From positions 1 through 64,000 of the forward strand of contig JAVSML010020348.1 of the NCBI GenBank assembly GCA_038503035.1: a stretch of 64,000 nt of DNA, written 5' to 3'. This document shows positions 1 to 64,000 of the stretch, in pieces; within the stretch, counting starts at the first letter, position 1, and every line of letters begins with the position of its first letter. A model generated the notes under the pieces. The model saw only the letters and a list, made by a program, of their open reading frames with translations, ran no database searches and had not been told where the DNA came from. This DNA comes from Crocodylus rhombifer. Its lineage: Eukaryota; Chordata; Crocodylia; Crocodylidae. Both the position numbers and the translations under genes were made by a program.

Positions 1-1479
1 CCCCCCCCCCCATGGCCAATAAATGGTGAGGGGTAGGAGTCATCAGGCTCCTTGGCCAATCAGCAGCAAGGGGCAGAGCCACCACAACAAGGCCGCCTCC
101 CTCCTTTCCTGGCTGGCTCCAAACCCTGCTCACCCCTAGCCGAGCACTGGCAAGCCAATAGAATCATGAGGACAAGTGATTGACATATATTTCCACCAGT
201 GAACTGAAAAACAGGACTTATTGCTGTCTATTCCTCATTTAGAAATGGACAGGGGACAAAGGATTTAAAAACAGGAAGTTTCAGCATAAAAAAGGACCAG
301 TGGACACTCTAGTGTGCTTATTTAAAATTTCCTCCACAAATATTTTTAGTACTCATTGCAAATTAACTCTGTTTTGAAAGTGCCTGGCAGAAACTAACTC
401 AATGTATATATTTTCAAAAAATAGCACAAAGCAGGAGGATGGAAATGAAGACAATCCATGAATTATTTTTATTTGCTGTATTCTGATAGAAGCAATGTAC
501 AATATAGTTATTTATTCTTTACATATGGTGCACTAATGAACTCTTGTCTACTGAAAAAGGATCCATTTTTTAAAGTGTTTTGCCATCCCATTTTGGCTGT
601 GAAAGTGGTTCACAAATTTAAAATCATAAATATGAAATAATAATATTAAAATATTCTTTTTTCCTTCAACATGTAATAATAATTATTTGTGATTGTATTA
701 ATCAAAATAATAGCTAAATCTTCCTATTGACTTCTACTACTTTTCACTTCCTTCAGATTCTCTGATGTTAAAGAAAACATGCATAGAAGTTGTATGGGCC
801 TGAGGAAGCATATCCTATCAATAAATTATTGGCCATGGAATTATATCTAAGATATTGATGAAATGGGAAATTGATGTTTAAAAGATGAAAGAAGGATGAA
901 TATCACCTATATCACCTGTGTAGAAATAAACTGAAGCTTATGTTTAATTGTTATCTATCACAGTAAATAAATAGCATATTACTCCCATCATACTGTGCTT
1001 CTAATTTTATCAGACGTATACATTCTCGGTGTGGTATGGAATGATATTCTTTCCTATTATGGTGTAATAATTTTTCATTCTACATCCACTTGTCAACCCT
1101 TGTATTAAACTTCTTCCCTAATTGGATATTATTGGTCTAAGTATCATTGCCTAGTCCTGTTAAAAAGACAGCCAAAATTCTCATGTCAAGTTAGAGAGAT
1201 TGCCAGTCCTATTAAAGGAGAGTCTGGTTGTTTGGGGTTTTCCTTTCTATCTTTTCTTCTTTTATTGTGTGATCAATCAAATTATTGACTAATACATTTT
1301 GTATATTTTCTTCCCTGAGAGTCTTGCTGTGAAGATTCACTATAGAATAAACAGAGGTTTTAAAACTGAAATATTTCACAAATCCCTTGACTTCAAGAGG
1401 AACCCAAGGAGTCTGCCTGCAGCAGAGGAGATGCCCTTTTCCACCAGCACCACCCATCCCTCCCAGCTCTGAGGGTCTT
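1..1479. other. AT-rich non-coding DNA
   Basis: A C-run opens the window, followed by about 180 moderately GC-rich bases containing two CCAAT motifs. This could be the cut end of a repeat lying outside the window. The rest is AT-rich, with stops in all frames and no codon pattern. No gene, RNA gene or clear repeat end was recognised. Confidence 0.6.
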
Positions 1480-1670
1480 AGCAGGAAGGGATGGGGGGAG
1501 GGAGAGTGAGCTGCCAACTGGGGTTTGCTGGGCCTGAGCTGGAGAATGGCACTGGGGTTGGGCCATGCAGTGCAGGGGCTCTGATTCACTTGCCCCCCAC
1601 TCCAGCTCAGGCCATGGAAACTCCAGCCAGCAGCTTGATCCACCTCTCTCCTCCTACCTCCCTTCCTGCT
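1480..1670. repeat. GC-rich foldback (imperfect inverted repeat)
   Basis: Two arms, 1480-1544 and 1600-1670, are imperfect reverse complements. The inner ends share an exact 14-mer (GGCCTGAGCTGGAG at 1531-1544, its complement at 1600-1613). The outer ends share AGCAGGAAGGG (1480-1490 against 1660-1670). The block is much richer in G and C than its surroundings, like the cores of the other foldback elements here, so a MITE core is likely. I could not find its outer termini. Open frames across it are a by-product of GC richness. Confidence 0.6.
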
Positions 1671-2809
1671 GACAGCCCTAGGGGTGGGGTTGGGCTACAT
1701 CAGCCCAGACCAAATCGTGCCACAGATGGACCCTAGGGAACACAAGTTCCCTAAGGTGCTCTAAAGTGGAGCATCTTCATTTAATACCTCATTTGATGAG
1801 GGTTAGTTTGTCATGTGATTGGCCACTCTAAAAGCACACTGCAGCTGTGCATGTGTGTCATGGCATGGCTGTAGAGAGCTTTCAGGGGACCGATTGCATG
1901 AATAATATAACTTCTGTCTGCACTCCTAATTCCACTTAAGTGCTTTTAAGTACCCTTACTCTTTGGATCAAGTTAATTTTATTAATGTGTGTCTACCCTA
2001 TCTCAGTCCCTTGGAGCAACCACAAACCTTGCCTTATTTTTGGAACATGTGTCCAGTTATCTCATTCAACCTTAAGCTATGTCTTATTTTCAAGTGCAGG
2101 AGAATATTGTCTTCTTAAAATGGCTGCAAGAAGCAACAACTTTGTAATTCCCTTCAGTAAATATTTCAGTCAAGATTTCAATCTTTTAGTTTTCTTTTAT
2201 ATTAGTAACTGAGAACCAGTAGAAGCATGTTAGTGTTATTTCAGTGTTACTTTAGTCTTTGTTTTAAAAACAGATCAATGCAACAGAAGTGTAGAGAAAT
2301 GGAACTTTTTAGTTTTGTGGTATAATTGTTGGAAATAGCTATGGCCTTGATCCTATAACAATTGTGCAATAAATTGGCTTATTTGGGACTACTCAGATCC
2401 TTAAAGTTGATTACATATATACATGATTTAGGATTAGGATCTGTTAGTGCAGTGAAGATGATGGGTTGCTCTATCTGTAGATTTTGAAGAAACAGAGTGC
2501 AGCCATGTTGTTCGCATCCAAATAGAAATCAATGGATATTAGCACTGGCTGCATATACAGGAATAATATTCAGATACTCATTTGAATTCCAAATAGCTGT
2601 TTTGGGTTTTTTTGACCATTTTCATCATTCCTTTTTATGTACTATAACAAGCAATTGAGTGAATATATTTAATTTGCATGAATATTTCAGAAATAGTTAT
2701 TGTTCAAGCCCAAACAATATAAAGTGAATTAAAAGAAGAATCACACACCATGAATGATTATTCTAAATATCATGAAGATGAGAAATCAGGATCAATTACC
2801 ATTCATAGG
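1671..2809. other. AT-rich non-coding DNA
   Basis: No convincing coding, RNA or repeat signal. Short open frames have no recognisable motif. Confidence 0.6.
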
Positions 2810-3470
2810 AATCATTTGACTATCTCTAATGACTCTTCAAACTTGGAGACAAACCTACCTGGGTAATCACCTTTCCCAAAAAAGTAAACATAGATGGTGG
2901 TATCCATTCTTGGATAAAATCTGTCAGTGCTGCCTTTGGCTGTCTCTGGGTTTGCATCTTTGATGATCATGACATCAGGACCTAAACCACAATCTGGCCT
3001 GTTGATGGGTATGAAACTTGGATGACAGATTGGAAACACCTGAAAACTTTGGAACATTACCATCACAATATCTTTGGAAAATCCTACATATCAATTGGAG
3101 GGACAGAAGAACAAATGCCAGCATTTTGGCTTAAGCGTACCCCACCAGCATCAAAACAATGTTTATATGGCATCAGCTCTGTTGGACAGGACATGTCATT
3201 ATGGTGGCTGACAGCTGGTTCCTGAAATATGTCCTATACTTCCAACTTCCAATGGTTCCTGCATTGATCATTTCCAGCAAATTGATTATGGAGGCACATA
3301 GACAAGGGAGACAGAGAGAAAAAGCTGTGACCTGACATCATTGGGATCTACTCTTTCCTTTTAGAACTATTTGCTATGTCTGCAATTGAATATTTGAATT
3401 TTGGATTGGCCTTCCTGCTCATCTCTGTATTCACTCAAGACATCCCTATTTACTAGAAAACTGTCATCCT
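2810..3470 (+). mobile_element. Non-CR1 LINE relic (reverse transcriptase C-terminal part)
   Basis: Broken plus-strand frames give the pattern of the segment after the reverse transcriptase core in a common animal non-LTR family: a (Y/C)ETWMT-like motif followed by a GH-type motif. Here YETWMTDWKHLKTLEH is readable near 3010-3055, then a GQDMS-like remnant near 3186. Region 20080-20870 matches it along its length at the DNA level, for example TCTGCCAGTGCTGCCTTTGG there against a one-base variant here. Many stops and frameshifts show an old dead copy. The family is not CR1; its clade cannot be fixed by eye. Confidence 0.6.
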
Positions 3471-3474
3471 TATA

Positions 3475-4630
3475 TCAGGGGGATGCCAATGATGAAGGTG
3501 ACAGACTGGATGGGATGAGAGCAGTGGATATGATATACCTGGACTTTAGCAAGGCTTTTGACACAGATTAAAGTACTGTAAGGTGGATATGTAACTGGTT
3601 GGATCATTGTACTCAATGAGTAGTCCCCAGTGGCTCAATGTCTAGTTAGGTGGACATCTCATATGGGGTTCCCCAGGGATCTGTCCTGGGTCCAATATTC
3701 TTAAATATTTTTATTAATGATTTGGGTGATGGAATTGAGTGCATACTTAATAGCTTTGTGGCTGACATCAGTTGGGTGGAGCTGCAGACATTCTGGAGGG
3801 TAGTGCTAGGTTGCAGAAATACCTGGTTAGATTGGAAAAATGGCCTGCAATCAATCAGATGAGATTCAACAAGGACAAATTTAAAGTTCTGCACTTGGGA
3901 TGAAATAATTGCATGTACAAATACAGATTTGGGAATGACCAGGTAGGCTGCAGTGAAGGACCTGAGGTTTACAATAGACCATAAGCTGAATATGAGCCAT
4001 CAGTATGCTTTTGTTGCAAAAAAAGGCCAACAGTATATTGAGTTATATTAACATCATTGTCACTTGCAAATCAAAGGAAGCAATTCTTCCTGTATTCAGC
4101 ACTGGTGAGGCCTCATCTATAGTTCTGTGTTCAGTTTATAGCTCCACACTTCAAAAATAATGTGGCCAGACTGGAAAGAGTCCAGTACAGAGCAACAAAA
4201 TGATTAGGGGCCTGGGAAGCATGACTTATGAGGAAAAGCTGAAAGAGCTAGGGTCATTTAGCCTGAAGAAGAGGAGACTGTAGGGGGAATTTAAGAACAG
4301 TCTTCAAATACCTGAAGGATGATTATAGAGAGGATGGAGATGGGCTTTTCTCTGTGGCTATAGGGCATAGGGCTAGGAACAATGGCCTCAAATTGAGGAC
4401 ACTTAAGTTGGAGATTAGGAAGAACTTTCTGACTATGAGGGTGCTGAAGTATTGGAACAGAATAGCTGGAGAAATTGTGGAATTTCCATTATTGAAAGTT
4501 TTCAAGAGCAGGTTGGACAGACACTTGACTGAGGTGGCTTAGTCAGGGGTGATCCTGCCTTGGTCCAGGGTTGAACTAGACATCTCCTGAGGTCTTTTCC
4601 AGCCCTACTTTCCTGTGATCCTATAAGACA
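3475..4630 (+). mobile_element. CR1 LINE, decayed, 5'-truncated
   Basis: CR1 is a non-LTR retrotransposon that inserts by target-primed reverse transcription. The plus-strand frames recover CR1 reverse transcriptase landmarks in order: YLDFSKAFD near 3537-3563, [22 protein letters not shown] at 3665-3730, a remnant of the catalytic FADD box (VADIS) near 3762, and the ending with the WNRIAGEIVEFP region near 4456. The 3' end near 4585-4625 carries the CR1-type GAGGTCTTTTCCAGCCCTA ending. Stops such as the one after AFDTD and several indels make it a pseudogene. It directly abuts the LINE relic upstream. Confidence 0.85.
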
Positions 4631-7600
4631 AAAAAATGAACTCTTAGGCTCAGGGAATTAAATAGATACTTTTTTCCCCCCCTGTTGCATTTTTTGTGAT
4701 TAACAGAGACCCTGGCCAGACAATATGGGCATGGATGGACAAAACACTTAGACTAGTTTACATGCGGTTTAAATACCAAGTGTCCAGATGAACAAGCCAG
4801 TTGATAATGGTTTAAACCTCTGAAACTGTTTCAGCTGGTTCTCCATGAATGGGTTCAGCGTTCTGAGTGGACATCAAGCTTTCCAAGTCTGGTTGGTTCT
4901 CCTGGCATCACACACTTCACTGACTCTCAGCCCCCTACCCCGATCCCAACCCCAACCCCAACCCTATTACAGCAACTGGCTGCTCTGGTACACTGTCAAA
5001 ACTCTACTGCCCAATCTGTGTTGCCTGTAGTTGACAGCTGTGTCCCTGGCTGGGGATTCTGGGGGCAGCGCTCCACTGCTTTTAAAGGCTTACAGAAGCA
5101 GGGGTCTAGGAAGCCTCCCCTAACCTGGCCACCCCTCTACCCCCAAATCAGCTTCAAGTGTTATATCTGTCTGTACTCTATGTTTATACCAGCTTGCATC
5201 CTAGTGTAAAAATGAATGGACAGATGATGGAACCCATAAATACACACACAAACACACACACAAAATCACTTAATCCTGGGTAGAATTGCCCCTGAAAGAC
5301 TAAGCACCAATGTAGATGCCTGTCCATAGCTTAACTAGGGGATTCACTTATACAGAACAAGCAGGCTATTACTATCTTGTTTCACCTAGTGACAAGGTTT
5401 TATATTTAAGGCCAGAAAAGTATTATATTCAATGCTTATCCCACAATAGCTGTTTATCTACTTGCTTCAGATCCTAGTGTAAATTTATATTAGCATACAA
5501 AATGTGTAGGTTATATCAGTATAAATGTCACCTGTCCAATCCCAAAGTATTGGCTCCTGTGTGCATAATGGATCATCCACAGTCCTTATTTACACTTTGT
5601 GATTCCACAGATTAAAAAAAAATGTCTGGGCTGTAATTTGTTCAGTGGACCACATATAAGCCTGTAACAAAGCCATTTAATACAACAGACGAATTTTGTC
5701 CTGGGAAAAGTTCTGTTCTCTGTTAACACTGTGCGAATTCCTTTTAAATCAGCAAGAATTGCCTAGATCTAATGGAAAGAAAAATTTGAACCTAGATGAA
5801 ATTTGCCTACTTTCATAAAGAATACTCTTCCTGCTTAGATGTAGGTATTTTCCCATAGTTTTCCTCTGCCTGACAAAAAATTCATGATCTTCTTTTAATA
5901 TCTTCAAAGTTGCCCTCACTGTGCTGATGTGTGGTAAGAGCTGTATCTCATGCAGATATTGCCAGCTGTACTGGCACTACCTGGCTCCTTGTTTACAGTA
6001 TATTGTATGAAACTGGGCCAGACAAACTACAAAGTAAATGCCATCAAGGATCAATAATACTATCAGGGCACTTGAAACATTCTGTATAATTCTCAATTGT
6101 TGTAAGGCAGGTTGCAGAGCTGGCTGTATCTTGTTCTGGGAGTCTACTGTACCTTGCAGGGGAATTACCCTTTGACTATAAGCTGCTTTCTCTTCTTTTA
6201 ATCAGATAAACTGTCTGGCCTGAAACACAGCCCTTTTCTTCTCTCAGATGGCCCTTTTTTTCTATCCTCAAGAGTTTTTGTACAGCACAGGCCACATTTC
6301 AAGTTGAAAGAAAAGAGACCTTGGCAGACTTGCTTTACTTTTGCAACCCTCTGTAGAGCTGATCCAAATTATTATGAAAATGATCAATCAAAAAAAAAAA
6401 AAATTTCAGTTCAAATGAGTAGAGATAGCTAGATCTGTCAAAATACTTTCCATTCTTTCTCCCTCCACCCACTGGTAACAGAAAAAATATATTTTTGCAT
6501 TTAGGGACATCTACTAATACACTTGCTCATTAAAATCATCAGGCATGTGTTTGTGAACACACACGCACAGACTTATATTCTCTTGATAGAAGCAAAACTT
6601 CTGCATTAAAAAAACTAACACATTTTAATGAAACAGAAAGTAATGTGCACCTTTTAGAACCTAGCGTAGCAATTTATAGGGTACTGAGAGATGAATCTTT
6701 TACAGGAATGTACTGAATAAGACCCAGATATCTGATATGCTTGATATGCTTGCTGATGGTGTGGTTTAGTGGAGAGTCAGCATTTTACTTTACAAGTGAC
6801 CTCATTCATTTAATTTCAAGAGCTGTCTAATATGAGTAAGGGCCAAATTTCAATACCCTGTGAGATATGATTGTGATTCCTAAGTCAAGACCAACAACTC
6901 TCCATTGCTGTCTTCATATAGCATTTTTTTCTATACTGTTGAGGTCTCTGTCACTTTTCTGGTGAATTGTTTTCAAATCTGATGCAAGTTTATCTTGAAA
7001 AGATACAAATTATTTTGGCATATGCATCAGCATAATGGACATGATAGATTATTTCAAAGTTTTATTGAAAAGTTCTATTAGGCTGCACCAGAAAAGGTTT
7101 ACAGTAATCTTAAGATGCTAAGGGCCCTTCCCATGATGTTATACCTCCCCAAACCAGAATGAATTAACAGTGCATCACACTTTTCCATTTTGACCTCTGC
7201 TTTTTAAAAAAGGCATACCTTAGTACCCTGTATTTATATGGATCCTTTAAAGTCTCAAGGCTCTAATTGTACCCTCAAAAGCAACATCTGTTTTTTGTGC
7301 TACGGCAAATGCTACAACTGAGAAGTAACAAAGTGGCCCCATTATAATTAAATGGTTGAGTAGTTAAATACTGTAAACCAGATTGTAGCAAGCCCTTGTA
7401 CAGGTGTGTAGTGAACATATGTGTATGTATGTGCAAGTATAAGCTTTAAAGTGAGGAGCAATGGAAATCTGTGTAGGGGATATAGCAGCTCTGACCAGCC
7501 ACGTTTTCACAAATAGTAATGCTACTTACTGAGACTTCCGCAGACTACAGTAGCAACAATTCATTTATGTTCTGATTGTGTCATGATAATAGTTTCTTTT

Positions 7601-9109
7601 TTATCTATTCATGAAAGGATATTAGAGTTGTGTGAGTTATATTCTGGAGTAAATGAGTCACCCCATAGTATAAACTCTGGTTTGGACATGGGATTCAAGT
7701 TCAGCTGCAGGGGAAGGTCTTTTGTTTAGAGACCGGGAGATCTACCTAAGCAACTTTTTCCAAGAGTCCTGCTTTGCTCAGGGCTCCCCACCCTGATTTT
7801 TCACCTTTCTTTGAAGAAGAAGGTGAGGTTTATCTGTTGCAGTCACCTGGGTGTATTACGCCTAATCAACCTAACTAAATCTGGAGCTCATGCAGACCAA
7901 TGCTGTGGGATTTCACCTGGTGGAGCCTCAGGAGCTGAGGCAACACAAAGCTGACTTTGCAGTGAGGCTACTGTGGACCTGTGGTGGCCGTGCAGAGTGG
8001 CTTCACAGTACAATGGCTGGTTGTAATGAAGAGCTAAAGTGCTCATCCAGGACTGACCAGGTTAGTGATGGCAGAACTGATGTCAAACCTGGATCAGATA
8101 GTTGCCATGTGTGATTGAATGTTGCAGCATCCAATGGACCAAGCAAAATGGATGTGAGCCATCCTCTACTCTGCTTATAGTGAGTCTAATACAGGACTGA
8201 GGTTGCAGGTAAGTAAAAATGCCATTTTGGCTATGAGTTCTGAACGTCAAGTAGCTGGATCATTAATACTTGGAATCTTGATGCTCATAATACATCTGAC
8301 ATACTGCCTGCTTTTTTTTCTTATTGTATGGTAGGTAATGATATATGATTATTATGTTTCTTTTGTTTTTCTCCTTTACATCAAGGACTCTGAATATTTC
8401 TGAAGGAGAAAGAAACATCTAGGAAGGTGACCAGAACAATTGTATTTAATTTTTAAGAACCAGAAATAGGAGTGTGTCTTGGGGAAGCAAAAGCTTGAGC
8501 TATTGTTCTTCAAAAGACCCCTGCCAGACTGAACCCAGAACCTAAGAAAACCGTTACACAAAGATGATTCTCCATCCCAAGCCTTTGCGTATCCTGCTCA
8601 GGAGACATAAAAATCTTGTGATATTTGTGTGTTTTAATGGCCCTTATATACTTGTGACTTAATTCACAATGGCTGTGATTTCCAGTTATTGACAAAAGTT
8701 CTGAAGCCACAGGAAGTTCTCAGCAAGCAGAGCACTCTTACCTGTGCAGTGTGGACACATAAGCATCCATGTGGCTACTGGTCATGCCAGGTAGGCTATG
8801 CACTGGAGGGCCAGGTATGCAACTATGTTCTAGTTACAATTGCAGAGTTCTTAGGTCATTTGCTTAGAAAGCAGAATATCTACTTTCTAGGATCTACTCT
8901 AGCCCCTAGGGCACAGTTAGGTATTATCTAATCCCTGCTCCAGTTCTCTGCATTTTGCATCAAATAAAACGGGTAGAGAACCCTAGGCTAGCTTCCTTCT
9001 GTAGGAACAGCCAGCTCCCTGAGCCACACAACCTGCCATTTGCTCATTTCCTTTTGGCCCCACCTGTCTCCCTCTCTTGCCTAATCAGTGGTCCAGCCGG
9101 AGAAGGGCC
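4631..9109. other. AT-rich non-coding DNA
   Basis: No gene recognised. Small features are a short CCCAAC-like run at 4945-4964, a short CA run at about 5238-5262 and a 13-base A run near 6391. The stretch 7690-8210 is less AT-rich and holds a 74-residue open frame with no family resemblance I can name. Older repeats too decayed to recognise are likely. Confidence 0.5.
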
Positions 9110-9235
9110 TGGATGGCACTCAATGGTTAAAATGCTGTTTTGGGAAGTCAGAGAGATACAGATTCAAATGTCCCCTGGGTGAGGGGAACCTAGAATCTGG
9201 CCAAGTTCCTTTGTCATTCAGCCACTGGGGTCAAA
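9110..9235 (+). mobile_element. tRNA-derived SINE
   Basis: The segment starts with an A-box-like TGGCACTCAATGG (9113-9125) and has a B-box-like GATTCAAATGTCC (9161-9173), spaced as in a tRNA-derived RNA polymerase III promoter. After the B box it reads GGTGAGGGGAACCTAGAATC, which parallels the copy at 38115-38245 (GCTGAAGGGGACCTAGAACT). Two diverged copies sharing promoter boxes and body support a SINE rather than a tRNA gene. No folded anticodon arm or acceptor stem is preserved. Confidence 0.6.
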
Positions 9236-9344
9236 GCCTGGGAGGGTCCTTTCCACACCCTCAGTAGCCATGGGCTATTGTCAGGTAGGATTTTGTGATG
9301 TAAGCAATGCCCAGCATATATACATACATAGCTGTGTACTCGGG

Positions 9345-10285
9345 CTGTGCGAAGCTTCAGGTGTTGATTCAATTCGGAGGAGATTCGGCTCAATTTGGCG
9401 GCCGAATCTCCAACTCGAATAAGGAGACCAATAAAAAGGACTGAATTGATTCGAAGCTCTCTGAATCAATTTGGAAAAGATTCAGAGGGCTTTGGAGATT
9501 TGGGTAGTCCCCGCTGGCCACCACAGGGAGCTGGACCCAGACTCTGTGCTGGTAAGTAGGGGGCAGAGGTGAGGGTGGGAGAAGGGGGGAGAGGACCATG
9601 GGGAGGCCCCTACCAGGCCCCATCTCCTGCCTGTCCCCTCAGCCCCCTGAATGCCCTCTGACCCTTGCCCGCTCTCCCAGTCCCCTCCCCATGGCTGCCC
9701 TGGCTGCCCCTTGCTTCTGGCTATAAAAAAAAAAGCAAAAAAAGCCCCTATTCACCAGCTTCTGCCATGTGGGGGGGCAATCCCCACTGCCCCCCACTGC
9801 CCCACACTGCGTGGGGGGCTCTGCCATAAGCCCCCATCCTCTACCTGTTCTCCCAGCCCCCCTCTGGCTGCCCTGCCCACCCCAGTCCTCGACTCTTTAA
9901 AATAAAAAAAAAGCCTTGCACTCACTGGCTGCTGCAGTGGCCTTAGGGCTTCTGGGGGCTTGTGGCAGAGCCCCCCATGCAGCGTGGGGCAGTGGGAGGC
10001 AGCAAGGATCATCAGCCCACCTGGCAGGAGCTGGTGAGTTCGGGACTTAAAGAAAAAAAAAAGAGAGAGCTGGGGTGGGCGGGGCAGCCATTGACAGGGC
10101 TGGGAGAGTGGGTGGGGGATGGGGCCTGTCCAATTTGTATATTCTGCCGAATCGGCAGTGGCCGAATCTCTGAATCAGATTCAGCTGAATCTATTCAGGA
10201 CAGTGATTCAAATCACCGAATCAAATCACTGTCCCCCGAATCAGCCGAATCTGAATCTGAAGCCAATACTAGCTGCTTTGCACAG
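9345..10285. mobile_element. GC-rich composite DNA element with short TIRs and GAATC-rich ends
   Basis: The termini CTGTGCGAAGC (9345-9355) and, in reverse complement, CTGTGCAAAGC (10275-10285) match at 10 of 11 bases. Inside each end lies a zone dense in GATTCGGC/GCCGAATC-type words (about 9365-9500 and 10145-10265). The core (9590-10130) is GC-rich with inverted copies of a block containing CAGAGCCCCCCATGCAG-like sequence (9775-9835 against 9962-10045) and repeated poly-A tracts after CTGGCTGCCCTG-like sequence. No target-site duplication was found and no transposase. The superfamily is unassigned. Long open frames here arise from GC richness. Confidence 0.55.
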
Positions 10286-12667
10286 GACTATTGTGTACCT
10301 ACCCAACCAGTGCAAAGACTCACTAGGCATAGGCGTGTCCACAGTGTACGGGCAATAGAATCACAAACTGTGCATAAATGTCAAAAATACTACTTATGTA
10401 GCTGGAAAAGTGCTATTTGGGTATGTAAATCTAAATGTAGAAGTTTGCTCCATGTCTCTTCACTTTTGTAGATAAGATGGTGCCTCAGTCAAAGAGGTCT
10501 CAGCAGCATGCTATTTCTGTGTCCACTAAATCAGAGTATAACATAGTTAAATTTGAGTGTCACTGAAGTTCCTGTCCTATAGGTATATTTCAGTAATGAG
10601 GTAACTAGGGCAGGGTGACTGGGCCAACTGTCCTGGGTGCCGACTTCGGAGGGGATGAGGAGAGTAAAAAAAAACCAGCTCTTGCCATAGTGACTGCAAT
10701 CACACAGCTGTGTGTGGAAGTTGCCCTGAGTGCCCATCTGCATCTTTATGTGCCTGTATTTTAACTCCCGTATATTAAAAATGAGTAAATACTTCAAAGC
10801 TAATAGTTTACTGATTTTAGTCTTTTTTTCTACCCAGGAAATATCTGTGAGCAGACTATGGATTTACTAAATTTATTTGTGATATTTTACAAAATGTGAA
10901 AGCTTTAAACATTTTCTTTGGAAACAGCTGCCTGCATATGTTTGTTATTTGAGTTAGTCCTTGATCAGATAAGTCACATGGAAATCTCTGAGTAAATCAG
11001 TGGGACAAAAACATCTGGCATGAGTGCAACTATAAAACCTGGCTTCCATGGCTAGTCACAAATATAACCTCAAAATTTACTTTTCACCAACATTTGTGCC
11101 AGTGACACTTAATCTCATAAAAGTTCCTGAAAACAGAGCTCAAAATGGACACAGACTTGGCTGAAAGAATTTATATGAAAAATTCAAGACCACAAGACTG
11201 GTGCTAAAATGTAGATTTTTATAACTAAAGATCTGATTTTTGCAGACCTGTTCAGCACACACAACATTACACCAAATAGCACACAAATACAATATTAAAC
11301 TGTGTGCCTCAGTTTTTCTATACGTAGAAGAATAACAATAAGACTTATCTATCTCCTAAGGGGGCTGTGAAATTAAATCCCATAAAATTAGTAAAGAGTT
11401 GTGAGGTTCTTAGATGGTGGGTATTACAGATTTGCAAATAACTATTAAAGACATTCTTTTAAATGAAACAGTAATTTGCTTTCTAAATTAAGAAACATTT
11501 TATCTTTAAGTGTAATACAAATCCTGTGGCTGTAAAATGATACTAACCAAATAATCTTTAGCTAAATTTGTCTCTAGTACAATTGTCCTGGAACTGGTGC
11601 TTTTATTATAGGTTAAAGGGCAAACTGTTTATTGACATAATCTCTATACAAATCTTTTGAAGTCATTGAGTTTGCCTAGATATAAATCAGCACACAACTT
11701 GAATGTAATAGTTCAAATTTTCTAGGTTTGTGATAACATTTTAAAAGATGCTAGTAGGATTTACAAACTGTGGAAATGCTACACCTGGAGGCCATCTGAA
11801 GAAATGCAGTTTTTGATAACAGTGGTGTTATCTGGTAGAAACCTCTAGGTCAAATTAGTTAAATGCTATGCAACTTCTTCTGGGTTAATGGGGCATAGAG
11901 CTATAACAGTTCATAAGTTAGTTTGCTGGAATGGTTTTCAGTATTTTTTGAGGTGCGGACAAATGGATTTTAAGATCTTTAAGATATATCTTTTTAAAAA
12001 AAGATAGTCACATTACTTGTATCAGCGCATCTAAGTTTTTTCCCTTCAGACTGTGGTTTTACTTTGAAACTGTCTTTCCCAAAACAAAAGGAGTTCTTGA
12101 GGAAACTTTTTAGCCCCTAAGGCACAGAAAGACATAAAAAATCCAGGTGACAGTTCTGAACAGCACAACATTCCTTGATGGCATACCTGTTCCAAGAGAT
12201 GTGAAGAGTAAGTCATATTTTACTCTTCCATCTAAACAACGTGTTTCCTAAGAGTATTTATTGCATCTACTTGTTAAAAGTGTGGTGATTCTGAATGGCA
12301 TGTCAATGGTTTAATGTCCCATAAACTGAATGCTACAGAGCACCATCTCCAATATTTTACTGGATAAAAATCAACAAGCATGGAAAGATATCATTAACTT
12401 GAAATTACTGTGGCAATGATTCCCATGGGACATTAATTTAGTTTCTTAATATGATGAAAGTTACTTCAAAGTTGCCCCCCTGTTGGGTTTAAATAGGGTA
12501 TCTGTTTTAAGTAAGATCACTGAAATAAATTATAGGAGTTTTATATGATTTACATAAAATGTTATATGGTAATAGTATAGAATTTAAAGGGGATATAAAT
12601 CAGTTCAAATTGACTTATTTCAGAATCAATAAAGAAATAGAAATTTTTAATATCAAATGTATCATCT
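10286..12667. other. AT-rich non-coding DNA
   Basis: No coding or RNA gene signal. No repeat end recognised. Confidence 0.6.
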
Positions 12668-12760
12668 TGGCTGGGATGATATAGTTGGGGATGGTTGAAC
12701 AAGGGGTTGGGCTAGATGACCTCATGAGGTCCCTTCCAACCCTAATTTTATATGATTCTG
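12668..12760 (+). mobile_element. CR1 3'-end fragment
   Basis: The segment runs from CTTGGCTGGGATGATATAGT through GGGGTTGGGCTAGATGACCT and CATGAGGTCCCTTCCAACCC, ending in a TATGATTCTG tail. This is the last hundred bases of a CR1 copy in plus orientation, a common result of abortive reverse transcription. The upstream boundary is approximate. Confidence 0.85.
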
Positions 12761-13797
12761 TTTAAAGTAATCCTCTACATTATAACAAAATACTCAGAAA
12801 TACTGATTTTTATCAGTTTATTAGGATGAGGCCATCTCCTATGCTTCTAAAACAGCATGCAACAATGATATTAGCTGCATGTCCCTGAGAGTTTACATTA
12901 CAGAGAGAATATTCACATTATCGACTACATCATCAGGTGACAGAAATCAAATTAGATCTACCAGTTTCAACTCAGAGTCACTGATTTACAACTGAGGATT
13001 TGATTTTCTAGTTGCATCCAGAAAATTCCTACCACCTGTTAAACTTGTTTATAAATGCAAAAATATATCCCCATCATCTCTAAGTGCTTTGGAAGTACTT
13101 AGAATTCATTATTATTGTGTCTACTAAAATCATAGAAAGAAATTGTGTATGCATCTGTGAAGTGATATAATTTTCTTCTGTGAGTTTTTCTGATTCTACA
13201 AACGATTTATGCATTGGACTGGCCTAGTCTTAAACTACGCATCACCATAGTGAATAAAGCCCTGCATTGTATGAGGAAAAGGCTTACCTGACTGACAGGT
13301 GAAGGGCTTCCAAGAAGGCTCCTTAGAGATGAAGAAGATGAAAAAAAAGGAAGCCCCAAGGAAACATATAACATTGAAAACTTATTGTGGGAAAAATCTT
13401 TTATAAGATCTTGAAGGTGAATCTTCCAGTTATGGCAGCAATTTAAAATAAGCTTTCCCTTTAACTACTATAGGCTACCAGGTTCTCAGCATATAAAGGT
13501 ACAAAATAAAAGACACGTATCCTTCCATGAGTTTTTTCAACTGTAGCAAACTAGAATTCACCATTTTGTGACATCACCGCATCAAGGGAACTCCGGGCAA
13601 GTGCTTAGCAATGAGAAGGCATTGTTTTAGTGCATCAATGTTTGGAAAAAAATATTCTTTTATAGTCTGCTTAGCTAGACTCAGCCACATTGATGGCCAC
13701 TGGACATAGAATTTATTTTGGGCATTTTTTTTTCTAGGATAGCTTTATAATGTCCAGGCTGCCTGCTAGTCTCTATTGTGAGCTTGTTATACACAGT
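12761..13797. other. AT-rich non-coding DNA
   Basis: Nothing recognised beyond short homopolymer runs. Confidence 0.6.
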
Positions 13798-14030
13798 GGG
13801 TGTGTCTACATGAGATGCTTACTATGCAATAGCCTAATAACATTGCCCAGTAGCATGCTGGGAAAAACCAATGCTAATATGCTAATGCAAAATGCATCAC
13901 TAAAAAACCATGTGCTGGGACTACTGCACAGCAGCATGAGTTACTGCACATAGAATTAGTTTTTGGTTAACCAAGTACTAAACTTAGTACACAGTAACTA
14001 AGGCACATTAATCAATGTGTAGGCACGCCC
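13798..14030. mobile_element. MITE-like TIR element, family A (233 bp)
   Basis: The left end reads GGGTGTGTCTACATGAGATG and the reverse complement of the right end reads GGGCGTGCCTACACATTGAT. The inside is AT-rich and partly self-complementary, with repeated words such as TACTGCACA and TAATGC. A second copy with the same type of ends lies at 60720-60974. No transposase is encoded, so it must be mobilised in trans. No confident target duplication was seen, which leaves the superfamily open. Confidence 0.65.
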
Positions 14031-14367
14031 AACCTGTTTTGCAGAGTGAAAACTGTAACGACAAATCTGGCCCCAAATCCTCAATAATTCAGCTCATTAG
14101 ACTGTTTTACTACAAGTTCTTCTCTAAGCCATGCCACTGATTTCAGTTGCTGAAGCAACACAGTAGAGTTTTAAATCAGCTAAAGGAGATGGTATAAGAC
14201 TCCTTTAGCATTGAAGTTCTCTGAAAATTACTAAATGCTGGAACAGCATGAGAGAATTTTGGAAAGCTAGCACTGTAAGGACTGTAGAACAGCAAGGATA
14301 TCCCACAGCAACTTTTGTGTAGCATCTCCTGACATGTATTAATTGTACCATGTCTGGGACTAAAATT

Positions 14368-14884
14368 CTAGGGCTAAGTACAGACAGTCAAAAGCCTAAG
14401 GTTGAATGGATTCAATCTTCACAGATTAGTCTAACTTGTGTAGATTGAACTGATAAGCAAGTGAACAGACATTCACTTTTGATTCCAGCAAAGCAGCCAC
14501 ATGCCTGCAGTGGCCCAAGTCAGAAGCTGGGGGTTGTTAGAGCAAGTCTCCCTGCTCAAACTGGAGCAGACAGCTTGGGCCAAGGCTAGCCCATTCACTC
14601 TGTGCAGTGGGGATTGCTGGGGAAGTGCAAAGCATCCGGGGATGCTGGGATATGTGACTTAACTTGAATTAACTTGACTCTGGGGTGAATCTGGGACAGA
14701 TGTTCAATAAACTGATTTAACCTAAAACTACATCAGTTAAGTCTGATACTACATTCAGGTTTATCTTAAATTGGTTTTGGCCGTTTTGAAAGCAGTTTAT
14801 GTGCACTGAACTTTTGTTGTATTACATGTTTGAAGCAGTTTCTGATCACTTATACCAGTTTATGTATAATTTCTGTTCCTAGCT
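14368..14884. mobile_element. TIR element, family B (TAGGTACAGA-type ends), about 517 bp
   Basis: The left end CTAGGGCTAAGTACAGACAG and the right end (reverse complement CTAGGAACAGAAATTATAC) are imperfect inverted repeats. The body matches 54585-55873 in order: AGTCAAAAGCCT(A/G)AGG, then GATTGAAC(T/C)(G/A)ATAAGCAAGTGA, then TGCAGTGGCCCA, and near the end CTGATACTACAT, TTTATGTGCACTGAACTT and a TGATCACTTA box. The two copies differ mainly in their GC-rich middle, which is short here and over 0.8 kb in the other. No transposase is present. Confidence 0.65.
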
Positions 14885-14947
14885 AGATGCCTAAGATAGG
14901 AATAATAGGATAGGAATAATAATTATGGCTGTGAATACTCCATAGAT

Positions 14948-15045
14948 CAGGGGACAGTCCACAGGTTGGATCCAGCCCATGAATAAACTAGATTTGGCCC
15001 ACAGCAGCTCAGGGAAAGGCTAGCATGCACCATCAGAAAAGGCAA
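14948..15045. mobile_element. Possible hAT-type end fragment
   Basis: CAGGGGACAGTCCACAGG followed by TTGGATCCAGCCCATG resembles a class of hAT-like elements that begin CAGGGG and then describe a GGATCCGGCCC-type motif. The complementary end at 22235-22274 of another element in this window has the matching GCCAGATCCAGCCTG. Only one end is evident and no target duplication was found. Confidence 0.35.
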
Positions 15046-15632
15046 ACCCAGGGTCCTAATGCTTGCCTTTTTACTATCTCTGTTGGGGAATCCTTGGGGA
15101 TCCCCTCAGTGGGATTTCGGTTTCAAGCATTAGTCTGTGGTGGCAAAAGGCTGCCAGTCACCACCATAGGTTACTGCACAGTTGGCTTCTTAGTCTGTAT
15201 TAGTGTATTACAGTATAACTTAAACATAAAGCATTAGCTCTAAAAGCATTTTCTAATTTGGTAAGTGTTGTATAGATTATAGTCACAAAACTATTTTTAA
15301 AATTAAGGACATAACATTTCAGTTTGTATAAATGAGTGTCAAGAAAATTAATTTAAAACCTCACATTATATAAATTTATATTCAGTTATAAGCTCACATT
15401 TTTTCTTCTATAAAAGCCCATTCATTATCCAGAAAGTATGAAATATGAATACAACATACATGTGTGAATACAAGTAATCATTGTTCTCTTTAGGAAAACT
15501 CTCAATTTCAATTAGTGCCAATATTTGACAGCTTTTTAATATTTTTCATAAGAAATGCTAAATTAAAAGAAAGAATCTTTAAAAGAAGTTAGGGTTCCAA
15601 GTGCATAACAATATGGACATATGTCCATGCAC

Positions 15633-16215
15633 ATAGATTCATAGATTCATAGATGTTAGGGTCAGAAGGGACCTCAACAGATCATCAAGTCCGACCCCTG
15701 CCTCAGCAGGAAAGAGTGCTAGGGTTAGATGACCCCAGCCAGATGCCTGTCCAGCCTTCTCTTAAAGACCCCAAAGGTAGATGAGAGCACCACCTCCTTT
15801 GGAAGCCCATTCAAATTTTGGCCACCCTTAGTGTAAAGAAGTTTCTCTTACCTAAATCTGCTCTCTGTCAGTTTGTGAGAGTTGTTCCTTGTTACCCCAA
15901 GAGGCTCCGTTCACCTGGTGAACAGAGCATCTCCAATCCCTTGCTGTGTCCCCCTAATGAATTTGTAGGCAGCCACAAGATCACCTCTCAGCCTTCTCTT
16001 GTGAAGGCTGAAGAGGTCCAGGTCCTTCAGTCTCTCCTCATAGGGCTTGTCTTGTAAGCCCCTAAGCATATGAGTGGCCCTCCTTTGGACCCTCTCTAAT
16101 CTATCAACATACTTTCTGAAGTGCGGTGCCCAAAACTGGATGCAGGACTCCAACTGCAGTCTGACCAATGCTGCATAGAGGGGAAGTATCACCTCCTTGG
16201 ATCTATTCATCGTGC
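15633..16215 (-). mobile_element. CR1 LINE 3' portion, minus strand
   Basis: The CR1 3' tail is at the left, with three ATTCATAG-type units at 15633-15656 followed by GGACCTCAACAGATCATCAA. Reading leftward on the minus strand the frame gives the C-terminal part of ORF2: VILPLYAALVRLQLESCIQF, then RKYVDRLERVQRRATHMLRG, then DLFSLHKRRLRGDLVAAYKF (about 16190 down to 15930). The fragment is truncated near 16215, downstream of the reverse transcriptase catalytic box, so it is not functional. The adjoining sequence to the right belongs to another repeat. Confidence 0.9.
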
Positions 16216-16431
16216 ATCTGCTAGGCCTGTGAGAGTAGGCAGCTATTCGATCCAGCTTTGGATCTGGCTGCTTTGGATGCCAGGGATCCAATCCAGAGCT
16301 CCAAACTGGGTTTCCATTTTGATCCAGCCAAAGCAGCTCTGAAGCTTTGGAGCTGCCTCGGAGATCTGACCATGGGGTATAATGGGGGATCAATGAAATA
16401 TCTATAACTTTGTTGTTTTTTGTCTGATTTG
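16216..16431. repeat. Lead-in to the 154 bp tandem array
   Basis: The segment has several GGATC/GATCC words (TTTGGATCTGG, GGGATCCAATCC, TTTGATCCAGCC), arranged as small inverted repeats. It abuts the CR1 5' break on one side and runs straight into the tandem array on the other. It is likely the end of the same repeat as the array. Not identified. Confidence 0.4.
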
Positions 16432-17020
16432 GATGAAACTTGCAGGGATGGTAGAATCTACAGAGAGCATGAAGTCTGCCAATATTCAAGAAGATCAGTG
16501 CAGTGGTTTGGGGGAAACTGCATCCCAAATTCCTGAAAGCAAAATTTATGTCACATCTATATGTTACATCACAGGGGGGTGAAAACTGCAACAGTCATGG
16601 CCCCTAGTGAGACTTCAAAGCCAGCCAAGTTTCAAGTTGAAAGGTGTAGGGGTTTGGGGGAAACTGCACCTCAAGCTGCTGACAGGCAAAACTCATGACA
16701 CAAATGACCCTGAGTGTGTTAAGGTGCAGTGGGCTGAAAACTGCAGGGTTGGTAGCCCCTGCTCAGGCCACAAAGCCTGCCAAGTTTCAGGGAGATAAGT
16801 GCAGGGGTCTGGGGGAAACTGCAACTCAAGCTGCGGACAGGCAAAACTCATGACATGGGTGACATTGTGTGTGTTAAGGTGCAGCGGGCTGAAAGCTGCA
16901 GGGATGGTGGCCACTGCTGCAACCACGAAGCCTGCCAGCTGTTGAAGAGATAGGTGCAGGGAGGTTCTGGGGCCCTGCACCCCTAGCTGCTGACAGACAA
17001 AACTCATGACATGGGTGCTT
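16432..17020. repeat. Tandem array, about 3.8 units of about 154 bp
   Basis: Units start with a GAAA-CTGCAGGGATGG-like block at about 16432, 16579, 16733 and 16888, giving unit lengths of 147, 154 and 155 bp and a partial last unit. Each unit has the same order: ACTGCAGGG, CC(A/T)GCCAAGTTTCA or a variant, GGGGGAAACTGCA, GCTGACAGGCAAAACTCATG, and GTGTGTTAAGGTGCAG. The second and third units are the most alike; the first and last are more diverged. Open frames through it carry stops and do not resemble a repeat protein. Confidence 0.8.
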
Positions 17021-17257
17021 GTGCAACTGACTGTCTCTGTCTTGGCGCAGTTGATTGTCTGTATAGATTATTTCCTCTTCTTAGTCTCTGGTTTTGAAGG
17101 CGTTAATTGATACTAATTAACTGGCTACATTAGCTAGCATCTGTATATTGAGCTGGTCCCTGAGTGAATCATGATTGATTGGTAACTGGTAACACAGTAA
17201 CTTAGCAGCCAGAACTGCAGTAGTTCCCCACCAGAGACCCCATGCCTCAAGAATTCC

Positions 17258-17905
17258 AAGTCTAGTTTTCCTCTTGGTGTGGCGGTCTGTAGCAGACCTC
17301 CACTGCCAAGTCCCTTTCCCCACGACCTCCATGTATCCTAACCCACAATGCTTCAAATTTCTCCTCCTCTGATCTCATTTTGATTAGGGTAGACGTATAA
17401 TACTCCTTTACATAGAGCGCTACCACACCCCCTTTCCTCCCTGCTCCGTCCCTTCTGTACAACTTGTAGCCCTCAATGTGCAGTGCCCAGTCCTGGGTAG
17501 GGTCCTACCAGGTTTCTGTTAGCTCCACTAAATCAAAGTTATTATCTGCAAGCAGGAGTGCAAGTTCTTCCTGCTTGTTCCCCATGCTCCTAGCATTGGT
17601 ATAGAGGCACTTGAGCCCTCTGAATGGTGCCCCCCCCCCAGTCTGATGCCCAAAGGGCCCCTTGGTACTTACCTGGGGTATATTGCTGCATGTCTCATAA
17701 TTTGTAGGTTCTAGACTCTCTCCATCTCCTGCCTCCCCATTCTCTACTGTACTTAGTTTAAAGCCCAATGTAGGAGGTCAGCGAACCTGTAAGAAAAGAG
17801 ACTCTTACCTTTTGTGGAGAGATGAAGCCCATTGTGTTCCAGGAAGTCCTTTGCACAGAAGTGTGGATCCTTGTCCAGGAAGCATTATTATTAAAACATA
17901 AGATT
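17258..17905 (-). pseudogene. CR1 5' part: end of ORF1 and start of ORF2 endonuclease
   Basis: Read on the minus strand from right to left. Near 17845-17765 an ORF1-like C-terminus appears, with HNGLHLSTKG then RFADLLHWALN, the esterase-type ending of CR1 ORF1. About 170 bases later the ORF2 apurinic endonuclease domain begins with YTNARSMGNKQEELALLL (17600-17535) and LTETW, then GRKGGVVALYVKEYY and EALWVRIHG, ending at VCYRPPHQEEN (17262). Endonuclease catalysis would need downstream Asp and His residues that are missing. This is the only CR1 5' region in the window, since most copies are 5'-truncated. Frames are broken several times. Confidence 0.8.
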
Positions 17906-18489
17906 TCTTATTTAAAAAAAAATACTGTTAGAAATGAAGGAAATATTGCACGATTCTGTTGTCAGATCTGTACAAAAATTAGTCTTTGATTCTGAATTTA
18001 GTTTACCAGTTTTGTGGCCACCATGGGTTTTTTGTGCATCTGTCCATGTGTGCGAAATCTTGAGTTGGGGAACCCATTTTTTTTTTAAATTTAAAACAAA
18101 GAAATAACTTAAACTATGGAAAAAGAAGTATTTCTCCATAAGGGAAGGAAAAACATTCTTTGCCATAAAACCCACTAACAATGCATATGATTTAGGAAAA
18201 GTTATTAGTCAAGACACAAAAGAAGAATTCTATTCTAAACACAACCAAGTCTTGTAATCTGGCTCCAAAGAAGAAAAATTCATTTTTCCTTGGGATTTTA
18301 GTGCTAGAATGGTCTGCGATTCTGCACGATAGAAAGGAACACTCTGAAAGGAAGAGGTGAGGAAAGTCAATTCAAATGGAATTTTTCTCCAGAGCAAGTG
18401 TTTGGAACCTGATAAGATCATTATAAACTTCTTAATCTGCCAAAACAATAAATGGAAGTCTTCCATTGGAAGACATCATGAGTGCATCC
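17906..18489. other. AT-rich non-coding DNA
   Basis: Nothing recognised. Confidence 0.6.
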
Positions 18490-19566
18490 TGTGACAAAAA
18501 GAACAAACTCCCAAGGCCCAGTCTCAGTATTGCCCTGCCCCTTTTGTCTATGGGCAAACTTCCTGCCTCATTCGCCTACCATGCCTTGTTGTAAATCATT
18601 ACAGATGTTAAATAAGCAGGAGGCTGCCCTTTGAGCACCCTGATGTCCATGGGCACATGCTCTGACCTACACTTGATGTGTCCCATGCCTCGCAGATAAC
18701 ACACTCAGTTTGGTAGATCTCTGGCTTGAGGCCAGGCCAAACTCAGCACATAGTTAGGCCTCTGACATACCACCCAGTTGTGGGCCGCACTCACACCATC
18801 CCTCTCTCACCAGGGCCTCTTTCACACAGCTGAAGGGCCATCAAGCTTGACTCTGCACTCCTAGCCAGCCCTGACGTTGCCTTTTGGATCTCTCCAGCAA
18901 CCCTGATCTGAGCAGTGGCTAGGTGGTTAGCCAAACTCTGGGGTGACTTTGCTTCTAGCTCCTCACTGGGCCACTCCACCCTTCTCTTGGGCTAACTTCT
19001 TCAACTCCCTCTCCGCCAGGTCTCTCAACTATGCCCCCTCACCAGGGCCTCTCAACTACACACCTCACCAGGGCATGGGTTTGAACATTTATGTAGACTC
19101 AGGTGCCTCCTACTTGCTGTGCCTGGCCCACCACACTATCCCCTCACTAGGTCGAACACCCCTGTAGGCTCAGATGCCCCTACTCAGTGTGCCTGGCCCA
19201 CCACTCTCATTAAGAGGCTGGGGTTAAGGTGCCCCTACCCACCTTTCCCTGGGGAGGTAACTGGCCTGGCATTTCTTGGGGACTCCCTCACCACAAGGAG
19301 TCCCACCAGGCCATCCTTCCCTGGCGGGGTCCTGTTTCCAGTCATGCGCAGGACCATGGGGCCTCCTTCCCCATAGCTCCACCCTTATCTCCAAGATGTT
19401 TCAGGAGCAATAGCTCCACTGGATGATGTTACTCCAAGGATGGCTGCTAACAAACTACCTCCTCAGCCCTGAGAGCTCAGCTCTAAAATGTGCACCCTAA
19501 TCAAACATCTGCTGGCTGCCTGCTCCAGCCCTTAAAGTGATGGAGCACTGAAGCTGCTTCGTCACA
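18490..19566. mobile_element. LTR-like block with TGTGAC...GTCACA ends (1077 bp)
   Basis: The block begins TGTGACAAAAAG and ends GCTTCGTCACA, so the termini form a short inverted repeat starting TG and ending CA, as LTRs do. The flanks CATCC (18485-18489) and TACCC (19567-19571) match at only three of five bases, a poor target duplication. Inside is a direct repeat about 72 bp apart: GTAGACTCAGGTGCCTCCTA at 19093 and GTAGGCTCAGATGCCCCTAC at about 19165, each followed by GTGCCTGGCCCACCAC. CTCACCAGGGC also recurs. No primer-binding site or internal region was found. A solo LTR is the best guess; a DNA element is possible. Confidence 0.4.
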
Positions 19567-19659
19567 TACCCCTACTCAAAATATTAGCACCTGACTGACT
19601 GCATCATAGTGCGTGCCTCAGACCACCATATCATCCATATCACCAGAGCTCAGATCAAT

Positions 19660-20880
19660 GCAGACAACTGTTGAATGGATCATTGTTTGATATGTCCCGT
19701 TATGTCCATTTGTATAATCTCAAAACAACAAACAAAAGAAACACCCAAGAAAGAGTTGCTGATAGACCTCCACCTGGAGTCAGCATCCTATATTGGATGA
19801 ATGGGAATCTCTTTAATATCAACCAGTTACATCTGAAATCTAAGATAACCAACACTTCCATTATTGCTCTTCAATAAAATTATGATTGTCTTGTGTATGC
19901 TCACGCAATTGAGCTCCAGGTCATTCCTGACTTCTTCTGTGAAGTGTATGTAATGCTTGCCCTACCTATCAACTTCATACAAAGCAAGGTACTTTCTCAG
20001 TCCACCCAAAAAACAACAGCTGTTCCTCCACACATCATACTTAAAGGGAAATCTTTGGATAATGTTAGTATTTCCCCTACATGGTTAGTCACCTTCCCCA
20101 AAAACTAAACATAGATAGTGCTATTTAATCCCACATAAAATCTGCCAGTGCTGCCTTTGGATTTCTTTTAAATTATGGCTTTGATTAGGACCCAAATCAA
20201 AACTCTGGCCTACCAAGACGTTGTCATCGCTATCCTGTTGTATGTATGTGAAACTTGGATGACATATCAGAAACAACTGAAAGCTTCAAAACATTAACAT
20301 CAGTGATATCTTTGAAAAATTCTCCATGTCATCAATTGGAAGGTCAGAAGAACAAAAGCCAGCCTTTTGGTCCAAGAAAACACCACTAATCTTGACATCC
20401 ATATAGCATGAGCTCCATTGGACAGGGCATGTCATAAGGATCACTGACAACCAGCTCCCAAAGTGGGTGCTATATTGACAACTCACCAATGGTCACTGAT
20501 CTAGATATGGATAATAGAAGAGATTCAAGGGCAACTTGAAAGGCAATCTGAAGAAATGGGGTATTGACATCAATACTTGAGAGACTCAAGCACTGATTGT
20601 CCCCAGTGGTGCTGTGATATGCAACAAAGCATCTCTCATTTCAAGCAAACTTTCCTCATATGGAAGTGGATACATGAGGGAGACAACAGGAAAGAGTTAT
20701 GACCCAACATCACCAGGATGTATTCTTTTCTCATAGAATTATTTGCCATATCTGTAACTAAACAAGCAGATCTTGGATAGTCTCCTTGGTCACCTATGGA
20801 TTCACCAATGACACTCTTATTTACTTGAAAACAGTGATCCTTGTGTTATGTGACTGCCAACCATGATAGCAGTTATATTC
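19660..20880 (+). mobile_element. Non-CR1 LINE relic, second copy
   Basis: The plus-strand frame gives a decayed reverse transcriptase. It starts with a GVSILYWMNGNLFNINQLHL stretch (about 19778-19840), passes degenerate catalytic-region and thumb sequence, reads LLYVCETWMTYQKQLKA near 20232-20280, and later HELHWTGHVIRITDNQLPKW near 20408-20467. This is the same family as 2810-3470, and this copy extends further upstream. Several in-frame stops and indels break it. Probable family members are common across animals, but I cannot name the clade from sequence alone. Confidence 0.65.
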
Positions 20881-21724
20881 ATTGCTTCTATAAGCAGGGA
20901 CAGCTTCACAGACTGCAATACTGTGTCAATCACATAACATGTCCAACCTCCTAAACATCTTCAGTGTGGCTTCATTAGTTGCAGATATCAGCTGTAAATT
21001 TAAGTTCATGAGATATTGTTTATGTATTTACACTACTTTATAATAGCTTATTTACAGTTGCCATCTCATAATCTACAGCATGTATTTCCATGCTCCATTT
21101 AGTTATGAAATATTCTGGAATGGTCTTTTATGAAGATATTATTCAAAAAGTAAATTGCATTGTGAGCTATTAACTTGGCATGGCAATTCAACCATGGATG
21201 AATCCCATTTTCTTTTTTAATGTATGACATCTGCAGAAATACTAAGCACAGGGTTCCTATTTTGGATCTTATGCTGCTACTAAACAAGTCAATAAGTAAT
21301 TCTTTCAGGCATATTACTCTGGAAGCAGAGGTGAAAATATTGATTGGAATGTACATAAATCATTGCAGTAATCATTGCAAATCTATCAACCCCTACAGAT
21401 TTGTAACAGGGGAATCAGAAATGATAGGTGATCTGAACTTAATTAGAGACTGTCTTATTAGTATTTTAATAGGGATCAGCCATCAAAGGTCAACCTGAAA
21501 ACTTATTTTGTATCTGATCACCTAATGTCATTACCATTGATTAAAAGGGAGGTAAATGCTAAGATTGCTGAAAAAGGTATTGATTACAATAATTTCTGAA
21601 AATAAAGCATCAATCATTTGTCAGCTGGAGCCCCCCAATGCATATGGTACACAATTCCTTAATTTTAACCACTGAATGTTTCATGTTGATTTACACTAGC
21701 GTATAAATATATATATTTTAATCC
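20881..21724. other. AT-rich non-coding DNA
   Basis: No gene or repeat end recognised. The last part contains a TATATATAT run at about 21707-21716. Confidence 0.6.
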
Positions 21725-22274
21725 CTGTTGGGATTGGGCTCCAGGCTATCCATGTGCACCAGAGCCAGTGCACAGGGCTACTCTGGTGGGACAATTTATG
21801 CACCCTGTGCCTGGGACCCCCTTTGGTGCATGAAGCACTAGGCAGCTCATTTGACATATGAAGCACAGGCCCTCTCCTGGCCACCTGTGCCCTATGCTCT
21901 GTGAGCCGGAGGGACAGAGTGTGCTGCATGCAGTGCAGGGTGCTGGATAGGCCACGCATTCTGCATGCAACACAGGTGCCAGCATGGGGTATGTGCTGCA
22001 GGCTGCATCCCACTGGATTGATTCTGAGTTCTGGCTCTGGCATTGCCCCATCCAGACTGGACACAGATCTAACATGCAGAGCTGGTTCAGCATGGGTGCC
22101 ATATGCAGTGTGCACCCTGGACCAGCCTACTGTGCTGTCAGCAGCGTTGGGTAGAACCCATTTGCCACATGCGGTGCATGAGGCTGTAGTGTATAGGTTT
22201 GATTCAGAGACCCACAGGCCAGATCATACAGGTCCGCAGGCCAGATCCAGCCTGTGGTGTGTTTGACACCCTTG
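21725..22274. mobile_element. GC-rich element with a hAT-like right end
   Basis: The right end, read as reverse complement, is CAAGGGTGTCAAACACACCA followed by GGCTGGATCTGGCC, the CAGGGGTGTCAAAC type of hAT terminus with one changed base. The core is GC-rich and built from loosely repeated GTGCTGCATGCAGTGCAGG-like words about every 50-80 bases. The left terminus was not found, so the element is truncated or decayed on that side. Long open frames on both strands reflect composition. Confidence 0.45.
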
Positions 22275-23899
22275 TATTAAAGTAATAACAGTGTAACTGG
22301 AGTACAGTTCATCTGCAAAGAGGTCCTACCAACTTTATTGAGCTTTGCTCAGGCCACCTACTTGTTTTATTGTTCAGATCTGGAAAATGTAAGAGATCTG
22401 TGAATATGAAGATAATACAATAAAGAAAACTTTTTTTTTAACAAAAATAGGAATTCAAACTGGTGGATGTTCAAGAAGATCAACAAAGCTTTGAACCCCA
22501 CAAGTATGTCCCTTGGACCATATCAAGCCCCTTGACTAGTCCCTGTACAGATCTTATTGCATGTTTTAGGCCATAGCTGTCTTCTGAAAAATAAATCTTA
22601 AAAGAGATTAATAATTTTAAATTCTATGTTGAACGTAGTCCATCTGTGAAGAGGAAGTTGGATGCATACGGTCAATGAGATTTCACCAAATCCAGAGAGA
22701 AACATAAAAGAATTTGTGATGACACTGACATATTCTGCAAACCCCCTGAGTTGTATGTGCACCTCTAACTAATTTGAGATGGAAATTGGAATCTCTTTTT
22801 TGTACAGTATACCACAGGAAACTACCCCAAGGCATATGCCTGCTACAGAGACCAGTGGATTTTTTTTTTTAAAGAGAGATTTTTCTAAATTTTGTAAGCT
22901 ATTCTCAGGAAGTAGTAATAAAGTAGGTTATAAATTGCTCATAAACTAGATACAAATTTGTTCTATTTTGAAATTTGAAAGGAAAGCAGTATCTCAAATT
23001 GATAAAAACCTTGACAACAATACACTTTTGGTGGCTTCACTAGAATAGTTTGTGTGGTTTTGAAAAAAAAAAAGGAGTTTTACTTTGTATTGTAGTAATA
23101 AAATAGTAGCACTCTTTTCTGGGTGAGAGAGAGACTAGTACAAGTTTTCACATAAGTTTTTATATTTTGCTGAAGGAGTTAATGTTTTCTTTTCAAAAAA
23201 TGTTATATCACATAGGTTGAACTGCACCAGCTGATCTGATTGCCTTCTAGTGCACACCTATATGACCTTTAACTCTTGAGGTATTTTTCTGAAAACAATA
23301 AAATGAAGGATGTGGGTATGAACAGTTACCTGTTATGTTATTCAGAACCTAAACAGAGCCAGAGAACTTCAAGGATTTAACATGACTTCTACCTGACAGA
23401 GCTTTACAGAGATCAAAAGATGGTGGTTAGTGATTTAGAAAATACAACAGCTTAGGTTAAAACCCAGATAGTACATAACTATTGACATACACAAAATTTC
23501 CCTGCCAAAATTTGAAACAGAGGCAAATTATAAATTGATGGGGTTACAGAAAACAGATTGTTAACCTTAAAATTCTGCTATTGATAAATAGAAATCTTCA
23601 GCAGATTTACATATATTACTCTTGACAAAGCAGGACAGCTTGCAAGATGGTCTGTAACTCCAAAATAATTTCTAAGGACTTTCCCATTTTATACCTCCTC
23701 CTGCCTTAGAAGAATGAATTTCAGTGTTCATGAAAGCTGAACATCATATATTAGTTTTCCAGTTAAAACAGATAGTTTTGTCAAAAGATCAACAATAAAT
23801 CTGATTTAGAGTTCCCATGTATTAGCAAGGGGAATTTAGATTTTATAAGCTACTAGTCAGTATGTGTAACAAGTTCTCCTCTATGCCTTCTCTTTACAG
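22275..23899. other. AT-rich non-coding DNA
   Basis: No gene. Homopolymer runs of T or A occur near 22431, 22861 and 23065. Confidence 0.6.
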
Positions 23900-24029
23900 C
23901 AGTGATTCTTAACCAAGAAGCCACACAATGCTTGCTGTTAGGTGTGTAAATATGATTCAGAAGATAAACCTAGAGATTTTGTAGAATCATAGAAAATTAG
24001 ATTTGGAAAGGACATCAGTTGGTCTAGTC

Positions 24030-24488
24030 CAGTGGTCTCCAACCTGTTAAAGTAGGAGATCACCTTTGGCATTTAAAAAGCAACCCAAGATCTACCATGC
24101 ACCACCACCACTGCCCCCTGCCCTCCCCACAACCCAGCAGGTAAGTCTGTGGAGAGAGAAGGGCATGGGGGGGGGAGTGGGGAGGGAGTGTGCAGCTTGA
24201 GGCAGAGGGAGAAAAAAATTATTTGGGGGTGTACCTCCCCAGTAGGTAAGTCCCACCTGGCTGGGGCCTCACTCAACTTACCCCTGCTCCTGACTATGTG
24301 TTACTGTCTTTCACCATGGGGGCTTCAATCTAGCCCCCTCCCCATCCCTTCCACGTAGACTTTCCTCTGGGGCTGGGTCACACACATGCATGCATGTGGG
24401 CACTCAGCCCCCCACCCCAGCCTTGGATCAACTGCAAGAGGCTACAAAATCTATTGGTGGATTGAGATCCACTTGTTGGTGACCACTA
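24030..24488. mobile_element. hAT-type MITE with perfect 8 bp target duplication (459 bp)
   Basis: The termini CAGTGGTCTCCAAC (24030-24043) and reverse complement TAGTGGTCACCAAC (24475-24488) are a 14 bp TIR with two mismatches. They are flanked by identical GTCTAGTC at 24022-24029 and 24489-24496. Removing the element and one flank copy restores a continuous CR1 reading of the form TTGGTCTAGTC-TAACCCCTGC, so this is a clean insertion. The core is GC-rich with a 9-base G run and no transposase frame. The exact duplication suggests that it is much younger than the hAT element at 23900-26332. Confidence 0.9.
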
Positions 24489-25732
24489 GTCTAGTCTAAC
24501 CCCTGCTTAAAGCAGGATCATTCCCAACTAGATCATTCTAGCCCAGGGCTTTGTTAAACCAGGCCTTAAAAACCATCAAGGATTGAGATCCTACTACCTC
24601 TCTATATAACCTGTTCCAGTGCTTCACCACACTCCTACTGAAAAAGTTTTTCCTAATATACAACCTAAACTTCCTCTACTGCAACTTGAGAGCATTGCTT
24701 CTTGTTCTGTCATCTATTACCACTAAGAACAGTCTAGCTCTATCCTCTTTGGAAACACCCTTCAGGTAGTTAAACACTACAATCAAATTCCACCCCCAGT
24801 CTTTTGTTCTGCAGACTAAATAAGCCCAGTTCCCTCAGCCTCTCCTCAGAAGTCATATGCCCCAGCCCCAAAACCATTTTTGTTGCCCTCTACTGGACTC
24901 CCACCAACTTGTCCACATCCTTTCTGTAGTGGGGGCCCAAAATTGGACACAGTACTCCAGATGTGGCTTCACCAGTGCCAAATACAGGGGAAGAATTACT
25001 TCTTTGATCTGCTGGCAATGCTACTACTAATACAGCCCAGTATGCAGTTAGTTCCCTTGGCAACAACAGCATACTAACTCATATCTAGTTTATTGTTCAC
25101 AGTAATCTTGAGGTCCTTTTCTGCAGAGCTGCTGCTTAGCCAAATGGTCCCAAGCCTGTAGCAGTTTGTGGGACTGTTCCATCCTAAGCACAGAACTTTG
25201 CACTTGTCTTTTCTGAACCTTATGACATTTCTTTTGACCCTATCCTCCAATTTGTCTAGGTCATTCTGAATTCTAGCCCTACCTTCCAACATATCTACTA
25301 TAACCCCCCAGCTTGGTGTCATCTGCTAACTTGCTTAGGGTGCTCTCCATCCCATCTTCCAGATAGCTAATGAAGATACTGAACAAAACCAGCCCCAGGA
25401 CTAACTCCTGGGGCAATCCACTTATACCGGCTGCCAGTGGACATTGAGCGATTGATCACTACCCACCGAGCCTGACAATACAGCCATCTTTCTATCTACC
25501 TTACAGTCCATTCATTCAACCCATACTTCCTCAGCTTGCTTGCAAGAATGTGGTGGAAGACTATCAAAATCCTAGCTAAATTCAAGGTATATTATGTCCA
25601 CTGCTTTCCCTGCATCCACAGATTCAGTCATCTCATCATAGAAAGCAATCAGGTTGGCTGGGCATGACTTGGTTTTGGTGAATCCAGGCAGATTGTTCCT
25701 GACCACTTTTTTTCCTCTATGTGCTTAGAAAT

Positions 25733-25799
25733 GTTTCATAGTTTCATAGCTGTTGTTAGGGTTGGAAGGGACCTCAATAGATCATAGAGCTCTACTCCC
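25733..25799 (-). mobile_element. Short CR1 3'-tail insertion inside CR1
   Basis: GTTTCATAGTTTCATAGCTG followed by TTAGGGTTGGAAGGGACCTC is a complete CR1 3' end with two TTTCATAG tail units. It appears in the middle of reverse-transcriptase sequence, where the host CR1 reads GCTTAGAAATG on one side and GACCTGATCCATGACTTTTT on the other. It is therefore a second, severely 5'-truncated CR1 of about 67 bases in the same orientation. Target duplication is not obvious. Edges are accurate to a few bases. Confidence 0.8.
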
Positions 25800-26340
25800 A
25801 AATTGATCAGGAAGACCTGATCCATGACTTTTTCAGAGACTGAAGTGAGGCTGACTCTGCTATAGTTGTCTGGATCCTCCTTCTTCCTGTTCTTAAAGAT
25901 AGGCACTATATATGCCCTTTTCCAATCAGCTGAAACGTCCCCTGATTGCCCCAAGTTTTCAAAGATGATGGCCAGGGGCTCTGCAATCACATCAGCCAAC
26001 TCCCTCAGCACCCTTGGATACATTGCATCCAGCCCCCTGGACTTGTACACATTCAGCTTTTCTAAATAGTCCTTAACCGTTTTTTACCAGTGCTCACCTT
26101 CTCCCCAAATAGGAGAAAATAGGAATTATTTTAAATAGAAAAAATTCAAATAAGGACCAATAGTGTTAAAAACATTGTGATCTGTTGTGGGTGTTCGGAG
26201 TTTTTTGCAACAGAAAATCTACTGTCTTTTTTGTAGTTAAAAAACAAATGAAAACTAAGAGCTGGCATTTTCCAAGGTGTGCCTTGACTCTATTAAGGGT
26301 TCCCTTGAGTTTAAAAAGGTTGAGAACCGTTGCCTTAGAG

Positions 26341-26894
26341 TTTATGAAACTGTTACATCTCTAGACAAACTTCCTTTTAGCTATGGAAAACCTAGAATCA
26401 GTTGTCAGCTAACAGGGCAGCAATTCACACGTATATTTTCATGCTCTATCAGTGCTACAGGATAGATGCCAATTTGGAACTGACAGTTCTGTGTTTTTTA
26501 CATAGCATTCTATAGATTAATACAAGACATTGAGTGACGTAATTGCTCAACATTCAAACTAAAAGTGTGATCGAAGTGCCAGACAGACACCAAACTTAGG
26601 TTAAGCTTTGAAATTTTGAACAAGCTCTAGTTATTTTTGATCTCCTCCCTCTCTTATTCTATTTGTGCTTATGAGTGATGCTTTTGTTCTGTGGGCTAGT
26701 GATATTTAGTGGGAGACTCAGTTCATTGTAAGATTTGTATATTCTCATCTTTGTACTACTGAAACTTCTGAGAAAAGTCTAAAGCAGATAGAGCTCCAGA
26801 AACACATACCTAAGATGAGGCCCCAGCTTATCTTCTTTCTGGAGTTTGGGCCTTATTACTAATACATTCATAAACAGCAAGAGTTTCAACCTAC
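26341..26894. other. AT-rich non-coding DNA
   Basis: Nothing recognised. Confidence 0.6.
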
Positions 26895-27296
26895 GGGTGT
26901 GTACAGAACTTGGTTTTTCATAATTTAAAGCTCTTTACTGTGTTGCCTTAACAGAAGTGCACAGCTTTACAGCACTTAAAATGGATACTGCACTTTAAAT
27001 TGGCCCTTCTTAAATGAGGTATTAAATTTGAAGCACTGTATTTTACAGCACTTTAGCAGCCTACAGGGATTTAAATAACTTCTGTATGCTGGTTAAATTT
27101 CTGACTAGTAGAGAAGCCCCAGGAAGCTATGCACCTTTGCCTCCTAGCCTGGAAAGTGCAGGGAGACTCAGAAGCTTTCCTCCCCCAAACACTGCATTTC
27201 TGTCATGTTTAAAAGCACTGTAATTTTATCCTGCTATACAAAGTGCTCTAAGTTACAGCACTATCAAACGTGCACAGAGCACTTCTCTACATACCC
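26895..27296. mobile_element. TIR element with CAGCACTTTA-type inner repeats (402 bp)
   Basis: The left end GGGTGTGTACAGAACTTGG and the reverse complement of the right end GGGTATGTAGAGAAGTGCT form an imperfect TIR. Inner sequence has many copies of CAGCACTT/AAGTGCTGT-like words on both strands (for example 26954-27060 and 27213-27280), making the element a loose foldback. The GGGTGTGT start is like family A, but the inside is different, so it is a related or parallel family. No target duplication was confirmed. Confidence 0.5.
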
Positions 27297-27943
27297 ATAT
27301 TTCCTCCACAAGGCTGGGTTACTCTTTGGCTTTTATCTTATGTTTAGAAGACTTATTTTAGCCTTTCTTATAACTTGTTGGATGCATCTCTTACTGTATC
27401 TTTCAACAGAGTTTAAGCATTTGTCATTAGAGTGATTCTATCTACCATCTTGTTGTAGTGTCAGAGTTCATACATATTATGATTGCAGACTTAAATGATA
27501 ATTGGGAAATAATAATAGCTCAGAAACAGGCACCCATAATTACAAGAAATAAAAGTTTGCCCTATTGAGAATTGGTGTCATACACTTGGTTAACAAATTA
27601 CTCTTCAGATCATATTTACATTTGCACTCTGCTAAATAGTGGAAAATTATTTCGTTTCCTTTCTCACAAGTGTCCTCTCACTCAGATCTTTGTCATTATG
27701 TTTGAATTTTGTTTTCCTGAAACAGAGCCCTTGAGAAATTGAAAGTGTCTTTCCGACCTGGTTTTCATCTCCTGGACAACACAGGAGTACATCTGGATGG
27801 CAGAAAGATGAAAGATATTTACTAGATAGTATTCCTTCTTTGAGGACATTGGGTCTATAAGGTACCACTCTTACCTGCCTTTTGCCATTCTTTCGTGATG
27901 GATGAAGGCAGTAACACTATCATATATTTATGAAATAACCTGC
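27297..27943. other. AT-rich non-coding DNA
   Basis: No gene or repeat end recognised. Confidence 0.6.
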
Positions 27944-28753
27944 TGTAACACAGAACCCTAGCCCTGTTACTAAGAGGCAGGGCTACCCCTTTAAGACCTG
28001 GGGAAGACCTGGGGATACAGGAAACCCAAACACCAGGAGGGTAGGGGTTAATAGCCCAGCCATCTGGGCCAGTCAGCTGACTGGAAGAAGGCAGGGTCCT
28101 GGGCATATGTAAACCCCAGGGCTGGGACTAGAGAGTTAGTTCTCTGGCAGTAGCCAAGAGGGAAGGAGCTCTCATAGAGGAAGGTAGCTGGAGATGCTTG
28201 ACTGCCTGTTCTGGTAGGATAAAGGGGCTATAGAAACTCATAGGTACTGGGGGGTGGGGGGAGCAGTAAAGTGAGAGAGAAGCTTGTCTTCTAAAAGGAG
28301 TTAGAGTGTGGCTTATAGGACTTCTATTATGTTATAGCCCAGGGGCTCATATTTATGTTATTGTTTATCTGGGGGACCAGGCTGAGACTATTTGAGGATG
28401 AGGAGGCCTCAGTAGGGCACACTACTGTGCAAAGCCCCAGTGCCAGGTGGGGTGCAGCGACAGGGGGTGCTCAGACCCCAGCACCAAGTGGGGGGTGCAG
28501 CAACAGAGAGTGAGGCCCTAGGGTGTAGGTTGACATCTATACCATCTGTGAGGTGTGGGCCACTGTGTAGGGGAGGTTTGGAGTGGTAGATAGTGACCCC
28601 TTGTGTTGGGGTATTAAATGGGCAGCCTCCCACCTATGTACCATCATAATTATTGTTCCATCAAGGCATGGCAGAAGAGATAGGTAAGCGGGTAGCCCAG
28701 AGACAGAAGGTCGAGCCTGTGTTAGACAGGTGTGGGAATGGACCCCTGTCACA
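27944..28753. mobile_element. Solo LTR candidate (810 bp)
   Basis: The block begins TGTAACACAG and ends CCCCTGTCACA (reverse complement TGTGACAGGGG), giving LTR-type TG...CA termini with a short inverted match. The flanks are CCTGC (27939-27943) and GCTGC (28754-28758), four of five matching. The interior is GC-rich relative to its surroundings, with a CCCTTTAAGACC segment near the left end, and no AATAAA is evident close to either end. There is no internal retroviral or Gypsy coding sequence beside it, so a solo LTR formed by recombination is the most economical reading. Class and strand are undetermined. Confidence 0.6.
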
Positions 28754-30009
28754 GCTGCCCATACTGGAGTTTCTTCTTAAATTTCCATTATCAGATTATC
28801 ATCAGCAGAACCATAATTTTTCTCCTTCTAACAAAGAATCATAGGTTAGAAGGAAAATGATCCAGGGCAAACTGTCTGGTGCAAAGACAAGACTTGGTGA
28901 GATACTGAAACCAAGCAGGAAAAAATAAAACATCAAACTGTAGTAGACAGGAAACATTGTCATTGGGATTCAGGGGCCATGCTTCAAGTAGAAGGCATGA
29001 GGCAATGGCTAGACCAACATATGGAGAAGGTAGAGGGTCTATATCTAATGAGTTCATGGGTGGAACTGCATACTGGATGATCAGACATATATGAAAATAT
29101 TCAGTTTTTCTTTACTAGAAAAATGTACTTAAGGGCCAGTTTAGTACTAGGCTTAAAAGTTCTGCCACCCTTCCACTCCCCCCATACCCAATTGGTTTTT
29201 TGCTCCTTTGCATCAAAACATGACCCCAAAGTGGGCCCAATAAATTTATCAGTCCAGTACATTAGAATTTTGGTAAAATATACTTGTGGTATGTAATGCT
29301 TAACATCATAGATACTCACAGGAAGCAAATTTTTAAAATGATGTGCATGGAAACAGCATTTTAATACACATGTGAGTACTCGGGCAATATGTGTTTTCAG
29401 ACAAGTCCATGGTAAAAAAAATACTAGGCACAATGATATAACCAAACAACTATATATAAGTCACAAGTACAAGGTAAGATAAAAGAACAGCCCTGTTCTG
29501 ACTTGGTAGCGCTTTCAATGTGGTAATGCTTTTTCTGTGCTATACCATATTTAATATATACAAGGTACAAAGAAACAATGAGTTCGACCTTCTGCTCAAT
29601 CTGTATCTAACAAAGGTCATCTAATAAGATTGACTGATTAAATACGTGGAAAATTATTATCTTCTGAATGTTCCCTAATTGAGAAAAATAATTTTGTTTA
29701 ATAAATTATTGATCAGATATTATTTAATCCAGTTTACTATCATAGAGCCATGACCGTATCATCACTGAGTTTTAATCAGCATTGAAACTATGGGTGCAAT
29801 TGTAGGCTCTTTTGAGGTGCACTACACACCTGCACAAGTATAGCTCAGGATATGGGAATGGGGTGAAGTGGCTTCTGGCCACCTTCATATATTTCTGTTC
29901 CTAAACTGTTCTGGGAATTCAGCTCCTGCAAAATGTAGGAAGCCCGTCTCAAACTGTTTGTAGTGTCTGCAAGGAGAATCTCTGTAGTGCTTCTTGCTTT
30001 GGTGCTGTC
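28754..30009. other. Non-coding DNA
   Basis: AT-rich. The frames 28839-29057 and 29101-29445 (minus) have no recognisable motif. Nothing else seen. Confidence 0.55.
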
Positions 30010-30250
30010 ATTGTTTGCTCTCTATGGATGTGTCCAGACAACCATGGGCATTTGTTTCCTTGTGGACTAATAGCAGCAGTGCACCTCGTGCCACAGATAC
30101 TTGTCCCCAGGGAATGCCAGTGCCACATGTGCTTTGGCACATGGCAAGTTACCCTGGGGGCAGTAGGGGAGGCTAGGTCCAGCACGGTGGGGTCCTGGGG
30201 GCCTCCTAGGGTGGCAGCACTGGTGATCCTGCTGGAAGGAGCCTGGCCTC
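30010..30250. repeat. GC-rich possible TIR-element fragment
   Basis: The stretch opens with a GGATGTGTCCAGACAACC block, like the G-G-TGTGTC-A-AC openings of the TIR families in this window, and it is abruptly GC-rich. An internal pair CCACATGTGCTTTGGCACATGG forms a small hairpin at about 30123-30146. The right terminus was not found. Confidence 0.35.
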
Positions 30251-32744
30251 TTGTATTAAAAAATTACAAACTTCCTGTAAAGCAAATGGAAACAGCTAGT
30301 GAAATAAATTGACCATGAGGACAACTCAAAGACATAAAATTGTCCAACTACATCTTGCTAATCACATTAGTAAAGAGATTGTGTTAATGTAAAATGCTTT
30401 TTAAGTATCTCCTTGATGTTTTTTCAAATCAATTTTGATACAAACTAATTGGGATTTTCTGAGGCAGAACAAGGAGAGTTTCATTCTGAAAAATATCAAG
30501 TAAAGCAAAAAAATTAAACCTGACTGGTGAGAAGCTCATTGTATTGACTTGTACTTTTTGTTCTGGGCACCTGAGCAGTGAACAATGTGCCACTTATCAG
30601 TAGAACAAAAGATTCCTTCATTGGACAAAGGCTGGGAAAGATGACAACTGCAAAATCAGGCAAGCTACCTGTCCTCATAGGCTCTGAGACCTAATAAGGA
30701 ATGGACTATTCATGCAGACTTTAATGTCTAACCTATCTAATTCAAACTGAAGTAAGATTAACCTCCTTTAACAACATGTACATGTTTAATGGTAACCCTA
30801 GATGATCATAGTTGTGAGTGACTGGGTTCACAAGTGGCGAATATAAATTGGAGTATGTTGAATATAAATTGGAGTATGTATACATTAGAAACCAGGGTTA
30901 GCTTTAATATATAGTTAACTACCTTTCTAACTCTTTGCTGAATTTGAATTCAAAGACAGCACAATTGATTGCATTTGAATCCCACCTTTAACATAAACAG
31001 TTACCACAAACATTGTTATTCTGTTAGACAAAATTTAGCTGTGTCAGTACAGGAATATCGGCAGATTTTGAAGGCAATATACTGAATTAATTAAAATTTA
31101 AGGAACTGGGGAAAACATTGCTCATTTGATTTGAAATTAATGTGTAAGCCTGCACTTTACAGAGGTCTCCAAGATTTTAGGTTAGGAAAACTATTAATGT
31201 GCCAAACTGTCCTCTCCTGGTTGGAGAAGGTAAAGGGAGGCCACCAAATATCCCCATGCAGCACTATCTTGGAATACCAACCATTCAAGAAAGTTCTAGG
31301 GATGGGGACAGCCTTTCACACCAGCCAGGACATAACTGTTCTGAGCAGTCGGCACCAATGTGACCATTTTTATCATGTACGTTTCCTTTCAAAAGAACAG
31401 CATGTGTATTCTCCTTTATATCTAGTGCAAGTTTCTCCTTGAGTTGTGCGACTTTATGCCAGCAGCATGGTTTTTGTAACATATCCTGGGCGCCACGCCA
31501 ACAGTTCTCAGCACTAACTGCATCATTTGGCTTAGAGCAGTTTACTTGTTTTTAATGCATTTTGGCTTTAATGAAGTTTTGTGTGGGAATATGTGAACAG
31601 AAATATTTCAATTGCACAACAAACAGCAGTGGGTAAAACTCTGCTTCATCACATGCTGTGAATCTGTAGTCATTGCCGCAGAAATTGGCAGATTAGCTCT
31701 GGATTTACATGGTTTTAACTATGAGAAAAATCTTCTCCTACGTTATCAAAATGTATATACTTTTCCTTAGGATTCAACAATTTACCTTGCTTGGTTTTGT
31801 TATTAGTTCTGTGGAGTGTGAGTTCAAACTTTTTCTGAAGGCTCTAATAGACAACTGTGCTATCCACAATGTACAACAAGGGCCATTCAAAACAGGATTC
31901 AAGATGTATTGTCCACTCTGAATTTACTATCTTCTTTGGTTTTGGCATAGGAATTAAAGTCTGATAGTTTAAAGTAGGGTTAGAGTGCTTTAGCCAGGAT
32001 GGTCCAGAGAATGTATAGGAAGCATAGTTTTTTGTGGTATCTTTTATTTGAACAACTGGATAGTTAGAAGAGACTATACAGTGCTCCAGTTAAAGATACT
32101 TAATTTTTAAAGCCATTTATTGTATATGAAATTTCTTCTGTTTAAATTATCAAGTTTTGCTTTAATGTATATAAAATGGGTCAAAGAAGGATACAGAGAA
32201 CCCACCAGCATGGCTGGTGGCAGTTAGATAGCAGGTACCAAAACTGCGATCTCAAATCTGGAGGTTAGGTAGTTATGCAATGACTTCATTGCTTGTGGCA
32301 ATGGACTGCAAAGGGGGGAAGCTTATGGAGGCAAGAGAAGAAATGCATCCTGTCTCCAGCAGGACTATAATCGGGCATCTGAGAGTGCACGTGTACAAGC
32401 AGTGCATGCAATTTGGTAGTATCTTTCCATTCTTACCAATGCAGCCATTTGCAGCCAAAATCATATTGGTTACACAAGCTTTCCATTTAGGGGTTGCAGT
32501 GCTTAAAAATCAAGTTGTCAGACTTGAGGGTGATACAAATAGACAGGATTAAGTACTTGTAGTATCTAAATAATGAATGGGGAGAGTTAACTCCCTCCAA
32601 GGGTTGATGCAGAAAGCTAAGAGCCACGAAAGACTACCTACATAGGAAATATATAGCACAGAGTTATGTTTGAACTTCTGTATCTCTGTGGAGTGTAACA
32701 GCTTAATTTGTGGCTTTACATTCAGTGCTTCCATTTACTTGGGC
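30251..32744. other. AT-rich non-coding DNA with a 21 bp tandem duplication
   Basis: At 30839-30880 a 21-base unit (GAATATAAATTGGAGTATGT plus one base) occurs twice in tandem with one difference at its last base. Otherwise no gene or repeat end recognised; open frames 31131-31442 and 32280-32552 have no family resemblance. Confidence 0.55.
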
Positions 32745-33118
32745 TCCATTGCCCCTGTAGCCCAGGTGCACCAGGGTAAGTGCTCCAATGGAAGAAAAGT
32801 ATTGGCTAGGCAGCCCAGTTTTCCTCAGTTCCCTATAGAGACAGGCCAGGACAATATGGACTTAACTACATACAGATTTATTAATAAAAATAGACCAAGA
32901 GAGGTATATTAATAGATTTATTTACAGATATACAACTTTGACATGAATTTATACTCTGAGAGCAGAACCTTGGGGGATACTATACACTATCACTAGAGAT
33001 TTCGCTCGGGAACCGATAAGTAACAAATCAATACAAGTAAGCACAAATTGGGAGTGGGTAGATAGTACAACCAGTACAGATAAGCACAAACCACGAACAG
33101 GTGAGTAACAAACCCATA
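32745..33118. repeat. Unidentified repeat, left flank of young CR1
   Basis: From about 33012 there is a degenerate array of units with the pattern GATAAGYACAAAYC (33015, 33038, 33079, 33101). It continues on the other side of the CR1 insertion at 35009 (GTAAGCACAAATCAAAAACG), showing that CR1 landed inside it. The left part (32745-33000) includes TTTATTAATA (reads as AATAAA on minus) and may be an LTR end. Family not identified. Confidence 0.45.
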
Positions 33119-35012
33119 CATCATAGATTTCATAGATTTCATAGACATTAGGGCTGGAAGGGACCTCGGGAGATCATCGAGTCCAGCCCCCTGCCCAAAG
33201 GGCAGGAAGTCAGCTGGGGTCATAGGATCCCAGCAAGATAAGCATCCAATTTACTCTTGAAGGTGTTCAATGTAGGTGCTTGAACCACCTCCGCTGGCAG
33301 ACTGTTCCAGACCTTGGGGGCTCGGACAGTAAAGAAATTCTTCCTTATGTCCAGCCTGAAACGGTCTTGCAGGATTTTGTGACCGTTCGACCTCGTCATC
33401 CCTTGGGGCGCTCTGGTGAACAAACGTTCCCCCAGATCCTGGTGGTCACCCCGATAAACTTATAGGTGGCCATCAGATCACCCCTGAGCCTACGCTTTTT
33501 CAGGCTAAAGAGTCCCATGGCTCTCAGCCTGTCATCGTAAGATCTGTTTTCCTGACCTCTGATCATGCGCGTGGTTCTCCTCTGGACTCTCTCAAGCTTC
33601 TCCACATACTTTTTGAATTGTGGAGCCCAAAACTGGACGCAGTACTCCAGCTGCGGCCTCACCAAGGCCGAGTACAAGGGGAGAATGACGTCCTGGGATT
33701 TGCTCGAGAAGCATCTATGGATGCACGCCAGCATTTTGGTCGCTTTATTAGCCGCAGCATTGCATTGCAGGCTCATGTTCATCTTGTGGTCAATGATGAC
33801 CCCCAAGTCTTTTTCTTCTGTAGTGCTAACCAACGTAGCACTTCCGAGCCTATAAGGGTGCTGCAGGTTTTTCCTCCCAAGGTGGAGAACCTTGCATTTT
33901 TCGGTGTTAAACACCATGAGGTTCTCGTCTGCCCATTTGCTGAGCTTGTCCAGGTCAGCCTGGATCACCTGCCTATCTTCTGGCGTGGATGCTTTGCCCC
34001 AAAGTTTGGTGTCATTGGTGAACTTGGCCAGTTCACTCCTGACTCCAATGTCCACATCGTTAATGAAGATGTTGAACGGTATGGGTCCCAGGACAGAACC
34101 TTGAGGGACCCCACTGGTCACAGGGCACCATGATGAGTGACTGCCATCAAGCACAACCCTCTAGGTCCGACCACGAAGCCAATTTCCCAGCCAGCGGATC
34201 GTGGTGGAGCCAAGGCCACAACTGGCCAGTTTGGCCAAGAGGTGATCATGGGATACCAGATCAAAAGCTTTTCTGAAGTCAAGATATATGACATCAATTT
34301 CTTCTCCCTCATCCAGGTGATAGGTCACCTGGTCATAGAAGGAAATGAGATTGGTCAAACAAGACCTACCCCCAACAAACCCGTGCTGGCTGTCCCTTAG
34401 AATGTTAGCCTGGGCCAGTCCCTCAAGGATGGCCTCCTTAATAAACTTTTCTAAGATCTTCCCCAGGATAGAAGTCAGGCTAATGGGCCTGTAGTTAGCC
34501 GGATCCACTCTCCTCCCTTTCTTGAAGATCGGCACCACATTGGCCTTCTTCCAGTCTTCGGGCACTACACCAGAGCACCAGGAGTTTTCAAAGATCCGTG
34601 CCAGGGGCTGGGCTATGACGCTCGCCAGCTTCTTGAGTACCCTGGGGTGCAGGTTGTCAGGGCCAGCTGACTTGAAGGTATCCAGCTTCTCAAGGTGTTC
34701 CTTCACGAGGTCAGCATTGATGGAGGGTAGGGGATCCCCCTCACCCAGATTTCCCTGTCCCATAGCAGGCATGGGCGTCCCGTGTGACTGATGAAAGACT
34801 GACGCAAAGTACCTATTTAATAGATTGGCTTTTTCCTGGGCATCAGTTGTCAGTTGCCCCATCTGGTTTAGCAGGGGTCCAACATTGCCCTTGCTTTTCC
34901 TCTGGCTCCCCACATATCTGAAAAAGGACTTTTTGTTGTCCTTGATGCCTGAAGCTAGTTGGAGTTCAGTTGCAGCCTTGGCTTTCCTGGTTTGGTCCCT
35001 GCAGGTAAGCAC
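33119..35012 (-). mobile_element. Young 5'-truncated CR1 LINE (about 1.9 kb)
   Basis: A minus-strand CR1 copy with its 3' end at 33119-33150, made of three ATAGATTTC-type tail units before GGGCTGGAAGGGACCTC. It carries the whole reverse transcriptase part of ORF2 but lacks the 5' UTR, ORF1 and endonuclease. Coding is broken only twice, showing a recent insertion. It is a close relative of the copy at 56584-57619: over about 200 shared residues the two frames differ at only about a dozen positions. It interrupts an unidentified repeat. Confidence 0.93.
33220..35012 (-). pseudogene. CR1 ORF2 reverse transcriptase, inactivated
   Basis: Reading from 35012 leftward, the first 283 codons run through NYRPISLTSILGKILEKF and YLDFRKAFDLVSHDHLL to the end at 34164. 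A TAG at 34161-34163 follows GRT, where the sister copy at 56584 has CAG (GRTQRVV), so it is a simple nonsense change and the frame continues. Next come [10 protein letters not shown] and the catalytic box, read as FTNDTKL: the first aspartate is asparagine (AAT at 34014-34016, GAT in the sister). A one-base deletion near 33450-33455 then shifts the frame. The end is recovered in another frame (33423-33220) with RLDIRKNFFTVRAPKVWNSL. The product would be inactive even without the breaks. Confidence 0.9.
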
Positions 35013-36284
35013 AAATCAAAAACGGATAAACAACAGGTGGGTGACAGGGAGAGGTCCCAGCAAGAATTTCAGTGGAATCATATTTCAATGGATTAACAAT
35101 TATCATTACACAGGAATAAGAAAATATAATGCGTAATCCTACAAAATAGGAGGCATAGCATCAGAAATAAAATTTAACTCCCCAAGGCTTCGATGGGTCC
35201 TGAGGCTTTGCCAGTGCTCCAGGGACCAGTAGGGGAAAACCCTAATGACCCTTGGGCCTTTAAAACCCCCAAGATGGCCCCTAAACTGAAGGGCCCTCTC
35301 CCTTTACTTTCCTCCTAGGAGCCCCCTACTAGCTGGGAGGAATTGCCCCCCTCCTGTGGGAATCCTTTTCCTTAGCAACTCATGACTCCAGGGGCTGGAT
35401 AGATGGTCCTTGTCCTCCTTGGCCGAGTTGTTCCTCACATGTGAGGCCTCTGAGGCCACTGGCTTCCCTTGGCCTGCTGGCTGCTGGTGGCCCTGTGCAC
35501 CCTTGTGTGTACTGAGGGCTCTGCCTTCCGCTAGGGGTTGGAGGCCTGAGCTGCTGCATGCAGTGCCAGGGCTCAGTCTGATCCCAGACCCTCCATGCAG
35601 CATTGCCTGCACCAAGCCGCTGGCCCTGTGTCAGTGGCTGTAAACCCGCACTTCCTCGAGTGGCTCTCGGGGGTCCCAAGCCCTCCTAGATTGCTCCATG
35701 CTGTGCTCTTGGCACCACATCCTGGCTGCTTGCCCGGGATTGGGGACCCGAGCTGCCTCATGCAGCTCCCAGACTCCCGGCTCTGTGCATTATTCCATGC
35801 GCTGACTGGGGATGCAGACCCAAGCTGCCTCGTGCCGCTCCTAGGGTCTTGCCCTATGCACCGATACATGCACCGACTCTGTGCTTCTCAGCAGCGGGGC
35901 TCTCGGTCAAGGTCACTTGCCACTCCTGTCAGTGAAGAGGGTCTTTGGGTGGTTTGGGGCAACAGCTTTGCCCCTGCTGGCCAGCTCTTGCCAGCTCTCC
36001 TTTTTCCCAGTCCTCTCCTTCGTCCCTCTATGCAGCTGCCCATGTGCCAGCCATGCTGCTCTTTTATTCCCTCCAGAGGCTACCCCCCTAGATTGGAGAA
36101 GGATCAATCAGGTTGAAGCAGCAAGCCGCTCCCCAGCATTTGCCTGATTGGAAGTGTTCCACCAAATGCAAGAAGGATTCTCTGAGCCCTTGGCATGAGA
36201 CATGAGACATGTCAGGCTGCTATCGGTAAGCCTGCCACACACATATCTTTTTTTCTGACTGCACATAGTGTCCATTTTTTTAAG
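35013..36284. repeat. GC-rich repeat block right of young CR1
   Basis: The GATAAGCACAAA-type array resumes here briefly, then from about 35175 the DNA becomes GC-rich up to about 36130. Loose direct repeats of a GAGCTGCCTCATGCAGCTCCCAG-like core occur near 35545, 35700, 35750 and 35830, spaced about 50-150 bases. Open frames up to 173 codons on both strands contain no domain and reflect lack of AT-rich stops. It is probably the interior of the transposable element that the CR1 invaded. Family unidentified. Confidence 0.45.
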
Positions 36285-36402
36285 ATAGCTTGGTGATTAC
36301 AACACTTACCCAGGGTGTGGGAGACTCTCCTCTTTTCACCCTGAGGCAACTCAAACTCACATTTTCACTTTCTAGAACAGAGTTCTAACCACCATACTGC
36401 TG
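36285..36402 (+). mobile_element. tRNA-derived SINE, decayed
   Basis: TAGCTTGGTGATTACAACAC followed by TTACCCAGGGTGTGGGAGAC is a tRNA-like 5' part with an A box. The B box is degraded (CTCCTCTTTTCACC). The 3' body GTTCTAACCACCATACTGCTGG near 36380-36402 matches the equivalent TTTTACTAGGCTACTG at 38221. It is the same SINE family as 9110 and 38115. Confidence 0.5.
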
Positions 36403-37924
36403 GCCTGAAGTCATTCTTCATCTCTTTCTTTGAAGAAAATGACCCAAGAGTCATGGAGTGAGAGGTTAGGATTCTGTAGTCCAGTGGTTAGGATACCTAG
36501 GTGGGGTGGGGGACGTAGGGAGCATGCAGTCACCCTATGTGTGTTGCTACAACAGGGATGGACAAAATACCACCCACCAAGCAACTCTATCTGGCCTGCA
36601 GATGCCCTTCTGAAAGAAAGTTATCTTTGGCCTGTGGCTGCCCCTGTGAAAGCTGCTGCCTCTCTGCCCTCCATTCAGTATGCACCAACTGTATCTTCAG
36701 CTCTAGTTGCTAGGCATCCAACCCTCTTCCTTGTCTGATGCTTGACCCACCCAGCCTCAAGGCAGGGGGCATTGAAGACAGGAAGCTTCTGCCTGGCCAC
36801 GCTTCTGCCCAGTGACTCTATGGTTGTTTGCAGAGGAGACATCCCAGCCCTTGGAGAGAGTCAAATGGCAGCTGTGGATCCAACCCAGCTGCAGGTGGGG
36901 ACTTGTGTTCGGAGGAACAGAAAGCTGTAGGTGATTTGTGCCAGGCCCGGCCCCGCTGTATACCTCCATGTGCAGGTGTGGTTGAAACCTGGCTTCACAT
37001 TCAGGACTTGGGCTGGGAGTTGAAGGCAATCCAGGCAGGCCCCCCCACATGCAGCTGGTGCAATAATCTGCCCATATTCCTGTGATTTGAGGCCCACTAT
37101 CCAAGGCCACCAGCTTCAGCTTAGGTCATGCTTCATGACTCCTGGGCTCCAGGTGCATTTATGATACGCATCATGTCACACACTCGTAGTTCAAAATCAT
37201 ACCCCAGTCTTTATGCTCTGCCTGCTCAGCTGAGCTTCAATTTCAGGATGTCCCCAGTCACCCCCTTTCTGTGTCCTCTGCCTCCCCTTCAGCCACAATC
37301 TAGTCTTCTGGGAAACTGGAAGTGTAAAGCACCCAAAATGCCAATGCCTGTCCACGGGCACAGCAGTGTCTGGTAGGGGGTCTCTGTGTTCATCCCACTC
37401 CGTGTAGGAAGAAAACAAAATGGAAAAGTGCACAGAGTACTTAGTTTCCATTCAAGTCTGCAGCCTCTCTTTGTTCAGGCTTCCATCCAAGTTCCCCCTG
37501 CCATATGCTTCTGTCCCTGGCCTCCCTGGGCAGGTTCTGTCTTCAGCAGCTCCCCAAGCCAGGCTGCCCTTCTCTGGCCTAAGGTTTGGGCTTATGTAGC
37601 AGACTCAAGGTCACCTGACCCTTCACTCCAGCCTCCTGGGCCATCAGGCTCTGCCTGCACTTGGACTCAGTGGCCATTGTTTCACATCCTCAGCCTCTGT
37701 GCAAAATGTGGGAGCACCCAGAGATCTACCAACTCAGACCATGTGCTAAGGTAAAGGGAAGGAGTGTGCATGTGTACAGGGAGAGAGATGGGGTGAAAAT
37801 GAGGGAAGGTAGCAGTGAGACCAAAACCTAAACTACCCAGTCTCCCTAGCAATGGGGTAGGAGCCCCATTACAGAGGGTTTCTGGGTATGGATACATGCT
37901 CCTAGTGTTATTTCTGTTTTTTAC
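36403..37924. other. Mixed non-coding DNA, moderately GC-rich
   Basis: A CAGGGATGGACAAAATACCA stretch at 36553 resembles one end of a hAT-like element, without a partner end. A second tRNA-like fragment, AGTCCAGTGGTTAGGATACC, is at 36479-36498. The open frames (36430-36738, 37386-37754 and others) have no recognisable domain. No gene supported. Confidence 0.45.
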
Positions 37925-38050
37925 CTAGTGACTTTTCTGCTGTAAAATGGGTGACTAGTCTTGGGACCAGAGATTGGAACTCATGACTGCCACCATCGAG
38001 GAAGGGGGTTGCTCTTATTACTTAGCTCCAGGGTAAGGTCCCCCTTGCTT
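37925..38050 (-). mobile_element. Possible SINE on minus strand
   Basis: The reverse complement reads AGCTAAGTAATAAGAGCAAC and later GAGTTCCAATCTCTGG, like the A and B boxes of a tRNA-derived SINE. It would lie head-to-head with the plus-strand copy at 38115. Divergence is high. Confidence 0.3.
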
Positions 38051-38114
38051 CCTCTCTTTCTGGTAGTTCTTTCTGCCCAATGACCCAGCTTCAACATGAA
38101 GGTTGAGGGTTCCC

Positions 38115-38245
38115 TCACCTACAGGTTAAGACACTATCCTGGGAAGTGGGAGATAAGAGTTTGAATCCACTTAGGCTGAAGGGGACCTAGAACTCAGTCT
38201 CCCACTTCTTGGATGAGTGTTTTTACTAGGCTACTGTGTAAAATG
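38115..38245 (+). mobile_element. tRNA-derived SINE
   Basis: Best SINE copy in the window. GGTTAAGACACTATCCTGGG gives the 5' tRNA-like region and GAGTTTGAATCCA (38157-38169) a good B box. The body GCTGAAGGGGACCTAGAACT and CTCCCACTTCTTGGATGAGT follows, ending at GTTTTTACTAGGCTACTGTG. It matches 9110-9235 and 36285-36402. There is no tRNA acceptor stem, so it is not a tRNA gene. Confidence 0.65.
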
Positions 38246-39966
38246 AAAGTGACTGTGCATGCTGTGTCATGTGTTATTCAGTGATGCTGATGTAAATTAG
38301 ATGTGCTCTGATGGTGCCTAATGGACTGAGGCCTTTCAGGATCTTAGGCAGAATCTCAAGCACCAATTTGAATTGCAACAGAAGTTAGGCACTCAAAAAT
38401 TTGTTGACTTCTGAGCACACGAGGAAGCCCAAACTTAGCACCTTTAAATTCCAAAATAAAGGTGCCCACTGAGTTTTTTGACTGTTGGGGGAGAGCCATT
38501 CTGGATTTGTCTTTGGAGCTTAGGTGCCTAAGTCAGAACTAAGTTCCATTCAAGCTTCTTTGGGACCCATCTAAATCTGACCCGTGGACTTGACTGTACT
38601 AGAGCATCTGCCATATAGATCAAAATGGGAGGTCCCAGAGTTTTTCCCTAGATTAAAAAAAACCAAACAAATCTGTTGGGATTCCCTGCATCTTACAAGA
38701 CCTAAAATATTTCAAAGGAGAGAACTGGGAAATAAATATATTCTGCATTATTCTTTCTTCACAGAAAGGATAGGGGGGATATTGTTGCTGATCTTTCACT
38801 TTTCCACTCCCTTTTATATAGGGGATTCTGGCAGGGCAAACTTTGACACATACTTCTGCTCTGCCTCCACAGGTCTTGGCAATCAGAAAAGTGTTGCTAC
38901 TTCTTGTGCACCATTTTAGAGATCCAACACATTCTTTCTCTCCTCACTGCCAAATGGCTCTCCCACAACCCAGGATCTTTTCACACTAACCTTCTTCCTC
39001 CAGTGCATCTAAAATGTGGATGCTAAAATGACCTTTGTCACTCATCACTTTAATGCAGATACCACCCTGTGAGCCTGTATCCCAACTTCTGCTCAAGTCA
39101 ATCAGAGTAATTGTTTGGCTTAAAAGGAACTGAATTAAGCTCTAAAAAAAATTCATTCGCTCTCTTTGTAAAATTCCTTGGTTTTCTTTTTTTTTATGTT
39201 CTTCATTATGTAGCATCTGCCTATATCTCTGTCCTGGCCTCCTTTTTGCTCAGCTAATCTCCAGCTTCAAAGCATCCCTTGTCTCAGTGATGTCTGCATT
39301 GCTTGTATGCTGTGCTACGTTACTCAAGTTGCTTACTTCACCTTATTGATATAATTCCTATAATTTTCTGCTACAAATTCTGAGAGAGAGAAGGTAATTG
39401 AAAAATTTTAAGAGGTTTTAAGAAGTGAAGCAATCATGATCTTTTATGGCATAATCATGTGGTTATATTATAGTTACCACCATCCTCCTCATTTTTTTGT
39501 TGGTTTGGCTTGCAGTGCTATCTTGAATTTAGCCTGTAAACTCTTCAAGACATGAGTTGTGTATTTCAGTTTTTCTGTGAGGTACTTACAGTGTTCTTGA
39601 CTGTTTAAATATTATCAGAACAATTAAAGTAATCATAAGCAGTCATCCCAAATAATGGTGGATTTATCTTGAAATTAATTTTCCATTTAAGGATTATTTT
39701 GATACCTGTCCTCACATAGATTAATTGTGGATGTTGTGGAGACTTACTGAAATCACTATTGTGTAATTTTTAATGAGAAATTTTTTTTTCCCCAGAAACT
39801 GTGATTTTGGGCAGACTCTGCAAAAAACCCCAAACCATAGTCTCCGTGCTTTTGGTGTGCTTGCTGAGGGGGAAAAAATAAAAAACCTTACAGGCAAGCA
39901 GAGAAAAATGCCTGCGATCTTGGAGCACAGTGGGGAAGGCAGACCGGGGAGGGAGGGAAACAGGGG
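38246..39966. other. AT-rich non-coding DNA
   Basis: Between 38310 and 38535 several short TTAGGTGCCTAA-like words (GTGCCTAATGG, TTAGGCACTC, CTTAGGTGCCTAAG) suggest a decayed repeat with inverted words. The rest shows nothing recognisable. Confidence 0.45.
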
Positions 39967-39976
39967 NNNNNNNNNN
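39967..39976. other. Assembly gap (10 N)
   Basis: Ten undetermined bases inside a stretch rich in purines (GGGGAGGGAGGGAAACAGGGG just left). The real missing length is unknown; N runs of fixed length usually stand for an unsized gap. Open frames that read across it are not real evidence. Confidence 0.98.
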
Positions 39977-40098
39977 GTGTCTGTGGGCTTCATCCAGGTA
40001 ATTAAGATGCAGTTTTGGGCCATGTGGCAACTTGTGGGGAGGGGTGGGACAGTTGGGGTCCCTCAGCCAGTCAGAGATGTGTGTATTGAGGGTGGGGG

Positions 40099-40652
40099 TG
40101 TTAGAAATGGAATATTGTTAAAAATGCGCAGCTTGCATCTTGCACCTGATAAGAAAGAAATACTGCCAAAGACTCCTTTCTCCCCCAGTCCCGCCTCAGT
40201 CTTTCTCATGCTGATTACACTCTCTCCCCCCTCACCCGCCTCAGTCTTTCTCATGCTGATTGCAGGAGCTAAAATTCAATTATCTATGGCCTTGAAGTGT
40301 GAACTTTTGGCGAACTGTTGTAGTTTCTGAGCATGCTTAATACGCTGATGCATATTTACCTCTCCGCCCTGCATACTTAAGTAGCTAATTATACTATACA
40401 TGCGATGTATGTAATGATGTAACTACATGTATGCTTGTATGAAACGGAAGTAGCTGTAAGAGTTCCGGTGTCTGCACACGTGCTCAGGAGAGAGAAGATA
40501 AATTCCGCTTGCAAACACAATTAGTTGGTCAGAAGCTGATTTGGGCATCAATGCCCCACTCTGACCTTGTTTGCAAACAAATACATCCTTTTGATGTTTG
40601 TGTGTCTGTGATTTTTGCGGGCCTCCAGAAAAATGAACCGCTTTGTGCAACA
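40099..40652 (+). mobile_element. Solo LTR (554 bp) with GGGGG flank duplication
   Basis: The block starts TGTTAGAAATGG (40099) and ends TTTGTGCAACA (40652), giving TGTT...AACA inverted termini. GGGGG flanks it on both sides (40094-40098 and 40653-40657), the size of an endogenous retrovirus target duplication, though a homopolymer is weak evidence. Inside, a 27-base direct repeat beginning CCCGCCTCAGTCTTTCTCAT sits at 40190-40216 and 40235-40261, like a duplicated U3 enhancer. A TATA-like AGATAAATT lies near 40496. No internal retroviral coding sequence is adjacent. Plus orientation is inferred from these signals. Confidence 0.65.
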
Positions 40653-42176
40653 GGGGGAGGACTGGATTTAGCTTGCAAAAATGGTGGCTAGCCCTGGGAT
40701 CTGCCTATGAAATTGGCCAGCTGCTTCCTCAAGTTTGGTAGACCCCTATGTGGCATGTAATACAGACCCCTAGGGACCCATTTTGTTGCTTCCCTAATGA
40801 ACAAAGACAAATTTTTGAAGAATTGGGAAGTAGAACTGAGCATAATTCCTCTATGGGAAAGGAAAGAAAGCTGTAGGACATTTTTCAAATGCAGGTATAA
40901 GGAAGCAGACTGCTCCCTTTCCAAGATGGTATGGAAAGCTGCTACAAAGGCTGGAAGAAATGTACTTCATATGTTATGAGGGAGCCTCTTCTTGTTTATG
41001 GTGCGAACCTTGTTCATGAAGTCTGTGAAACTGCATGAATGGAATTTTACAGCAATACATTGGGCTGAGGAAAAACTGCGAAGCACCTAGAAATGAATTT
41101 GCCTGTATCTGCAAAGTCTCAACCCAAACCAAAAAGGTAATGAGATACTTTTTGTTGTAGCAAGTATGGAGGCCTTTTTACTCAGTCTTCTGTTTGTCTT
41201 GGCTTATTTGGCTTCTGCGTGGCCTAGCTTTTTCAGGTATTTAGTAGAAAGATAAAACCTTGTGAATACATGTAACCAGTGGTTCCAGAGGGGTGGCAGC
41301 CTCAGCAGCACAAAAACAGGCACCTTTGCCCACCAGAGGAGACCATGGGTGGATTAGATTCTTGCCCTTTCACCTCCCAGGTGCAATGCCCAACCCCGAG
41401 TTACTGGGCAGCTGATGCTCTCACACTCCTTTATATTGTCCTGACGTGGGTCTTGGTTGGCCCAAAAGATTTTTTATTCTTTTTTTTTTCCCAGAAAAAA
41501 GGCTACTGTCCAGCAAGACTATAAGTAGCTTGAACTCACTGATTTCACCTCATTGGCCCAATGCGCAACCACAGAGTTACCAAGCAAGTGTGCAAAGTTC
41601 CTGTTCCTCTCAGGAACACATGGCTTAGGCCCCAGAAGACCAACAGACTCATCACTGCACCATGGCTACTGGTCCTTTGGCTTGTTTCCTGCTCTATCTA
41701 GTCTAGCAGCTGGGGTCCCTCTGACAGGGCTGGGGAAGCAGGGGCTGTGGGTGGGGAGCGAGGGGCACCAGCAAGGCTGTAATAGCTGTGAATGGGAAGT
41801 GAGTGGCACCAGCAGGGCTGGAGGGACTGTGGGGAGGGGGGGCTTTAATTTTAATAATGGATTTTGGTTTTTTTAGCAGAGAATTTGATATTTTTTTTTA
41901 TCAGGGAAAAACAGGATCTCTTGTCATGTATTTAATATAAATAAACTGGTATTTAGAACATAAATATGGATTTTCTTTTAATCATTTGGATATCGAAACA
42001 AGGAGGTAGAAGATCCCTGTTTTTCTGAGTCTGCTTTCATACCTATTTTTTGACCGGGTTCTTCTGGCTTTAGACTTGTATTGGTATGTTCTATCAAAAC
42101 TAAAATCACATTGTCAGCCTGTGAAAGTGGTTGCTTTCTTATCTATGCTTGTAGGTAGCCTAGATATACAGGTGGT
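40653..42176. other. Non-coding DNA with possible SINE fragments
   Basis: At 41345-41435 the reverse complement reads GAGCATCAGCTGCCCAGTAA and later AGAATCTAATCC, which looks like a minus-strand tRNA-derived SINE. A similar word pattern recurs at 41550-41640. The rest is unremarkable. Confidence 0.4.
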
Positions 42177-42178
42177 CC

Positions 42179-42729
42179 TCGGACTTACGACACAATTGGT
42201 TCCTGAAAACCACGTCTTAAGTCGAAATGTCATAACTCAGAATCAATTTTCTCTTAAGAAACAATGTTATACATGGGAGATTTGGTTCCTGAACCAAAAC
42301 CCAATCCCTTGTTTTCACTAAAAATACCCCAGAATTTGTACTCGATCAATTATAGATAAGTAATACAGCTACATTAATGTATTTGTATTGTAAGTAGCAA
42401 TCATACTGATTTGGAAGTACTTCTTTGAGGTGACTTTGCTGGACTTTTGGAAGGCTCTTGGTTGGACATTTTGAAGGGTTCTTGGCTGGAGTTTTCTCAG
42501 GAGTCTTGCCTGCAGGTTTTTCCAGAGTCTTGTCTGCTTTCTTAAAGCATGTGGAAGGAAGTTTAGACAGATATTCTCCAGGGAGATGGATGACACGGTG
42601 AACTTGTTCACTGGCATGGCATTGCATCAGATCAAACTTTGTAAAGTTGAAACTGACGTCAGAAAGTTGAAACAGGGTGTCTATTTATAAACGTTGTAAC
42701 TTGAAACCTTGTAAGTCAAGGACTGCCTG
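42179..42729. mobile_element. Tc1/mariner-type nonautonomous element (551 bp)
   Basis: The left end, with its TA, is TACAGGTGGTCCTCGGACTT; the reverse complement of the right end is TACAGGCAGTCCTTGACTTA. TA dinucleotides sit at 42177-42178 and 42730-42731, the target duplication of this superfamily. The terminal 80 bases also hold a GAAACGTCATAAC/AAGTCG-type subterminal region. A minus-strand frame near 42369-42617 is rich in Lys, Pro and Thr, repeating a K-(T/N)-(P/L)-x-K pattern, and is not a recognisable transposase. A second copy of the left end is at 44534. Confidence 0.85.
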
Positions 42730-43177
42730 TAGTTAGAGTTCAAAGATATAGAGAGAGCTATATTTAGTTCTGGAATCCTTGGATCCAGGTGCCTTGGTAC
42801 ATGTCAAATCAAATGCTGAGGAAATTGTTTTGTTTTGTGAGCTGCTGTGAATGCTGACAGTGACTATAAATGTTTTACAGATCTGCTGCCTTGATAATAT
42901 GGAAGAAAAGCAATCTCTGATTTTATGAGAATTGCACACTGGGATTTCTGTGTTGTTCTCCTGCCCCTCCCTCTGCAAAAATGCTTTAAAAAGTCCAATT
43001 GATAGAAAAACAATATGTTGACTCTTTCTATCATTTACTTTCTATGGTGTTACTCAAGTTTTGCTATTCTAAGAGTATTCCCATTAGAAGTCTTAAAATG
43101 ACTCTTAATCATGAAGTAGTCCACTTTGCAAGCTTCTGTTTGTGCACTTTCTGAAGGATAAAAACTGCTAGAAACCC
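42730..43177. other. Non-coding DNA
   Basis: No feature recognised. The first two bases belong to the TA duplication. Confidence 0.55.
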
Positions 43178-43509
43178 TTGGACACACAAAGGAAGGCTGC
43201 TCCAGTTCTCTGTAATTCCAGCGCATTGGAGCAGACTTGATTGAGTCTGCTGGAGCGTGGAAATTACTGTGCTCCAGCAGGCTCCAGTGTCATGTGTATC
43301 AGAATCCCCACACTGAAAAATGGTGGCAGAGTGCTTTAAACTAAAGCTTGTTCAATGAGCTTTAGTTCAAAGTGCCCCGCTGCCATTTTTCAGTGCAGGG
43401 GCACTGCTACACATGACACTCGGGACGCTTTAAATTAATGCGGCTTTTGGAGCTCCTCTAATTAAAGTACCCCTCTGCCTCCTAGAGCACATCTATAAAT
43501 GCCTCCAAG
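43178..43509. mobile_element. Foldback MITE, family C (332 bp)
   Basis: The ends CTTGGACACACAAAGG and, in reverse complement, CTTGGAGGCATTTATAGATG share CTTGGA. The middle (43312-43394) is an 83 bp palindrome with 37-base arms starting ACTGAAAAATGG, seven differences between arms (all transitions) and a loop of about nine bases. The right half recurs at 57620-57788 (GAGCTTTAGTT, then ACATGTGACACTGAG, then TAATTAGAG), where a CR1 has split the element at its centre. It encodes nothing. Confidence 0.7.
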
Positions 43510-43520
43510 GTCCAGAGGAA

Positions 43521-43772
43521 GGCTAGGTATAGATATTAAAAGGCCCAAGGCAGAATAAATCTAAGTTATGCGATTTTCTGTAAGTGGCATAGTTTAGATT
43601 GGTAGTGAACAGAACACATTTCACCCTTCAGTATGTGTGGTGCAGGGGCAAACCTTAAACTGGGTTCTGCCATTTTAAAACTAGTCTGTATGTGCCAAAT
43701 TCTGTTCTGTTATAGGTATAGACCAGTTTCTGATCACTTATACTGATAAAGGTGTAATGTCTGTACCTGGCC
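43521..43772. mobile_element. TIR element, family B, short copy (252 bp)
   Basis: Left end GGCTAGGTATAGATATTA; reverse complement of right end GGCCAGGTACAGACATTA. These 18-base ends differ at four positions. The body has AAGTTATGCGATTTTCTGTA then AGTGGCATAGTTTAGATT, as at 52874, and near the right end TTCTGTTCTGTTATAGGT then TTTCTGATCACTTA, as at 14830 and 55810. It links the copies at 14368, 52874 and 54585 into one family. It is adjacent to the family C element ending at 43509. Confidence 0.75.
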
Positions 43773-44531
43773 AAGGTGTACTACCTATTAGGTATTTTGT
43801 TTCTGTTAATTAGACTACTGATAACTTGCCTATTGTAAAAATGAAGCTTTTGTATTACTCACCTCCTTTTACAATGGGTATCTTGACATTTTATTGAAAA
43901 CAGAAGGAATTTAGAAAAACAACACAGAGGGGAAATGGTTTAAATGTGGTGAAATCTGTGTTGTTTTGACAGAACTGAAATGTCAAAAGACAAATATGCA
44001 TTCATTTTCACTTTCATGTGCCAGAAAGCAAGTACTTTATTTCCAAATAAATGAATTGTATTACATGGAACAGTCAAATAGACATAGTGACTGAAGAATC
44101 ATCCTGGCCATGTCAAAAGATAAGATATAGTGTGATATGAATAATGTGAAAACATGATGCTTTTATGTTACTGTACAATTCTTTTCCCTAGTACAATAAA
44201 CAACAGTTTTGATTGCTTTCTGATATGAAAGGGGAGGTAGGAAGTCAGTCCTCTAGTAATATAAGCTCCCCAGTGGCTTTTTAAAGACCAAATTGTATGT
44301 GCCTTTTATTTTAACCAAAAGATTGGGCAGGAGGAAAGGAGTATGGAAGCTCTTTAGTTGGATTCAGTAAAGCCTCATAAGCAGAGCAAAAGGGGTGAGG
44401 GCTTTGTTAATATTTCTCTCTTGAGGCAGATGGAGAAAACCTATGCAGGGAAACAGGTGGATTAATATATGGGCCAGCTGGGCCCAGGGCCCCCTACCCG
44501 CTCAGATGCCTGCGGGGATGGTGTTGCCAGG
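43773..44531. other. AT-rich non-coding DNA
   Basis: No gene or repeat end recognised. Confidence 0.55.
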
Positions 44532-44533
44532 TA

Positions 44534-45190
44534 CAGGCAGTCCTCAGACTTACAACGCAATTGGTTCCTGAAAACTGTCTTAAGTTGAAACGTCATAACT
44601 AGGAACCAATTTTCCCATAGGAACAATTTAAAAAATGGGGGATTGGTTCATCTGTGATGCTGGATACAACTGTGTCCAGCTGCTAAGTCTGGCATGGTGG
44701 AAGGGGAGAGGGAAGAGGGGGGCTATGCTCTCCTGCCACTCACCCAGCCAGCGGGGTGGGATGGGCATGGGATGGGACTGCTGAGCTGCCTCTGGACAAG
44801 CGGCGCACTGTGGCAGGAGCCCCCTCCTGGACAAGCCACGGCTCTGACCTGTACCCAACCTGCCCTGATTGAGTGAGCGATGGGAGGACATGGGGTGGGG
44901 GGGGGTGTGCCCCCAGATTCGGGTGGGTGGTAGGGCAGGTGATGGAGTGGAGGATATGAGGGGGCAATAGCACGCCCCCCATAGGCCCTGCCATCTGCCC
45001 AGAGCGTAGTCTGGCACAGCCCCAGCCCTGCCCACCCTCCCACCTGGGTGCAGGCAGGTGCACAGTGGTGGGAGCCACACCCTCCCTCCCGAATGAGCTG
45101 CGGCTCCATCCCTCAGGCAGGCAGGCTGGCCCTTAGGCCTTGTGTTGCTGAGGGCCCCAAAGATTCTTATTCTGCCTCTGCAGGGAAACA
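44534..45190. mobile_element. Tc1/mariner-type left end plus GC-rich block
   Basis: CAGGCAGTCCTCAGACTTAC follows a TA (44532-44533) and continues with CAATTGGTTCCTGAAAAC, the same as 42179 onward. The match runs to about 44635, then GC-rich DNA follows to 45150 with frames of up to 187 codons that have no domain. The right terminus of the element was not found. The GC-rich block could be the element's own core or a later insertion. Confidence 0.55.
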
Positions 45191-45599
45191 TATGCAGATA
45201 TTTGGGGGAAAACAGAAATACTGCCTCTAGGTTTATTATTTAAAAAATGAATAGCAGAAAATGGCACATCTGTAACAATCCTCTTTCTGGTTAATAGTGT
45301 ACATAGCAGATCTTTCCATCAGGATAGATAAAGCTCAGGTTTGACTACTGATGACTGGCCTCAAACTATACAATATAATAAGCAACCTGCTGAGTGGGAG
45401 AGATTTTTTTAAAATTTGTATAAAACATTATACATCCACATTTTTGATTCCCAGGTATTTTGTTAATGCATAGTTTTATCTATTTTCCTGCTGCTTTAAG
45501 ACCTCAGGCTTGGAGGACATTTTTGCATAGCAATAACATGAGCAACAGCATTTGTAGTAATTTTATTTAAAAGCTGATAGTTCCATGCAAACAGTTGGA
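45191..45599. other. AT-rich non-coding DNA
   Basis: No feature recognised. Confidence 0.55.
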
Positions 45600-45968
45600 C
45601 ATATTTTAGGTTGAACAGTGGAAGAGTTCAAGGAGTACCTTGCAAAAGATGCTAAAGTTAAGAACCATTTTTAAAAAAATACATCCAAAGCTGGAAGCTG
45701 GCAAGAAGATCAGTGGAAGCATTAGATGACCAACGTGTAAAAGGTGCACCCAGGATGATAGAGCTATAGCAGAGAAGCTAAACAAATTATTTGAACCAGT
45801 TTTTCCTGCAGAAGATATTGGGGGGAATTCTCATACTAGATCAGTTTTTCCTGCTAGATGTTACAAGAGTTGGATCACCTTGGGTAAAATAGAAAATGAA
45901 TTAGAACAAATTGAGAAGTGAAATAATAAGTCACCAGGACCAGATGAAATTGCAGAACTGTTAGCAAT

Positions 45969-46352
45969 TCATTCAATTTAATTCAATTCAGATTATTAAG
46001 GCTTCTGGCTTAAAGCCATGCTCCTGAAAACAACACAACAAACATACAACCATAATATAAATTTAAACAAAAATGCAAATATAATAATTAAATAAATTCT
46101 AACAACCATTATAAAAGCATTATTCCTACTCCTAGAATTAATATAATCAAGTAAAAATATAGTGATAGATCATGAATCTATAAAAATGTTGTGCATGGGT
46201 CCACAATTAACACAGTAAAAAAACCCCATAGTGATAAAATGTATCAGTCATTTCAACAGTAAAGGATATTTAGTTCTGATCACTTTAGCCTTGTAAACAA
46301 AGATTGAAAGATGGTTTACTAAATATGGATCTGTTTGCTGGAGGAGCCATAT
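45969..46352. mobile_element. AT-rich insertion within CR1, flanked by a 14-base near-duplicate
   Basis: GAACTGTTAGCAAT (45955-45968) and GAACTGTTGGCAAT (46353-46366) bracket a 384 bp AT-rich segment that starts ATTCATTTAATTCAATTCA-like repeats. CR1 coding is recognisable on both sides (NKSPGPDEI left; LLQTASVPKDC right). A target duplication from a LINE-type insertion is the simplest reading. One caveat: CR1-like residues may also lie immediately left of the right copy. Not identified further. Confidence 0.45.
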
Positions 46353-46804
46353 GAACTGTTGGCAATGATATACAACTTATTACAAACAGCCTCTGTGCCA
46401 AAGGACTGCCGGCTGCCAATATATCACCCATATTAAAAAATGCCTCCAGAGGTGTTTCTGGGAACTACAGACTGGAGAGTTTCACTTTCATCACTGGCAA
46501 GTTGGTAGAATCTGTGATAAAGAATGATGCCACATGGACAGGTGTGATCTGTTGGGGAAGACTCAACATGGCTTTTGTAAATGGAAATCCTGTCTCACCA
46601 AGCTACTGAAATTCTCTGAGAGTGTTAATGAACACATGGACAAGGGGATCCAGTTGACAAATTTGAATTTTAAAAAATCTTCTGAAAAAGCTCCTGACCA
46701 AAGGCTTTTAAAAAAACTGAATAACCATGGGATTGGAGGGAAGGGTCTTTCATTGACTGAGAGCTGGTTAAAAGATAGAAAAGAAAGAACTATGTACGTA
46801 CAGT

Positions 46805-47285
46805 TCTGGGTGCTGAACTAACTGTTATGACTCAGAAGCACTCAGGGGTCAGTCCCCTTGAGACCTAAAAATGGAGGAGATCTGATCAAGGAAAGGGGAG
46901 CCATCAATGTCCATTGGAAGAAGAATTTTGAAGACCTTCTCAATGAAGACTGTATTGTGGAGGAGAGTATTTTCAACTGCATCCTGCAACACCCAGTCAC
47001 AGACGATTCTGGACCCCTGCAACATTTGATGAGATAAGGAAAGCCATCAAGCAAATGAAGAATGACAAGGCACCTGGAGCTGATGGAATCCCTTCCAAAC
47101 TCTTCAAGCAGGGGGAAAAGGAGCTCACATCACAGCTCCATGTTCTCATCTTAAGGATTTAGAATGATAAGGAAACCCCAGATAACCTCAGGGATGCCAA
47201 GATTGTCACAATCTTCAAGAAAGGAGACAAGTCTGACTCTGGAAATTGCAGAGAGATCGCCTTGTTGTCTACCATAGGAAAGATA
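46805..47285 (+). mobile_element. Non-CR1 LINE fragment (reverse transcriptase N-terminal part)
   Basis: The plus strand reads INVHWKKNFEDLLNEDCIVE near 46908-46967. After a frameshift it reads FDEIRKAIKQMKNDKAPGAD (47030-47088), IPSKLFKQGEKELTSQLHVL (47089-47150) and LRDAKIVTIFKKGDKSDSGN (47190-47248). The KAPGADGIP motif and the spacing differ from CR1 (which has KSPGPDEI) and fit the family of the relics at 2810 and 19660, but from its other end. It lies between two parts of a CR1, so it was probably inserted there. A stop occurs after LILRI. Confidence 0.65.
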
Positions 47286-47987
47286 ATTGTGGGCACAACT
47301 ACAGATGCAAATGCTTTGGAGTGGATTTACTCTAGAGTAATTTATTCTACAAATTCATGGTGCATCCCTATATTCAACTTTGTGTTTAGTTTTGGTCTGA
47401 AAAAGGATGTAATATAATTAGAAAAAGTACAGAGAAGAGCAACCACATTGATCAAGGGTATGGAGCAGTTGCCATAGCAGGAGATACTAAAAGGCTAGGA
47501 CTCTTGAGTTTGGAAAGGAGAAAGTTATGGGGAGGGGAAGTGGGAGAGGCAGGGAATATGAGAAGCATGTAAAATCATGAAGACTGTGGATAAAATGAAT
47601 AGGGAACTATAACAGGGATCCAGGGACTCCTGTTAATTTAAGAAGAGAGAACTGAATTGTGGGTCAGGTGCATTTTTGGATAAGGAGCCAGGAGAAGGTC
47701 TGCATCCCTGCTGCTGCAGGCTTTGAGGCTTGGGACTGCTGGTAATCAGGGAGGACTGGGGGGGCAGGGGAGTCCCCACAGTTTGCCACTGTTGGGATAC
47801 TGAGTCAGACCAGATCCATCTAGTCCAGTACGGCACTTCTTACATTCTTATATACATTCATTGCAACTTAGGAAACTTAGTGTTTGGCATTTCTATAACC
47901 CCTATTATCCAAGGATTACAAAGTACTTACCAAAAATAAACTTAACTGAGCCCTTAAGTACTTCTCTTACATCATTGTTACCTGTCA

Positions 47988-49113
47988 GCTCTGTGTACTA
48001 GGAACCCTAGTGCAGTACACAGCCTGTCTGACTCACAAAGGACTCGGCCCTCCCTCCTCCCCACCCCGCCTGAACAAGAACTGATTATAGGAAGGACTTA
48101 CAAAAGGCAATGAAGATGCAGTGGGAGATGCACCTAAAATGTCTCCAGACAAGGGTGATAGGAGTGAAGCAACTCCCCTGGTCTCATTTACATTGGAGAT
48201 GGAACTGGATGACAACTCACTTACATGGGAGATAGGACAGGAAAGCACCTTCATTAGCATTCAGGACAGAGAGCAGAGAGTCCAAGGCAAGGACCACACT
48301 GAATTCTGGGCCCAGAGAAGCAGGGGAGCACTGCATGATGGGGGATCTCTACTCCAAATGCTAATCAACCCATGTCTGCACACACCCCACTTAGCATTTA
48401 TCAGACCAATTCTAGTAATGACGTCTTTATTGGTACCCAAAACACTGTATCTGCTTGTCTGTATTGTGAGCTCCTTCAGAGTAATCCCACCCGTAGCCAG
48501 GAGTGCTCAGTTCCTATAATCCAGCATATGAACCATTGTTTACCCATAAACAAACCTAGTGATCTCTCTTGAGCAATTGTTAGTTCTCTACATAAATTCC
48601 TACCCAAGCTCAAGTTTCTGTCCTGGTGCTTGGATTCTAAAGATTCATCAGTTCTACTCATTTTCTACCTGGAATCATGCTGAGGCCTCTGCCTGTCTGC
48701 GAGATCCAACAACACCTGGGAACCTCGACTGGTTCAAGCTCTGCTGAGTGGTGGGTCCACAACTTTTTTTTTTTTCTTGCTCTCTCTGACTTAAGGAACC
48801 TGACTTCTGTTTTCTTACTCCAGGCTCAGTTTCTAAACTGGACTTTTGCTGATCAAACTTGACCTAGACTTCCCCAAATCCTAACTGAGACTATTTAATA
48901 TTGTAACTCTTTTATTTGTCTCTCTTGTAGGGCTGTTACTATTGGTATCATCATAATTTCATATCCCTGGCAATAAATAACTTTTATGGTCAAGCTGGTT
49001 GCTATATTCTTTCTGAACCTCACTTACTCTTCCTTGCTCTTGACCTCTCCATTTGCTCTGCAGCAACACTTCTTTTACCTAAGCCAAAGATCCCTGTAAT
49101 GCCCAAAACTACA
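47988..49113 (+). mobile_element. ERV LTR-like block with PBS-like sequence downstream
   Basis: The block would start TGTCAGCTCTG (47988) and end AAAACTACA (49113). AATAAA lies at 48972-48977, consistent with a polyadenylation signal followed by U5. Immediately after the end, GTTGGGTCCGCTCGTCAAGG (49114-49133) loosely resembles the TGG...GGCTCGTC type of proline-tRNA primer-binding site. No target duplication, gag or pol was found. The start is a guess; confidence rests on the end and the AATAAA. Confidence 0.35.
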
Positions 49114-49169
49114 GTTGGGTCCGCTCGTCAAGGGAGTTACTATTAGGACCATTGTGACAGGAGATTGGG

Positions 49170-49387
49170 ATGTGCTGAGTTTTGAGGCATATGTGGGTAT
49201 CAGCTGAAAGTGCTGATTGGACCCAGCCTGCTCAGATGTACTCTGTTAGTGTGTGTGTAACTGCACTTATTATTGTCCTGCTGCAATTAGGAATAAACTG
49301 AGTTCAAGGCATATGAGGGTGTTAGCTTATCAATGCTGAATAACCCAGCCTGGCTCAGGCATGCCCTATTAACGTGTGTGTGTATGG
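49170..49387. repeat. Direct repeat, two units 123 bp apart
   Basis: Unit one (49177 onward) has GAGTTTTGAGGCATATGTGG, GACCCAGCCTGCTCAG and GTTAGTGTGTGTGT. Unit two (49300 onward) has GAGTTCAAGGCATATGAGGG, AACCCAGCCTGGCTCAG and ATTAACGTGTGTGT. The units are about 75% alike by eye. They follow the LTR-like block directly, so this may be part of its leader. Confidence 0.6.
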
Positions 49388-50805
49388 GCATATATATGTT
49401 TGACTGATTTGGTGGTTGGAGGAACCCAGCCCCACCGAACCTAAGTCCTGCAAGATAACTCCACTGGGGGTGAGGACTTGAAGAAGAGAGAGATACAGCT
49501 CCATATAGAAACACGAGTAACACAAGCAGCACATTGATAGAATTACAGAGACCTCAGAAATGTACCCCTAATAAATGAGTGCACCCCAAAGTGATGGGCA
49601 AATCTGGTATCATTGTAAACTTTATTCTATCTGTTTCACTGACAACAAGACTGAATGTGATTCTCAAACCTCAACAGTTGTGAAAACTGTGGAATTACCA
49701 CATCAGTGGGACTACTTGTATCTGTAGATCTTTGCAGGTTTTGTTTTAGCCCAGTTTACATTGGTGGAAGAGATGCGACCAATTTTAATAGCTTGGTGGT
49801 AGAGTCTTGGGGTAAAACCTTGGCCCCAGTAAAATCAGTGGGGGCACATACGTGCAGGGGTGTGCTTTGCCATGGCAAAAATAGCAGTGGCACAAATTTG
49901 TGCTGCTGGTTTTTGCTGCTGTGCATGCCCCTGTACGTGGGCTTTGGTGCAGGGCAAAATGGCCTGTCCTGGAGAAATTGTCATTTCCCTGCTCTCCCTT
50001 GCTCCCACCCACAGTTCAATGTGCCCAGGACTTTGTCCTAGAAATCTGTCTTTCTCTTAGTTCCCTGTTCTAATTATTGGCTAACCTTTAAAAAGTGGCA
50101 TTTTCATGTCCAAATGGCTTGGGAGAAGTTATTTTTAAGAGGCCTGGAACCCTTTCTCTACCAGTTGCTGCTTCAAAACTATCCAAAATTGAGGATGAAT
50201 GTTATTACCACTTAATAGTCTAGATGGAATAAATTAGTGCTTTCATAGAGAACAGGTGTCTATCACAGTTGCCCCCACCATAACACTATTTGCCTAGCTT
50301 GACAGAGTTCATGAATAGAGTGAACATGGAGATGGAAATATCCTCCACGTTAGGGTTGAAGCTAATGTTCAGGGGAGGATGATTGTCTTGTCCTCTCACC
50401 TTCACACTAGATCTGTTTCATGGCTCCATCCTTTAGGCTGGTTACATTCATAAGTAACATATTTTATTCAATTCCTTTTGTATAATAATAAAATTCTTGC
50501 ATCTGTGTATTTCATATAGATTCAAAATGATATATTTTGTTAGTCTTTCAGGAACAAGAAGAACTGCAACAGTGACAAGGCACAGATACCTGGTAACCTT
50601 TATAAGAGTAAGAACAAAGTTTTTTCTTTCACCTGGGATTCTTACACATTTCAATAGCACATAATTACATTACAGGGGAAAAAAAAGAAGAGGGAAACAT
50701 TGGAACTGCATTGTGTGCAATTTCACACTGAAGTGCATGGTCATCAGCAGATAAGGTTTTTCCTGCTGGAGCTTTTATACAATCAGGAATGTAAGCATAA
50801 CACAA
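49388..50805. other. Non-coding DNA
   Basis: Open frames at 49706-50060 on both strands are composition-driven. No gene or repeat end recognised. Confidence 0.5.
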
Positions 50806-51314
50806 AGTATGTAATGTAAATTGTGCTACTTCCTGACAGTATAAAATGTCACTAAGCACAATAGCAGTGCTTCTCTCAAAATGACTGCTGACTTACTTTT
50901 GTCCGACTCTGAAGATAAATCACATAAGCTTCTTAAAGTTGGAATAATAATCTTTGGTGATTAAAACATTTGATGAAACTTTAGAAATTGGCCTCTTGCC
51001 AGCTGCTGATTTCCTGTCGTGCCATATAATGCTGTTTGGCCAATTACCGGCAAAGTTTCCTTCTCAAGCTCAAGCTGATGGGGAGGAACTCAAGAATGAA
51101 GCTTTAGTTGATTTTGGGAACTAATAAGACTGAATACTTTTAGGGTCTAATTGATCCAAAAATGTCTTAAATCCTTGCTTAACTATTAACTAAATCTTGT
51201 AAGTGTGGGTGTGCACATATATGCATACACAAATTATTCTGAGAGAAGCACTGCTATTGTGCTTAGTGATATTTTATACTGCTTGGAAGTAGGACAATTT
51301 ACATTATTACATAT
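50806..51314. repeat. Inverted repeat, about 73 bp arms
   Basis: The left arm 50806-50878 and right arm 51240-51314 are reverse complements with about eight differences plus a short indel. Both hold AAGCACTGCTATTGTGCTTAGT and a TTTTATACTG block when read in one direction, then CAATTTACATTA. The spacer is about 360 bp. Short open frames on each arm share LSDILYC. It could be two oppositely oriented copies of one repeat, or the long TIR of a nonautonomous element. Confidence 0.7.
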
Positions 51315-52873
51315 ATGTATTGTAAGCATGATGCTAATACAATTTGATCATTATAGCTTTAAATATGAAGAATGCTCATTTGTTGTATTAAAGGTAAAAT
51401 ATGTATCAAGGCAATTTCTGTTATAGAGTTAATCCCTGGCTAGAAGCAGCCATGTACAGGCTTGTTTTGTTCATCCTCTCATAACACAGAAATGCTGGGA
51501 CCAGTTTGTCAAACTCCTTGTTAAGAATTGCATTTCCATGACCTACTTTCAGGTTGCTAGTTCAGCACTGTAAATTTCCCTATGTAGTTCATCATTATGT
51601 TCCCCTCTTCCTTTTCTGTTAGGGAAGCAGTATGCTGGGAGTCATGTAATTTTTTAGTGTCATGAACCTACCTCAAAAGCAGGAATGATTTGGGGTTTAC
51701 AGTGTCTCCCACAAAGACATCTTTCCCAAGGTGGATTTGAGTAATCTTGTGTTTGGTTTCATTGAAAGCCTTTATTCATTTATGTCCATTTTTATCAGTA
51801 TATAGATTACGTTATGCTGTTTGTGTGTATCTTTACAATTTTGGGATATAGGTTACTTAAAAGTTTATGGCCAGACCTATCATTAAGAGCTCTTATGTCA
51901 AATGAATTGAGGCACGCCTACCTAAGACTTTTCTATGTATCCCTTGCCAATTGTGTTAGTAGGGCAAGAACAATTGCTACTCTCAACCACAAGCAGAAAG
52001 AGCTATTTTTGGGATCAGCAAAACTGTCCAACACAAAGTATTATCTGCCTGTAATTGGAAAATCACCCCCACAGCAGTGAAGCCAGCTCAGGGAGATGAG
52101 TAATTAGGGAATTCCGTATGCCCCAGGAAGAAAAGATTTTCTGGAGAATTTTGAGATGTTTTAACAAAGTGAACAAGGCTGGTGGGGCCGGGGTGCCGGC
52201 TTAGCAGTATTTAAGAGCTACCTATGGGATAGTCACTGTCTCTGGATTGTCCCAGGCTTTGGGGTGAATCCAAGTCCTTAGTGGTCAGGGGTGACAGGGT
52301 CAGCAGGAAGGATGATGATCTCTGGCAAAACTGTCCGGACTCTCAGAAGGGTTAGGTTGTACCCAGATGAGAGGATGATAAGCTTTACTTGTTTCTTTGT
52401 TCTGCTTTTAAACTATATGGTCAATTTTTCTTGTATGGTTCTTTTCTTCTGTGGAAGATATCCTTACTGCCTGCCTGGGGTAAAACATGATTTCAGGGCA
52501 AGTGATGTTCCAGGCTAGCCCCTTCTATGGAGGGTGGACCTAGAATTCTTGCACACCAAAGGGGTTATCAGGATTGCTTGGAGCAGGCAAAGATTCCCCT
52601 CCTGCAGCTGTGGGATCCAGTATAATGGGAACTGTGGGAGTTGTTTTGAGGCAATTTTTCATCTGTTTTTTGGCATAAGCAGTGGGACAGTGGGAAGAAA
52701 CTTGGAGGTCTGGGGTACTCTGTGGACAATTCTGTGATAGTCTGGGCATTTCTTAAAAAGATCAGCAGTGAAATAATCATTAATCAATGATGCTTGCATA
52801 TAAGCTGCTATCTTGCAAGGATAACTCTGTGTGTATGTGTGGGACAGGGGGTAGGCTGGGAAATGGGCCTGTT
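51315..52873. other. AT-rich non-coding DNA
   Basis: No gene recognised; frames at 51814-52080 and 52534-52780 carry no family motif. Confidence 0.5.
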
Positions 52874-52960
52874 AGGGTAGGTACAGATATTCAAAAAGTC
52901 CGAGGTGGAATCTATCTAAATTACACTGTTTTTCTGTAAGTGGCATAATTTAGCTAGTTT
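52874..52960. mobile_element. TIR element, family B, one end only
   Basis: AGGGTAGGTACAGATATTCA then AAAGTCCGAGGTGGAATCTA and TTTTCTGTAAGTGGCATAAT repeats the left part of 43521-43772. The right end is missing, so this is a truncated copy. Confidence 0.6.
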
Positions 52961-54584
52961 AAGGCTGCTATCTTGCAACTAGAATCCATAGGCTCTGAAG
53001 ATCTTGACTTTTATTGATCTGATATTTGTTTGTTTGAGGTTTTGGGGTTTTTTTTTCTGTATTTCTCCTGTAGAAAGGCTGAGTTCTCCAAATGCAGTGT
53101 TAGGAGGCAGGATAAATTACCCTCAACTGTCCTTGGTTACTAAATAGTCTGGGTTGCTGCTGGCCTAACTACCCCCAGCTGGCCTCAGTTGCCTGGTTGG
53201 GTCTTGCTTCTTGCTCATAAGCAGAAGCATTTTCATGCTCGAAAGCAGAATAGCCCAGTGGGCTATTCAACAAGACATGCTAATCTTAGACTTCTGATTC
53301 CATGTTCTTAGTTTTTTGTTTCTAAACATATATTCCTAGTTTCCCACTTCCTGTTCCTTGTTAGCTTCTGGGCATCATCGTTTTGTTCCTATTTCCTACA
53401 TACTGATTCTTGGTTCCAGCCTCCAGGCCAGACCTCAGATACTGTTGCCAGCTCCAGATGGAAGTCCAGACCCCAGTTCTCTGACAGCCAGCTCTGATAG
53501 CATGTGGCTTGGCTTCAGGATTGCCCCCATCCTGGTCCTATATAGATATAGCTGCCAGGACTATATATTTTCAGGTTTCCCCATTTTAGCAGAATTAATA
53601 CATTGACCAAATAAAAATGGATATGTTTCTGTAGATTACAAATAAATGAGAAAACACTGGAGATGATCATCTTCTCTGCCAAGACAATACAAGACAACTT
53701 TTAACATTAAGTTTCATGTAAGACTTGAAATGCAAGTGACTGAATGGAACTCTTAGATGCCTGAAATTAAGCTCCAGGATACACAAGACTTGTTTTATGG
53801 TGTTATAGTTGGTGCTAATTTCATTTCATTTGGTGGAGAGGGAATTTACTTTAATTAATAGAAATTATAAAATTTAGCTTGTAATGTGTTTTCCCAACTC
53901 AGCTTTTATTCTCGGCTAGTTCTCTGCTCTATTGAGCCTCTAGAGTTCTTGGTCTCTGGTCCTCATCCCTTGCTGCGATTTAGTTTTTTCTTTTTAAAAA
54001 AACATTGCTTTACTGTAGACAATAATTGCTTTAAAATTATTATCTTTAATTCTTCTTAAATGAAGCTACTTCCCCTCTTAATTAATTGATGGACAAGGTA
54101 TTAAAACCTCTCAGTTGCATTGCTACGTTAAGCCATATTTTCTGCATGAATGGTGGTAAAATTAAACTTTTCAAAGAGTGAAACGTTAATTATGTTTATT
54201 ATCTTACCGTGGGATCTTTCTGCTCCAGCTTAGTTTATTGGTACAAACAATCCATAATGTATAGCAAATGTAGGTTGCACATTTTTTTAAATATCCTAAA
54301 GACATTTGCTTCTTATTTTATATTATACTTGCATACTTTGTCAAGATAGTACATGGCCTGAAAAAAATTTTCATTGTAAACTTGGACAAGTTCCCTTTCT
54401 GGTCCTGATTTTCTACTGCCCTGATCTTTTTTTTTTCCAGATTACACCAAGTGTTCATGATAACAAATATAACTGGTGGCATCATTAAATTGACCTTGAG
54501 GTTTTCATGTTGTTGGGCCCCTGAAGAATTATCAATCAAAGCTGTTTTTGTTATGTTTTGCCACAGTGCCAAGCATAGTCATAG
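52961..54584. other. AT-rich non-coding DNA
   Basis: Nothing recognised beyond homopolymers (for example T runs near 53048 and 54427). Confidence 0.55.
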
Positions 54585-55873
54585 CTAGGGGTAAGCAGAG
54601 ACAGTCAAAAGCCTGAGGCTGAGTTAATTCAATCTTTGCAGGTTTTTTAAAACTGCATAGATTGAACCAATAAGCAAGTGAATTGGCATTCACCTTTCAA
54701 ACAGGAGAGGCAGTCAGACCCTTGCAGTGGCCCATACTAATAGCCAGGGAGTGCTAGAGCACACCTCTCAGCCTGCTGGCCACTGCAGTGAGCTGGAGCC
54801 CTCTGAGTCCCCAAGCCACTCGCCCTCTTCTGCCTCTCCACTGTCGGAGCAAGGGATTGGAGGGAGGGGAACTCACCTGTCCCTTCTGGCACTGGATTCC
54901 CAGGTGAGAACAGCCCGGGTGGGGGAGGGAAAGCTGAAACTGGGGACTTTACTGTGCCCCTTCTCCCAGCTGGGAGTGGAGCAGAATCTCCTAGCTGTGC
55001 CCCCTTCTCAGCCTCCAGCTGGCTGAGGCAGTGGGGGAGGGACATCTGCACCTGGGCCTAGCTCTGTCCCCAGAGCTGGGGGCCAGGAGCCAGGAGCCAT
55101 GGTCATCCCTCAGCCTGGGGCTGGCTGAGGGGAGGGGGAAAGGGAGGCCCACAGCAGGGGCTTGGTTCTGTCCCCAGAGCTGGAGGCCAGGAGTCACACC
55201 CACTCCTCAGCCAACAGGCTGGATTGGGGGTGGGGGGAAGCCCACAGTGGGGCTTGGCTCTGCCCTCCTCCCCCAGAGCTAGGAGTTGGGGCATGAGTCT
55301 CTTAGTCATGCCCCAGCGTGGGCTTTTCCCCATCCCTTGCCCTCAGCTAGCCAGGAGACTGAGAAGGGGACATGGCTCCCAAGTCCCAGCTCTGGAGGTG
55401 TGGAGTTAAGCCCCCATTGCAGACTCCTCCTTGCTTCCCCAGACTGGCAGCACCCAGCTAGGGGTCTGCTTCCCTCCTCTCCCCCCACATCACCCCCCAG
55501 ACCAGTGGGGGGTCTGGTGCTTTCTCCCCACCCCCTCCCCAGCTACCTAGAATGATATTGCTCCGGCTAGGAAGCAGGGGGGTAGGGAAGACCCTGCTTG
55601 TTGAAGCAGGCAGCACAGCCCAGGGCTGCAAAGTATGATGTTATGCTGGGGGACTGAGTTCACTTAAACCAGGAGAGCGTCTGAGACAGAATCTCCATAA
55701 ATCAGTTTGACCTAAATCAGTTAAGCCTGATACTACATCCAACCAGGTTTATCTTAATCCATTTTTTTTCGGCATTTTGGAAGTGGTTTATGTGCACTGA
55801 ACTTCTGTTCTGTTACAGGTTTAAACCAGTTTTTGATCACTTAAACTGGTTTATGTGTAACTTCTATCCCTAG
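54585..55873. mobile_element. TIR element, family B, long copy (1289 bp) with GC-rich tandem core
   Basis: It begins CTAGGGGTAAGCAGAGACAG and ends CTTCTATCCCTAG. Left and right parts match the copy at 14368-14884 (AGTCAAAAGCCTGAGG; AAGCAAGTGAA; CCTGATACTACATCCA; TTTATGTGCACTGAACTTCT; TTTTTGATCACTTAAACTGG). The middle is GC-rich and contains a tandem of about 92-118 bp units from 54959 to about 55400, with CTGTCCCCAGAGCTGG(A/G)GGCC near unit starts at 55065 and 55169. No transposase is present; many overlapping open frames here come from base composition. Confidence 0.7.
54959..55400. repeat. GC-rich minisatellite inside family B element
   Basis: About four units start near 54959, 55065, 55169 and 55260. 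Unit landmarks are CCCAGAGCTGG-AG, CCTCAGCC...GGCTGGCTGAGG-like sequence, and GGGGCTTGG(C/T)TCTG. Spacing is 106, 104, about 91 and about 118 bp. Divergence is moderate. Confidence 0.6.
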
Positions 55874-56512
55874 ATGTTACCACAGCACTAATAAGTGCTC
55901 AACATTGATTGATACATATGTAAATATTAGAACAAGGTGCTAGGCAATTGTGAATCAGAGAGTTGGGTTTCCCCACATGTAAAATGAGAGAATAATACTT
56001 TCTTACTTATGAATTCCTGCTTCACTGGTGGTTTGGTGAGGACTTTTTTGAGGTGTTGGAATTCCCAATTGCAATACAGAGCTGGTGCCAGAACCCCTAT
56101 CAGGCAGCCTTTGTCAAGGGTAGTGAGGAAAGAGAAAAAAAATGATCACATTGCTCTATGCTTCCTATGTGATGGCAAGGAGAAAGACAAAATTAAGTTG
56201 TCCCTTCTAAAAAGCAAGAGAGAGCAAGTGAGATAATGAGTCATCTGGTTGCAACTCACTTTCTCATCTGCTTGTCCATCTGATAGGTATTAATGTAGAT
56301 TGTTGGAATTTCTACTAGAGATCATCAGGAAACTTCAAAAGTTTTCCCAACTATTTTCCAGGAGAGTATCCTTTTTGTTCTTCCTACCAAGACCATACAA
56401 CATTGTCTTTAGAATCCTTATATAAGCCATCAACAGTGGCTTTAAATCAAAGGCTTTTAGAGAGTTTTTCTGCTAGCAGTGCTTTAGGCATGGTCCAGAG
56501 AGCAATTCAGTG
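55874..56512. other. AT-rich non-coding DNA
   Basis: No gene or repeat end recognised. Confidence 0.55.
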
Positions 56513-56576
56513 GGCTGCCTATAGATGTGCTCTGACTTGTCCTAATTAGAATGCCGTAGGATCACCTCAGCATCAT

Positions 56577-57537
56577 ATGACATATGGTCGGACCCAGAGG
56601 GTTGTAATTGATGGCAGTCACTCATTGTGGTGCCCTGTGACCAGTGGGGTCCCTCAAGGTTCTGTCCTTGGACCCATCCTGTTCAACATTTTCATTAATG
56701 ATGTGGACATTGGAGTCAGGAGTGGACTGGCCAAGTTCACCGATGACACCAAACTTTGGGGCAAAGCATCCACGCCAGAAGATAGGCAGGTGATCCAGGC
56801 TGACCTGGACAAGCTCAGCAAATGGGCAGATGAGAACCTCATGGTGTTTAACACCAAAAAATGCAAGGTTCTCCACCTTGGGAGGAAAAACCTGCAGCAT
56901 CCTTATAGGCTTGGCAGTGCTACGTTGGATAGCACTACAGAAGAAAGAGACTTGGGGGTCATCATTGACCACAAGATGAACATGAGCCTGCAATGCAATG
57001 CTGCGGCTAATAAAGCGACCAAAACTCTGGCTTGCATCCATAGATGCTTCTTGAGCAAATCCCGGGATGTCATTCTCCCTTTGTACTCGGCCTTGGTGAG
57101 GCCGCAGCTGGAGTACTGCGTCCAGTTTTGGGCTCCACAATTCAAAAAGGATGTGGAGAAGCTTGAGAGAGTCCAGAGGAGAGCCACGCGCATGATCAGA
57201 GGTCAGGAAAACATCTTACGAAGATAGGCTAAGAGACATGGAACTCTTTAGCCTGGAAAAGCGTAGGCTCAGGGGTGATCTGATGGCCATCTATAAATTT
57301 ATCAGGGGTGATCACCAGGATCTGGGGGAACGTTTGTTCACCAGAGCGCCCCAAGGGATGACGAGGTCGAACGGTCACAAACTCCTGCAAGACTGTTTCA
57401 GGCTGGACATAAGGAAGAATTTCTTTACTGTCCAAGCCCCCAAGGTCTGGAACAGTCTGCCAGCGGAGGTGGTTCAAGCACCTACATTGAATACCTTCAA
57501 GAGTAAATTGGATGCTTATCTTGCTGGGATCCTATGA
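56577..57537 (+). pseudogene. CR1 ORF2 reverse transcriptase C-terminal part, frameshifted
   Basis: The first frame (56577-57227) reads [35 protein letters not shown], then the catalytic box as FTDDTKL with both aspartates kept, and CNAAANKATKTLACIHRCF. It ends after RMIRGQEN. A two-base deletion at about 57212/57213 (sister copy has AG here) shifts the frame, which resumes at 57238 with LFSLEKRRLRGDLMAIYKFI and RLDIRKNFFTVQAPKVWNSL up to LAGIL. The protein lacks the fingers and endonuclease. Truncation as well as the frameshift makes it inactive. Confidence 0.9.
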
Positions 57538-57619
57538 CCCCAGCTGACTTCCTGCCCTTTGGGCAGGGGGCTGGACTCGATGATCTCCTGAGGTCCCTTC
57601 CAGCCCTGATGTCTATGAA
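56584..57619 (+). mobile_element. Young 5'-truncated CR1 LINE (about 1.04 kb)
   Basis: A plus-strand CR1 ending near 57619 with CCAGCCCTGATGTCTATGAA. It is truncated upstream just before the GRTQRVV motif of the reverse transcriptase, so it keeps only about the C-terminal half of ORF2. It is close kin to 33119-35012. The tail has fewer TCTATGA-type repeats than the other copies. It lies in the centre of a MITE and is flanked by ATATGA. Confidence 0.92.
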
Positions 57620-57788
57620 ATATGAGCTTTAGTTAAAATGCCCCCACAGCCATTTTGAAATGCAGCAGGGAAGGGTGGGAGTACTTAATACATGTGACAC
57701 TGAGCCATTTTAATTAGAGCAGCTGTCTGGGAACCACTGTAATTTAAAACAGCTCCCTCCCCACCTCCAAGCATGTGTATAGGCAGCC

Positions 57789-59504
57789 ATGGTGACCATC
57801 TACTCTTTTAGGAAATTCAGGACACAGGTACAAAAATAAGACAACTTATTTTCATAAGAGTACTTATCAGGAATAAAATACTGCCTTAAACCTTTGTGTC
57901 ATAGTGCCTGATCCTTCAAGTAATTATTGCTTGGAAAACACACATGCACATATATGTTAGCTTCTTGTTCAGTATGGATCATAGTAACTTGTTATTCAAT
58001 ATGGTCCCAAATAAGAAATATTTTTAAAAATATGTGCTGAGTGTTTAGTACCTATGTCTAAGGAAGACATGACTGCCTTGTGGAGGCCAGGTACTTATTT
58101 TTAAACCAGAGATGCTAATTGAACAAAAATGTAGAACACGTTCAGTGTTTAAATTCACATTCAGGTCTTTGGTCACTGATGCAGGTTTACTTACAAGTCT
58201 ATGAAAAGTAATAGATCTGACATTTAGCTACAAATGCTAATGGCAAAAGCCAGCAATACAAATTTGAGTTTGAAAAGGTTTAACAGGGCTTGGTTAGCTG
58301 AACTGACTGGCTTGAGTTGCTTCTGTTCAAGTGACTTGCTATACACTTCACTGCTACTTATTGTAACTTTGTGCCAGCCAGTTCATCCCATCTGTTCCAT
58401 GGCACACCCATTAAAATATATCATTTACCAGAAGTAAATCTATCTTACAATGGTCATCTTTCAAGCAACTTAGAAAAAAACTGTAGGTAGCAATTATTCA
58501 ACTTATTGCTCTACCAACTTAAGCATTTTAGCTTTAATGGGCTGCCAAACTATAGAGAAGTAGTGCTTGTGGCATGACTAGAAAGAAGAGAATGAGCTGG
58601 GAGTTAGAAAAGCAAATTGCGTTCCTTCATGCTATAGCTAAAATAGCTGACTGTTAGATTTTCTTTTCCTGGGTAGATCCCCTATAATGGTAGCTTTAAT
58701 TGGGTATTTCCACCCTTTTTATCACTTGTTTATATTAACACAGATTCTCACCGCTCTTCCTTTGCAAGTGAGCAATGCGCAATTAGAGGAGGCTCATGTA
58801 ATTGATGTAATTAACAGATAGAAAAGTTATGATACAGAAAAGAAAAATAAATCCAGTAGAATATTTAGTACAGTTTGACAGCTCTGGCACATGTCATACT
58901 TTAGGAGTATGTGTGCTACCTGCAATAAACTAAACATATTTTATCAGCTAATGCTTCTGGTACAACTTACCTAAGCAACTCTTGAAGTTGAGACATCAGT
59001 CACTTGAAGCTGAGATATGAATGAATAATGACCTATCTGAATTTACAGCAACCTATTGTCATTGTCAGCAAAATATCAAACCATTAAATAAGCCTCTATA
59101 ATTTAAAAAAAGTTATCCAGTCCAGGCAGATAACATTATCTATTCCTTAACCTGTTTTACTTAGGTTTTTTTGTTGTTGCAAAGTTGTTATAGTATAGTG
59201 GGTCACACTGAGTGCTGGTGGTTCTATGTTAAAGCAGGACATAAAGTTATATAATAAAATTAAGTCCAGAGGGATAGGCAGGCAAAGTGATTTGACATTT
59301 GGGGTAACGGCAAGTATGCATTAGCTTGTACATGATAGTTGAGGGGTAGAAAAAAGCAGTGAAAAATTTGAATTCATTCTCAGAGTCATGAATGAGAAGC
59401 AAAAGGGAAGGTCTGGTTACTTGTCACTTAGCTGTTTGTTACTGTAACAGTTGTGTTCCCCATAAAAAGAAGGAGGTGGAATTGAGGGTTTGTTTTTTGT
59501 CAAT
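57789..59504. other. AT-rich non-coding DNA
   Basis: No gene recognised. Frame 58234-58437 has no family motif. Confidence 0.55.
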
Positions 59505-59590
59505 AAATGGGGTTGTCTTTGTTCTGTACCTACCACAATGGGATCATGGTCAATGACTTGGGCTCCTAGGAGTACTGATAACACATTGCC
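59505..59590 (+). repeat. Decayed amniote repeat tail
   Basis: GTTGTCTTTGTTCTGTACCT then CACAATGGGATCATGGTCAA and TGACTTGGGCTCCTAGGAG is reminiscent of a tail sequence found repeatedly in sauropsid genomic DNA and 3' UTRs. Identification is from memory of the pattern, without a search, and is uncertain. Confidence 0.3.
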
Positions 59591-60056
59591 TCACACAAGG
59601 TTGGCAACATGTCAGCAAATGTCCATGAAACAGGACATTAGTCTTCAGTTTTCTGTTTGTATTCAAGAAGTACAATATGGATCCATCACTCGTCTGTTAA
59701 AAATCTTCCATAATCTCTTTGAGGAAAACAGCTTCTCCAAATCAGCTTCTGAATGTAGGATTTCTGCCATGTCAGCTGTTGGCATCATGGAGAAGTGAAA
59801 GAATTCAATATACATTCTTCACTTTGGCAAGTTCTACAACTCTAGCTATCATCTGCTGTTTATGGAAGGGGCCCTCAGATTGCCAGTGATAACTTTCCTC
59901 CCACTTTCTTTTAAGTTTCTGTCTGTCAGCACTGGCTTACTTCACCTGTATAAATGCTCTCATCCTTGTTCTCAATTGTACTGGGAGTCCAGGCTGACCA
60001 ACCTCCCCTTTGTCTTGGACTTCAGAAGACCCATAAAAGAGATGGGATGAAAGACA
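59591..60056. other. Non-coding DNA
   Basis: Frames at 59490-59798 and 59862-60050 are unconvincing; no domain or splice pattern recognised. Confidence 0.5.
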
Positions 60057-60366
60057 GATAGCCCAGGAAGAAATTATTGACAAATCTGAATCTAGTTCCA
60101 TCTACCTGAGGTGATGAGAGCAAGTGTTTTGAGGGCTGTTAAGTCTCATCAATAATTTAAGAGAACACTGTATTAAACCCTATTCATTAAAAGCCTAGAG
60201 AGCACCTGAGTGGCAAGCATCATGTATCATCATTTAAAAGACACAGTTTTAATTATTTCTCCTTCTCCCTACCCAGATGATAAAGGCATCTATTAAATTA
60301 CTTTTTCCTGTCTTGCATGGTAAAGGTAGAGGTTAGTAATCAAATATAGCTGTACGTATAACACAT
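60057..60366 (+). repeat. Left arm of 310 bp inverted repeat
   Basis: The arm begins GATAGCCCAGGAAGAAATTA and ends TGTACGTATAACACAT. It is the reverse complement of 61599-61908 with no insertions or deletions and three substitutions: left bases A60090, A60167 and T60318 correspond to G, G and C on the same strand sense in the other arm. Identity is 307 of 310 (99.0%). It is unique-looking, AT-rich, non-coding, and has no TIR or poly-A tail. Confidence 0.97.
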
Positions 60367-60719
60367 CACTTCTTAAAATATCTGAATTCATATTACGTTG
60401 TAGGGTGTACACATGCGAGTGTGTGTACTGAGATTGAGAATTAGAGAATGAGAACAAACTATTATGTGATCATGAAACTGTAAGGGAGATGGAGATTGGG
60501 TTGGGCAGTTATATGGTACTGTGAAGTACAAACTGGAGGATCAGCAGTCTCACCATATTTTGATTATTCCAATAACTGAGTTTTGCTGCTGTCTTTTTAA
60601 AGCAAACATGATCTTTATAGGGAGCTAGACAAATCTTATATTTTGTGAAATGTTATTTTACATGTGTTGTTTTAGTAGACTTTATTAGTATTTCTAGGCT
60701 AGTGTCCTTTTGACACTGT
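60367..60719. other. Spacer between inverted arms, left part
   Basis: Unique-looking AT-rich DNA with no gene. It differs from the DNA next to the right arm, so the near-identity ends sharply at 60366. Confidence 0.6.
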
Positions 60720-60974
60720 GGGTGCATCTACATGGGCATTAATGCACTTTTCCTAATGCGCATTAAATTTAGTACCTCCAATGTGAGGTACTAAATAAAT
60801 GCACATTAAGCTGCCCTAATGCACAGTAGCAAAAGCCCATGCTTTTTTTTAGTGATGCTTAATGCACAGTAGCCTATTTTACTGCTCATTAGCATATTTA
60901 CAGTTTTTTATGTGACGCTTTAATGCACAGTAAAATAAGCTACTGTACATTAAAGCACACATGTAGATGTGCCC
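60720..60974. mobile_element. MITE-like TIR element, family A (255 bp)
   Basis: The left end GGGTGCATCTACATGGGCAT and the reverse complement of the right end GGGCACATCTACATGTGTGC are strong inverted repeats. The interior repeats TTAATGCACAGTA-type words and has GGTACTAAAT/ATTTAGTACC, forming foldbacks. It is kin to 13798-14030. It lies in the spacer of the 310 bp inverted repeat. Confidence 0.7.
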
Positions 60975-61598
60975 AGTGATATCCAATAAAGTGTAAATAT
61001 AAACATTATACAGAAAAAAATCTCAAACCTACTAGGGGAAGAATACTTGTAGACACTGTCCCTGAACACAATGCAAGACTGTCTGCAGAAGGAAGGGAGT
61101 AGCTGGCTCTCTGATCATTTCTACCTCCTCTTGCACTGATTGGATGTTGTTGGATGGGGGAATGTAGCTCCAGTCTAGCGTGGCATGTGTATCATACCAG
61201 ATAGAGATTCCAAGTTATTTGACGTACCTATATTTTTCTATGGACACTAGAAATGGGGCATGCAGAGCAATGAAAGTAAAGGAATACATCAAGGACGAAA
61301 GGAAGAGCATGTTGTTTCATAGACAATGAGAGAAGCATAGTAAGGATATCATCCAGATTTTCAAAGAGGCCTCTTGATATTACATCAGTTAACTTCTGGC
61401 CTTGCTTATGAATATTAACAGCAGTCGTTCAACAAAGGAACATTCATATCCTCCACCTATGCTAAACTTTCCACTACTATAAACTCACTGCAGTTTTTAC
61501 ATTAAAGTGTTAAAGGTACACTAAAATTATTTTACTCTTGCCTAAACAAGCTGATATAACTAGTGATATTGCTTACGTATGCTTTTGCTAAATGCATC
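60975..61598. other. Spacer between inverted arms, right part
   Basis: AT-rich, no gene recognised. Confidence 0.6.
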
Positions 61599-61908
61599 AT
61601 GTGTTATACGTACAGCTATATTTGATTACTAACCTCTACCTTTACCGTGCAAGACAGGAAAAAGTAATTTAATAGATGCCTTTATCATCTGGGTAGGGAG
61701 AAGGAGAAATAATTAAAACTGTGTCTTTTAAATGATGATACATGATGCTTGCCACTCAGGTGCTCTCTAGGCTTTTAATGAATAGGGTTTAATACAGCGT
61801 TCTCTTAAATTATTGATGAGACTTAACAGCCCTCAAAACACTTGCTCTCATCACCTCAGGTAGATGGAACTAGACTCAGATTTGTCAATAATTTCTTCCT
61901 GGGCTATC
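61599..61908 (-). repeat. Right arm of 310 bp inverted repeat
   Basis: Reverse complement of 60057-60366 at 99.0% identity, with no gap. The arm begins ATGTGTTATACGTACAGCTA and ends ATTTCTTCCTGGGCTATC. Bases just outside it (ACTGAAG on the right, GCATC on the left) do not match the other side, so both boundaries are sharp. Confidence 0.97.
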
Positions 61909-61995
61909 ACTGAAGTATTGTGATTTAAGAAATTCTCATGCTGGTATAACAAATTCAGGAGGCAAGTGGGTATGAAATTACAGCCACTCCATTTA
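61909..61995. other. Non-coding DNA
   Basis: Short stretch with nothing recognised. Confidence 0.5.
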
Positions 61996-62000
61996 GAGAC

Positions 62001-62037
<37 letters not shown>

Positions 62038-62038
62038 C
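61996..62038. repeat. (GA)n microsatellite
   Basis: GA repeats with one AAAG interruption, about 43 bases. The minus-strand open frame of repeated Leu and Ser here is a by-product. Confidence 0.95.
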
Positions 62039-64000
62039 TCTATTAGCACACAAGCTGGAGAAAGAGTGGAAGTGAAATGAATCCTACCTCCTGCATCTTC
62101 CTTCAGCAAGAAAGTAGTTAAATGCTTCTGCTGAATAGGCTCAGAGACTCCTAAAAGAAGGCTTCTTGTGCTATTTCTATCTATATCCAGCATGAGGAAC
62201 TAAGGCCAGCTGTCCAATCTTTCTATCATCATTGCTGTCATTTACATTTTGAGATGAAACAAAGCTAGAGCAATGAAGAAAGGGGGTAAAAAGAGACTTG
62301 CTTTGCACTCAAGACTTATGTCAAAAATGTTTCAGTCCTCAGATAATTTGCTCAGTTCTGGCTCCCTTCATATTTACTTCAAAGCTTCAGTGAAAATGAA
62401 AGGGAGGAAAAATGGTATTTAGGTTTGCAGATAGATGTATCTTGCATTCTTGTGACCATATCTAACCTTGCTGATAGGTGTCTTCCTCTTAAGTTAGAAG
62501 CTTGCTACTAACCTCGAAGAAATCTATTTGGAAAGTAAGTCAAGGATACTGCTATCCTAGTAAATGTTAAGATATATATCAACTTCGTTGGGTATTATAT
62601 ATTGTTAATTAATCTAACATTTTAGCTGCATTCATATATATATCTGTGTATAAACTTAGTATTAAACAGTTTTAATATGAATTTTATTTTTGATCAATTA
62701 ATAGGTTTGTTTAGAACACCAGAAGAAGACTATAGTCAACATGAACATGCAGACTGAATACTCATGTTGATGATGCTTGTCAGTTACTTTCCAATCGATT
62801 TAAACAATCTTGATCTTAAACATTGTTGCCTTCTTGACTTACCACTATTAAAAAAAAAAAAAATTCCTTTCCTAACCAACCCAAATGCCAAATACCCTCC
62901 TCCAATACTTAAGCACAAAAGAAAGAATGTTTATTCTGGAGCTGCATTAAAGTGCGAACACTTTGCGTTAAAGCTATTTTCTTTAGAAATAAAATCCAAA
63001 TTAAAAGAACATAATGGTCTCGAAGTCAAACATCTAAACTGGAAAAGCTGGAATTAAGATGGCACATGCTATCATAATTTGCCATCATCTTGAGCATCCG
63101 CCTGGTCCAGTCATCCCAATTCCATTCCTCAATCTTCTCCATGCTTTCTGGATGCCCTCAGGAGGAGTATTGAGAGAACAGTAGGGACTGTCTCCTTCCT
63201 CATAGTTCTGACATATCACTAAATAGGCCAGTGGCCAGGAAGATCAATTATTGAGAAAGTCCTGCTTACCTGACAGAGTATAGCCAGTGAAGACAGACAG
63301 ACTAGTCATAGGATTCAGTGGCTAAATTGTAACACGTCTGTCCTGTACATAGTCCAGCTGTGACTTGTCTCTCTAAAGTTTTATAATTTAGCCAAATATG
63401 GATGATTTTTTCATGGATGCCTGTAAAAGCACACATTAACTCAAAGGGCATACTGTATCAGATTTTAAGTCCTCACTTCAAAGCATGGAGGCACTGGCAT
63501 TTCTTAACCAGTTATATTTTTGATATGGGCAAAATTGCTTACTCCTTGCCCCTCCCCTGTCCCGTCCTGTCTCAGCAGCAGCTTCTGTTTTAGGGTATAG
63601 AGACATGTAACCATTTTATCAATATCTACCAATACAGATCTAAGATGCTGTAGTACAACCATTAGCACTGCATGCTCCTGTAGTGTAGTACACCTAAATG
63701 AAGCCAGGTTCAAGGTGCAGTGATTTAGCTAACTTGTATCCCCATGGGAGCATGCCGAGGTAGCAGTTGCATCATAATAGCTAATGTTTGCTTTCTGGTA
63801 GCAGCATAATAAGCACAATCCTTCCTGCTGCTGGGGAAGTTGGGGACTGGTGACATCACTAACTATATATTTTGGCACCAAAATGATAAGAGACAGATAT
63901 AGTTCCTGAAACTCTTGTTGGAATCAATCGTACCTATACACATGCTCCAATGCATTCTGATTAGAATATGTTGGTGCAGACTCAATTAATTATGCTGCAG
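62039..64000. other. AT-rich non-coding DNA
   Basis: No gene or repeat end recognised. A 13-base A run is at about 62851-62863 and a short TA run near 62634. The frame 62764-63057 is AT-driven, with no motif. Confidence 0.55.

What the first reader, a model, noticed from the sequence alone, without database searches (positions are those of the whole stretch)
60057..61908. 310 bp inverted repeat, 99% identical arms, 1.23 kb spacer holding a MITE
Arms 60057-60366 and 61599-61908 are reverse complements over 310 bases with no gaps and only three differences (60090, 60167, 60318). The edges are sharp and the arms look like ordinary unique AT-rich DNA, not like a known transposon end. The spacer contains a family A TIR element. 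In a region where other repeats are decayed, this identity points to a recent inverted duplication, to gene conversion between arms, or to an assembly error. All three differences are transitions with A/T in the left arm and G/C in the right, which would fit GC-biased conversion but is far too few to show it. If transcribed, the arms could form a 310 bp double-stranded RNA.
Basis: seen in the sequence. Interest (0 to 1): 0.85.

Follow-up and report, generated by a model that had tools for sequence, protein, structure and literature searches.

The report
Local inverted duplication in crocodilian DNA
A 310-base stretch of otherwise unique reptile DNA is present a second time, flipped, 1.2 kb away; it looks like an ordinary, fairly recent copying accident with no sign of a function.

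Summary
In the window's own genome (2.2 Gb) the arm has two matches at E <= 0.001, itself and its partner, and four flank and spacer queries match only themselves. So it is not a dispersed repeat or a transposon end. The MITE in the spacer belongs to a large family (39 other scored copies, 83-88% identical) and looks incidental. Two of the three differences are CpG versus CpA/TpG: ordinary decay in the left arm, which removes most of the case for GC-biased conversion and argues against an assembly error. At a published crocodilian rate the copy is about 4-12 million years old, with wide limits. Junction microhomology is 1 and 3 bp if the right arm is the copy and none if the left is, a weak hint. 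Best reading: a templated inverted insertion by template switching, neutral since. A staggered-break micro-inversion has the same shape and cannot be excluded without an outgroup. Ordinary; low interest.

The parts
60057..60366 (+). left arm of the inverted repeat; under the favoured model the original copy, with CpA/TpG at two sites where the right arm has CpG
60367..61598 (.). 1232-bp spacer: single-copy DNA on both sides of a MITE
   Evidence: the stretches 60990-61598 and 60367-60720 match only themselves genome-wide at E <= 0.001
60716..60981 (.). MITE-like terminal-inverted-repeat element of a large family; looks like an incidental passenger
   Evidence: 5393 candidates in the first look, 40 scored, 39 of these elsewhere in the genome at 83-88% identity; strong fold-back. 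The ends are approximate
61599..61908 (-). right arm; under the favoured model the inverted templated copy
61596..61598 (+). ATC before the right arm, the same three bases as the arm's outer end (61906-61908): possible 3-bp microhomology
   Evidence: of 20,000 random junction pairs 8.6% reach a total of 4 bp or more

Best explanation
A real, local, non-transposon inverted duplication. During replication or break repair a 3' end most likely switched template to the opposite strand about 1.2 kb away, copied 310 bases of single-copy DNA, and switched back, leaving an inverted copy; the right arm is more likely the copy. Both arms have since drifted neutrally. Shown: the structure, the absence of other copies at E <= 0.001, the single-copy flanks, the CpG-type differences. 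Inferred: the template-switch mechanism, which arm is new, the neutrality.
For: Genome-wide the arm has two matches, both at this locus; flanks and non-MITE spacer are single-copy. No target-site duplication: the best exact direct repeat near the ends is 4 bp, and 1557 of 2000 random pairs of places reach 4 bp or more. Junctions have 1 and 3 bp of microhomology if the right arm is the insert, 0 and 0 if the left is. Germline templated insertions in two people had at least 1 bp at 138 of 155 and 135 of 148 resolvable junctions (PMC8421209, passages). Two of three differences are CpG transitions, against P 0.0057 for random substitutions or 0.048 for random transitions. Age at 3.9e-10 per site per year (PMC4299795, passage): 12.5 My (2.6-37) from all sites, 4.2 My (0.1-24) without the two CpG differences.
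Against: The microhomology is weak: 4 bp or more in total occurs in 8.6% of random junction pairs. The CpG pattern does not say which arm is the copy. A templated switch of 310 bp across 1.2 kb is longer than the short-range events in great apes (gold-standard set: median 12, maximum 128 bp; PMC7954356, passage). No outgroup or read data were available. A staggered-break inversion gives the same anatomy, and one version of it also has a 3-bp joint.
Confidence: 0.6

Rival explanations
1. Micro-inversion with staggered breaks: the 1232-bp spacer was inverted and the 310-bp overhang at one end was filled in and kept at both ends in opposite orientation.
For: The anatomy is what this mechanism leaves. 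In Drosophila subobscura inversion O8, small fragments including one of 380 bp are duplicated at the breakpoints, and the duplicated fragment is in inverted orientation at both (PMC5080602, passages). Microhomology at the new joints: 3 and 0 bp if the right arm is original, 1 and 0 bp if the left is.
Against: Nothing here shows that the spacer was ever in the other orientation; the inverted segment would be small (1.2 kb). The joints are no better than for the template switch.
Confidence: 0.22
2. Assembly error: a read or contig was placed twice, once inverted.
For: The assembly is fragmented (14,832 contigs) and holds N gaps: one 10-N run in the window, and N in 5 of 13 other sampled stretches.
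Against: No N in or near the structure. The arms differ at 3 of 310 sites, two of them CpG transitions, which is how diverged copies look and not how one sequence placed twice looks. Assemblers tend to collapse near-identical repeats (general knowledge). No second version of the locus was found in the assembly at E <= 0.001.
Confidence: 0.08
3. An older inverted repeat whose arms are kept alike by arm-to-arm gene conversion.
For: Proposed for long inverted repeats in Caenorhabditis (PMC1803023, abstract and Discussion). The present identity gives only a minimum age if conversion occurs.
Against: Nothing requires it: the divergence fits a simple age of a few to some tens of million years, and the three differences are spread along the arm.
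Confidence: 0.08
4. A non-autonomous DNA transposon with 310-bp terminal inverted repeats.
For: Long inverted arms around a non-coding interior; a TA dinucleotide sits two bases inside each outer end.
Against: Only one such element found in 2.2 Gb, interior single-copy apart from the MITE, no target-site duplication, no Pfam domain in the three spacer ORFs of 60 aa or more.
Confidence: 0.02

Closest known systems
MMBIR-type templated insertions (human germline variants, PMC8421209, passages)
   Same: An inserted copy of a nearby stretch, with little microhomology at the joints
   Different: The ancestral empty site is not available here, so insertion is inferred; the length (310 bp) and distance (1.2 kb) were not compared with that paper's events
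Inverted duplications at staggered-break inversion breakpoints (Drosophila subobscura, PMC5080602, passages)
   Same: Inverted duplication of a few hundred bp at the two ends of a segment
   Different: Those are chromosomal inversions polarised by the uninverted arrangement; here the segment is 1.2 kb and unpolarised
Long inverted repeats (LIRs) as defined for Lirex (PMC5414712, first of two parts of the text)
   Same: Arms over 30 bp, mismatch rate under 15%, GC over 20%
   Different: The definition says nothing of origin; most LIRs in genomes are shorter (general knowledge)
Small inverted triplications (PMC13334657, abstract and outline)
   Same: Local inverted copying on the scale of 100-300 bp, tied there to replication errors
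   Different: Those are DUP/INV/DUP with about 30-bp spacers; here only two copies and a 1232-bp spacer

Membership tests
Long inverted repeat (Lirex definition) | Arms >30 bp, mismatch rate <15%, GC >20% | tested here: met
   310 bp, 3 mismatches, arm GC 36%; definition
Templated inverted insertion by template switching | Inserted copy matches a nearby template in reverse complement and is not found elsewhere | tested here: met
Templated inverted insertion by template switching | Microhomology at both joints | tested here: inconclusive
   1 and 3 bp under one polarity, 0 and 0 under the other; random control 8.6%
Templated inverted insertion by template switching | Empty site in a relative | not testable with these tools
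   states that this genome has no relatives held
Staggered-break inversion | Inverted duplication at both ends of a segment | tested here: met
Staggered-break inversion | Segment inverted relative to the ancestor | not testable with these tools
   no outgroup held
TIR DNA transposon | Multiple copies in the genome | tested here: not met
   2 matches, both this locus
TIR DNA transposon | Target-site duplication | tested here: not met
   best exact direct repeat near the ends 4 bp, as at random places; a 2-bp TA cannot be judged
TIR DNA transposon | Transposase or relation to an autonomous element | tested here: not met
   no Pfam domain in the three spacer ORFs of 60 aa or more; relation to an autonomous element only by the absence of other copies
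Conversion-maintained inverted repeat | Arms more alike within a species than to orthologues, over long times | not testable with these tools
   no orthologues held

The most novel reading that the evidence does not exclude
The arms are old and kept alike by recurrent arm-to-arm conversion or by selection for a transcribed 310-bp hairpin that feeds small RNAs or ADAR editing.
Probability: 0.04. Interest if true: 0.5.

Novelty: new member of a known kind. Interest (0 to 1): 0.15.

Why it matters
It matters little beyond being a clean, datable example of small local inverted duplication in a slowly evolving genome. If orthologues were aligned, it would show directly whether this structure arose by template switching or by staggered-break inversion.

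Tried and rejected
Transposon with long terminal repeats: rejected. Dispersed repeat: rejected. Phage or virus origin of the arm: no match in phage records and no exact match of a 37-base piece in viral contigs; both tools say that records near the window's own genome may be left out. Known RNA family in the window: none at gathering threshold.

Gene around the locus: 71 ORFs (69 of the 75 non-LINE ORFs of 60 aa or more that one search lists from 46.3 kb on, one at 40.7 kb, one LINE ORF) gave one Pfam family, the reverse transcriptase of the LINE ORF. Ten hand-picked ORFs, several of them LINE-like, gave only reverse transcriptase, in 3 of 10. Of 129 ORFs of 80 aa or more in 64-114 kb ten large ones were scanned; one has a reverse transcriptase domain and nine have no match. 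Other ORFs of 1-46 kb and 64-114 kb and short exons were not scanned, so an intronic position is not excluded.

Search for a paralogous empty site: none, as the flank and spacer queries found only themselves.

Base rate: in 239,833 bases of this genome (window, 50 kb beyond it, 13 stretches of other contigs) three inverted pairs of 150 bp or more and 85% or more identity were listed; this is the only one with arms less than 5 kb apart, and the other two, like two direct pairs, join LINE-like copies over 18 kb apart. Elements that match their own reverse complement in place were dropped from that count; one search shows two (160 bp at 83%, 287 bp at 87%). The sample includes the window that was picked for the repeat, so it gives no rate.

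Print on such repeats in crocodilians: the listings (9 of 9 papers; 6 of 34 papers) show none on this by title; this is not proof of absence. PMC8755829 (passages) treats inversions of 17-33 nt between inverted repeats, too short to compare.

Full report
Observation. The inverted repeat is as described: arms 60057-60366 and 61599-61908, 310 bp, ungapped, three substitutions, spacer 1232 bp. It cannot be chance (arm-to-arm E from 3e-153 to 9e-158). The only N run of the window is 20 kb away.

What the arms are. The genome that holds the window is available (2,205,923,966 bases, 14,832 contigs; the window is C5102:1-64000; the contig has 181,076 bases). The left arm has two matches at E <= 0.001, itself and the right arm. 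Flanks 59400-60056 and 61909-62600 and spacer pieces 60367-60720 and 60990-61598 match only themselves. The tool warns that very common words are skipped and that no match does not show rarity; still, the same search finds the MITE of the spacer in large numbers (5393 candidates, 40 scored). So the arms are best taken as single-copy DNA that was duplicated once.

The MITE. The spacer element at about 60716-60981 has 39 scored relatives elsewhere at 83-88% identity; the other candidates were not scored. If these are its closest relatives, the element is far older than the arms' 1% divergence, so it was probably there before the duplication, and it touches neither joint.

The three differences. 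Read in the left arm's sense they are A/G at 60090, A/G at 60167 and T/C at 60318. The last two turn a CpG of the right arm into CpA and TpG in the left arm. In this CpG-poor window (387 CpG where base composition alone gives 2805) that is the usual decay of CpG. Two or more such changes in three has P 0.0057 for random substitutions and 0.048 for random transitions. This accounts for most of the A/T versus G/C pattern without biased conversion, and it is what truly diverged copies look like. It does not say which arm is the copy. Low heterozygosity of crocodilians, which would also speak against allelic misplacement, is recalled and not from a call.

Age. With 3.9e-10 substitutions per site per year, the rate used in PMC4299795 and called rough there (passage seen), divergence dates the copies at 12.5 My (95% 2.6-37) from all sites and 4.2 My (0.1-24) without the two CpG differences. 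Gene conversion would make these minimum ages.

Mechanism. There is no target-site duplication. If the right arm was inserted, its two joints share 1 and 3 bp with the template's surroundings; if the left arm was inserted, 0 and 0. Of 20,000 random junction pairs 8.6% reach 4 bp in total, so this is only a hint. In human germline templated insertions most resolvable joints have at least 1 bp (138 of 155 and 135 of 148; PMC8421209, passages), which fits the right arm as the copy. A staggered-break inversion gives the same anatomy and is reported to leave inverted duplicates of a few hundred bp in Drosophila (PMC5080602, passages); its joints show 3 and 0 or 1 and 0 bp here. Without an outgroup the two cannot be told apart. 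I favour the template switch because it needs no inversion of the spacer.

Function. If transcribed, the arms would pair over 308 (+ strand) or 309 (- strand) of 310 positions. On the + strand the differences are two A-C mismatches and one U-G pair; on the - strand two G-U pairs and one C-A mismatch. No gene or RNA family was seen nearby in what was scanned, but only part of the ORFs was scanned and small exons would be missed. Neutral DNA is the plain reading. With a spacer of 1.2 kb instability should be modest: in wild-type yeast a 1.5-kb spacer between inverted Alus lowered rearrangement rates 31-fold relative to a 12-bp spacer (PMC10164571, passage).

Rarity. In 239,833 bases of this genome this is the only inverted pair of 150 bp or more, at 85% or more identity, with arms less than 5 kb apart, self-matching hairpin elements left out, and the sample includes the window chosen for it. 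Verdict: real, correctly described, ordinary.

Noticed in passing
33136-34173 and 56585-57621: Two LINE copies (reverse transcriptase domain; CR1 type is my label from the matches) in opposite orientation, 95.6% identical over 1039 columns, 22 kb apart; a third, similar stretch at 75147-76762 of the same contig is 81-86% identical.
   Followed up: partly
60716-60981: MITE-like element of a very large family in this genome: 5393 first-look candidates; the 39 other scored copies are 83-88% identical.
   Followed up: partly
G000:C10576 and C10577, 7395-7647: The same MITE match at identical coordinates and score in two consecutively numbered contigs, which suggests a duplicated contig in the assembly.
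   Followed up: no
39967-39976: A 10-N assembly gap; 3 of 13 other sampled stretches also hold 10 N in total, and two more hold 100 and 400 (run lengths not listed).
   Followed up: no
16431-17011: Array of about four diverged units spaced 146-156 bp.
   Followed up: no
9752-9836 and 9953-10037: Short inverted repeat, 83.5% identical over 85 bp, 116-bp spacer.
   Followed up: no
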